This document shows, in pieces, positions 1 to 43,190 of a stretch of DNA of 43,190 nt (positions within the stretch are counted from its first letter, which is position 1; every line of letters starts with the position of its first letter). The translations under genes and the position numbers were made by a program. The notes beneath the pieces were generated by a model, which saw only the letters and a program-made list of their open reading frames with translations, did no database searches and had not been told where the DNA came from. The stretch is from Verrucomicrobiales bacterium (lineage in GTDB: Bacteria; Verrucomicrobiota; Verrucomicrobiia; Limisphaerales; UBA9464), in contig JAIYBC010000055.1 in assembly GCA_027488845.1 (NCBI GenBank), positions 1 to 43,190 of the forward strand, read 5' to 3'.

Positions 1-3000
1 CACCCGGTGACGGTGGCGACGGACCTGTTGGGCGCGCTGATCAACGGGTTCACGAGCTTCCAGCTGCGTCCGCCGACGCCGGTGAACCAGGCGCCGACGG
101 CGCTGGCGCAGTCGGTGACTTTGCTGGAAGACCAGTCCCTGACCATCCAGCTGTCAGGCAATGATCCCGAGGGCGCTCCATTGGGCTTCCTCCTCGTTCG
201 GGGAACCACCAACGGTCTCGTGGAGTTGATCGGGAACGAGGTCGTCTATCGCCCGCTTTCCAACTACTTCGGCGGGGATGCGTTCCAGTTCGCGGTCTCC
301 GACGGTTCGCGGACCTCCGCACCGGTTGCCGTGAACATCACCGTGAATCCGGTGAACGACTCGCCGCAAATGGCTGAGATCGCGAACGCGCTCATCAACG
401 AGGGACAGTTGCTTTCCTTCGCATTGGACGCCGCGGACGCGGAGACGCCGGCGGCGGCGCTGGTCTACGGCCTGGTGCAGGGTCCCGCCGGAGCCTCGGT
501 CAATGCGGCCGGACTGTTCACCTGGACTCCGAATGAGTCCCAGGGACCGAGTGTCCAGGTCGTGCGGGTCAAGGTGACCGATGGCGGATCGCCGGCGTTG
601 AGCATGACCAATTCCTTCACGGTGACGGTCGGCGAGGTCAACTCCGTGCCCGTCATCGCCGTCGTCCCCCAGCAGAATCTGAACGAGGCCGTGCCGTTCC
701 AATTGGCATTGTCCGCCGCCGACGCCGATCTGCCCGCCAACGCCCTGGCCTTCGGCCTGGTTCGGGGACCGGCCGGTCTCGCCGTCAGTCCGTCTGGCGT
801 GATCGCCTGGACCCCGACCGAACAGGACGGACCTTCCTCGAGCCGCGTTCTCGTGAAGGTGACCGACAACGGGATCCCGCCCCTTTCGAGCACCAACGAG
901 ATCGTGCTCTCCGTCCGTGAAGTGAACACCGCGCCCCGGATCGTCCAGACCGGCGCGACCATCGACGAGGGGACCACCTTGGAGTCGTCGTTGACCGGGG
1001 TGGACACCGACATCCCGGCGAACGCGCTGACCTTCCGGTTGGAACGTGGGCCCTCGGGAATGACCGTGTCCCCGACCGGACTCCTCCGCTGGGCGACCAC
1101 CGAGTCCACCGGACCTTCGACCGCGGAGGCGTTGGTGGTGGTGACCGACAACGGCACGCCGGCCTTGTCGACGACGAACGGCTTCACGGTGGTGGTGCGG
1201 GAGGTGAACCAGGCGCCTGTGTTGGCGGCGGTGCCCGACCAGACATTGAACGAGGGGAGTCCGCTGGTCCTGCAGTTGAGCGGAACGGACGCGGACCTGC
1301 CGGCGAACACCCTGTCCTTCGGATTGGCTGCCGGTCCTGCCGGGATGTCGGTGGGAGCGGACGGGCGGCTGACCTGGACGCCGACGGAGGCGCAGGGTCC
1401 GTCGACGAACGTGGTGCAGGTGTTCGTGCGCGACAGCGGCACGCCGGCCTTGTCGACGACGAACGGCTTCACGGTGGTGGTGCGCGAGGTCAACCAGGCG
1501 CCGGTGTTCACGGCTGTGCCTCAGCAGTCGGTGAACGAGATGACCGAGCTGCGCCTGCAGTTGGCGGCGACGGACGGCGACCTGCCGGCCAACGGGCTCG
1601 TGTACAGCGTGGTGCGGGCCCCGGCGGGCTTCGTTGTGGCGCCGACGGGTCTGGCAACCTGGACGCCCGGCGAGGCTGATGGACCGGGAACAAGCCGGAT
1701 CACGGTGCGGGTCGCGGACGGCGGGAATCCGCCGCTGTCGGCGACGAACGAGTTTCTGGTTTCCGTCCGTGAAGTGAACCGGGCGCCGGTATTGACCGTG
1801 ACCGACCAGGTCATGGACGAGGGGACGACCCTCGCGTTCCGGCTGGCCGGAAGCGATCCGGACGTGCCGGCCAACGGCCTGACGTATTCGCTGCTGGAAG
1901 GACCCACGGGCCTGACGGTGGCTGCGAACGGTGACCTGCGATGGGTCACCACAGAGACCAACGGACCTTCTGTGAACGCGGTCCGTGTGCGGGTGGCCGA
2001 CAACGGAAACCCCAGCCTCTCGACGACGAACGGCTTCACGGTGGTGGTGCGCGAGGTCAACCAGGCGCCGTCACTGGCGGCGGTATCGAACCAGGTGGTG
2101 AACGAGGGCAGTCAGTTGGTCGTGCAGTTGAACGGTTCCGACGCGGACCTGCCGGCGAACACGCTGACCTACGGGGTGGTGTCGGGACCGGCCGGGATGT
2201 CGGTGGGAGCGGACGGCCGGCTGACGTGGACGCCGACGGAGGCGCAGGGGCCGTCGACGAACGTGGTGCAGGTGTTCGTGCGCGACAGCGGCACGCCAAG
2301 ACTCTCGACGACGAACGACTTCACGGTGGTGGTACGCGAGGTCAACCAGGCGCCGGTGTTCACGGCAGTCTTGCCGCAGACGGTCGACGAGCTGTCGACG
2401 CTGTCCCTGCAATTGGAGGCGAACGACGCCGACCTGCCGGCGAATCCGCTTTCCTTCCGCCTTGTCTCGGGTCCCGCTGGGCTTGGCGTCTCGGCTTCCG
2501 GGCTCCTGCGTTGGACGCCTGCCGAGGACCAGGGACCGGGTTCACCCACGGTGGTGGCCGAGGTCTCCGATTCCGGTGGCGGCAGGGCTCGGCTCGAGAT
2601 CCCGGTGACGGTGCGTGAGGTGAACGTCGCGCCGACCCTCGCCTCGGTCTCCGACCAGGTGGTGCCGGATGGCGCCGCATTGCGTGTGGTGCTCGAGGGA
2701 CGTGACCTCGACCAGCCGGCACAGACCCTGACCTACCGCGTGGACCAGGGCCCGTCCGGGCTCACGGTGAACGATCGCGGCGTCGTGCAATGGCGTCCGG
2801 CGCGGGATCAGAAGCCGAGCACCAACTCCGTGCGGGTCAGCGTCGGAGACGGCGTGCTCTTCGCACAGATGTCCTTCTCGGTGGTGGCGGAGAAGTTCGC
2901 CAACCCGACCACCTTCAGCGGTCGAGCCATCGACGGCTACGTGGCGAACGCGACCCTGTGGCTGGACGCCAACCTGAACGGCCTGCTGGATGCCGGTGAA

Positions 3001-4770
3001 CCGTCCACGGTCACCGACCGTTCCGGGAATTTCCAACTCGCGTTCGAGCTCGGCGACTTCGACCGGAACGACGACGGATCCCTGGGCCCGGACGAGGGGC
3101 GGATCATCGCCCAAGGCGGATTCGACGTCTCGACCGGCGAACCGCGGACGTCTCCGCTGACCGCTCCGCCGGGAGCGACGGTGATCAGCCCGCTGACGAC
3201 GCTCGTGGACACCGTGGCCCGGCAGAATCCGGGACTTGGTTTCGCCGCGGCCGAAGAACGTGTGCGCACGGCGCTGGAACTGCCCGCCGGGGTGGAGGTG
3301 ACACGGTTCGACCCGATCCAGGCCGCGGCCGCGGGCGACGAGCGCGCGGTGACCATGCAGGCCGCCGCTGCGGTGGTGTCCGACACCATCGCCCAGGTCT
3401 CGCGTGTCCTGGACGAGGCCGGATCCCTCGATGCCCGCGGCGCCGCCGCCGTGGTGACCGAGGCCCTGGCACGTCAGGTCTCGAGTGGAGCGGCCGTCGA
3501 CCTGACGACGGACTCCGCGGTGCGGGAGACCGTCAACGCAGCCGCCGCGAACTCGGGCACGACCCTTTCGACAGAGGTCCGAGAGGTGGTGTCGCAGGTG
3601 GTTTCCGAGCAGAACGAGGCCAAGGTCGAGGCGGCTGAGGCCGCGCCCGATCCGCGTTCGGCGATCGAAGACATCGCCCAGGTCCAGACCGTCTCCCAAG
3701 GCGAGACCGCGGACGCGCTGGGTGAACTGGCCGGTGGCCGGCTCGGCGCGGACGAGGTCACGCTGCGGTTCACCGGTTCGGCGCTGGAGCAGGCGGTCCT
3801 CGACGCCCCCGTCGGCGACATCACCGGGACCAACGTCCAGACCGGCACCTTCGAACTGCTGAGGACGGCTGCCGTCGTCACCGAGGACGGCAGGTCCCTG
3901 GAGCCGCTCACGGTCGTCCGCAGGGACGGATCGGCCGGACGTGTGGACATCCGGGTTCTCCTCAGCGGACCCGACGGCCTGCTCCGGACGGCCGAGACGG
4001 TGTTGCGTTTCGACGACGGCAGCCTGCGGCAGAGCGTCGACTTCGCGGGACTGCTGGTCGATGACGCGTCGCCCCAGGCGGCACGCCAGATCGGTGTGCA
4101 GCTGGCCCTCGCTCCTGGCTCCGCGGCCGGCGCGGTGATCGGGACCCCCGAAACCGGGACAGTGGATGTCGTCGACAACGACTCCGCCGGCTCCGTGGGA
4201 TTCGCCCAGGCCCGCTTCGTGGTGACGGAAGGAGCCGACCCCTCGGTGGAGGTCGTGCGGCTTGGCGGCACCGCCGGGAGGATCCTTGGGACCCTGCAGC
4301 TGTCCGGTGGGACTGCCGCCGTCGGCTCGGACTACGACGGGGCCCCGGTCGTGGTCGAGTTCGGCCCCGGCGTCACGCGTCGTCTGATCCGCCTTCCGTT
4401 GGTCGACGACGCGGTCGTCGAGACCAACGAGACCGTGTCGCTGAGGCTGGCCCTCTCCCCGGGATCGGCGTCCGGTTCCGCGTTGACTCCGGGCGCGTCG
4501 CAGGCGGAGGCGGAGATCCTCGACAACGACGTCCCGAGCGGGCCGAGCCGGCTTGCGGTGGTGCTGTTGCAGGAGGGACGCATCCGCGTGGACGTCTTCG
4601 GACCGGCTGGACAGGTCCATGTGGTCGAGCGGACGCCCCACCTCGGCGTGCCGTGGACGCCGGTGGCCGGGCAGGGGGCCCTGACGACCTCCGGGCCCGA
4701 GGTGCCGGTGTCGTTCGAGATGTCGGTGACCGGCGTGGACAGCGTCCTGTTGCGCGTACGACGGCCCTGA
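1..4770 (+). CDS. Large secreted cadherin-like/Calx-beta repeat protein, 5' end outside window
   Basis: The frame is open from base 1, so this is the C-terminal part (about 1589 residues visible) of a larger protein. It begins with one Big_9/cadherin-like unit. Then come nine tandem units of about 95 residues, each starting with an N-x-x-P motif and carrying DxDxPAN, GPxG, WTPxE, QGPS and VREVN signatures, as in He_PIG/cadherin-like beta-sandwich repeats. Next is an SdrD-B/dockerin-like stretch (D-x-N-x-NG-x-L-D-x-GE, near 2965-3000), an alanine-rich helical region, and two Calx-beta-like domains with the DND motif (near 4175 and 4525). No transmembrane anchor, sortase motif or type 9 sorting tail is obvious at the C-terminus. 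Such proteins are cell-surface or secreted adhesion or polymer-binding factors; that role is family inference. Repeats 5-6 and 8-9 are nearly identical at DNA level. Confidence 0.85.
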   Translation, partial: HPVTVATDLLGALINGFTSFQLRPPTPVNQAPTALAQSVTLLEDQSLTIQLSGNDPEGAPLGFLLVRGTTNGLVELIGNEVVYRPLSNYFGGDAFQFAVSDGSRTSAPVAVNITVNPVNDSPQMAEIANALINEGQLLSFALDAADAETPAAALVYGLVQGPAGASVNAAGLFTWTPNESQGPSVQVVRVKVTDGGSPALSMTNSFTVTVGEVNSVPVIAVVPQQNLNEAVPFQLALSAADADLPANALAFGLVRGPAGLAVSPSGVIAWTPTEQDGPSSSRVLVKVTDNGIPPLSSTNEIVLSVREVNTAPRIVQTGATIDEGTTLESSLTGVDTDIPANALTFRLERGPSGMTVSPTGLLRWATTESTGPSTAEALVVVTDNGTPALSTTNGFTVVVREVNQAPVLAAVPDQTLNEGSPLVLQLSGTDADLPANTLSFGLAAGPAGMSVGADGRLTWTPTEAQGPSTNVVQVFVRDSGTPALSTTNGFTVVVREVNQAPVFTAVPQQSVNEMTELRLQLAATDGDLPANGLVYSVVRAPAGFVVAPTGLATWTPGEADGPGTSRITVRVADGGNPPLSATNEFLVSVREVNRAPVLTVTDQVMDEGTTLAFRLAGSDPDVPANGLTYSLLEGPTGLTVAANGDLRWVTTETNGPSVNAVRVRVADNGNPSLSTTNGFTVVVREVNQAPSLAAVSNQVVNEGSQLVVQLNGSDADLPANTLTYGVVSGPAGMSVGADGRLTWTPTEAQGPSTNVVQVFVRDSGTPRLSTTNDFTVVVREVNQAPVFTAVLPQTVDELSTLSLQLEANDADLPANPLSFRLVSGPAGLGVSASGLLRWTPAEDQGPGSPTVVAEVSDSGGGRARLEIPVTVREVNVAPTLASVSDQVVPDGAALRVVLEGRDLDQPAQTLTYRVDQGPSGLTVNDRGVVQWRPARDQKPSTNSVRVSVGDGVLFAQMSFSVVAEKFANPTTFSGRAIDGYVANATLWLDANLNGLLDAGEPSTVTDRSGNFQLAFELGDFDRNDDGSLGPDEGRIIAQGGFDVSTGEPRTSPLTAPPGATVISPLTTLVDTVARQNPGLGFAAAEERVRTALELPAGVEVTRFDPIQAAAAGDERAVTMQAAAAVVSDTIAQVSRVLDEAGSLDARGAAAVVTEALARQVSSGAAVDLTTDSAVRETVNAAAANSGTTLSTEVREVVSQVVSEQNEAKVEAAEAAPDPRSAIEDIAQVQTVSQGETADALGELAGGRLGADEVTLRFTGSALEQAVLDAPVGDITGTNVQTGTFELLRTAAVVTEDGRSLEPLTVVRRDGSAGRVDIRVLLSGPDGLLRTAETVLRFDDGSLRQSVDFAGLLVDDASPQAARQIGVQLALAPGSAAGAVIGTPETGTVDVVDNDSAGSVGFAQARFVVTEGADPSVEVVRLGGTAGRILGTLQLSGGTAAVGSDYDGAPVVVEFGPGVTRRLIRLPLVDDAVVETNETVSLRLALSPGSASGSALTPGASQAEAEILDNDVPSGPSRLAVVLLQEGRIRVDVFGPAGQVHVVERTPHLGVPWTPVAGQGALTTSGPEVPVSFEMSVTGVDSVLLRVRRP
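1339..1514 (+). repeat. Direct DNA repeat copy A inside the cadherin-like gene
   Basis: This segment closely matches 2191-2366, at a constant offset of 852 nt (284 codons, about three protein repeats). Long runs are identical, including the stretch encoding VQVFVRDSGTP. This indicates a recent in-frame internal duplication or gene conversion. Confidence 0.8.
2191..2366 (+). repeat. Direct DNA repeat copy B inside the cadherin-like gene
   Basis: Partner of the copy at 1339-1514, with only scattered substitutions by eye. The shared phrase encoding GFTVVVREVNQAP also recurs near 1180 and 2035, so the homogenised unit extends over several repeats. Confidence 0.8.
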
Positions 4771-4781
4771 ACCCGCCGATG

Positions 4782-4809
4782 GGAACGTCCCGGTATTCCG
4801 GGGCGTTCC
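4782..4809. terminator. GC-rich hairpin downstream of the cadherin-like gene
   Basis: Left arm 4782-4793 pairs with 4798-4809 over 12 bp (one G-T wobble) around a TATT loop, 11 nt after the stop codon. Only a weak T-rich stretch follows (TTGACTT), so it is a plausible but not textbook intrinsic terminator separating this gene from mcsA. Confidence 0.5.
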
Positions 4810-4840
4810 TTGACTTGGGGGTGGGTGCCGCCGATATCTG
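4810..4840 (+). promoter_or_regulatory. Possible sigma-70-type promoter for the mcsA run
   Basis: TTGACT at 4810-4815 resembles a -35 box. The best -10-like match is in the ATATC region near 4833-4840 and is weak. It would place the transcript start only a few bases before the mcsA ATG. Offered because the longest rightward run in the window starts here. Confidence 0.25.
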
Positions 4841-4850
4841 GCCCGAGGAT

Positions 4851-5345
4851 ATGCTCTGCCAGTTCTGCAAGGTGAAGGAAGCGACGGTCCACGTGACCGA
4901 GATCGCGGACAACAAGGTCAAGAAGGTCGATGCCTGCGCGTCCTGCGCGAAGGAGAAGAACTACAACGACCCGACCGCGTTCGCCTTGGCGGACCACCTG
5001 CTCGGCCTGGGCGCCTCGCAGAAGATGGAGGAGGCGTCCGAGGCGGTCGGTGCCGTCTCGTGCGACCAGTGCGGCTACACGCAGGCCGACTTCAAGAAGA
5101 GCGGCCGCCTGGGCTGCGCCCGATGCTACGAGGTGTTCAGCGAAGGCCTCGATTCGGTGCTGAAGACCATGCACAAGGACGTGCGCCACCGGGGCAAGGT
5201 CCCCGCGGCGCTCCAGAGGGCGATGAAGAGTTCCCAGCTGATGAACCGTCTCACGAAGGAGCTGCAGGACGCGATCCAGCGGGAGGACTTCGAGACCGCC
5301 GCCCGCCTCCGGGACGAGATCAAGGCCGCCAAGGCGGTCGCCTGA
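4851..5345 (+). CDS. mcsA: McsA, zinc-finger activator of the protein-arginine kinase
   Basis: 164 residues. Four CxxC pairs are visible: C3/C6, C29/C32, C71/C74 and C89/C92, which is the double zinc-binding arrangement of McsA. A UVR (UvrB/UvrC-like) helical hairpin occupies residues 131-160. In Firmicutes, McsA binds and activates McsB and helps deliver arginine-phosphorylated substrates to ClpC-ClpP. I chose the ATG at 4851 because the first CxxC follows immediately, as in the family; the frame stays open further upstream but that part overlaps the preceding gene. mcsB starts 25 nt downstream, which confirms the identity. No ctsR or clpC lies in the window. Confidence 0.92.
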   Translation: MLCQFCKVKEATVHVTEIADNKVKKVDACASCAKEKNYNDPTAFALADHLLGLGASQKMEEASEAVGAVSCDQCGYTQADFKKSGRLGCARCYEVFSEGLDSVLKTMHKDVRHRGKVPAALQRAMKSSQLMNRLTKELQDAIQREDFETAARLRDEIKAAKAVA

Positions 5346-5370
5346 ACCGCGAACCCCCACCGCATCCGCC

Positions 5371-6495
5371 ATGTCCGTACTCGATTTCCTGATCCCGCCC
5401 TCCGAGGCCAGCCGCCGCAACGGACCGCACGACGTCATCGTGCTTTCCAGCCGCGTCCGCCTCGCCCGGAACCTCCGCACGGTCCCGTTCCCGAGCCATT
5501 CGAAGAAGGCGGACCGCATGAAGGCCTTCGATGCCCTGATGCCGGTCGTGCGCGGGCTGCCGCTGATGGGGCCCGACGCCTTCTCCGAATCCATGGACAA
5601 GCTTCCGGCCCTCGAGAAGCAGATCCTCGTGGAGCGGCATCTGATCAGCCGCGAGCACGCCGCGAAGAACGCGGGCAGCGGCCTGGTCTTCAACCGCGAG
5701 GAGAGCGTGTGTGTGATGGTCAACGAGGAGGATCATCTCCGGATGCAGGCGCTGCGCCCCGGTCTCCAGCTCCGGCAGGCATGGATGACCATCGACTCCG
5801 TGGACTCGGCGTTGCAGGAGCGTGTGGAGTTCGCCTTCGCCGAACGCTACGGATTCCTGACCGCCTGTCCCACGAACCTCGGCACGGGAATACGCGTGAG
5901 CGCCATGCTCCACCTCCCCGGGTTGGTCCTGGCCGAGCAGATCAACCAGATCATCCAGGCGGTGAACAAGCTCGGCCTCGCGGTCCGCGGCCTCTACGGG
6001 GAAGGCACCGAGGCCTTGGGCAACATCTTCCAGGTCTCGAACCAGATGACCCTCGGCGAGAGCGAGAACGACATCGTCGAACGCATCAACAAGGTCCTGC
6101 TCCAGATCATCGAGCACGAGCAGAACGCCCGGCAGGCCCAGCTGGAGAAGAAGCCGGCGGTCCTGCTGAACCACATCGGGCGCGCCTATGGCATCCTCGG
6201 GAACGCCTGGAGCATCTCCTCCAAGGAGGCGATGAACCTGCTCAGCTTCATGCGGCTCGGCGTCGACCTCGGGCTTTTCCGCGACACGCCCAAGGCCCAG
6301 GTCGACGAACTGTTCCTCCGCAGCCAGCCGGCGCATCTCCAGCTCGCCCATCCGCTCCGGGACAAGCTCGCCTCGGACGAACGCGACCTGTTCCGCGCCG
6401 AGATGCTGCGCCAGAGCACCTCCGCGTTCCCGCGCCCCGATCCCGCGCTCATCCGCCCTCCCGGCGGTGCGACGGAAGGTCCGGCCGCCGCCTGA
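5371..6495 (+). CDS. mcsB: McsB, ATP:protein-arginine phosphotransferase
   Basis: 374 residues, close to the usual 350-365. It has the guanido-kinase fold signatures SSRVRLARNL near residue 25, NEEDHLRMQ near 120, and CPTNLGTG near 168, the nucleotide-site segment that carries a redox-sensitive Cys in Bacillus. An RDLFRA motif at residues 338-343 matches the RDxxRA phospho-arginine-binding allosteric site typical of McsB rather than metabolic arginine kinases. The enzyme phosphorylates arginines on misfolded proteins or regulators, marking them for ClpCP. It lies 25 nt after mcsA, so co-expression is very likely. Confidence 0.95.
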   Translation: MSVLDFLIPPSEASRRNGPHDVIVLSSRVRLARNLRTVPFPSHSKKADRMKAFDALMPVVRGLPLMGPDAFSESMDKLPALEKQILVERHLISREHAAKNAGSGLVFNREESVCVMVNEEDHLRMQALRPGLQLRQAWMTIDSVDSALQERVEFAFAERYGFLTACPTNLGTGIRVSAMLHLPGLVLAEQINQIIQAVNKLGLAVRGLYGEGTEALGNIFQVSNQMTLGESENDIVERINKVLLQIIEHEQNARQAQLEKKPAVLLNHIGRAYGILGNAWSISSKEAMNLLSFMRLGVDLGLFRDTPKAQVDELFLRSQPAHLQLAHPLRDKLASDERDLFRAEMLRQSTSAFPRPDPALIRPPGGATEGPAAA

Positions 6496-6549
6496 CCCCA
6501 CTGGAACGGATCGACGTCCCGGACGTCCGGTCCTCTCCCGTCGCCGACC

Positions 6550-7299
6550 GTGAAATCGCGTCTCGACCAGGCCCTGGTGGACCGGGGCCTCTGTGAAAGC
6601 CGTTCCCAGGCGCAGCGCCTGATCATGGCCGGCATGGTCCGGATCAACGGCCACACCGCGTCGAAGGCCAGCGACGGCGTCCGCGAAGGCGACGGGGTCG
6701 AACTGGTCGGCGGCGACCGCTACGTCTCCCGTGGCGGACACAAGCTGGAGGCCGCCCTCGTCGGTTTCGGCGTGTCCCCCGACGGGCTCCGCTGCGCCGA
6801 TCTCGGGGCCAGCACCGGCGGGTTCACCGATTGTCTCCTCCAGCACGGTGCCGCGCGGGTCCATGCCATCGATGTCGGCCACGGCCAGCTCGCCTGGAAG
6901 CTGCGCCAGGATCCGAGGGTGGTGGTGATGGAACGCACCAACGCGCGGCATCTGACGCCGGGTTCCTTCGCCACCGGCGACCTGCCGTTCGACCTCGTCG
7001 TCGCGGACTGCTCCTTCATCAGCCTCCGTCTGATCCTTCCGCCCGCGGTGCCGCTGGCCCATGCCGGGACCCGCTTCCTGGTCCTGGTCAAGCCGCAGTT
7101 CGAGGCGGGCAAGGAGGCCGTGGACCGTGGCGCCGGGGTCATCAGCGACCCCGCCATCCACGACGCCGTGCTGCGGGACATCCAGGCCTTCGTCGCCGAG
7201 GAACTTCCGGTCCTCGAGTGGTGCGGCTGCATGGAATCCCCCTTGCTTGGTCCGGCCGGAAACAAGGAGTTTCTCGCCCACCTCAGGAAGACCGCGTGA
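6550..7299 (+). CDS. tlyA: TlyA-family 2'-O-ribose rRNA methyltransferase
   Basis: 249 residues from a GTG start. An N-terminal S4 RNA-binding domain (about residues 1-60) precedes an FtsJ/RrmJ-like methyltransferase. That domain has the SAM-binding motif ADLGASTGGFTD at 83-94 and RGGHKL at 61-66, whose lysine fits the first K of the K-D-K-E catalytic tetrad. TlyA proteins methylate cytidines in 16S and/or 23S rRNA; the family is also annotated as hemolysin A or YqxC. Its stop overlaps the nadK start by 4 nt (GTGA), so the two are translationally coupled. The tlyA-nadK order is common in bacteria. Confidence 0.9.
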   Translation: MKSRLDQALVDRGLCESRSQAQRLIMAGMVRINGHTASKASDGVREGDGVELVGGDRYVSRGGHKLEAALVGFGVSPDGLRCADLGASTGGFTDCLLQHGAARVHAIDVGHGQLAWKLRQDPRVVVMERTNARHLTPGSFATGDLPFDLVVADCSFISLRLILPPAVPLAHAGTRFLVLVKPQFEAGKEAVDRGAGVISDPAIHDAVLRDIQAFVAEELPVLEWCGCMESPLLGPAGNKEFLAHLRKTA

Positions 7300-8180
7300 A
7301 GAAGATCGCCGATTCCATCCGCTGCGTCGGTCTGGTCGCCAATCCGGAGAAGCCGCGCATCGCGGTCCTGGTGAAACGGGCGTGTGCTGTGCTCCGCAGG
7401 CTGGGCCGCAGGATCCTCTTCGACTCCGCCACGGCGGGGCTCCTGGGAGGGGCCGCGGAATCGTCGGGAGACCTCCAGGCCCTCGCCGCACGTTGTGACC
7501 TGCTGCTCGTGTTCGGCGGTGACGGCACGATGTTGCGGGTGGCCCGGGAAACCGCCCATCAGGGCGTGCCGATCCTGGGCGTGAACGCCGGAAGCCTCGG
7601 ATTCCTGACCGCAGTGCCCGCCTCCGAACTCGCCGCCTCGCTGGGCAAGGTCGCAGCAGGGAAGTTCCGGGTGGAGGAACGGGCGCTCCTCGAGGCGGTC
7701 GTCCGACGCGGCGGGGAGGAGACACGTCAGACCGCCCTCAACGACTTCGTCCTCAGCCGTGGGCTTGCCTCCCGCCTCATCGAACTCGAGGTCTCGGTGA
7801 ACGGGGAGCTGCTCACCCGGTATCGTTGCGACGGCCTCATCGCCAGTTCCCCGACCGGTTCGACGGCCTATTCCCTCGCCGCGGGCGGGGCGATCGTCAG
7901 TCCGGACGCCGACGTCCTGACCCTGACCCCCATCTGCCCCCACACGCTCTCCATCCGGCCCGTGGTGGTGAACCTGCAGTCGGTGGTGACGGTGAAGACC
8001 CTCAGCCGCCGGCTTGTCGCCACGCTGGCCGCGGACGGGCAGCAGCAGACGGAGCTGGGGGCCGGCGACACCGTCTCCATCCGTCGTGCGCCCGATTCGG
8101 TCCGCCTGCTGCGGCCTGAGGGCACCACCTTCTTCAGCACCCTGCGCGCGAAGTTCGGCTGGAGCGGAACCAACATCTGA
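7296..8180 (+). CDS. nadK: NAD kinase
   Basis: 294 residues. It has the GGDGT motif at residues 74-78 that binds the ATP/NAD phosphates, an N-A-G-S-L-G-F-L stretch, and the SPTGSTAYSLAAGG motif of the catalytic domain. It phosphorylates NAD to NADP in the cytoplasm. I chose the GTG at 7296 because it overlaps the tlyA stop as GTGA and gives a normal-length N-terminus. The gene ends 23 nt before pstS, leaving very little room for a separate promoter. Confidence 0.93.
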   Translation: MKKIADSIRCVGLVANPEKPRIAVLVKRACAVLRRLGRRILFDSATAGLLGGAAESSGDLQALAARCDLLLVFGGDGTMLRVARETAHQGVPILGVNAGSLGFLTAVPASELAASLGKVAAGKFRVEERALLEAVVRRGGEETRQTALNDFVLSRGLASRLIELEVSVNGELLTRYRCDGLIASSPTGSTAYSLAAGGAIVSPDADVLTLTPICPHTLSIRPVVVNLQSVVTVKTLSRRLVATLAADGQQQTELGAGDTVSIRRAPDSVRLLRPEGTTFFSTLRAKFGWSGTNI

Positions 8181-8203
8181 GCCGGACGAGTCCCGCAAGC
8201 ACG

Positions 8204-9067
8204 ATGGAAGCACGGCGAAGAATCCCCGCGGTAGCGCTGATGCTGTTCCTGGCCTTGGCCTTCCGCCCGGGTGGCCTCGCCGCCGCGGACATCTCCGTCC
8301 AGGGTTCCGACACGCTCCTCTCGCTCGCCGGACGCTGGGCTGAGGCCTACATGGCAGCCCACCCGGGCGTCTCCATCGAGGTGAACGGAGGCGGGACCGG
8401 GACCGGCGTGGCCGCCCTGCTCAACGGCACCGCCGACGTCGCCACCTGCTCGCGTCGGCTCCGGGCCCGCGAGGTCGAGTCGTGCGTGAGAAACTTCGGG
8501 GCCCGCCCCGTCGAGGTGCCGGTGGCGCTGGACGCCATCGTCGTCCATGTGCATCCGTCGAACTCCGTCGAGTCGCTCTCCCTCGGGCAGCTTTCCGGGA
8601 TCTACCGCGGACGCGTCCGCGACTGGGCCGAGGTCGGGGGAAAGCCAGGGCCGATCACGGTCTATGGACGGGAGAACAGCTCGGGCACCTATGAGCACTT
8701 CAAGGAAGCCGTCCTGAAGGATTCCGACTACGTCGACTCGGTGCTGATGCTTCAGGGCACCTCACAGGTCGTCGGCGCCGTCGCCCGGGACCCCAACGGG
8801 ATCGGATACGGGACCGGATCGCAGCACGGCGGCACGCGTCGGCTGCGTCTCCGGCCGGCCGAAGCCGAAGCCCCGGTGGAGGCGAGCGAGAAGGAGGTGC
8901 GCTCCGGGCGCTACCCACTGTCCCGTCGCCTGTACCTGTATGTGAACCCGCGGCGCAGGTCCGGTTCCGTGGACGCCTGGCTCGACTGGATCCGTGGACC
9001 CGAAGGCCAGTCGATGGTCTCCACGCTCGGCTGCTATCCGCTCGCCCCGGCCCCGGTGTCGCCTTGA
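8204..9067 (+). CDS. pstS: PstS, phosphate-binding periplasmic protein
   Basis: 287 residues. An N-terminal signal peptide (RRR followed by a hydrophobic stretch, cleavage near LAAA at about residue 28) is followed by a PBP-like-2 domain. Phosphate-site signatures are GSDT near residue 33, NGGGTGTG near 61 and RENSSGTYE near 160. Typical PstS segments such as LSGIYRGRVRDW are present. It delivers phosphate to PstCA. It is first in the order pstS-C-A-B-phoU, which confirms the assignment. It is slightly shorter than enterobacterial PstS (about 346 residues) and resembles the compact PstS found in many other phyla. Confidence 0.93.
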   Translation: MEARRRIPAVALMLFLALAFRPGGLAAADISVQGSDTLLSLAGRWAEAYMAAHPGVSIEVNGGGTGTGVAALLNGTADVATCSRRLRAREVESCVRNFGARPVEVPVALDAIVVHVHPSNSVESLSLGQLSGIYRGRVRDWAEVGGKPGPITVYGRENSSGTYEHFKEAVLKDSDYVDSVLMLQGTSQVVGAVARDPNGIGYGTGSQHGGTRRLRLRPAEAEAPVEASEKEVRSGRYPLSRRLYLYVNPRRRSGSVDAWLDWIRGPEGQSMVSTLGCYPLAPAPVSP

Positions 9068-9119
9068 ACCCCTCCGTGCGCTTTCCAATCCGGGTTCTTC
9101 CGGTGACCTTCCCCGCTTC

Positions 9120-10286
9120 GTGACAAAGGGCGAACCCAATCCCGGCGTCGGCCTTCCCGCCGGCCGCTCCCGGTTCCAGCGGATCCTGGAGGCCTGGGCC
9201 GAATGGTCCATCGCGGCCTCGGCGGCGCTGGTGGGGCTGATGGTTTTGCTGGTCTTCGGATTCGTCCTGGCCGAAGCCGTACCCGTCCTGACCGGTCGGG
9301 AGACTTCCGCCCTGGATGACGGGATCCTCGGGCCCGACGACATCGACAAGGCCACTCCGGAACGCGTCCGCGCCTTCCTCGGGCTGACCCCGGAGGACTT
9401 CCGCTCCAAGGACCGCGAGACGCTGCGGCTCCTGATGGAGGTCCGGGCGGAGGTGCTCGCCGAGGAGCGGCGGGGGGGAGCCGATCCCGGGGCGACCTCG
9501 ATCCGGCGGTTGTTCCTCCCGTTCCGTTGGGAAGGCCGCGAGAAGCCGGCCTTCGTCTGGCAGCCGGGACCGGTGTCGCCCAAGTACAACCTCGTGCCCC
9601 TGATTGTCGGCAGCCTGAAGGTCACGGTCATCGCCCTGCTCGTCGGTGTCCCCATCGCCATCGCCGCCGCCGTCCATGCCTGTCTCCTGGGGGTTCGCGG
9701 GACGCCCCAGTGGGTGCGTGCCGCGGTCGAGCAGGTCTCTGCGGTGCCCGGGGTGGTCCTCGGGACGGTGGCCGTGCTCGCGGTTGCGCCCGTCGTTGCC
9801 GCCCTGACCGGCACGCCGTTCCCCCTGAACGCGTCGGTGGCCGGAATCGCGCTCGGCCTGGCGCTTGTCCCGCAGGTCTTCTCGTTGACGGTCGGGGCTT
9901 TGGAGGGCCTGCCGAGGGAGCTCACGCGGACCGCCCTGGCCTTGGGGGCGACCCCGTGGCAGGCGGCCTGGCGGGTGGCGTTGCCGGCCGCTTCCACCGG
10001 CATCCTCGCCGCCGTGCTGCTGGCCTTCGGCCGCGCCCTCGGAGAGACCATGATCGTCCTCATCGCCAGCGGAAACGCCCCGATGCTCGGCTGGAGTCCG
10101 TGGATCCCTGCACGGACCCTCACTGCGACCGTCGCCGCCGAATTGGGTGAGACCGCATTCCACGGCCAGCATTTCCGGATGCTGTTCGTGGTCGGTTCCC
10201 TCCTCTTCGTCCTGTCCCTCGGCGTCAATCTCCTCGCCGCCTTGGTCTTTCGGCGGCCCATTGCCGAGGAGGAGGGGCGCCGATGA
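9120..10286 (+). CDS. pstC: PstC, phosphate ABC transporter permease
   Basis: 388 residues from GTG 9120, the only start codon in frame after the pstS stop; no clear ribosome site precedes it. The first membrane helix lies at about residues 27-50. A hydrophilic segment of roughly 100 residues follows (about 55-155, with DDIDKATPERVRAF and many charged residues) before the remaining membrane helices. The EAA loop is recognisable as ELTRTALALGATPWQAAWRV, followed by GRALGETM. The long insert between helices 1 and 2 is larger than in the E. coli protein. The stop overlaps the pstA ATG by 4 nt. Confidence 0.9.
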   Translation: MTKGEPNPGVGLPAGRSRFQRILEAWAEWSIAASAALVGLMVLLVFGFVLAEAVPVLTGRETSALDDGILGPDDIDKATPERVRAFLGLTPEDFRSKDRETLRLLMEVRAEVLAEERRGGADPGATSIRRLFLPFRWEGREKPAFVWQPGPVSPKYNLVPLIVGSLKVTVIALLVGVPIAIAAAVHACLLGVRGTPQWVRAAVEQVSAVPGVVLGTVAVLAVAPVVAALTGTPFPLNASVAGIALGLALVPQVFSLTVGALEGLPRELTRTALALGATPWQAAWRVALPAASTGILAAVLLAFGRALGETMIVLIASGNAPMLGWSPWIPARTLTATVAAELGETAFHGQHFRMLFVVGSLLFVLSLGVNLLAALVFRRPIAEEEGRR

Positions 10287-11191
10287 ACGATCTCCGCGCA
10301 TCGAGGTTGGCGACCTGGGCGACCGGCATGGCCCTCTGGGGGATCCTCCTGCTGTTGGCGGCCATCCTCGTCCTGACTTCCGTCGAGGGTGCGGGCACGC
10401 TCTGGCGTTGGGCCTTCGATGGAACCGCGGCGGTTCCGGTGGCCGACCTGCCACGCGGCGGCCTCGCTTCTCTGGTGCTCGGGACCGTGCGCCGCGTCTT
10501 CCTGATGACTCTGATGGTCCTTCCGCTGGGCGTGGCCACCGCGGTGTACCTCTCCGAGTATTCACGGCCGCATTCCTGGACGACGCGGTTCCTGCGGCTG
10601 GCGATCATCCAGCTGGCCGGTGTTCCGAGCATCGTCCTGGGACTCTTCGGACTCGGCTTCCTGGTCGGCACGGTGGGTCAGAACCTCGATCTGGCCCTGG
10701 GGGAGGCCTCGCGGTTCGGGCGTCCCGGTCTCTTCTGGTCGGCCGTGGTCATGGCACTCCTGACCCTTCCGGTCATGATCGTCTCGACCGAGGAGGCCCT
10801 GCGTTCGGTTCCGTCCGGCAGCCGGGAGGTCGCCATGGCGCTTGGGGCCACCCGGTTCCAGGTGGTCTGCCGCATCGCGCTTCCCCACGCGGCTCCGGGG
10901 ATCCTCACCGGGCTGCTCCTCGCGGTGGGCCGGGCGGCGGGCGAGGTCGCCCCCATCCTCCTGACCGGGGCGGCCTATTCCACCGATGCGGCCGACGGCG
11001 GGCTCTGGAGCCGGTTCATGGACCTCGCCTACCATGTCTTCTTCCTCGCCACCCAGGCGCCCGACCCGGAACGGGCGCGGCCCATCCTCGGGGCGTTGTC
11101 GCTCCTCCTGCTCATCCTCACCCTCACGATGAACCTCCTTGCGGCGGTGATCCGGAACCGGATCCGCCGACCCGGAAACGCCTTCGACTGA
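10283..11191 (+). CDS. pstA: PstA, phosphate ABC transporter permease
   Basis: 302 residues with six predicted membrane segments. The EAA loop reads [20 protein letters not shown], followed by [16 protein letters not shown], a typical PstA signature. [15 protein letters not shown] near residue 82 is also characteristic. It forms the membrane channel with PstC. The ATG overlaps the pstC stop (ATGA), and pstB begins one base after this stop, so the three are tightly coupled. Confidence 0.94.
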
Positions 11192-11192
11192 A

Positions 11193-11966
11193 ATGGCCAA
11201 CGCCGAACCAGCCCCGATTGCCATCGAGACCCGTTCCCTCGGCGTCTCCTACGGCCCTGTCGTCGCCGTGGACGGCATCACCTTCGCGATCCCGGAGCGG
11301 CGGGTCACGGCCCTGATCGGCCCCAGCGGATGCGGCAAGACCACGCTGCTCCGATGCTTCAACCGGATGAACGACCTGGCTCCCGGCTCGAAGGTCACCG
11401 GGAGCTGCCGCGTCGGCGGGACCGAGGTCCTCGACCCGCACCTCGACGTCACGATGCTTCGCCGTCGCGTGGGCATGGTCTTCCAGAAGCCGAACCCGTT
11501 TCCGATGTCGGTGTACGAGAACGTCGCGTTCGGCCTGCGCATCGCCGGGATCCGGTCGGGGACCGAGCTCGACGGCCGTGTCGAGTCCGCCTTGCGACGG
11601 GCCGCGCTGTGGGAGGAGGTCCACGACCGTCTCCGTTCTCCCGCCGCGGACCTCTCCGGCGGCCAACAGCAGCGCCTGTGCATCGCCCGTGCCATCGCCG
11701 TGCAGCCGTCGATCCTTCTGATGGACGAGCCGGCCAGCGCCTTGGATCCGGTGTCGACCGGCCGGATCGAGGACCTGATCCGGGAGCTGCGCCGCGACCA
11801 CACGCTGGTGATCGTGACCCACAACATGCAGCAGGCCGCCCGGATCTCGGACTTCACCGCCTTCCTCTACCAAGGTCGGCTCGTGGAGATGGACCGCACC
11901 GGTCGGATCTTCTCCGGGCCGTCGGACCGCCGGACCGAGGACTACGTCACCGGCCGATTCGGTTGA
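11193..11966 (+). CDS. pstB: PstB, phosphate ABC transporter ATPase
   Basis: 257 residues. Walker A is GPSGCGKTT at 43-51, followed by [11 protein letters not shown], which is diagnostic for PstB. Also seen are the Q-loop [11 protein letters not shown], the signature LSGGQQQRL from residue 154, and Walker B ILLMDEP at 174-180. It energises PstCA. Length and motif spacing are normal. The start lies one base after the pstA stop. Confidence 0.96.
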
Positions 11967-12030
11967 GCCGCCGTTCGGTTGCCGGGATGGCGCGGAAACG
12001 GAACCGATCGGTTCAGATCTCGATGGCGTC

Positions 12031-12714
12031 GTGGACCCCGATGGCGCCCAATGGGTGCCGGTGACGCCACTTGCCCCAGACATCGCCGCCCTCAAGGACC
12101 TCCTGCTTCGGATGGCCAGCCTCTCGGAGGGAATGGTGCAGCGTTCCGTCCGCGCCCTCGTCGAGCGGGACGACGAGTTGGCCCGCGCCGCCATGGCCGA
12201 GGACGACCGTCTCGACCAGTTGGAGAAGGAGATCGACGAGTCGTCCATGACCCTCCTCACCAAGGCGCCGCTGGCGGGCCAGCTCCGGTTGATCATCGTG
12301 GTCCTGAAGATCACCCGGGACCTCGAGCGGATCGGCGACGAGTCGACGACCATCGCGCGGCGGGCGATCGAGCTGGGACGCGAGCCTCAGCTCAAGCCCT
12401 ACATGGACATCCCCCGGATGACCGAGTTGGCCACGGCGATGCTCCGGGAGGCGCTGGATGCGTTCGTGCTCGGCGACACCGCGCTCGCCCGGGAGATCAT
12501 CCCCCGGGACAAGCAGGTCGACGCCCTGAACCGCCAGCTCCATCGGGAACTGGCCAGCTACATGATCGAGGCGCCCGCGAACATCTCGCGCTGCCTGCAC
12601 CTGATGACCATCAGCAAGTCCCTCGAACGGATCGCGGACCACGCGAAGAACATCGCGGAGGAGGCGGTCTATCTCTACGAGGCGAAGGATATCCGGCATT
12701 CCGGGCGGGCGTGA
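12031..12714 (+). CDS. phoU: PhoU, phosphate signalling/transport regulator
   Basis: 227 residues from GTG 12031. In-frame GTGs at 12055 and 12061 are also possible and would give 217-219 residues, so the exact start is uncertain. It has two homologous three-helix halves, each with the PhoU metal-site motif: LERIGDESTTIA near residue 108 and LERIADHAKNIA near 204. PhoU couples Pst transporter activity to PhoR kinase output and restrains phosphate uptake. No phoB/phoR pair is present in this window. It ends the rightward run that begins at mcsA. Confidence 0.94.
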   Translation: MDPDGAQWVPVTPLAPDIAALKDLLLRMASLSEGMVQRSVRALVERDDELARAAMAEDDRLDQLEKEIDESSMTLLTKAPLAGQLRLIIVVLKITRDLERIGDESTTIARRAIELGREPQLKPYMDIPRMTELATAMLREALDAFVLGDTALAREIIPRDKQVDALNRQLHRELASYMIEAPANISRCLHLMTISKSLERIADHAKNIAEEAVYLYEAKDIRHSGRA

Positions 12715-12809
12715 CGTCGTCCCGTCCCGGGCATGGCCGGGTGGATCGGGGGAATGGTTCGACGCTTGCCTTGCACCCGGTGGCCCCGTGGATGCTTCGC
12801 GACCACCGC

Positions 12810-13223
12810 ATGAGCCAACCTTCCCGCCGATTCATCACCACCGCCGAGGCGCTCCAGGAGGAGTACAAGGGCCGCACCAACTACTGGCTCTGCCGGCCCG
12901 AGGTCGCCGACGCGCAGGACCTCCAGCTTTGCCGGGCCGTGCTGCCCGCCGGCGAGGGACATGCGTTCCACACCCATCCGGAACTCGAGGAGATCATCTA
13001 CGTGCTCGAGGGACGCGTGGAGCAGTGGGTCGAGACGGAGTCCCGGATCCTCGGACCGGGCGAGGTCGCGCACATCCCGCGCGGAGTGGTCCACGCCACG
13101 TTCAACCCCACAGGCGACGACGCCGTCATCCTGGCGATCCTATCCCCGGCCGCCGCCAAGGGCCCCTTCCTGGTCGACGTCAGCTCCGAGGAACCGTGGT
13201 GTTCCCTCAGGCCGAAGGCCTGA
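12810..13223 (+). CDS. Single-domain cupin protein
   Basis: 137 residues. Cupin motif 1 is H-x-H-x(3)-E-like (HAFHTHPELEEIIYVLEG, about residues 50-67) and motif 2 is IPRGVVHATFNP near 91-102, giving the usual metal ligands of a small beta-barrel. Substrate unknown; possible roles are isomerase, dioxygenase or sugar-binding sensor. An alternative ATG lies six codons upstream at 12792. The last 17 nt overlap the 3' end of the convergent DUF309 gene. Confidence 0.75.
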   Translation: MSQPSRRFITTAEALQEEYKGRTNYWLCRPEVADAQDLQLCRAVLPAGEGHAFHTHPELEEIIYVLEGRVEQWVETESRILGPGEVAHIPRGVVHATFNPTGDDAVILAILSPAAAKGPFLVDVSSEEPWCSLRPKA

Positions 13224-13644
13224 CCGGATCGGGTTCGATCCGCGGGGCAGGGCGGTCCGGCAGCGGGTTGTGTTCGTACCCTCCCGCCTGGATCGCCGAA
13301 CGCCAATCGGCGATCAGCGCCAACACGGCCTCCACGTCGAGGTGGTCGTGACGGGGTCGATGACGGGACAGGTTGGCTTCGGCCAGGTCGAACAGGGCGA
13401 CCGCGGGCCGCAACCGCCTTTTCTGGAGGTGGACGAAGGCACCCGCCAGCTGGATCAGGCCCTTGTGGAAATGGTAGTTCGCACCATCCCGCCCGCCGGC
13501 GAGCCAGAGTTCCTCGAGGACGTCGTGGGCCTCGAAGTAGAGTCCCCGGTTGAAGCAGACGAAATAGCCCGCGTAGTGCCGTGGAAGTTCCGAGGGTTCG
13601 ATGCCTTCGAGCAGGCGGGCGATGGCGGGGCTCTTGTGGCTCAT
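13207..13644 (-). CDS. DUF309 family protein
   Basis: 145 residues. The family signature FNRGLYFEAHDVLEELW (about residues 28-44) carries the conserved E-A-H and E-x-x-W. A second helical block, GLIQLAGAFVHLQKRR, follows, giving the small all-helical fold of DUF309. The biochemical role is unknown to me. I chose ATG 13644 because it sits inside the stop of the upstream cupin gene (ATGA overlap); the frame extends further upstream without family similarity. The C-terminus overlaps the end of the convergent cupin gene at 12810-13223. Confidence 0.8.
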   Translation of the reverse strand: MSHKSPAIARLLEGIEPSELPRHYAGYFVCFNRGLYFEAHDVLEELWLAGGRDGANYHFHKGLIQLAGAFVHLQKRRLRPAVALFDLAEANLSRHRPRHDHLDVEAVLALIADWRSAIQAGGYEHNPLPDRPAPRIEPDPVRPSA

Positions 13645-13982
13645 CGGGAAGGGCTCGACACCGTCAGCGGTCCGTTGAAGCGGGTGAGGGAAAGGACTTC
13701 GGTCCGGGCGTGGTGTGGCCCGTGGAGGACGCCTTTGCGGACCTCGAAGACCGTTCCCGGACCGTGGACCACGCCGTCCTCCTCCCATTCGCCGGAGAGC
13801 ACATAGACCCATTCGTCGGCCTCGGGATGGATGTGCGCCGGAACGGTGACGCCGGCACGGAAGCGCCGGATCACGGTGATGCCCCCGGTTTCGCGGTCAC
13901 GGTCGACGACACGGAGATCGACCCCGGGATACGGTCCCGGCAACCAGTTGGCGCTCGCCGGCGGAATCACGGTCGGAAACAT
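13641..13982 (-). CDS. Small cupin protein (ChrR-like)
   Basis: 113 residues from ATG 13982; an upstream in-frame TTG at 14003 would add seven residues. Cupin motif 1 is HIHPEADEWVYVLSG (about residues 51-65), followed by a GTVFEVRKGVLHGPH block. The family includes ChrR anti-sigma-like cupins and acetylacetone-cleaving-type enzymes; a specific function cannot be assigned. Its stop overlaps the DUF309 start by 4 nt, so the two are coupled. The ABC ATPase lies 67 nt upstream on the same strand. Confidence 0.75.
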   Translation of the reverse strand: MFPTVIPPASANWLPGPYPGVDLRVVDRDRETGGITVIRRFRAGVTVPAHIHPEADEWVYVLSGEWEEDGVVHGPGTVFEVRKGVLHGPHHARTEVLSLTRFNGPLTVSSPSR

Positions 13983-14049
13983 GGGGCGCACGATTCCATC
14001 CAAAGCCCTCAGCGCAAGGAACCAGGTGCGGTTGCGGCGGAATCCTTGG

Positions 14050-15009
14050 TCAATCGAGTTGGACCTGGGGACAACGGACCTGCCTCAGGGAGTCCTTCCC
14101 GGCCATCGTTGGATGTTCGTCGCGGCAGGCGGGAACGACGCACGGACAGCGTGGGGCAAACCGGCAGCCCGGAGCGCCGGGGTCGATGGAGGCGACCTGC
14201 CCGGGGATGGTCGGCAGCGGTCGGCCGCTCGGGGGCAGCGTGGGGATGGCGGCGACCAGGCCCCGCGTGTAGGGGTGCCTCGGGTCCGAAAGGACGGCCC
14301 GCGCCGGTCCGGTCTCGACGAGTTCGCCGGCGTACATCACACCGATGCGGTCCGCATGCCGGGCAACGACCGCGAGGTTGTGGCTGATCAACAGGACCGC
14401 CGTGCCCGTGCGGTCCCGCAGCCGACGGAACAGTTCGAGGACCTGCGCCTGGAGGGTGACGTCGAGGGCGGTGGTGGGTTCATCCGCCACCAGCAGCCCG
14501 GGGCGTGCTGCGACCGCCATGGCGATCAGCACCCGTTGCTGCATGCCCCCGGAAAGCTGATGCGGGTAGTCACGGGCCCGAAGGACGGGATCCCGGACGC
14601 CGACTTCTTCGAGGAGCCGGACCACCTCCTCCTCGGGGTCGTCGACCGGACGGTGCAGGTCCAGCACCTCGCGGATCTGGCGACCGACCGGCATCCAGGG
14701 AGTCAGCGCCGAGCCGGGTTCCTGGAACACGTGGCCGACGGTGCCGCCGCGGAGCTTCTCCATCGCGGCTTCGGAAGCCCTCGCCACGTCCACGCCTCCG
14801 ATCCGGATGGCACCCCGGACGATCCGGGCGTTCGGAAGCAGGCGGGTCAGCGTCTGGGCGGTGACGCTCTTGCCGCAACCGCTCTCGCCGACGAGGCCGA
14901 AGATCTCGGAGCGGGCCACGGACACGGACAGTCCGTCGACGACCGTTCGAAGCCCGGACCGGACGGTCAGGTCGACGCGCAGGTCCTCCACCTCCAGGAT
15001 CGCGGACAC
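14050..15009 (-). CDS. OppD/DppD-type oligopeptide ABC transporter ATPase, orphan
   Basis: 319 residues from GTG 15009; the open frame continues upstream without family similarity. It has Walker A GESGCGKS near residue 42, Q-loop VFQEPGSALTPWMPV, signature LSGGMQQRV near 151, and Walker B LLVADEP near 172. A C-terminal oligo/dipeptide ATPase extension carries the Cys-rich CRFAPRCPCVVPAC motif that can bind an iron-sulfur cluster in this family. OppD normally pairs with OppF and permeases OppB/C, and none is seen within the flanking 10 kb on either side. It probably pairs with components encoded elsewhere. Confidence 0.88.
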   Translation of the reverse strand: MSAILEVEDLRVDLTVRSGLRTVVDGLSVSVARSEIFGLVGESGCGKSVTAQTLTRLLPNARIVRGAIRIGGVDVARASEAAMEKLRGGTVGHVFQEPGSALTPWMPVGRQIREVLDLHRPVDDPEEEVVRLLEEVGVRDPVLRARDYPHQLSGGMQQRVLIAMAVAARPGLLVADEPTTALDVTLQAQVLELFRRLRDRTGTAVLLISHNLAVVARHADRIGVMYAGELVETGPARAVLSDPRHPYTRGLVAAIPTLPPSGRPLPTIPGQVASIDPGAPGCRFAPRCPCVVPACRDEHPTMAGKDSLRQVRCPQVQLD

Positions 15010-15139
15010 GGCCGGAAGTTGAGTCGTCGGGGCGGGGGACCCAAGGCGAATCCGACCGGCTTCGACGGAATCCAAGTCTATCGTTTGCCAACCGCGGGTC
15101 CCTGTGGTTCTTATCGGTGTCCGGTCTCCCGGACCCGGG

Positions 15140-15922
15140 ATGAACAACACGGCGCTTCACGGCCTGGCCATCGGCCTCTTGGTGAGTTTTGGCGTCGTCA
15201 TCGCGATCGCCTCGGTCTTCGCCACCATCTACCGGCGGCATCTCCGAGCGGTCCGCCGGGCGGGACGCCTGCTGGATCCCCTGTCATCCCTGGTGGGCAG
15301 CCGCCGGCGGCCGATGCTCCTGCCGCTGCCCCCGCGCTGGATGGCGATCCGGAGCACGAACACGTCCTTTGTCCGGGAGATGCTCGGATTGGATCCCGGG
15401 GGTGGGACGCCTTGGTCCGAGGCCTTGGGCCGCTGCCGGGAACGGGCCTTCTTCGTCTCCGCCCCGGTGGAGAACTGGACCCTGGTGATCGGCTCCGCGA
15501 TCCCGGACCCGGTGGTGGACGTCGATGCCGCCTACCGGTTCCTTACCGGACTGAGCCGGGTGGTCGGGGAGGTCCATTTCTACTCCTCCGACCGGGTGTT
15601 GAACTTCCACGCCTGGGGATGTCTCCGGGACGGTTCCGTGGTCCGCGCCTACGCCTGGGCCGGGGAGGCGCTTTGGAACGAGGGCCAGATGACCCTCGAT
15701 GAACGGCTGCTCGGGCTGGTCTGCCGCGGATACGGCGAGGACGTCGAACCGGTCCGCTACGGCGAGGTGCCGCCGGAGCAGAACAACACCGAGCGGGTGG
15801 TGCTGCTGGCGCGTCGGTGGAGCCTCGATCCGGTGGTGGCCTGCGAGACGCTGCTGCACATGGAGTCGTCCTCCCTGGGTGACGACGGTCCCGGCCCGCT
15901 GGGCGGTGCGACCGGCGCTTGA
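15140..15922 (+). CDS. Unrecognised membrane-anchored protein
   Basis: 260 residues from ATG 15140, with GGGA just upstream. One N-terminal transmembrane helix (about residues 6-27) is followed by a basic stretch with RRH and RR, then a soluble domain of about 220 residues rich in W, F and Y. The soluble part contains AIRSTNTSFVREMLGL, VSAPVENWTLVIGS and HFYSSDRVLNFHAWG, and looks like a compact cytoplasmic domain. I do not recognise the family. It is divergent from the OppD-type ATPase (130 nt between starts) and lies 62 nt upstream of the large PEPCK-like gene, so it is probably co-transcribed with that gene. Confidence 0.7.
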   Translation: MNNTALHGLAIGLLVSFGVVIAIASVFATIYRRHLRAVRRAGRLLDPLSSLVGSRRRPMLLPLPPRWMAIRSTNTSFVREMLGLDPGGGTPWSEALGRCRERAFFVSAPVENWTLVIGSAIPDPVVDVDAAYRFLTGLSRVVGEVHFYSSDRVLNFHAWGCLRDGSVVRAYAWAGEALWNEGQMTLDERLLGLVCRGYGEDVEPVRYGEVPPEQNNTERVVLLARRWSLDPVVACETLLHMESSSLGDDGPGPLGGATGA

Positions 15923-15984
15923 TGCCTTCGGGGTTTGGCCGGAGGATGTCCACGGGCCCGTCCCAGCCCGAACCGCGCCGAACC

Positions 15985-18900
15985 ATGAACCCGACGAACG
16001 CGTTGGAATCCGCCTCCCTCCACCGGCACATCAACCTGAAGCTGGCCGAACTGGGCCTTCCGGGTGTGCCCATCGCCGGCGAGTCCGCCGCGCTCGACGC
16101 CTCGCTCGCCAGCTTCATCGCCCATTCCCGGGAGAAGGACCGCCTGCTTTCGCGCTACTCCAGCCCGGCGGACAAGCGGATCAACAACTTCCTCCACGAC
16201 TACCTCTGCGACTCGGCGGTGCCGCCGGAGCTTCCACGCCGGACCTTCACCCTCGACCGCCCCGGGCTGGCCCGCCTCCTATCGCTTCCCCCGGACCGCG
16301 ACGAGGTCGTCTCGCCGATGCTCCGCAGCTACCGGTTGCGCAACGGGATCCTCCACAATCCGAAGTCCGACCGCCGCACGACGGCCGGGATCTTCCACGT
16401 GACCGAGGGCGGCCTCCCGATTCCCGACGACAAGAAGGCGGTGCCGAAGGAGGTCTTTTCCCGTCTTCTCTCCAAGGCCATCCAGCCGCCCGAGGAGATG
16501 CTGCGGCTGCCGTTCACCGCCTCCTGCCCGTCGCCCGCCTCCTGCTTCGTCTCGCTGCTGATCCGCCCGGTGGTCTGTCCCGGCGTTCCGGGATTCCAGG
16601 CCCGCCAGGACATGGAGATCCGGTTCTTCGTCCCCGGCTCCCTCGTGGCCAACCTCGACTTCGTCGAGAGCATCTTCGGCAACGCCGGCGACCCGCTGCT
16701 GCCCGAGAACGACGCCGCCCTCGATCCCGAACACTGGTCCGGCCATTCCGGATGCGTGATCCTCGCCCCGCACCTCAACGGACTCACCAAGAAGGAGCTG
16801 GGACTGCCGGCCTGGGACGCCGCCACCGAACGGCAGCGCCGCGACGGCATGTGCTGGCGCGAATCGCGGGAACTCTACAACGACGGCAACGCGTTCAAGA
16901 TCACCGCCCGGGATTCCAGCGGCGTCATCGTGACGCTCATCTCCGACAACTACTTCGGCTACTGCAAGAAGGAGGTGAAGACCCAGATCAGCTTCGCCGC
17001 GAACCTGATGGGCCTCGCCGAGGAGGAGCACGCAGGCGGGGCATTGGTCTTCGCCAGCCACGACCTCGGCAGCGAATACGACGCGAACCAGCATCGGGCC
17101 GACTTCCCGCACAGCTTCGCCGAGGTGTCGCGCCTGTTCCCCGACGTCCTCGACCTGAAGCCCGAGGGATACGCCGTCGACCGCCGCCACTCCTCCGTGC
17201 TCTATGTGCCCGAGAATGTCCGGTTCGACCTGGAGAGCCAGTCGGTCTCCTGGGACAACGCCGGGCGTTCGGAGCGGATCCCCCTGCGGCTCGGGGCGGT
17301 CTACATCCTCCCCAGCGGGTTCAAGGTGCACCTTGAACCGCCGGTGGGCGCCCGGGCCTGGCGCCTTGTCGGGACCCGCCCCGAAGGCACGCTGTGCCAC
17401 AAGCCATGCACCGTCTCCGGCGGCGGAAAGAGCGAGATCTCCAAGCCGATCACCGACGCGATCATCCACGGCTCGGTGTTCGTTGCGGACATCGCCCGCG
17501 ACCTGGAACTGGTCGACGAGGTCCTGAAGCGCGACTTCTCTTCGAGGTTCCGCACGGCGTCGCGCAACGGCGTCGACCGGCGTCCGATCCTCTCGCCACA
17601 CCGCACGCTGGGTTCCGTCATCAAGCTGCTCACGCCCAGCGAGGACTTCTCCGGGGAGCACAACGCCTGGATCCAGGGCGTGCCTCCCCACATCCGGGAG
17701 CTCGTGCTGGTGGTGAAGCGCTTCTGGAATCCCACCTGGGGCGACAACTGGCGGTCGCGGTTCAGCGTCGACGTCATCAACGGCACCCCGGCCAACGAGC
17801 TGCGGATGGGACGCAAGCGGCTGGTCACCCAGTTCCTCCGCGTCGGCTACGACGAGCAGGGCGCATGGCGCACCTTCGGGCTCCGCAAGGACTTCATGCC
17901 GGCGCGGAAGATCCAGATGGAGGATGACATCACGGCCAGCGTCACCGTTCCCCGCGAATGGCTCGGGGAGTTGGACGACCAATGCCCGTTCCCGGCCCTC
18001 AAGTTGGTGGAGAACGTCGAGTCCTGCCTGTTCCAGCGGCCCGACGACGCCATCCACCGTGGCTACGACAAGACCGCCGAGGCGGACTTCGCCCGCGGCG
18101 GCAACTTCTTCAGCAACTACGAGCCGCTGTCCCGCGAGGCCGCACGGGCGCTGGTCGAGGATTCCGTCGGGCTGTTCCAATACACCGCGCCGATGCGGAC
18201 CTTGGTCGAGGAGGCCGGGGCCTCCTCCGAAGGCGACGGGTCCCCGGCCTGGATCGTCACCACCAGCCATCCCCGCATCGTCGACGGCAAGCCGTCCAAG
18301 AACCCGAGATACCTGCAGCGTCGGCCGGACCTCATGGATCCGCGCAGCTCGCATGTGGCCGAGATGGGGGCGCGGCTCGCCAGGCGGTTGCCGACGGCCA
18401 AGCCCCTCTCCACGCCGGTCCACGCCGTGCTTGCCGGACGGCGGAACAATCCGGCCGAAACCGGGGTCCGTCCGCTCAGCTGCTACGGTCCGATCCACTA
18501 CATGGAACTGCCGGAGGCGTTCATGGAGTTCATCTCCAGCATGACCGGCAAGTCGCCGTCGACGACCGGCGCCGGCAGCGAGGGTGCCCTGACCAAGGGA
18601 CCGTTCAACGCGCTGCCGCCCGTCTACGACCTCAACGCCGCGTTCGTCTCGTTCGCCCTCTCCGGATACCCGGCCTTCCTCACGAGCGCCGGTTGCCTTG
18701 GGCCCCGTGTGCGCGTGGACCACGACGTCAGCCTCCTGGTGCCCGAGGTCTGGTGCCGGATGGGGGTCGAGGAGCGGGATCCGGCGCACCTGATCGCCAA
18801 GGGATGCCTGGAGCGGGTCGTGGACGTGGAGCACCAGGGCCGGCGGATCCCGGCCAGCCGGCTCGGATGGCGGATCACCCACCGTTTCGTGCACGACTTC

Positions 18901-19416
18901 TTCGGACGGGTCTTCAACCACCCCCATGCGGTTCTGACCGAGGAAATGCTGCGTCCGGAGCTGCAGGACGCCGGCCAGTACGCGGATTCCGTCGAGAACG
19001 TGGCGGCGACGCATCGGCGTGTGGCCGAGCACTACTTCGCCGACGGTTCGATCGGGCTGGCGGTTCCCCCGTTGAGGCGCCTCCTGGAGATCATGCGTGG
19101 CGGCGACGAGACCGGGGCCGCGTTGGCCGACCCGGAATTCCGTGCCCTCTTCAGCCGGGAATCGGTGCTCTCGAGCGGATGGTACCAGGCGCGGCTCCAG
19201 GCCCGGAGGGGCTTCGAGATGCGGCATTGGAGCCGGGTGTCGACCTACCTCGAACGCTTCGTCTCGCGACCCGAGTACGAGGGGGAGACCGCGCGGTTGG
19301 ACCTGCTCGGAAGACGGGCGTTTGCCAGGAGCATGCAGGAACGCTGCCGTGCCGAAACGCGGCTTGGGGAACTCCGGGGGACCCTCGGCGGGGAACCGTC
19401 CATCTGGGCGGCCTGA
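15985..19416 (+). CDS. Probable pyrophosphate-type phosphoenolpyruvate carboxykinase
   Basis: 1143 residues from ATG 15985; the frame is open back to 15919 but that part overlaps the preceding gene. The length matches the approximately 1130-1160-residue PPi-type PEPCKs described in Entamoeba and propionibacteria, which exchange pyrophosphate and oxaloacetate for phosphate, CO2 and PEP. Two phosphate-binding-like stretches support a PEPCK-like kinase core: SGGGKSEISK at 478-487 and SMTGKSPSTTGAGSEG from about 852. FNPTWGDNWRSRF-like and NGTPANELRMGRKR segments are also present. There is no signal peptide or membrane helix, so it should be cytosolic. The family call rests on recall of size and motifs, not an alignment; a conserved protein of unknown function is the alternative. 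Confidence 0.6.
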   Translation: MNPTNALESASLHRHINLKLAELGLPGVPIAGESAALDASLASFIAHSREKDRLLSRYSSPADKRINNFLHDYLCDSAVPPELPRRTFTLDRPGLARLLSLPPDRDEVVSPMLRSYRLRNGILHNPKSDRRTTAGIFHVTEGGLPIPDDKKAVPKEVFSRLLSKAIQPPEEMLRLPFTASCPSPASCFVSLLIRPVVCPGVPGFQARQDMEIRFFVPGSLVANLDFVESIFGNAGDPLLPENDAALDPEHWSGHSGCVILAPHLNGLTKKELGLPAWDAATERQRRDGMCWRESRELYNDGNAFKITARDSSGVIVTLISDNYFGYCKKEVKTQISFAANLMGLAEEEHAGGALVFASHDLGSEYDANQHRADFPHSFAEVSRLFPDVLDLKPEGYAVDRRHSSVLYVPENVRFDLESQSVSWDNAGRSERIPLRLGAVYILPSGFKVHLEPPVGARAWRLVGTRPEGTLCHKPCTVSGGGKSEISKPITDAIIHGSVFVADIARDLELVDEVLKRDFSSRFRTASRNGVDRRPILSPHRTLGSVIKLLTPSEDFSGEHNAWIQGVPPHIRELVLVVKRFWNPTWGDNWRSRFSVDVINGTPANELRMGRKRLVTQFLRVGYDEQGAWRTFGLRKDFMPARKIQMEDDITASVTVPREWLGELDDQCPFPALKLVENVESCLFQRPDDAIHRGYDKTAEADFARGGNFFSNYEPLSREAARALVEDSVGLFQYTAPMRTLVEEAGASSEGDGSPAWIVTTSHPRIVDGKPSKNPRYLQRRPDLMDPRSSHVAEMGARLARRLPTAKPLSTPVHAVLAGRRNNPAETGVRPLSCYGPIHYMELPEAFMEFISSMTGKSPSTTGAGSEGALTKGPFNALPPVYDLNAAFVSFALSGYPAFLTSAGCLGPRVRVDHDVSLLVPEVWCRMGVEERDPAHLIAKGCLERVVDVEHQGRRIPASRLGWRITHRFVHDFFGRVFNHPHAVLTEEMLRPELQDAGQYADSVENVAATHRRVAEHYFADGSIGLAVPPLRRLLEIMRGGDETGAALADPEFRALFSRESVLSSGWYQARLQARRGFEMRHWSRVSTYLERFVSRPEYEGETARLDLLGRRAFARSMQERCRAETRLGELRGTLGGEPSIWAA

Positions 19417-19461
19417 GCGGCGGTCCTTGCCCCGAAACCCGTTTGGTGGACCATCTTCCTC

Positions 19462-20136
19462 ATGCCTGAATTCGTCCTCGAGGCCCGCGGTCTGAGGAAA
19501 TCCTATCCGCGTCCCGACGGTTCGGAGCTCGTTGTCCTCCAAGGGGTGGACCTCGTGCTCAAGCGCGGCGACACCTGTTCCATCATCGGACCCAGCGGCT
19601 CCGGAAAGTCGACCCTCCTGGCCCTCTGCGCCGGCCTCGACCAGCCGACGTCGGGTTCCGTCCGGATCGCCGGAGCCGATCTCGCCCCGTTGGACGAGGA
19701 CGGACGTGCCGCCGTGCGGGGGCGTCATGTCGGCTTCGTCTTCCAGAACTTCCAGCTTCTGCCGACCCTGACCGCATTGGAAAACGTGCTCGTCCCGGCC
19801 GAGTTGCGCGGTGAAGCCGACCCGGAATTGGGACGTTCCCTCCTGCGTCGCGTGGGGCTGGAAGGCCGGATGGACCACTATCCCGCGCAGCTGTCCGGCG
19901 GGGAGCAGCAGCGGGTGGCCCTCGCGCGCGCCTTCGTCAACCGGCCCGCCATCCTCTTCGCCGACGAACCGACCGGGAACCTCGACGCCGAAACCGCCGC
20001 ACGCATCACCGACCTCGTCTTCGGGCTCAACGCGGAGGCCGGGACGGCCCTGGTCCTGGTCACCCATGATCCCGAACTCGCCTCCAGGACCGGGCTTCGG
20101 CTTCGGCTCCGTGGGGGAGTACCCGTCTCCGAATGA
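19462..20136 (+). CDS. LolD/MacB-type ABC transporter ATPase, orphan
   Basis: 224 residues, normal length for the MacB/LolD/FtsE group. Walker [10 protein letters not shown] lies near 43-51, Q-loop [18 protein letters not shown] near 92, signature [14 protein letters not shown] near 142, Walker [13 protein letters not shown] near 163, and a final switch histidine in VTHDPE. The EPTGNLD phrase is typical of lipoprotein-release or macrolide/lipid export ATPases. No FtsX/LolC-type permease is adjacent: the next gene, 151 nt on, is a sensor kinase. The partner must lie elsewhere if the protein is functional. Confidence 0.88.
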
Positions 20137-20287
20137 TCGCTCCCTCCGAAGCCGGCCCCGGGCCGGTGGACCGCCTCCCGGTCGACGTCCATGGGCTTCC
20201 GTGCTGCCCGGGCTCAAGACCCGCGGACGGATCGCCGATGACTCCGGTCGTGTCCCGGCCCCGTCTCCGACGCATGGCGGGTTGCGG

Positions 20288-23872
<3,585 letters not shown>

Positions 23873-23905
23873 CCCGACGACCACACCGGTCGGGCGCCAT
23901 GAAGG

Positions 23906-23919
23906 GTGTGCCGTCACAC
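23906..23919. terminator. Short hairpin between the convergent kinase genes
   Basis: GTGTG at 23906-23910 and CACAC at 23915-23919 around a CCGT loop, inside the 61-nt gap between convergent stops. A further CCCGAC/GTCGGG pair lies just before it. There is no T-tract, so this is only a weak bidirectional terminator candidate. Confidence 0.25.
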
Positions 23920-23933
23920 GAACCCGATCCGGC

Positions 23934-26900
23934 TCAGGTTCGGCTGCGTCGACGTTCGTCGGCCTCCCTCAGCACACGGACCAGCGACTCCGTGTTGAAG
24001 GGCTTCGAGAGGAACCCGTCCGCATCCGGGAACCCCTGGCCGGAGGTGCCGCCCGCGGCGTAGCCGCTCATCATCACCACCCGGATTTCCCGGGCCTCGC
24101 GGCGGATCCGGGCGAGGACCTCGGCCCCTCCCAAGCGGGGCATGGTGACATCCAGCATCACGAGCGGATCCCGTGAACGGTGGAGCAGGACGGCCTCGAG
24201 GCCTTCGACGCCGTCGGCCGACTCGACCACCTCGTATCCGAACCGCTGCAGCAGCTGCCGGGTAACCCTCCGCAAAGGCGCCTCGTCGTCGACCAGCACC
24301 ACCAGGCCCTTCTTCGTGTAGGATGCCCCTGCGGGCGGGTTGGGCTTCGGTGCGGCGGGGATGGGGGCGGCGGTCTCCGGAGCCGGGAGCCAGACACGGA
24401 AGGTGGATCCGACACCCGGCACGCTGTGCACGCCGATCTGGCCTTCGTGGCCCCGGACGACTCCCCAGACGGCGGCAAGGCCGAGTCCGCGTCCCGCGAA
24501 CTTCGTGGTGAAGAACGGATCGAAGATGCGGGAGACCACGGATTCCTCCATGCCGCAGCCGGTGTCGCAGACCTCGAGGAGGACGTGGCGTCCGGCCTTG
24601 GTTTCGGCGGCTGGCGGGGAGGCGTCGGACGGGTCGTGGACGGCGGTCCGGATCCGGATGACGCCGGGTTGGTCGCCGAGGGCGTCGGAGGCGTTGGCGA
24701 CCAGGTTCATGACCACCTGGCGGACCTGGGCGGTGTCCAGCGGCGTCCAGGGCAGCGGTTCGGCGAGGTCCAGCCGGACCTCCGCCAGCTTCGAGATGCC
24801 ATGCCGCAGGAGCCGGAGCGTGTCGCGGACGATCTCGTTGAGGTCGGCCGACTGCTTGCCGATTCCCGCCTGTCCCGCGTAGGCCAACATCAGCCGGCAC
24901 AGTTCACCGGCGCGTTGGGCGCCCCGCTCGATCTCGTGCACGGGTTCGAGCACATCGCTCCTGCCTGCGGCCGCGGCCGCGGCGAGGTTGGCGTTGCCGA
25001 GGATGGATCCGAGGATGTTGTTGAAGTCGTGGGCGATTCCCCCGGCCATGACACCCAGGCTCTCCAGGCGCTGGGCATCGCGGAGCTTCCGTTGGATCCC
25101 CTCGGACTCGGCCTCGATGCGTCGTCGTTCCGTGAGGTCGACGAGCACGCAGACCGTCTCCGATGCCGTTCCACCCGCGGATCCCGTGGAAGCCGCGTAC
25201 AGGCTGCAGGGTGTCGTGGAACCGTCCCGATGGGACAGTGCCACCTCGAGGGCCGAAAGCGGACCGGCCCCCCGGCCAACCTCGAGGACACGTGCGCCCG
25301 TGGCCTCGTCGCAGCCGGAAAGGACCCGGAACGCGAGTCCCCGCGCCTGCTCCCGGGTGTTGCGGAAAAGGGCTTCCGCGGCGGGATTGATGTTGAGGAC
25401 GCGGCCCTCCGAATCCAGTTCCACGATGGCCACCGGTGTCGAGTCCAGCAGCGCCCTGAGCTTCGAATTGGATCGGTTGAGCTGGGCCACCGCCTGGACC
25501 CGGAGCAACCCGCCGGCGAGGGCCGAGGTGATGACGAGCAGGTTCCCGGCGACCAGGGCGGGAACAGGGCTCCGCGAGTAGACCTCCAGCACGCCGTGTC
25601 CCAGTTCACCGGCCGGAAACGGATGGAGGCTGCACGTCGTGAGGCCCCGCTGCGAGGCGATCGCCATTCCGGGTTCGGCCGCGAGATGGAGGACCTGGCG
25701 GCCTTCTCCGACGCCCGTGAGCAACTCGAGGCAGATGCCGGCCGGTTCTCCCAGGGCCGAAGGGTCATGGGGGAAGTCCCGGTCGGCGACCGCGGCCACG
25801 AGGCGGGCCTCGGCATCCCGGTTTCCCCGGATCCAGACCCGGACCACCGTGGCCCCGGCCAAGGACACGAGGACTTCCGAACATCTCCGCAGCAACGTCT
25901 CCGGATCGTCGGCGAGTCCGACGATCCGTGACACCTCCGACTCCACCCGGGCCATCATCGCCTGGCTCCGAAGGGTTTCCTCCGCGGCGATGCGGGTGGA
26001 GGCGTCCCTGAAGCTCACCAGGCACGAGCGGGAATCCGAACGCCGCACCAGGCCGATCGAGACGTCCGCCAGGAGATCCGGGCCTTCCATGCGGCCGAGG
26101 ACCAGCGTCTGCAGGTCGCCGGATCGTCCGATGGAGTTGCCCAGGTCGGAGGAATGGAGCAGATCCACCACCCAGGTCTCCAGGGTCGCGTTGCGCAGGC
26201 AGCCGACCGGGCGCCCCACCAGACCGTCCGCCGGGTATGCGAGGAGCATGCCGGCCCGTCGGTTCTGGAAGCGGATCACGGCCCGGTCATCCAGGAGGAC
26301 CACCCCGTCCGGAAGGAACTCGATGATGCGCCTCAGGTTCTGCTCGCTTTGGCGAAGGGCGAGTTCGGCCTGCTTGCGGTCGGTGACGTCGCGTCCGACC
26401 GCGCCGAGCAGGGGTTGGCCGCCTTGGGTCCCGAACGACTGGATGCGGAGTTCAAGCCAACGCTCCGCCGGGCCGCCGGTGGAGACGGCGAACTGCACCC
26501 GCTCGACGGCACCCCGGGCGGCCGCCTCCAACGCCTCGAGGAGCCTTGGGCGATCCTCGGCCTGCGCGAGGGAAGGCAGTGGGACGTCGACCAGGCCGGG
26601 CACGGGCCGGTTGAAGAGGCGTCCGGCCGCCGGGTTCGCCGAACGTATGCGGCCGCTCGGCTCGAGTTCGAAGATGACTTCGCCCGCCTGCTCGACGAGT
26701 TCCGCGTTGCGGCGCTCCAGCTCCGCCTGGAGACGGTAACGTGCGTCGATTTCCGCCGCCTGCTGCCGGACCTTGGACCGCAGGCTCTTCATCCAGGCGA
26801 AACCCGCGAAGGCGGCCACTCCCGCCGATCCGAGCGTCGCGACGATGTTGCCGAAGGTCAGCAATGGCGCCCGCTCCAGGATCCTGAGGTCCGTCGGGAG

Positions 26901-29111
26901 TCCGAGCAGGAGTTCGTGGCCGTCAACCTTTCCCTTCGAATCGAAGCGGTTGAGCCGGGCGCCCTCGGCGCTGATGCGCATGCCGGGAGCGAGGTCCGCC
27001 TGGTAGAGCCGGTTGGTGAAGCGGGGGACGATCACCTGGACCGGCGTGTCTTCCATGAGCAGGAGGCGCATCCGCCCTTCCTCACGGTTCACGCTCAGAA
27101 CCTTGCCCTCGACCTGCGCCCGCATGCCGTCGAACTCGGCCTGCGCACTGCGGGCCCTGAACGGCTCGGCCGGAGGCATCTCGGCGGGGCCGAGAGCCCG
27201 GATCTGCGCCCGCCTCAGTTCGAGTCGCGCTCCGCTCCAGCCGATCAGGCCCGCCACGTCCACTTCCGTGCCTGGGGCTTCGGTCACGGGGGACACGGCC
27301 TGGACCAGGATGGCGTCGAAGCCGGACTGGACGACGGCGCGGCCGTCCGGAGCCACGGCGGTCAGGACGCCCCGGACGCGCGCCCGGGCCGGGCCGCCTG
27401 ACATCTGATGGAAGTTCCGGAGCCAGGCGATCGGCTTCGCCGGGGCTTCGAACGGACTCCCGCCCGCCGTCTCCCTGGAATGGATGAACGTCTCCGACGG
27501 ACACCACAGGAACGCGCCCACTGCCTGGCGCCTCGGATTGTATTCGGTTGCGGCCACGCCCTTGAGTTGCACCAGCGTCTCAAGCAGGTGGGCCGGTGGT
27601 TCCTTGCTCCCTATCCGCACCTCGATCGATTCCACCCCGTCCGTCAGCTCGAGTCGCGACGTCCCTTCCTTGAACCAAACGCGGGTGACCACGCCGGCGA
27701 TCTCCACCCATTGGCTGTCGAAGAGCCCGCTCTTGAGGACCCCGATCTCGGCGGGCGTGGTGCGGATGGCACGTCGGGTGCCCAACGGCCGGATTTCTCC
27801 GGCCAGGATCTCCGGCACGAAGAGCCCGGCGCCGGTTGTGCCTACGACCAGGACGTCCTCGCCGATGGCGAGGTTGGCGACGTTGGTCCCCGGATAGGAG
27901 TAGATCCCCCCGGTCTCATCCTGGAGGAAGAGAACCCTTTCTCCGAAGCGCGTGTAGTCCCCGGTCACCGCGGCGACGACGGCCACGGGAATCTTCCGGC
28001 CGGCCATCTCCGGCGTGAGCCGGCGAACCTCCTCGATGGATTGGATCACCGGCACCAAGGTTCCGGCAGTCCCACCGTCGGCGTTCCCCATTTCCCGGAA
28101 CAGGGTCCGGGCAAGGCGCCAGGTTCCGTTGCCGGCGCCGGGCGGGTGCAGTTCGCCCACCATTTCGACCAGCGCGCCGACACGGGGCTGACGGGGCAGG
28201 GAATGTTCGACCGCAACCCGGCGTCCCGGCAGTTCCACCTCAAACCGATCCGAGCCAGCCACCGAGGTGACCGTGCCCCGCAGTTGCACGCCTTCCCCCA
28301 CCGACGCCGGTTCGAAATCCACGGGCCTGTTGAAGGGACCCGGAAATGCCGGTGAGAGGTCCGGCGAGAGTTCGCGGACGCTGTCCATGGAATCGACGAG
28401 CAGCCGGAACGGCCGCGACACGGTTCCACCTCCGACTTGCGGGGGGACGGCCACGCCTGTGGCTCGGAGGACCGAGAGGGCCCGTGGTGTGACGACCGGC
28501 CCCGGTCCCTGGATCTCGAGCAACCCCCGCTCGCCATTGGCGAGGATGTCGAGGACGCCGCGGCCGCCCACGCTCCGGGTGGCCAACACCACCACATCCA
28601 GGGTCGCCCAGGTTTCGCTGCGAAGGGATTGCCTGGAATGGAAGGGGAGCTGTGGCGAGGGTGGTATCCGAAGGTCCGGAAGTGCCTGGAATCTCGACCC
28701 TTCGGCCAGTGGCGCCCGCAGCGAGGCGCCTTCCGGGACATCGATCCGGACGTGGCTGCCGGGCCGGACCGGAAAGGAACCGCCCGGATGAGGGATCGCC
28801 TCGAGTCGCGTTCCGTTGAGAACCCAGGTGAGGCCCGCCTCGGGCTCGTGGAGCACGACCCGGACTTCGACCCGTTCCGCCCAAAGCGTTCCACCCGCGG
28901 GTACCCCGCACAGGTAGGACACGAGGAGGAGCCGACCCACGGTGCGGCAGGCAGTGGAGCCGTTCCCGATGGGAACGGATCGTGACGAAGCCTGCCTGCG
29001 GATACGGAGGTGGAACACCTTCCTCAGGATGGCTTCGTTGTGTTTCGGAGGCCAGTCCTCACATCGGCCCGGCGGGTGGCGGCGACGGATCGGATCCGGC
29101 GTCGTCCGCAT
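23934..29111 (-). CDS. Giant multi-PAS/GAF sensor histidine kinase with C-terminal receiver
   Basis: Up to 1725 residues from ATG 29111. The start is uncertain: a secretion-type hydrophobic stretch appears only at about residues 58-72, and an in-frame GTG at 29018 would shorten the N-terminus. About 670 extracytoplasmic residues include OB-like units (LFLQDETGGIYSY, YNPRRQAVGAF) resembling those of the convergent kinase. After a transmembrane helix near 752-774 come PAS, PAS, a GAF-like region and another PAS. HisKA has H1361 in GGIAHDFNNILG, HATPase_c has CDTGCGM and GRGLGLAAVWG, and the receiver has D1654 in MLDVTMPRLGG and KPF. The HDFNN-type H-box places it in the NtrB/HPK4-like group. 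Confidence 0.88.
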   Translation of the reverse strand: MRTTPDPIRRRHPPGRCEDWPPKHNEAILRKVFHLRIRRQASSRSVPIGNGSTACRTVGRLLLVSYLCGVPAGGTLWAERVEVRVVLHEPEAGLTWVLNGTRLEAIPHPGGSFPVRPGSHVRIDVPEGASLRAPLAEGSRFQALPDLRIPPSPQLPFHSRQSLRSETWATLDVVVLATRSVGGRGVLDILANGERGLLEIQGPGPVVTPRALSVLRATGVAVPPQVGGGTVSRPFRLLVDSMDSVRELSPDLSPAFPGPFNRPVDFEPASVGEGVQLRGTVTSVAGSDRFEVELPGRRVAVEHSLPRQPRVGALVEMVGELHPPGAGNGTWRLARTLFREMGNADGGTAGTLVPVIQSIEEVRRLTPEMAGRKIPVAVVAAVTGDYTRFGERVLFLQDETGGIYSYPGTNVANLAIGEDVLVVGTTGAGLFVPEILAGEIRPLGTRRAIRTTPAEIGVLKSGLFDSQWVEIAGVVTRVWFKEGTSRLELTDGVESIEVRIGSKEPPAHLLETLVQLKGVAATEYNPRRQAVGAFLWCPSETFIHSRETAGGSPFEAPAKPIAWLRNFHQMSGGPARARVRGVLTAVAPDGRAVVQSGFDAILVQAVSPVTEAPGTEVDVAGLIGWSGARLELRRAQIRALGPAEMPPAEPFRARSAQAEFDGMRAQVEGKVLSVNREEGRMRLLLMEDTPVQVIVPRFTNRLYQADLAPGMRISAEGARLNRFDSKGKVDGHELLLGLPTDLRILERAPLLTFGNIVATLGSAGVAAFAGFAWMKSLRSKVRQQAAEIDARYRLQAELERRNAELVEQAGEVIFELEPSGRIRSANPAAGRLFNRPVPGLVDVPLPSLAQAEDRPRLLEALEAAARGAVERVQFAVSTGGPAERWLELRIQSFGTQGGQPLLGAVGRDVTDRKQAELALRQSEQNLRRIIEFLPDGVVLLDDRAVIRFQNRRAGMLLAYPADGLVGRPVGCLRNATLETWVVDLLHSSDLGNSIGRSGDLQTLVLGRMEGPDLLADVSIGLVRRSDSRSCLVSFRDASTRIAAEETLRSQAMMARVESEVSRIVGLADDPETLLRRCSEVLVSLAGATVVRVWIRGNRDAEARLVAAVADRDFPHDPSALGEPAGICLELLTGVGEGRQVLHLAAEPGMAIASQRGLTTCSLHPFPAGELGHGVLEVYSRSPVPALVAGNLLVITSALAGGLLRVQAVAQLNRSNSKLRALLDSTPVAIVELDSEGRVLNINPAAEALFRNTREQARGLAFRVLSGCDEATGARVLEVGRGAGPLSALEVALSHRDGSTTPCSLYAASTGSAGGTASETVCVLVDLTERRRIEAESEGIQRKLRDAQRLESLGVMAGGIAHDFNNILGSILGNANLAAAAAAGRSDVLEPVHEIERGAQRAGELCRLMLAYAGQAGIGKQSADLNEIVRDTLRLLRHGISKLAEVRLDLAEPLPWTPLDTAQVRQVVMNLVANASDALGDQPGVIRIRTAVHDPSDASPPAAETKAGRHVLLEVCDTGCGMEESVVSRIFDPFFTTKFAGRGLGLAAVWGVVRGHEGQIGVHSVPGVGSTFRVWLPAPETAAPIPAAPKPNPPAGASYTKKGLVVLVDDEAPLRRVTRQLLQRFGYEVVESADGVEGLEAVLLHRSRDPLVMLDVTMPRLGGAEVLARIRREAREIRVVMMSGYAAGGTSGQGFPDADGFLSKPFNTESLVRVLREADERRRSRT

Positions 29112-29163
29112 CCGTGACAGGTCCGACTGGTCCCCACCGGGGTCTGGGGATTAGCCTCGCGGG

Positions 29164-29874
29164 ATGAAACTGCATGCGGTGGTGACCGGAGGAGGTTCCG
29201 GGGTGGGTCGGGCCACGGCGCTCGCACTCGTCGAGGCCGGTTGGACGGTCACGGTCCTGGGGCGCCGGAAGGAGGCCTTGGAAGAAACCCGGTCGTTGGC
29301 TGGGACGGGATCCGACCAAGTCGAGGCGCTTGCCTGCGACATCTCCGACTGGACCCAGGTCCAGTCCGTCGCAGGCACGATCCTCGGGGCCCACCCCGCC
29401 GTCGAACTGCTCGTCAACGCGGCAGGCACCAATGTTCCCAAGCGTTCGTTGGAGGTGCTTTCGATGGAGGACTACCGTTCGATGGTCGGGGCCAACCTCG
29501 ACGGCGCCTACCATTGCGTGCAGGCCTTTCTGCCCGGGATGCGGGCGCGCCGTTCCGGGACGATCGTCAACGTCATCTCCGACGCCGGAAAGCAGGCTTC
29601 GCCCAAGGCCGGCCCCGGCTATGTCATCTCGAAGTTCGGTCTCGCCGGCCTCACCCAGGCCATCAATGCGGAGGAACGCCCCAATGGCGTGCGCGCGATC
29701 GGGATCTTCCCCGGTGACATCGACACCCCGTTGCTGGCGAAGCGTCCGGTGGTTCCAGACGCCTCGGCCCGGTCCCGCATGATGTTGCCCGAGGACATCG
29801 CGGCCTGCGTGCTGTTCGCGGCGACCCTTCCCAGGCGCGCCGTCATCGAGGAACTGCTGATCCGGCCGGCTTGA
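29164..29874 (+). CDS. Short-chain dehydrogenase/reductase
   Basis: 236 residues, a classical-length SDR. The cofactor motif TGGGSGVG lies near residues 8-15, NAAG near 88-91, a catalytic serine in NVISDAG near 138, and YVISK near 153-157 as the YxxxK pair. The arginine pair in LGRRKEA after beta-2 suggests NADP(H) preference. Substrate unknown; candidates are 3-oxoacyl-ACP reductase-like or sugar/alcohol oxidoreductases. It is divergent from the giant kinase with 52 nt between starts. A 449-nt intergenic region follows. Confidence 0.9.
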   Translation: MKLHAVVTGGGSGVGRATALALVEAGWTVTVLGRRKEALEETRSLAGTGSDQVEALACDISDWTQVQSVAGTILGAHPAVELLVNAAGTNVPKRSLEVLSMEDYRSMVGANLDGAYHCVQAFLPGMRARRSGTIVNVISDAGKQASPKAGPGYVISKFGLAGLTQAINAEERPNGVRAIGIFPGDIDTPLLAKRPVVPDASARSRMMLPEDIAACVLFAATLPRRAVIEELLIRPA

Positions 29875-30060
29875 CCCGGACCCGCTGGCCGAAGTCGGGG
29901 CCTGGCACCCGCGTCGGGCGGAGTGGGCGGAAGTCGGCGGGCGAGGGGATCGGATCCGCGGGCTTTCTCGGGGGACTGCGGCGTGTGTCCCGGGACGAAT
30001 GTCATGTCCCGAAGCCGAGTCGATTGAGGTAAACCCTAGGGAAAGGAATCCGCCGTCACG

Positions 30061-30103
30061 GGAAAGAAAAAGGCGGCCGCAATCACTCGACTGCGACCGC
30101 CTT
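30061..30103 (-). terminator. Intrinsic terminator, leftward
   Basis: Read on the minus strand, AAGGCGG-U-CGCA pairs with UGCG-G-CCGCCUU (12 bp including one U-G wobble, loop of 10 nt), followed immediately by a TTTTTCTTT tract. The plus strand has a C-A mismatch at the wobble position and no T-tract, so the orientation is clearly leftward. No annotated leftward gene ends here, which implies an unassigned transcript starting between here and the 5' part of proA. Confidence 0.75.
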
Positions 30104-30310
30104 GGAGGGACCGGCGGCTGCTTTTGATCCCGCACGCACGGAGGTTGGTTGAGTAGCGCATTTTTCTACTCCGTGCGCACAAGCCAGACCATCCACAACC
30201 GCCGGATTGGAGGTAAGCGGGAGCCGTGCCAGTCGCAGATCCGGGAGTTCCTTCGCAGCCTTGCGGGTCGGGGAGGACGGTTTTTCGTCTTCCGCGACCG
30301 GCTTCCACAC
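30083..30310 (-). CDS. Possible 75-residue small protein ending in the terminator
   Basis: A GTG-started leftward frame of 75 codons with a basic and alanine-rich composition, no signal peptide and no membrane helix. I do not recognise it. Its stop codon falls in the loop of the terminator at 30061-30103, and a TAGG lies just before the start. Third-position GC bias is weaker than in neighbouring genes, and a strong hairpin (30136-30176) lies within it. It may therefore be a chance frame over a non-coding RNA. Offered as one of two explanations for the orphan terminator. Confidence 0.3.
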   Translation of the reverse strand: MWKPVAEDEKPSSPTRKAAKELPDLRLARLPLTSNPAVVDGLACAHGVEKCATQPTSVRAGSKAAAGPSKAVAVE

Positions 30311-30323
30311 CTAGGCTTGCGCC

Positions 30324-31610
30324 ATGGCGATTCAGGATGAGATGCGGGATCTGGCGCTCCGGTCGAAGGCGGCTTCGCGCGGATTGGCCCGCCTTTCCTC
30401 GGCGGAGAAGGACCGGGCCCTGTCCGCGATGGCGGACGCCATCCTCGCCGCCGCCCCGGCTCTGAAGACCGCCAATGAAGCCGATCTCGAGGTCGGCCGC
30501 TCGCTGGGACTCAGCGGCGCCATGATGGATCGCCTGGCCCTGGATGACCGCCGGATCGCCGCCATGGCCCAGGGGTTGCGCGAAGTCGCCGCGCTTCCCG
30601 ACCCGGTGGGCCGCATTCTCGATGAACGGATCCGTCCGAACGGTCTCCGGCTCCGGAAGATCGCGGTCCCCATCGGCGTGGTGGTAATCATCTACGAGTC
30701 GCGTCCCAACGTCACCGCGGACGCCGCCTCGCTCTGCCTGAAGACCGGGAACGCCACCATCCTGCGCGGAGGCAAGGAGGCGTTGAACTCCAACCGCCTC
30801 ATCGCATCGACCCTGGTCGCCGCCGCGCGGGCCGCGGTTCCCGGTTTCCCCGAGGATGCCATCCTCGTCGTCCCCACCAGCGACCGCGAAGCCATCCCCG
30901 CGCTCCTTTCGCAGACCGATTGCGTCGACCTCTGCATGCCACGTGGCGGCGAAGGCTTGATCCGCGCCGTCACCGCCTGCAGCAAGGTGCCGGTGATCAA
31001 GCACTACAAGGGCGTCTGCCACGTCTACGTCCACGCCGCGGCGGACCTCGGCATGGCGGAGGAGATCGTCTTCAACGCCAAGTGCCAGCGTCCCTCCACC
31101 TGCAACGCCGCGGAGACCCTGCTCGTGGACCGCTCGGTGGCCGCACGGTTCCTGCCTTGCGTCACCTCGAGGCTGCTGGGCAAGGGGGTCGCCTTCCACG
31201 CGGATCCGGAAGCGCTGCCGGGAATCCGCTTCGGCGCCGGCAACCGTCCCGTCGAAGCCCGTGAGGCCACCGAGGAGGACTGGTCGACGGAGTACAACGA
31301 CTACGTCCTCAACGTGCGCGTGGTCGCCGACGTGGACGAGGCGATCGCGCACATCCACCGGCATGGCTCGGCGCACAGCGACACCATCGTGACCGCGGAC
31401 ACGGTGGTGGCGGGGCGTTTCCTCCAGGAGGTCGACTCGGCGGCGGTCTATTGGAACGCATCGACGCGGTTCACCGACGGAGCCGAGTACGGCATGGGCG
31501 CCGAGATCGGCATCAGCACCGACAAGATCGGCGCGCGGGGACCGATGGGCCTCGAGGAGCTCTGCACCTACAAGTGGCAGGGTTTCGGGACGGGGCAGGT
31601 CCGCGTCTGA
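30324..31610 (+). CDS. proA: Gamma-glutamyl phosphate reductase (glutamate-5-semialdehyde dehydrogenase)
   Basis: 428 residues, normal ProA length, of the aldehyde-dehydrogenase superfamily. The cofactor-domain phrase IYESRPNVTADAASLCLKTGN lies near 123-143, LRGGKEA near 147, and the catalytic cysteine C260 sits in CQRPSTCNAAETLLV. The C-terminal TDGAEYGMGAEIGIST block is also typical. It catalyses NADPH-dependent reduction of glutamyl-5-phosphate, the second step of proline synthesis. proB is not in the window. ATG 30324 gives the expected N-terminus. Confidence 0.96.
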   Translation: MAIQDEMRDLALRSKAASRGLARLSSAEKDRALSAMADAILAAAPALKTANEADLEVGRSLGLSGAMMDRLALDDRRIAAMAQGLREVAALPDPVGRILDERIRPNGLRLRKIAVPIGVVVIIYESRPNVTADAASLCLKTGNATILRGGKEALNSNRLIASTLVAAARAAVPGFPEDAILVVPTSDREAIPALLSQTDCVDLCMPRGGEGLIRAVTACSKVPVIKHYKGVCHVYVHAAADLGMAEEIVFNAKCQRPSTCNAAETLLVDRSVAARFLPCVTSRLLGKGVAFHADPEALPGIRFGAGNRPVEAREATEEDWSTEYNDYVLNVRVVADVDEAIAHIHRHGSAHSDTIVTADTVVAGRFLQEVDSAAVYWNASTRFTDGAEYGMGAEIGISTDKIGARGPMGLEELCTYKWQGFGTGQVRV

Positions 31611-31665
31611 GGTCCGGCATGGCGGTCGGTCGTCGCGGATTTCGCCGCCGATCCCGCGGCTTCGG

Positions 31666-31845
31666 TCAGGCCCGCGAGGCGAGGAACGCGAGCAGCGCCA
31701 TGCCCGCGAGCAGCAGGAGGAGACCCGCCGCGAGAAACAGCTTCAGGGCGAGCCGGGTGATCCTCCAGACAAGCCACGCCGCAACCGCCACCGCCATCAC
31801 GCCCACCACCGCGGCGAACAGCAGGGCTGGTGTCGGTGCGTCCAC
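31666..31845 (-). CDS. Very small two-helix membrane protein
   Basis: 59 residues from GTG 31845. Two hydrophobic helices (about 5-27 and 34-57) are separated by a short basic turn with W and R residues. It starts 13 nt after the aroG stop on the same strand, so it is probably co-transcribed. The frame continues upstream into aroG without similarity, which favours the GTG. Function unknown. Short hydrophobic frames can arise by chance in GC-rich DNA, but position and composition make this one plausible. Confidence 0.5.
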   Translation of the reverse strand: MDAPTPALLFAAVVGVMAVAVAAWLVWRITRLALKLFLAAGLLLLLAGMALLAFLASRA

Positions 31846-31858
31846 GGCGCAGGCAGAT

Positions 31859-32932
31859 TCAGGCCACGGTCGCTGGCGCCCCAGCACGGGCGCGGCGCAG
31901 CACGTCCGCGCCATGCCGCAGCATCCTCTCGGTGACTTCCCAGCCGAGGCAGGCGTCCGTGATGCTCACGCCGTACTGGAGGGATCCCGGATCCTTGAGC
32001 GGTTGGGCGCCCTCGTGGAGGTTGCTCTCGATCATCACGCCGATCAGCGGTTCACAGCCTTCGGCGCGTTGCGCGATCAGGTTCATCCAGACGTCCTCCT
32101 GCCGGGCATGCTGCTTGCCGGAGTTGGCGTGGCTGCAGTCCACCATGAGGCCGTGGGGGAGCTTGGCGGCGCGCAGGCTTGCGGCGGCTTCCGCGATGGA
32201 CGCGGCGTCGAAGTTCGTGCGCGCACGGCCGCCGCGCAGGACCACATGGCCGTCCGCGTTGCCGGTGGTCTGGACCACACAGGTCGCCCCTTCCTGGTCG
32301 ATGCCCAGGAAATGGTGCGGATGACGCGCGGAGAGCATCGCGTCGACCGCGATCTGCAGCGATCCGTCGGTCCCGTTCTTGAACCCGACCGGCATCGACA
32401 GCCCGCTCGCCATCTCCCGATGGGTCTGGCTCTCGGTGGTCCGGGCCCCGATCGCGGCCCAGCTCACCAGGTCGGCCAGGTACTGGGGCACCACAGGATC
32501 CAGGAACTCCGTCGCCGCCGGGAGGCCGAGCTGGTTCACGGCCAGCAGCAGGCGTCGCCCGGTGCGGAGGCCGGTGTCCACGTCGTAGGAGCCGTCCAGG
32601 TGCGGGTCGTTGATCAGGCCCTTCCAGCCGATCGTGGTCCGCGGCTTCTCGAAGTACACCCGCATGACCAGGAAGAGCTGGTCGGACACCTCCGCCGCGA
32701 GGGCCGAAAGCCGCCGCGCGTATTCCATGGCCGCGGCGGGATCGTGGATCGAACACGGGCCGACCACGACCAGCAGGCGCGGGTCCTCGCCGTGGAGGAT
32801 CCGCTGCACGGTCCGCCTCCCGGTCACGACGGTTTCGTTGGCGCGCACATCCATCGGAAGCGCGTGCTTGAGTTCGCTTGGCGCCAGGAGGCGACGGGCG
32901 GAGACGACACGCAGGTCGTTCGTCTTTTGCAT
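31859..32932 (-). CDS. aroG: 3-deoxy-7-phosphoheptulonate (DAHP) synthase, class I
   Basis: 357 residues, the size of E. coli AroF/G/H. Motifs are [10 protein letters not shown] near 57-66, [12 protein letters not shown] near 95, [20 protein letters not shown] near 160, KNGTDGS near 186, and [10 protein letters not shown] near 266. These provide the metal and PEP/E4P ligands. The enzyme condenses PEP and erythrose 4-phosphate at entry to the shikimate pathway. Which feedback isoform it represents cannot be read by eye, so the symbol denotes the family. It lies 61 nt downstream of the PPIase gene. Confidence 0.94.
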
Positions 32933-32993
32933 GGTTTTCAGGATCAGTCTAGGTCGGGAAGGACGTGTCGGGCAATGCGGACCTCCGGGCCCG

Positions 32994-34193
32994 TCAGTAG
33001 GCCATCGGACGGGGCGCCGAGGCGGAGATGCGGATGCCGGCCGTCAGCTTGAGTCGGTCGCCGTACTCGGGGATCCTCACCTCCATCTCGCGTTGGACGA
33101 GCATCTCGCGGATCTGGCCCTCGACCTCCTCGTAGGGGATCACCCGCGCGGGTACCGGTTCGATCACCTTGAAGATGTGGAAGCCGAACTGGGTCGACAC
33201 CACGTCGCTGATCTCCCCGGGCTTCATGGACCAGGCCGCCTTGTCGAACTCCTCGAACATCTGCTTCCGTTGGATGACATATTCGCCTCCGCGTTCCTTC
33301 GATGCCGGGTCCTCGCTCACTTCCCGGGCGATCGCGGCGAAGTCGCCGCCCGCCTTCAGCCGTGCCAGAGTCTCATCCGCCTTCTTCCGTTTGGCCGCCA
33401 CCGCGTCGGCGGGCAGGGGCAGATGGGAGTCCGGGGTGATCGTGGCGAAGAAGATCTGAGCCGCCTTCACCTGCTCGGGCTTCTTCCAGCGGTTCGGCTC
33501 CTCCTCGTAGTAGCGCCGGACGTCCGCGTCGGGGATCTTCACCTTCGACTTCACTTCCCGGTCGAGGATGGTCACCACCAAGGCTTCCTCGAACTTCTCG
33601 GCGAGGAACGCCTCCCGCGAATAGCCCGCCGCGTTCACGGCCTTCCAGAACTCCTCCTCGGACGGCGCGTTCTTGATGATGCCTTCGATGCGGCTCTTGG
33701 TCTCGAACTGAGCGCGGTTCGTGTCCGCCGCGTTGGCCTGGGACAACACGAGCTGGACGAAGACCATCGTGTTCAGCGTGCGCGCCCGGAAGTCGTGGAT
33801 CTCGCGCTCGGTCAGGATCTTCCCGTTCGCCGCCGCCTCCGCGATGCCCCGCGAGACCTTGGCGTTCACCGCCGAGGCCGCGACACGCACGCCCTCGCCA
33901 GACGCCCAGATGTTGTCGGTCTCCACTTCGGGCGCCCCTTTTCCGGGTGGCGGGACCGTCCCGGACGGAACGAGCGGGATCCCGGCGGTCGGAGCGGGGG
34001 ACGGCAGGTTGGTCTGGGCCGGCGACGACGCATTGGTCGGCTTCCGGCCCGCGGTCGGGACTCCCGCCCCGGTGATCGCATCCATCGAGTTGGTCAGGAC
34101 CAGCTTCGGCACTGGACGCCCTCCGGCTCCCGGCGTGGACTGCGCCAGGACCGTCGGGACAAGCAGGATGAACAGGACCGTCGACAACCTCAT
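32994..34193 (-). CDS. Exported parvulin-type peptidylprolyl isomerase (SurA/PrsA-like)
   Basis: 399 residues. A signal peptide (about 1-18, ending VLAQ) precedes a Pro/Thr/Ser-rich low-complexity linker (about 25-90). An N-terminal SurA-like helical chaperone region spans about 95-240. A single parvulin domain (about 240-350) is recognisable from [29 protein letters not shown] and FGFHIFKV. It would assist folding of secreted or outer-membrane proteins in the periplasm. SurA of E. coli has two parvulin domains; only one is visible here. FolB lies 118 nt upstream on the same strand. Confidence 0.88.
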
Positions 34194-34311
34194 GGGGCGC
34201 GCAGCCTATGGAAGCGCCGCCGCCTAAGCAATGTCCCGCCGGTGTTCCCTCCGCAGACCGACTGGGCGTCCCTGTTTGGTCCCGGCTCCGTTCCCTTGGT
34301 ATGGAGCAGGC

Positions 34312-34659
34312 CTAGCCCGGTCGGACGACCTCCACCGAGACATGGCGGGCCTCCGGCAGGATGAACTTCTTCACCTCCACCCGGACCTTTCGTGGGTGGA
34401 ATTCCGTCAGGACCATCGAAGACAGGTCGCCGGCCAGCCTCTCGATCAGCTTCCACGAGCGGCCGTCGCCGAAGGCCAGGATGCGCCGGCTCACCGCGTA
34501 GTAGTCGATCGTCCGGGACAGGTCGTCGCCGTCCGCCGCGGGGCCGAAGTCGTGCCAGAGGTCCACCGAGATCAGGAGGCGCTGGGCGTTGGCACGTTCG
34601 GAGTCGGGCACGCCGACGTGGTAGGTGACCTCGAGGTCAACGATGCGGATGATGTCCAT
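34312..34659 (-). CDS. folB: Dihydroneopterin aldolase
   Basis: 115 residues, the normal FolB length. Family landmarks are I-x-D-L-x-V near residue 5, [14 protein letters not shown] near 16-29 with the conserved Glu21, DYYAVSRRI near 52-60, and LIERLA near 71-76. A lysine pair (VKKF) lies near 96-99 where FolB has its catalytic lysine. It cleaves 7,8-dihydroneopterin to 6-hydroxymethyl-dihydropterin and glycolaldehyde in folate synthesis. The ATG lies 23 nt inside the end of the HAD-Nudix gene, which implies translational coupling. Confidence 0.92.
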
Positions 34660-35713
34660 TCTGGTGGTCGATGGCCGCGAGCAGCAGCCGGGTGGGGGTG
34701 TTGAGGGGCAGCGCGTCGGCCTCGCTGCGGGTGAGCCAACGGAACTCCTGTGCCTCGGAATTGAGGCGCACCTGCTGTCCGGGAAGCGCGACGCAGGTGT
34801 AGTTGAGCAGCAGGAAATGGGCGTCGCGGTAGAATTCCGGCGGTCTCACCGCGTCCTGCACCATCACGAAACGGATGTCGCGGACTTCCAGCGCGGTCTC
34901 CTCGAGCAACTCCCGTCGCAGGGCGGCCTCCGAGGGTTCACCCCATTCGATCTTCCCGCCCGGGATCCCCCATAGCCCGGACCACTTCGCGGTCCGCACG
35001 AGCAGCATCCGTCCCTCCTCGTCGAGGACGAGGGCTCCCACGGTGGGTATCGGATGACGCGGCCGTGCCGCGATCGCCCCCAGTCGGAGCCCGGACTCTT
35101 CGAGGTGGCGGCGGAGTTCCCGGAGGTTCTCCACGATCAGGTCGGGACGGCTTTCCCGAAGCTGTCCGAGACTGTTGTAGCCGGTGAGCACCGCCACCGA
35201 CCGGATGCCGCCGTGCCGCGCGGTCTCGATGTCGTGCTGCATGTCGCCGATGAACACCGTCTCGGCGGGGTCGAGTCCGTTTTCCTCCAGAACAAGGCGG
35301 ATCCGTTCCTTCTTGTCGTGGACGCCGAGGTAGGAGCGGTCGAGGTATCTTCCGAATCCCGTGGCCCGGTCCTGGACCTCGAAGTGTTCCGGATGCACCG
35401 CGCTCAGCAGGAATGTCCGGAACCCCTTTTCCCTGCAGTATCTGAGGAAGTCCTCCGCATGGGGCAGGGGAACCACCGACTCCTGGACCTGACGGAAGCG
35501 TTCGTGGAACCACGTCTCCAACTGGGGCAGCGGAACATGGGGCACGCGCTCCTCGTAGAATCCGCGGAACGGAAGCCGGAACTCCGTCCGGAAGGCGTCC
35601 AGGGTCATGGGCTCGACTCCGGAACGCTCGAAGGCGTGGTTCGAGGCGTGCCAGACCGCCGGCAGGTCGTCCACCAGGGTGCCGGACCAGTCGAAGATCA
35701 CGTTGCGGATCAC
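34637..35713 (-). CDS. HAD-family phosphatase fused to Nudix hydrolase
   Basis: 358 residues from a GTG start with AGGGTG about six bases upstream. The N-terminal HAD domain (about 1-210) has motif [10 protein letters not shown] with nucleophile D8 but Ser10 where most HAD phosphatases have the acid/base Asp. Motif II is Ser104, motif III the Lys in DKKER, and motif IV GDMQHD at 156-161. The C-terminal Nudix domain (about 221-350) has a near-complete box, G253-x5-E259-x7-REL-x-EE. The 3' end overlaps folB by 23 nt. I infer a role in removing phosphates from dihydroneopterin triphosphate; HAD-Nudix house-cleaning of other nucleotides is the alternative. Confidence 0.88.
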
Positions 35714-35777
35714 GCGTTCACCCTATGGCCGAATGGCGTCCGGACCAAACCCGCAAGTCGCCGCAAGTCGGGGGGAC

Positions 35778-36311
35778 TCAACGTGCCGCGTCCAGTACCG
35801 TCATCAGCTTCCATGCGGCCTGCATCGAGGGGAACGCCAGGTCCTCGGCCGCGACTTCGACGGGATCGTACCAGTCCGCCGCGCCCACCTCTTCTGGATC
35901 GATCCGGAGCGTCCGGTCGGTGGTCGTCGCCGTGAAGAACAGGTCGAGCACCGGATAGGTGACTTCGCGGAACCGGTATTGGTTCGGCTGCGAACAGAGG
36001 AAACCCACCTGCTCCAGCCGGATCCCCAGTTCCTCGGCGATTTCCCGTCCGACGGCGTCCTCGGCCCGTTCCCCGATGTCGATGAACCCGCCGGCCGGGG
36101 CCAGCCGACCCTTCGCCGGATCCTTCCCGCGCCGGATCAGCAATGTGCGGCCGTCTTCCCGACGGATGAACACGGCGACGGCAACCGCGGGATTGAAGTA
36201 GTAGCGGAAACCGCAACCCGGGCAGTCGAAGGGTTGAGCCGGCGACGTCGTCGTGGACGTCCTGGGCCGGGCGCAGCGGGGACAATGGAGGAAGAATTCC
36301 GAGGGATGCAT
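35778..36311 (-). CDS. Zinc-ribbon Nudix hydrolase
   Basis: 177 residues from ATG 36311; the frame stays open upstream but overlaps the divergent Tat protein gene and has no similarity there. The N-terminal zinc ribbon has C10/C13 and C30/C33, and the perfect Nudix box G75-x5-E81-x7-REI-x-EELGI spans 75-97. The arrangement recalls NudC-like NADH pyrophosphatases, but the protein is shorter and lacks the NudC SQPWPFPxS signature; a CSQPNQYRF phrase occupies a similar place. Substrate unknown. It lies 64 nt upstream of the HAD-Nudix gene on the same strand. Confidence 0.88.
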   Translation of the reverse strand: MHPSEFFLHCPRCARPRTSTTTSPAQPFDCPGCGFRYYFNPAVAVAVFIRREDGRTLLIRRGKDPAKGRLAPAGGFIDIGERAEDAVGREIAEELGIRLEQVGFLCSQPNQYRFREVTYPVLDLFFTATTTDRTLRIDPEEVGAADWYDPVEVAAEDLAFPSMQAAWKLMTVLDAAR

Positions 36312-36372
36312 CGGCTGGCTTCGTGGCGACTTCGGGATTTTCTCACGCCCGTTCCCGCGACAGGATGTCCGA

Positions 36373-37323
36373 ATGCTCAGCCGAAGGGACTTCTTCCGCA
36401 ATGCCACGGTCGCCGCGGCTGCCGCGGCCGCGGGTTGCTCCGGGCTGGTGGGTGCGGATGGCATCATCGACACCCACACCCACTTCTACGACCCGACCCG
36501 GCCCACCGGCGTGTCCTGGCCGCCGGAAGGGGATCCCGTCCTTCATCGCCCGGTCCTTCCTTCCGAATACCGCCGCATGGCTGAGCCGCTGGGAGTCGCC
36601 GGAACCGTGGTGGTCGAGGCGAGTCCGCGGGACGAAGACAACGAATCGGTCCTCGACCTCGCCGACCGGGATCCGTTCCTGCTCGGTTTCATCGGTTTCC
36701 TCCATCCCGGCCGGCCCGGATTCCGGCGGAGGTTGGAAGGCCTGGCACACAGGCCGAAGTTCCGCGGGATCCGGGTCGGCGGTTGGAACGAAGGCCTGAG
36801 GCCGACGGATCCGGCTTGGATCGCCGACCTTGAACACCTCGCCGACCTCGGGCTGACGGTCGACCTCCTCGTGGGGCCCAAGGAGATGCCGGTGGTCGAA
36901 CAATTGGCCGCCCGCATTCCCCGCCTGTCCTTCGTGGTCGACCATTGCGCCAACATCCTCATGGGGCCGCCTCCACACGAGTCCGCCTGGGTGGAGGGCA
37001 TCGTCGCCTGCCACTACCGCGACAACGTCTTCATGAAGCTCTCCGGACTGGTCGAGGGCACAGGCCGAACCGACGGCACGGCGCCGCGCCCGTTGGACGT
37101 CTATCGGCCGGTCCTCGACACGCTGTGGCGGGTGTTCGGCGAGGACCGGCTGATGTTCGGCTCGAATTGGCCGGTGTCCTCGCGTTTCGCCCCTTTCGGC
37201 ACGGTGCTCGGAATCCTGGATGACTACCTGAAGCCCATGGGCCAAGGTGCTCGGCGAAAGGTGCTGACCCGCAACGCCGCCCGGATCTACGGACTCCAGC
37301 CCCGCCGTTCCACGAAGCCATGA
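36373..37323 (+). CDS. Tat-exported amidohydrolase-2 (lactonase-like) protein
   Basis: 316 residues from ATG 36373. A twin-arginine signal, SRRDFF at residues 3-8, is followed by an Ala-rich h-region ending AAGCSG, which could also act as a lipobox. The TIM-barrel amidohydrolase-2 domain has the HxH metal motif in DTHTHFYD near 33-40, a histidine in VVDHCAN, and FGSNWPV near 261-267. Many relatives have Asp in the last motif; Asn appears here. COG3618-type members hydrolyse sugar or aromatic lactones. The stop overlaps the next gene by 4 nt (ATGA). Confidence 0.85.
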   Translation: MLSRRDFFRNATVAAAAAAAGCSGLVGADGIIDTHTHFYDPTRPTGVSWPPEGDPVLHRPVLPSEYRRMAEPLGVAGTVVVEASPRDEDNESVLDLADRDPFLLGFIGFLHPGRPGFRRRLEGLAHRPKFRGIRVGGWNEGLRPTDPAWIADLEHLADLGLTVDLLVGPKEMPVVEQLAARIPRLSFVVDHCANILMGPPPHESAWVEGIVACHYRDNVFMKLSGLVEGTGRTDGTAPRPLDVYRPVLDTLWRVFGEDRLMFGSNWPVSSRFAPFGTVLGILDDYLKPMGQGARRKVLTRNAARIYGLQPRRSTKP

Positions 37324-38615
37324 AGCCGTCCCTCGTCGCCTCACTCCTCCTCGCGTGCGCCGTCCCGGTGGATGCCGCCACGCTCCTCCTGAAGAACGCG
37401 ACGGTCCACACGGTATCGGGTCCGGTCCTGACCAACGCGCCGGTGTTGGTCCGCGATGGCCGCATCGTGTCCGTCGGGGGTTCGCCGGCCACCGCGGACA
37501 AGGTCGTGGACCTCCACGGGCTCCAACTGTTCCCCGGACTCATCACGCCGACCTCGGTGCTCGGCCTCCAGGAGATCGATGCGCTCCGGCAATCGAAGGA
37601 CACCACCGAGGTCGGGGAGTTCACCCCCGATGTCGCGGCGTGGATCGCGGTGAACCCCGACAGCGAACTCATCCCCGTGGCGCGCGCCGGCGGCTACACC
37701 CATGTCCAGGTGGTTCCCTTGGGCGGCATCGTTTCCGGCTCGAGCGCGGTGATCCGGCTGCGCGGTTGGACCATCGAGGACCTCACGGTGGAGCCGCGCT
37801 GCGCCCTCCATGTCCGTTGGCCTTCCTTCTCGATCGACACCACGCCACGGGAGACGGCCGGAAACAAGGATTCCTGGAAGTCGGTGGAGGATCAGAACAA
37901 GGACCGCGACAAGGTCCTGCGGCGGATCGACGAGTTCTTCGACCAGGCCCAGGCCTATGACGAAGCCAAGAAGGCCGCCGGGTCGGGCCCGTTCCAGGTG
38001 GTTCCCGCTTGGGAGGCCATGCTGCCGTTCGTCCGTCGCGAAAGGCCCGTATGGGTCCATGCCGACGAGGTCCGTCAGATCCGTTCCGCGGTCCGATGGT
38101 TGTCGCGGCGGAAGTTCTCCGGAGTCATCGCCGGTGGCCGTGACGCCTGGCGTGAGGCCTCGCTGCTGGCCTCGAACGGTGTGGCGGTGGCCTATGAACA
38201 TGTCTTCACCCAACCTCCCCGCGACGTCGATCCCTACGATGTCCAGTTCTCGGCCCCGGCCATCCTCGCGGCCTCCGGCGTGACGGTGGCGTTCACCGAG
38301 GGCACGGACCGGTTCGGTGCCAGCAGCATCCGCAACGTACCCCACGCCGCGGCCCAGGCCCGTGCGTTCGGGCTTTCCCATGAAGAAGCCGTCCGTGGGC
38401 TCACGCTGTATCCGGCCCGGATCCTGGGACTGGCGGACCGACTCGGTTCCATCGAGTCCGGCCGCGAGGCCACGCTGATCGCCTTGGACGGCGACGTCCT
38501 CGACATCCGGTCCAACGTGCGCCGCATGTGGATCGCGGGTGAGGAGATGGACCTCTCCTCGCGTCACACCCGACTCAACGACCGGTACCGGAGTCGGCCC
38601 CGTCCAACCCCTTGA
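37320..38615 (+). CDS. Exported amidohydrolase-fold protein lacking the HxH motif
   Basis: 431 residues with a signal peptide (about 1-19, ending VDAA). The small beta-sandwich start (LLLKNATVHTVSG, VLVRDGRIVSVGG) and the C-terminal SIESGREATLIALDGD are typical of imidazolonepropionase-like amidohydrolases. Where active members have PGLIDxHxH, this protein has FPGLITPTSVLGL near 71-83, so the binuclear metal site is altered. VHADE and EGTD remain. Related exported proteins with a non-histidine segment here occur in PVC bacteria, as far as I recall. It may be a non-hydrolytic or differently metallated paralogue working with the overlapping lactonase-like protein. Confidence 0.82.
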   Translation: MKPSLVASLLLACAVPVDAATLLLKNATVHTVSGPVLTNAPVLVRDGRIVSVGGSPATADKVVDLHGLQLFPGLITPTSVLGLQEIDALRQSKDTTEVGEFTPDVAAWIAVNPDSELIPVARAGGYTHVQVVPLGGIVSGSSAVIRLRGWTIEDLTVEPRCALHVRWPSFSIDTTPRETAGNKDSWKSVEDQNKDRDKVLRRIDEFFDQAQAYDEAKKAAGSGPFQVVPAWEAMLPFVRRERPVWVHADEVRQIRSAVRWLSRRKFSGVIAGGRDAWREASLLASNGVAVAYEHVFTQPPRDVDPYDVQFSAPAILAASGVTVAFTEGTDRFGASSIRNVPHAAAQARAFGLSHEEAVRGLTLYPARILGLADRLGSIESGREATLIALDGDVLDIRSNVRRMWIAGEEMDLSSRHTRLNDRYRSRPRPTP

Positions 38616-38658
38616 CCGCCGGTTCCCGGTCCTTCGTCGATCGGCCAACAGGCAAAAG

Positions 38659-38690
38659 AAAAGCGGCACCCGGAAACGGGTGCCGCTTTT
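38659..38690. terminator. Strong bidirectional intrinsic terminator
   Basis: Perfect 14-bp inverted repeat: AAAAGCGGCACCCG at 38659-38672 and CGGGTGCCGCTTTT at 38677-38690, with a GAAA tetraloop. TTTTGCTTT follows on the plus strand, and CTTTTCTTTTGCC on the minus strand. It lies between convergent genes ending at 38615 (+) and 38718 (-), serving both. Confidence 0.93.
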
Positions 38691-38717
38691 GCTTTGGGTC
38701 GGACGGGTATCCGGCGA

Positions 38718-40544
38718 TCAGGCAGTCGGATTGCCGGTGGAGCCCTTGTCGGGCTCCGAGGATTCGCCTTCGTCGGACGAGCCGCCTTCGGCGGATTCCG
38801 GTTCCGGAGTCGCGGCGATGTCCGCCGGGGTCACCGCGGATTCCGCCTGGCTCTCGGTCTGGGCCTCGGAAGGGGCCTCAGCCGTTGCCGCGGCAGGAGC
38901 GGCGTTTTCAGCGGCCGGGCTTTGGGCGGCCGGCTGTTGTGATCCCTTGCCCTTCTTCTCCGGCTTCGGGGCCGGGGTGGGGCGGGGGGCCGGCTTCTTC
39001 GCCGTCTCCAGCAGGCCGCTGGCGAACTCGATGACGTGGCCCTGGTGGATCAACCAGTGCAGGTCGTTGAGCACCGTCTGCTGCTCGGCGGTGAGCGGTG
39101 CGGCCGTGGCCGCGGCCACGGCGTCCGGCGCGGCGCCTTCGGCCGCCACCGGGGCCTCCGGGGCGACGCTCGGGCTGATCGTCTCCAGCAACCGCTTCCG
39201 GTTCGTGCCGGCATTGGTGTCGATGTGGGCGATGATCTTCCGGACCGTCTCGGAGACCGCGCTGGTCTCGACGTCGAGATGGTGCGGACGGGCCACGGCG
39301 ACGTGGACGATGGTCTTGTCGCGCTTGAAGAACTGCAGTCCCTGCGACGCAAACGAGTTGCTGAGCGCCGTGGCGATGCGGATCGGGAAGCGCTTCTCCT
39401 TGTCCAGCGTGACCCGGAGCAGGGTCTGGATCGCGCCGGGCAGCTTCGCGTCGGGCTTCGGCGAGAAGGTGTCCACCGACTTGATCAGGCCGGCCTGGTG
39501 CACCTCGACGAAGTGGGCCCGGACCTCCTCCATGGAGTGCAGGGTCTTCGGCTCGGCGACGTTGAGCGTGGTGTAGGCGAAGCGTGAGCTCACCGACTCG
39601 ATCCACTGCTTCACGACGGCCTCGTCCTTCACGATGTGGACGCGGCTCTTGTACATGTCGAACGGCATGCGGGAGAAGCGCTCGGCGTGCAGCTTGCGCA
39701 GCTTGTCCTGGTAGCCGTGGAAGTTCGGGGGGCCGAGCAGTTCGCCGCTGATGCCGCACTGGGCCACCAGGGTCCACACGCCCTTGGGAGGGTCGCACGG
39801 CTGCTTCTCGGTCTGGTAGAAGGTGTCGAAGTGGGCCTTCAACACGTGTTCCGCCGCCGCCGACTCGCTCAGCCAGAGGGTGTCGTCGAGGCTGCAGACG
39901 AAGAGGGGCGCCAACGCCACGTCCTGTTTCGTGGCCTCGTCCCGCTTCTTGACCACCTTCAGGGTGACCGAGTAGCGCTCGGGCTTCTGGACCACCAGGC
40001 TCGCGACCTCGAAGAGCGGATACGCACGGCCGCTCAGCTTGATCTGGCGGGCGAGCGAAACCACGCCGCCCTGTTCGGGGACGAGGAGCACGTCGATCGG
40101 GATCAGCGGTTCCGGACGGAAGTCAGGACGGCGACGTCCACGGTCGCCACCATCGCGCCGGGGGCCCTGGCTGGGATCCCAAGCGAGACCGGGCCCGCCA
40201 CCAGGGCGAGGACCACGATCCCCTCCACCACGCGGGCCGCCGGGGCCACCCGGGCCTCCGGGACGCGGTCCGCGGTCGCCACCGGGTCGGGGTCCGCCGG
40301 GTCGGGGCCCACCCGGGCCTCCGAAACCGCCGGGACGTCCGCCGCCCCTCGGGCCGCCGGGTCCGCCGGGTCCGCCGAAGTCACGCCTGGGAGGGCGGTC
40401 TCCGCGGCCGAAGCGGCGGTCGCCCCGCCCCTCGCCTTCGTTGCCCTCGTAGCGGGCATACTTGTTCGGGTCGGTGGGGGAAGTGGCCCAGGAGGGCTGG
40501 AACAGCTTGTCGAGGTCGAGATTGATCTCCAGTGGTTCGCTCAT
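38718..40544 (-). CDS. RGG/Gly-Pro-Arg-rich putative RNA-binding protein
   Basis: 608 residues from ATG 40544; twelve upstream in-frame codons lack similarity and contain no better start. Residues 35-140 are low complexity, built from GGPGGPRGGG- and GDRGPRPGG-type units, like eukaryotic RGG boxes. A folded core of about 380 residues (about 145-520) is mixed alpha/beta and rich in conserved-looking motifs such as LSGRAYPLFEVASL, WTLVAQCG and MPFDMYKSRVH. I do not recognise it. The tail (about 520-608) is Ala/Glu/Ser-rich and acidic. There is no signal or membrane helix. It is divergent from rpmH and ends at the strong bidirectional terminator. RNA binding is inferred from composition and neighbours only. 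Confidence 0.8.
   Translation of the reverse strand: MSEPLEINLDLDKLFQPSWATSPTDPNKYARYEGNEGEGRGDRRFGRGDRPPRRDFGGPGGPGGPRGGGRPGGFGGPGGPRPGGPRPGGDRGPRPGGPGGPGGPRGGGDRGPRPGGGPGLAWDPSQGPRRDGGDRGRRRPDFRPEPLIPIDVLLVPEQGGVVSLARQIKLSGRAYPLFEVASLVVQKPERYSVTLKVVKKRDEATKQDVALAPLFVCSLDDTLWLSESAAAEHVLKAHFDTFYQTEKQPCDPPKGVWTLVAQCGISGELLGPPNFHGYQDKLRKLHAERFSRMPFDMYKSRVHIVKDEAVVKQWIESVSSRFAYTTLNVAEPKTLHSMEEVRAHFVEVHQAGLIKSVDTFSPKPDAKLPGAIQTLLRVTLDKEKRFPIRIATALSNSFASQGLQFFKRDKTIVHVAVARPHHLDVETSAVSETVRKIIAHIDTNAGTNRKRLLETISPSVAPEAPVAAEGAAPDAVAAATAAPLTAEQQTVLNDLHWLIHQGHVIEFASGLLETAKKPAPRPTPAPKPEKKGKGSQQPAAQSPAAENAAPAAATAEAPSEAQTESQAESAVTPADIAATPEPESAEGGSSDEGESSEPDKGSTGNPTA
40185..40400 (-). repeat. Low-complexity Gly/Pro/Arg coding repeat
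   Basis: A degenerate tandem array of GGN-CCN-CGN codons encoding the RGG-like segment (about residues 49-120). Plus-strand text reads as repeated CCGCCGGGxCCxCCxGGG units. Such arrays can change length by slippage. Confidence 0.8.
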
Positions 40545-40728
40545 AATGATGCAAAGGCCGCCCAAGGCGGTTGCCGGCAAAGGGCGGGCAGCATGGGAAT
40601 CGGATGCGGCGAAAGCAAGCGCCCAGAGCGGTTGTCAGACGGAAGTCACCGCGGAACCCCCCGTCGGCCGGATTTGGACATCCCTGACACCCAATCGCCG
40701 GTCCGCGCCAAAGATTTCAGCCGGGTGC

Positions 40729-40756
40729 TTGACTCGACGGGGTCGATCTCTAGTCT
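40729..40756 (+). promoter_or_regulatory. Probable sigma-70 promoter of rpmH
   Basis: TTGACT at 40729-40734, a 16-nt spacer, then TAGTCT at 40751-40756. This predicts a start near 40763 and a leader of about 37 nt before the rpmH ATG. The -35 box is a strong match and the -10 box is moderate. Confidence 0.5.
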
Positions 40757-40799
40757 GCCCGGCTCTGCCGGCTGAAAGGCCTCGCAGTTCCAGCCTACA

Positions 40800-40937
40800 A
40801 TGAAACGTCAGTATCAACCTTCGAAGATCCGCCGTCAGCGCCAGCATGGTTTCCGCGCTCGCATGGCCAGCAAGAGCGGCCGCGCCATCCTGAACAACCG
40901 CCGCCGCGTGGGACGCAAGCGCCTCACCCCGGTTTGA
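40800..40937 (+). CDS. rpmH: 50S ribosomal protein L34
   Basis: 45 residues and highly basic. It begins [20 protein letters not shown], with [20 protein letters not shown] following, the universal L34 pattern. It assembles into the large ribosomal subunit. The gene is short and directly precedes rnpA (19 nt), the universally conserved order. dnaA, often adjacent on the other side, is not present; a divergent RGG-rich gene occupies that position. Confidence 0.98.
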
Positions 40938-40956
40938 TCCGCCACCGCAAGGTGCC

Positions 40957-41331
40957 ATGAGCGGAACGGGCCGAAACGCCTTCCCCAGGAGTCTCCGGAT
41001 CGGACGCTCCTCGGAATTCCGTCGGCTCAAGGAAGAGGGAAAGCGGGAAGTGTCCGGGTGTCTGGTGATGAACTGGGCCCCCGCCGAGCACTTGCGCCTT
41101 GGCGTGGTCACCAGCCGAAAGGTGGGTGCTGCCGTGGGCCGCTCTCGCGCCCGCCGTTGGATCCGGGAAGCCTTTCGGGTCCATCAACATGAATTCAGGA
41201 TCCCGGTGGACCTGGTGCTCGTGGCCCGTCCCTCGATTGCCCGTTGCGACTTCGTCACCGTGGAACGCGACTTCCTCAACCTGATCACACGGGCCCGCCT
41301 CCGCCAGCCGGCCGGGACGCCCCCGTCGTGA
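40957..41331 (+). CDS. rnpA: Ribonuclease P protein component
   Basis: 124 residues. The family core [29 protein letters not shown] (about residues 47-75) includes the RNR-motif region, here with Ser where the canonical motif has Asn (RSRARR against RNxxKR). The protein binds the RNase P RNA and pre-tRNA leader during 5' maturation. The ATG at 40957 has AAGGTG just upstream. The stop overlaps the yidD start by 4 nt (GTGA). Confidence 0.94.
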
Positions 41332-41579
41332 GCCCCTTGGCCATCGGCCTGCTGGCCGCCATTCGGCTCTACCGTTTCGTGGTTTCGCCGGCCAAACTGT
41401 ACCTGTTCGGTCCAGGTGCCGGCTGCCGGTTTACGCCCAGCTGTTCCGCCTATGCCGCGGAGGCGATCCGGTGTCACGGTGCCCGTCGAGGCTCCTCACA
41501 TGCCCTCCGGCGCCTGTGCCGGTGTCACCCTTGGGGCGGGTTCGGGTACGATCCCGTGCCTCAGGCTCCGCAACGCTGA
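41328..41579 (+). CDS. yidD: YidD, membrane protein insertion efficiency factor
   Basis: 83 residues from GTG 41328, which overlaps the rnpA stop; the frame is open upstream within rnpA but without similarity. The signature [16 protein letters not shown] (about 30-45) and [14 protein letters not shown] (about 65-78) are diagnostic. An amphipathic hydrophobic N-terminus ([18 protein letters not shown]) is present. YidD helps YidC/SecYEG insert inner-membrane proteins. yidC follows 24 nt later. Confidence 0.95.
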
Positions 41580-41603
41580 TTTCCCACTCCCACTTCCCAC
41601 ACA

Positions 41604-43190
41604 ATGGATCGCAAAGGCATCGCCTTCATCGCCGCCTGCATCGCCGGCATGTTCGGCCTCAAGTACGGACTGGACCTGATCTGGCCCACGCCGCCCCCGG
41701 GCAGCCGTCCGGTCGCCGCCGCGGTCTCGGGTACCAACTCGCCCAATTCCGCCGCCGCGACCAACACGTTGCCGGTCGCCGCCATCGGTCCCTCCGCCGC
41801 CGCGTCCACCTCGGCCGTCGCCGGGGCTTCCCCGGTCGCGTCCCCGGCAACGTTCGTCAATGTCACCCCGAGCTTCCAGTCCGCCGAAGCCATCGAGGTC
41901 CTCGAGAACGATTCCGTCCGCGTCACCTTCACCAGCCACGGCGGCGGCGTGCGGTTGGTGGAACTCAAGAAATACCCCTCTTCGGTCAACTGCCTCGACA
42001 AGGACGACCCGAACCGCGGTCTCCTGGCCGCCCTGAACCGCTTCGCGCCGACGCCCGCGCTCACCCTCGGGGTGGGGCCGTTGACCGGTGACGGCGAGTT
42101 CCGGCTCAGCCGCATCCCGACCGGCCTCCGTGCCGAGAAGTCCCTCCCCGGCGGACTGGTCGTCTTCCAGGACTACAGCCTGTCCAACGGCTACTTCCTC
42201 AACACCACGGTCACCGTCGAGAACCGCGGCGCCGCACCGCTCAGCCTTCCGGGCCATGACTATGTGGTCGCCTCGGCGACGCCGATGGATCGCCAGGACA
42301 AGGCCGAGGTCCAGGGAGCCTACTGGTACAACGGCTCCAAGGCCGAACAGATCGCCGCCCCGTGGTTCCTCAACGCCACCTTCGGCTGCTTCGGTTCCAA
42401 TCCCCGTACCGAGTTCGTCGGTGGTTCCAGCAACGTCGTCTGGGCCGCCGTCCACAACCAGTTCTTCTCGCTGATCGCCACGCCGGACCAGAGCCCCGCC
42501 GGCGTCCGGGTCCGCGACGTCGCACTGCCCCGGCCCAGCGCCGCCGAATTGAATGCCGATCCCGGCCTCAATCCGGCCCAGCACGCCTTCGTCACCTCCT
42601 TCACCTATCCGGCGACCGTCCTGCCGCCGGGCGGCCGACTCGTCCGCCACCACTCGGTCTATGCCGGTCCCAAGGAGTACCGCCTGCTCAAGGACTCGGA
42701 GAACGACATCGCCCTGGTCATGGACTTCACCGGCATCACCGGCATCTGCGCCAAGCTGCTGCTGTCCATGCTGAACGCCCTCCACGGCGTCATTCCCTCC
42801 TACGGTTGGTCCATCGTGGTGCTCACGGTCCTCATCAAGCTCGCCTTCTGGCCGCTGACCAACGCGAGCACCAAGTCGATGAAGCGGATGGCCGCGCTCC
42901 AGCCGCAGATGAACGAGATCAAGGAGAAGTACAAGAACGACCCGGCCAAGATGAACCAGAAGACCATGGAGTTCATGCGTGAGAACCGCATCAACCCGAT
43001 GGCCGGCTGCCTCCCGCTCCTCCTCACCTTCCCGGTGTTCATCGGGTTCTTCTTCATGCTGCGGACCGCCATCGAGCTGCGCGGCGAGAGCTTCCTCTGG
43101 TGCTGCGATCTTTCGCGGCCCGACACCGTTTTCGTCATCCCCGGACTCGGCTTCCTTCCGGTGATCGGCACTCCCGGTGTCGGACTGACG
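41604..43190 (+). CDS. yidC: YidC/Oxa1 membrane protein insertase, 3' end outside window
   Basis: 529 codons are visible with no stop before the window edge. The N-terminal membrane helix is at about residues 6-22, followed by an Ala/Ser/Thr-rich linker and a large periplasmic beta-domain (about 90-360). The conserved core begins near SYGWSIVVLTVLIKLAFWPLTNASTKSMKRM (about 400-435), with the cytoplasmic helical hairpin LQPQMNEIKEKYKNDP and the next helix NPMAGCLPLLLTFPVFIGFFF. This is the Gram-negative type with a periplasmic domain. It inserts membrane proteins alone or with SecYEG and follows yidD in the conserved cluster. Confidence 0.96.
   Translation, partial: MDRKGIAFIAACIAGMFGLKYGLDLIWPTPPPGSRPVAAAVSGTNSPNSAAATNTLPVAAIGPSAAASTSAVAGASPVASPATFVNVTPSFQSAEAIEVLENDSVRVTFTSHGGGVRLVELKKYPSSVNCLDKDDPNRGLLAALNRFAPTPALTLGVGPLTGDGEFRLSRIPTGLRAEKSLPGGLVVFQDYSLSNGYFLNTTVTVENRGAAPLSLPGHDYVVASATPMDRQDKAEVQGAYWYNGSKAEQIAAPWFLNATFGCFGSNPRTEFVGGSSNVVWAAVHNQFFSLIATPDQSPAGVRVRDVALPRPSAAELNADPGLNPAQHAFVTSFTYPATVLPPGGRLVRHHSVYAGPKEYRLLKDSENDIALVMDFTGITGICAKLLLSMLNALHGVIPSYGWSIVVLTVLIKLAFWPLTNASTKSMKRMAALQPQMNEIKEKYKNDPAKMNQKTMEFMRENRINPMAGCLPLLLTFPVFIGFFFMLRTAIELRGESFLWCCDLSRPDTVFVIPGLGFLPVIGTPGVGLT

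Follow-up and report, generated by a model that had tools for sequence, protein, structure and literature searches.

Introduction

Bacterial FolE2 makes dihydroneopterin triphosphate. Conversion of this compound to the monophosphate has been assigned to Nudix enzymes, NudB in Escherichia coli and FolQ in Lactococcus lactis, in passages of two reports (PMC1971073, PMC5389931), the former of which places L. lactis folQ in a folate gene cluster. The same passages of PMC1971073 (2007) ascribe removal of the last phosphate before dihydroneopterin to a non-specific phosphatase, and mention a Bifidobacterium longum protein in which FolB is fused with an internally duplicated FolK. The ‘unidentified phosphatase’ in a pterin figure legend of a 2026 review concerns tetrahydromonapterin, so we left it aside for the folate step (PMC13259868). 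In the open-licence literature, which mostly excludes subscription papers, we found no paper that assigns a gene to a dihydroneopterin-monophosphate phosphatase, nor any that describes HAD-FolB or HAD-Nudix-FolB fusions.

Here we analyzed a stretch of 43,190 nt from a 5.39 Mb genome of a Verrucomicrobiales bacterium (hereafter, the window), in which one protein carries a HAD and a Nudix domain. Unlike E. coli NudB and L. lactis FolQ, this Nudix domain shares its polypeptide with a HAD domain and is linked to folB. The B. longum FolB-FolK protein, as the cited passage describes it, offers a likeness in that enzymes of the pterin branch are united in a single polypeptide; in the family described here, by contrast, it is the upstream dephosphorylation domains that are joined to FolB.

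Results

The HAD-Nudix gene overlaps folB

Three genes lie in a row on the minus strand. The NudC-like Nudix gene comes first and is separated by 64 nt from the HAD-Nudix gene, which in turn overlaps folB by 23 nt.

35778..36311, minus strand: second Nudix gene, NudC-like, with a zinc-ribbon-like N-terminus by eye (ORF call, Pfam)
34637..35713, minus strand: HAD-Nudix fusion gene, 358 aa, GTG start (ORF call, Pfam, 80 relatives, alignment, AlphaFold model)
34637..34659, minus strand: overlap of the HAD-Nudix and folB reading frames, 23 nt
34312..34659, minus strand: folB, dihydroneopterin aldolase, 115 aa, with E21, Y53, E73 and K98 conserved (Pfam, nearest solved structures, conservation over 92 rows)

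A sequence-only reading of the window had seen a HAD and a Nudix domain in one protein, a near-complete Nudix box, an overlap of 23 nt with folB and a second Nudix gene 64 nt upstream. This description held throughout. Pfam HAD_2 matched residues 5-175 of the protein with 66.1 bits (cut-off 23.8) and PF00293 NUDIX matched residues 222-339 with 85.1 bits (cut-off 21.1), and the positions of the overlap (34637-34659) and of the second Nudix gene (35778-36311(-)) were confirmed. Pfam also places PPIase and DAHP synthase genes further downstream of folB, and of the 80 relatives described below just two, the near-identical L002 and L003, had these neighbours in the flanks that were retrieved.

The HAD domain has a PGP-like fold and an altered motif I

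The AlphaFold model of the full HAD-Nudix protein had a mean pLDDT of 91.6 and a pTM of 0.66. The features of its HAD half are as follows.

35099..35713, minus strand: HAD domain, residues 1-205 (Pfam), with a helical C1-type cap at about residues 16-85 (from the secondary structure of the model)
35666..35695, minus strand: HAD motif I segment, residues 7-16, with the nucleophile D8, Ser10 in place of the canonical Asp, and D16
35231..35248, minus strand: HAD motif IV GDMQHD, residues 156-161, with D157 and D161 in 110/110 rows

PGP-like HADs, annotated as phosphoglycolate phosphatases, topped both the sequence and the fold matches of this domain and are its nearest solved folds (3sd7: VIA-align Z 23.8 over 202 residues, rmsd 2.1). 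It shares with PGP-like HADs of subfamily IA (3sd7, 2ah5, 2hsz) the fold with C1 cap, motifs II-IV and the nucleophile Asp, and differs from them in the Ser at position +2 of motif I, the invariant Asp16 and the genomic partner FolB. Motif I of the window protein reads DWSGT, so that the second catalytic Asp is absent, a point missing from the sequence-only reading.

We aligned 110 HAD rows, including near-copies and leaving out L001, a second copy of the window. D8, S10, D16, K134, D157 and D161 were present in 110/110 rows and D15 in 106/110, and residue 104 was Ser in 91 rows and Thr in 19. Cys replaces the Ser (DWCGT) in one later row, a three-domain fusion of genome G311 (L193 467-2050(+)). 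The two PGP-like solved relatives that were aligned across the motif, 2hi0 and 2ah5, have Asp at this position, and the second Asp of motif I is the general acid/base of ordinary HAD phosphatases according to a passage in PMC8069645. The domain thus has the fold, motif II (Ser/Thr), motif III (Lys) and motif IV (acidic) of the HAD superfamily and the nucleophilic Asp of DxDx[TV] HAD phosphatases but not their second motif I Asp; because Ser10 takes its place, we file the protein as a HAD-superfamily member only and not as a canonical DxD phosphatase. Asp16, invariant across the alignment and more so than D15, is a candidate stand-in for the missing general acid/base. In the cap, N25, F41, L47 and P48 are invariant and R42 is present in 106/110 rows; these residues are possible substrate contacts.

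The capped HAD fold also resembles that of phosphonoacetaldehyde hydrolase, PhnX (2iof, Z 19.1). PhnX has a non-Asp residue at motif I +2 and uses a Schiff-base Lys in its cap. The HAD domain of this study, in contrast, has no invariant Lys in the cap (residues 16-85) and scores 35.5 bits against a cut-off of 220 for TIGR01422, which places it outside the PhnX family.

The Nudix domain keeps its catalytic residues

34697..35050, minus strand: Nudix domain, residues 222-339 (Pfam; model; best structural match NudI 6dt3)
34889..34957, minus strand: Nudix box, residues 253-275 (sequence)

Modeled alone, the Nudix domain had a mean pLDDT of 93.0. Its top structural match was NudI 6dt3 (Z 18.9, rmsd 2.0, 130 residues), and its nearest solved relatives are of the NudI, MutT and NUDX1 types. 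The metal-binding residues of the box GX5EX7REUXEEXGU are present and did not vary in either of two alignments, one of 46 rows (out of 81) and one of 17. The box is indeed near-complete, in that the catalytic residues are kept and Ala274 replaces the last Gly in the window protein; relatives show Gly, Ala, Asn or Asp at this position.

The NudB structure 2o1c ranked at row 30 by sequence profile against this domain (E 1.4e-7) and was not among the best 50 structural matches, which excludes nothing. Among the best 25 of 43 matches at E 0.01, the NudB model NF006961 (cut-off 103 bits) did not match the window protein, which a second search with the model did not list either, and the HAD-Nudix proteins of five other genomes scored 21.2-29.5 bits against it; in this, the domain differs from NudB, lying under the cut-off of the NudB model. 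Across the 15 pathway genomes described below, NF006961 gave weak matches in all 15 and none over the cut-off, but only 1/14 controls passed, so that this result carries little weight on function.

A search for a stand-alone relative of this Nudix clade in ten HAD-FolB or HAD-alone genomes returned weak matches only, the best being 4.8e-12, vs ≤3.5e-59 in six HAD-Nudix genomes; a genome without FolB and HAD gave 3.1e-13. Since the ten genomes lack this clade, their pyrophosphatase must be something else. Two findings make the folate role of the Nudix half less certain than that of the HAD half: the clade is missing from the HAD-FolB and HAD-alone genomes searched, and the nearest solved relatives are of NudI/MutT types.

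FolB and the pterin branch

The folB product of the window scored 85.6 bits with Pfam FolB (cut-off 31.8) and exceeded the cut-off of NCBIfam folB_dom; with the equivalog TIGR00525 it reached 65.2 bits, under the cut-off of 72.15. Its nearest solved structures are dihydroneopterin aldolases. G16, E21, R22, Q26 and Y53 were conserved in 92/92 rows (L001 again left out), E73 in 91/92 and K98 in 90/92, the remainder being gaps; these correspond to active-site residues by the numbering of other species. By Pfam domain and active-site residues the protein is therefore a dihydroneopterin aldolase (FolB), falling short of TIGR00525 alone.

We surveyed 15 genomes for pathway genes, picked by hand so that the architectures were represented along with two genomes lacking FolB. 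FolE2 and FolK were each found in 15/15, and canonical FolE in 0/15 by a search that was positive in 11/14 controls. In the genomes checked, FolK and FolE2 lay on other contigs or distant from the HAD gene. No Nudix box was found near FolE2 (0/15 loci), and one was found near folK (L150, among the 15 loci L142-L156); we discounted the latter because it looks RppH-type by eye. Two genomes of the genus with HAD-FolB fusions, G113 and G196, have neither FolB nor this HAD, yet keep FolE2 and FolK.

folB is the constant neighbor of the HAD-Nudix gene

A contig scan kept 80 loci out of 200 relatives, all with the two-domain architecture. Titles name Verrucomicrobiota or one of its subgroups in 79 of them, many being Pedosphaera or Limisphaerales, and L054 is titled “bacterium”. 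Nine contigs of MAGs titled ‘Akkermansia muciniphila’ (L003, L005, L015, L024, L034, L044, L049, L070, L079) carry HAD-Nudix of the Pedosphaera/Limisphaerales type, that of L003 being 96% identical to the window; these record names look wrong.

With domain profiles built for this study, folB was found on the same strand within 200 nt of the HAD-Nudix gene in 66/80 loci. The gap had a median of 12.5 nt and ranged from -23 to 164 nt, and the two genes overlap in nine of the 80. In two further loci folB lay at 409 and 1448 nt, and in ten there was no folB in the fetched stretch, which in one of these, L043, has just 785 nt downstream; the contig runs out after 316 nt in L010 and after 14 nt in L077, and these two were set aside. 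Whole-genome searches for the twelve loci without nearby folB found FolB elsewhere in 10/12. As a control, we clustered every ORF of 100 aa or more that lay within 4 kb, leaving out a 31-locus cluster that is an antisense shadow of folB. folB was present in 65 loci, and the next real family, the upstream NudC-like Nudix, in 13/80. This difference argues against general gene-order conservation. The NudC-like gene, found upstream in just these 13 loci, was rejected as a member of the module and is probably a loosely kept neighbor.

We then took an order sample of 136 genomes and counted the HAD family in it at an E value of at most 1e-40. This sample shares members with the 80 loci, so the two sets are not independent (L043/G380 with G329 and L059/G381 with G241 have FolB at identical places). 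HAD was present in 123/136 and FolB in 122/136 (121 over the curated cut-off); 118 genomes had both, five HAD without FolB, four FolB without HAD, and nine neither. The Fisher p value for this co-occurrence, 3.7e-8, is inflated by kinship and by shared contigs in incomplete assemblies. In 111/123 HAD genomes, representing 55/58 families, the FolB match followed on the same strand within 300 nt downstream. This was the case for 99 of the 107 full HAD-Nudix matches; for the remainder, FolB was at 307 to 1485 nt (three), on another contig (three) or not found (two). Sixteen matches were HAD-only, with FolB adjacent in ten, elsewhere in two and not found in four. G351 and G360, where the match is in pieces, were tallied apart and are both adjacent to FolB. 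Two HAD-Nudix matches contain an in-frame stop (G357:C20:11283-12332, TAG; G338:C307:5263-6333, TGA), which may only be the genuine end of the gene close to the C-terminus, across which the profile continued.

The sequence-only reading was staked on a recurrent folate-gene neighborhood. Such a neighborhood exists, far beyond chance, for folB (111/123 genomes, 65/80 loci) and is reinforced by the fusions described next; in the genomes checked, folK and folE2 are located elsewhere and are not part of it.

Fusions and distribution in the phylum

In three genomes from three families (G270, G311, G305; loci L192, L193, L194), HAD, Nudix and FolB are encoded in one uninterrupted frame of 516-528 codons, with Nudix between HAD and FolB in all three. 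G311 consists of one contig; the other two genomes are incomplete, G270 at 78% and G305 at 57%.

Of 240 genomes in a sample of the phylum, 34 had the HAD family at an E value of at most 1e-40, all of them from one class. A HAD-only profile recovered the same 34 at E 5e-80 or better, the next match being 1.7e-30, which marks a sharp family boundary. Among these 34 genomes, 19 have a HAD-FolB fusion, five have HAD-Nudix with an adjacent folB, and four have HAD alone beside folB; G178 has one HAD-Nudix gene without folB within 3.8 kb downstream, and five genomes of one family have a lone HAD and show no folB across the 8.5-8.7 kb that were retrieved. FolB was present somewhere in the genome of all 34. 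The HAD-FolB fusions are confined to one family (label f3), 18/19 of them to one genus, which by inference is probably Akkermansia. L128 (4094-7665) belongs to the HAD-alone family f4. Its HAD gene sits beside a LOG-like gene, and the opposite strand holds a homocysteine methyltransferase/methylene-THF reductase-like gene (both named by eye), another one-carbon context.

None of the second-tier HADs lay within 5 kb of FolB (0/38, these being the 38 of 58 that could be compared with listed FolB places). FolB was also present in 184 of the 206 phylum-sample genomes without this HAD; the HAD is thus not required for FolB in general, and those bacteria solve the step differently. A simple regular expression for HAD or Nudix motifs found none in the 1.5 kb flanks of FolB in 30 loci from genomes without the HAD, and a plasmid search for the family gave no match at 1e-15.

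In a tree of 55 HAD domains (of 110 HAD rows; midpoint root, three long-branch rows, SH-aLRT support only), HAD-Nudix occurs in both halves, and at least three changes of architecture are needed. A simple story would be an old HAD-Nudix/folB operon from which Nudix was lost in several lines, the remainder being fused.

Discussion

The sequence-only reading had proposed that the HAD-Nudix protein performs both dephosphorylation steps before FolB, and the genomic patterns support it. In the pathway that we propose, the starting compound, dihydroneopterin triphosphate, would come from FolE2, the Nudix domain would strip pyrophosphate from it to leave the monophosphate, and the HAD domain would take off the last phosphate via a phospho-aspartate on the nucleophile Asp8, with Asp16 or another group replacing the missing general acid/base Asp. 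FolB, encoded by the adjacent or overlapping gene or fused, would then cleave dihydroneopterin. The HAD step is assigned from the constant company of FolB, including the fusions, and the Nudix step from the fusion to HAD and the precedent of Nudix enzymes at this step in passages of PMC1971073 and PMC5389931. We put the probability that HAD-Nudix is a module devoted to dephosphorylation in the pterin branch, carrying out both steps together on these putative substrates, at roughly 0.68. That HAD and FolB are functionally linked we regard as highly probable. What we observe directly is the architecture, the linkage, the fusions, the conserved residues and the presence of FolE2 and FolK genes; the substrates of the HAD and Nudix domains, and any hand-over between them, are inferred.

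The serious rival to this reading, although we judge it improbable, holds that FolB directly cleaves the dihydroneopterin monophosphate made by Nudix, and that the PGP-like HAD destroys the by-product glycolaldehyde phosphate. In its favor, the HAD domain finds its top matches in sequence and fold among PGP-like proteins, FolB scores under the equivalog cut-off of TIGR00525, HAD accompanies FolB even where there is no Nudix, and an archaeal protein, PF1278, annotated as ‘dihydroneopterin monophosphate aldolase’, makes a route through the phosphate conceivable; however, a passage in the same source assigns PF1278 to the PTPS family (PMC5041015). PGP-like folds, moreover, act on many substrates, and the aldolase residues are kept in FolB. 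The PTPS family has a different fold from FolB. Another unlikely reading leaves the HAD half alone in the folate pathway and takes the Nudix half for a sanitizing or other nucleotide hydrolase, fused by chance of position. The absence of Nudix from the HAD-FolB and some HAD-folB lineages and the NudI, MutT and NUDX1 types of its nearest solved relatives speak for this, but the Nudix catalytic residues are invariant, the three triple fusions retain Nudix between HAD and FolB, and HAD-Nudix occurs on either side of the midpoint root in the tree, which needs three or more architecture changes.

We consider it very unlikely that HAD is a slow or dead phosphatase that assists FolB by binding pterin phosphates or by acting as a scaffold. 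The replacement of the second motif I Asp by Ser in 110/110 rows, and by Cys in one later row, would suit such a role, yet D8, K134, D157 and D161 in 110/110 rows and a residue 104 that is always Ser or Thr would be unexpected in a dead domain, and the equally invariant D16 could stand in; with the catalytic residues so conserved, a dead HAD was rejected as the main reading. Least probable, to the point of being almost negligible, is conserved gene order with no functional link: although the phylum-sample genomes with the HAD are all of one class and share ancestry, other neighbors are kept in at most 13/80 loci, the spacing is tight, and two kinds of fusion join FolB, which already largely refute it. 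On the neighbor clustering and the fusions, chance synteny was rejected.

Beyond the module itself, we see about even chances for a wider proposal: that the DWS-motif proteins are a new HAD family of dedicated dihydroneopterin-monophosphate phosphatases using another residue, Asp16 being the candidate, as acid/base, and that in Verrucomicrobiota they join a Nudix pyrophosphatase and FolB in one-, two- and three-domain proteins. These would cover three consecutive steps from dihydroneopterin triphosphate to hydroxymethyl-dihydropterin, with intermediates possibly passed on directly. The domain families are known; their assembly is new and is a candidate for a step without an assigned gene. The DWS motif offers a test case for a HAD enzyme working without the usual second Asp, and a FolB-linked gene family makes the phosphatase gap directly assayable with few proteins, including ready three-domain fusions.
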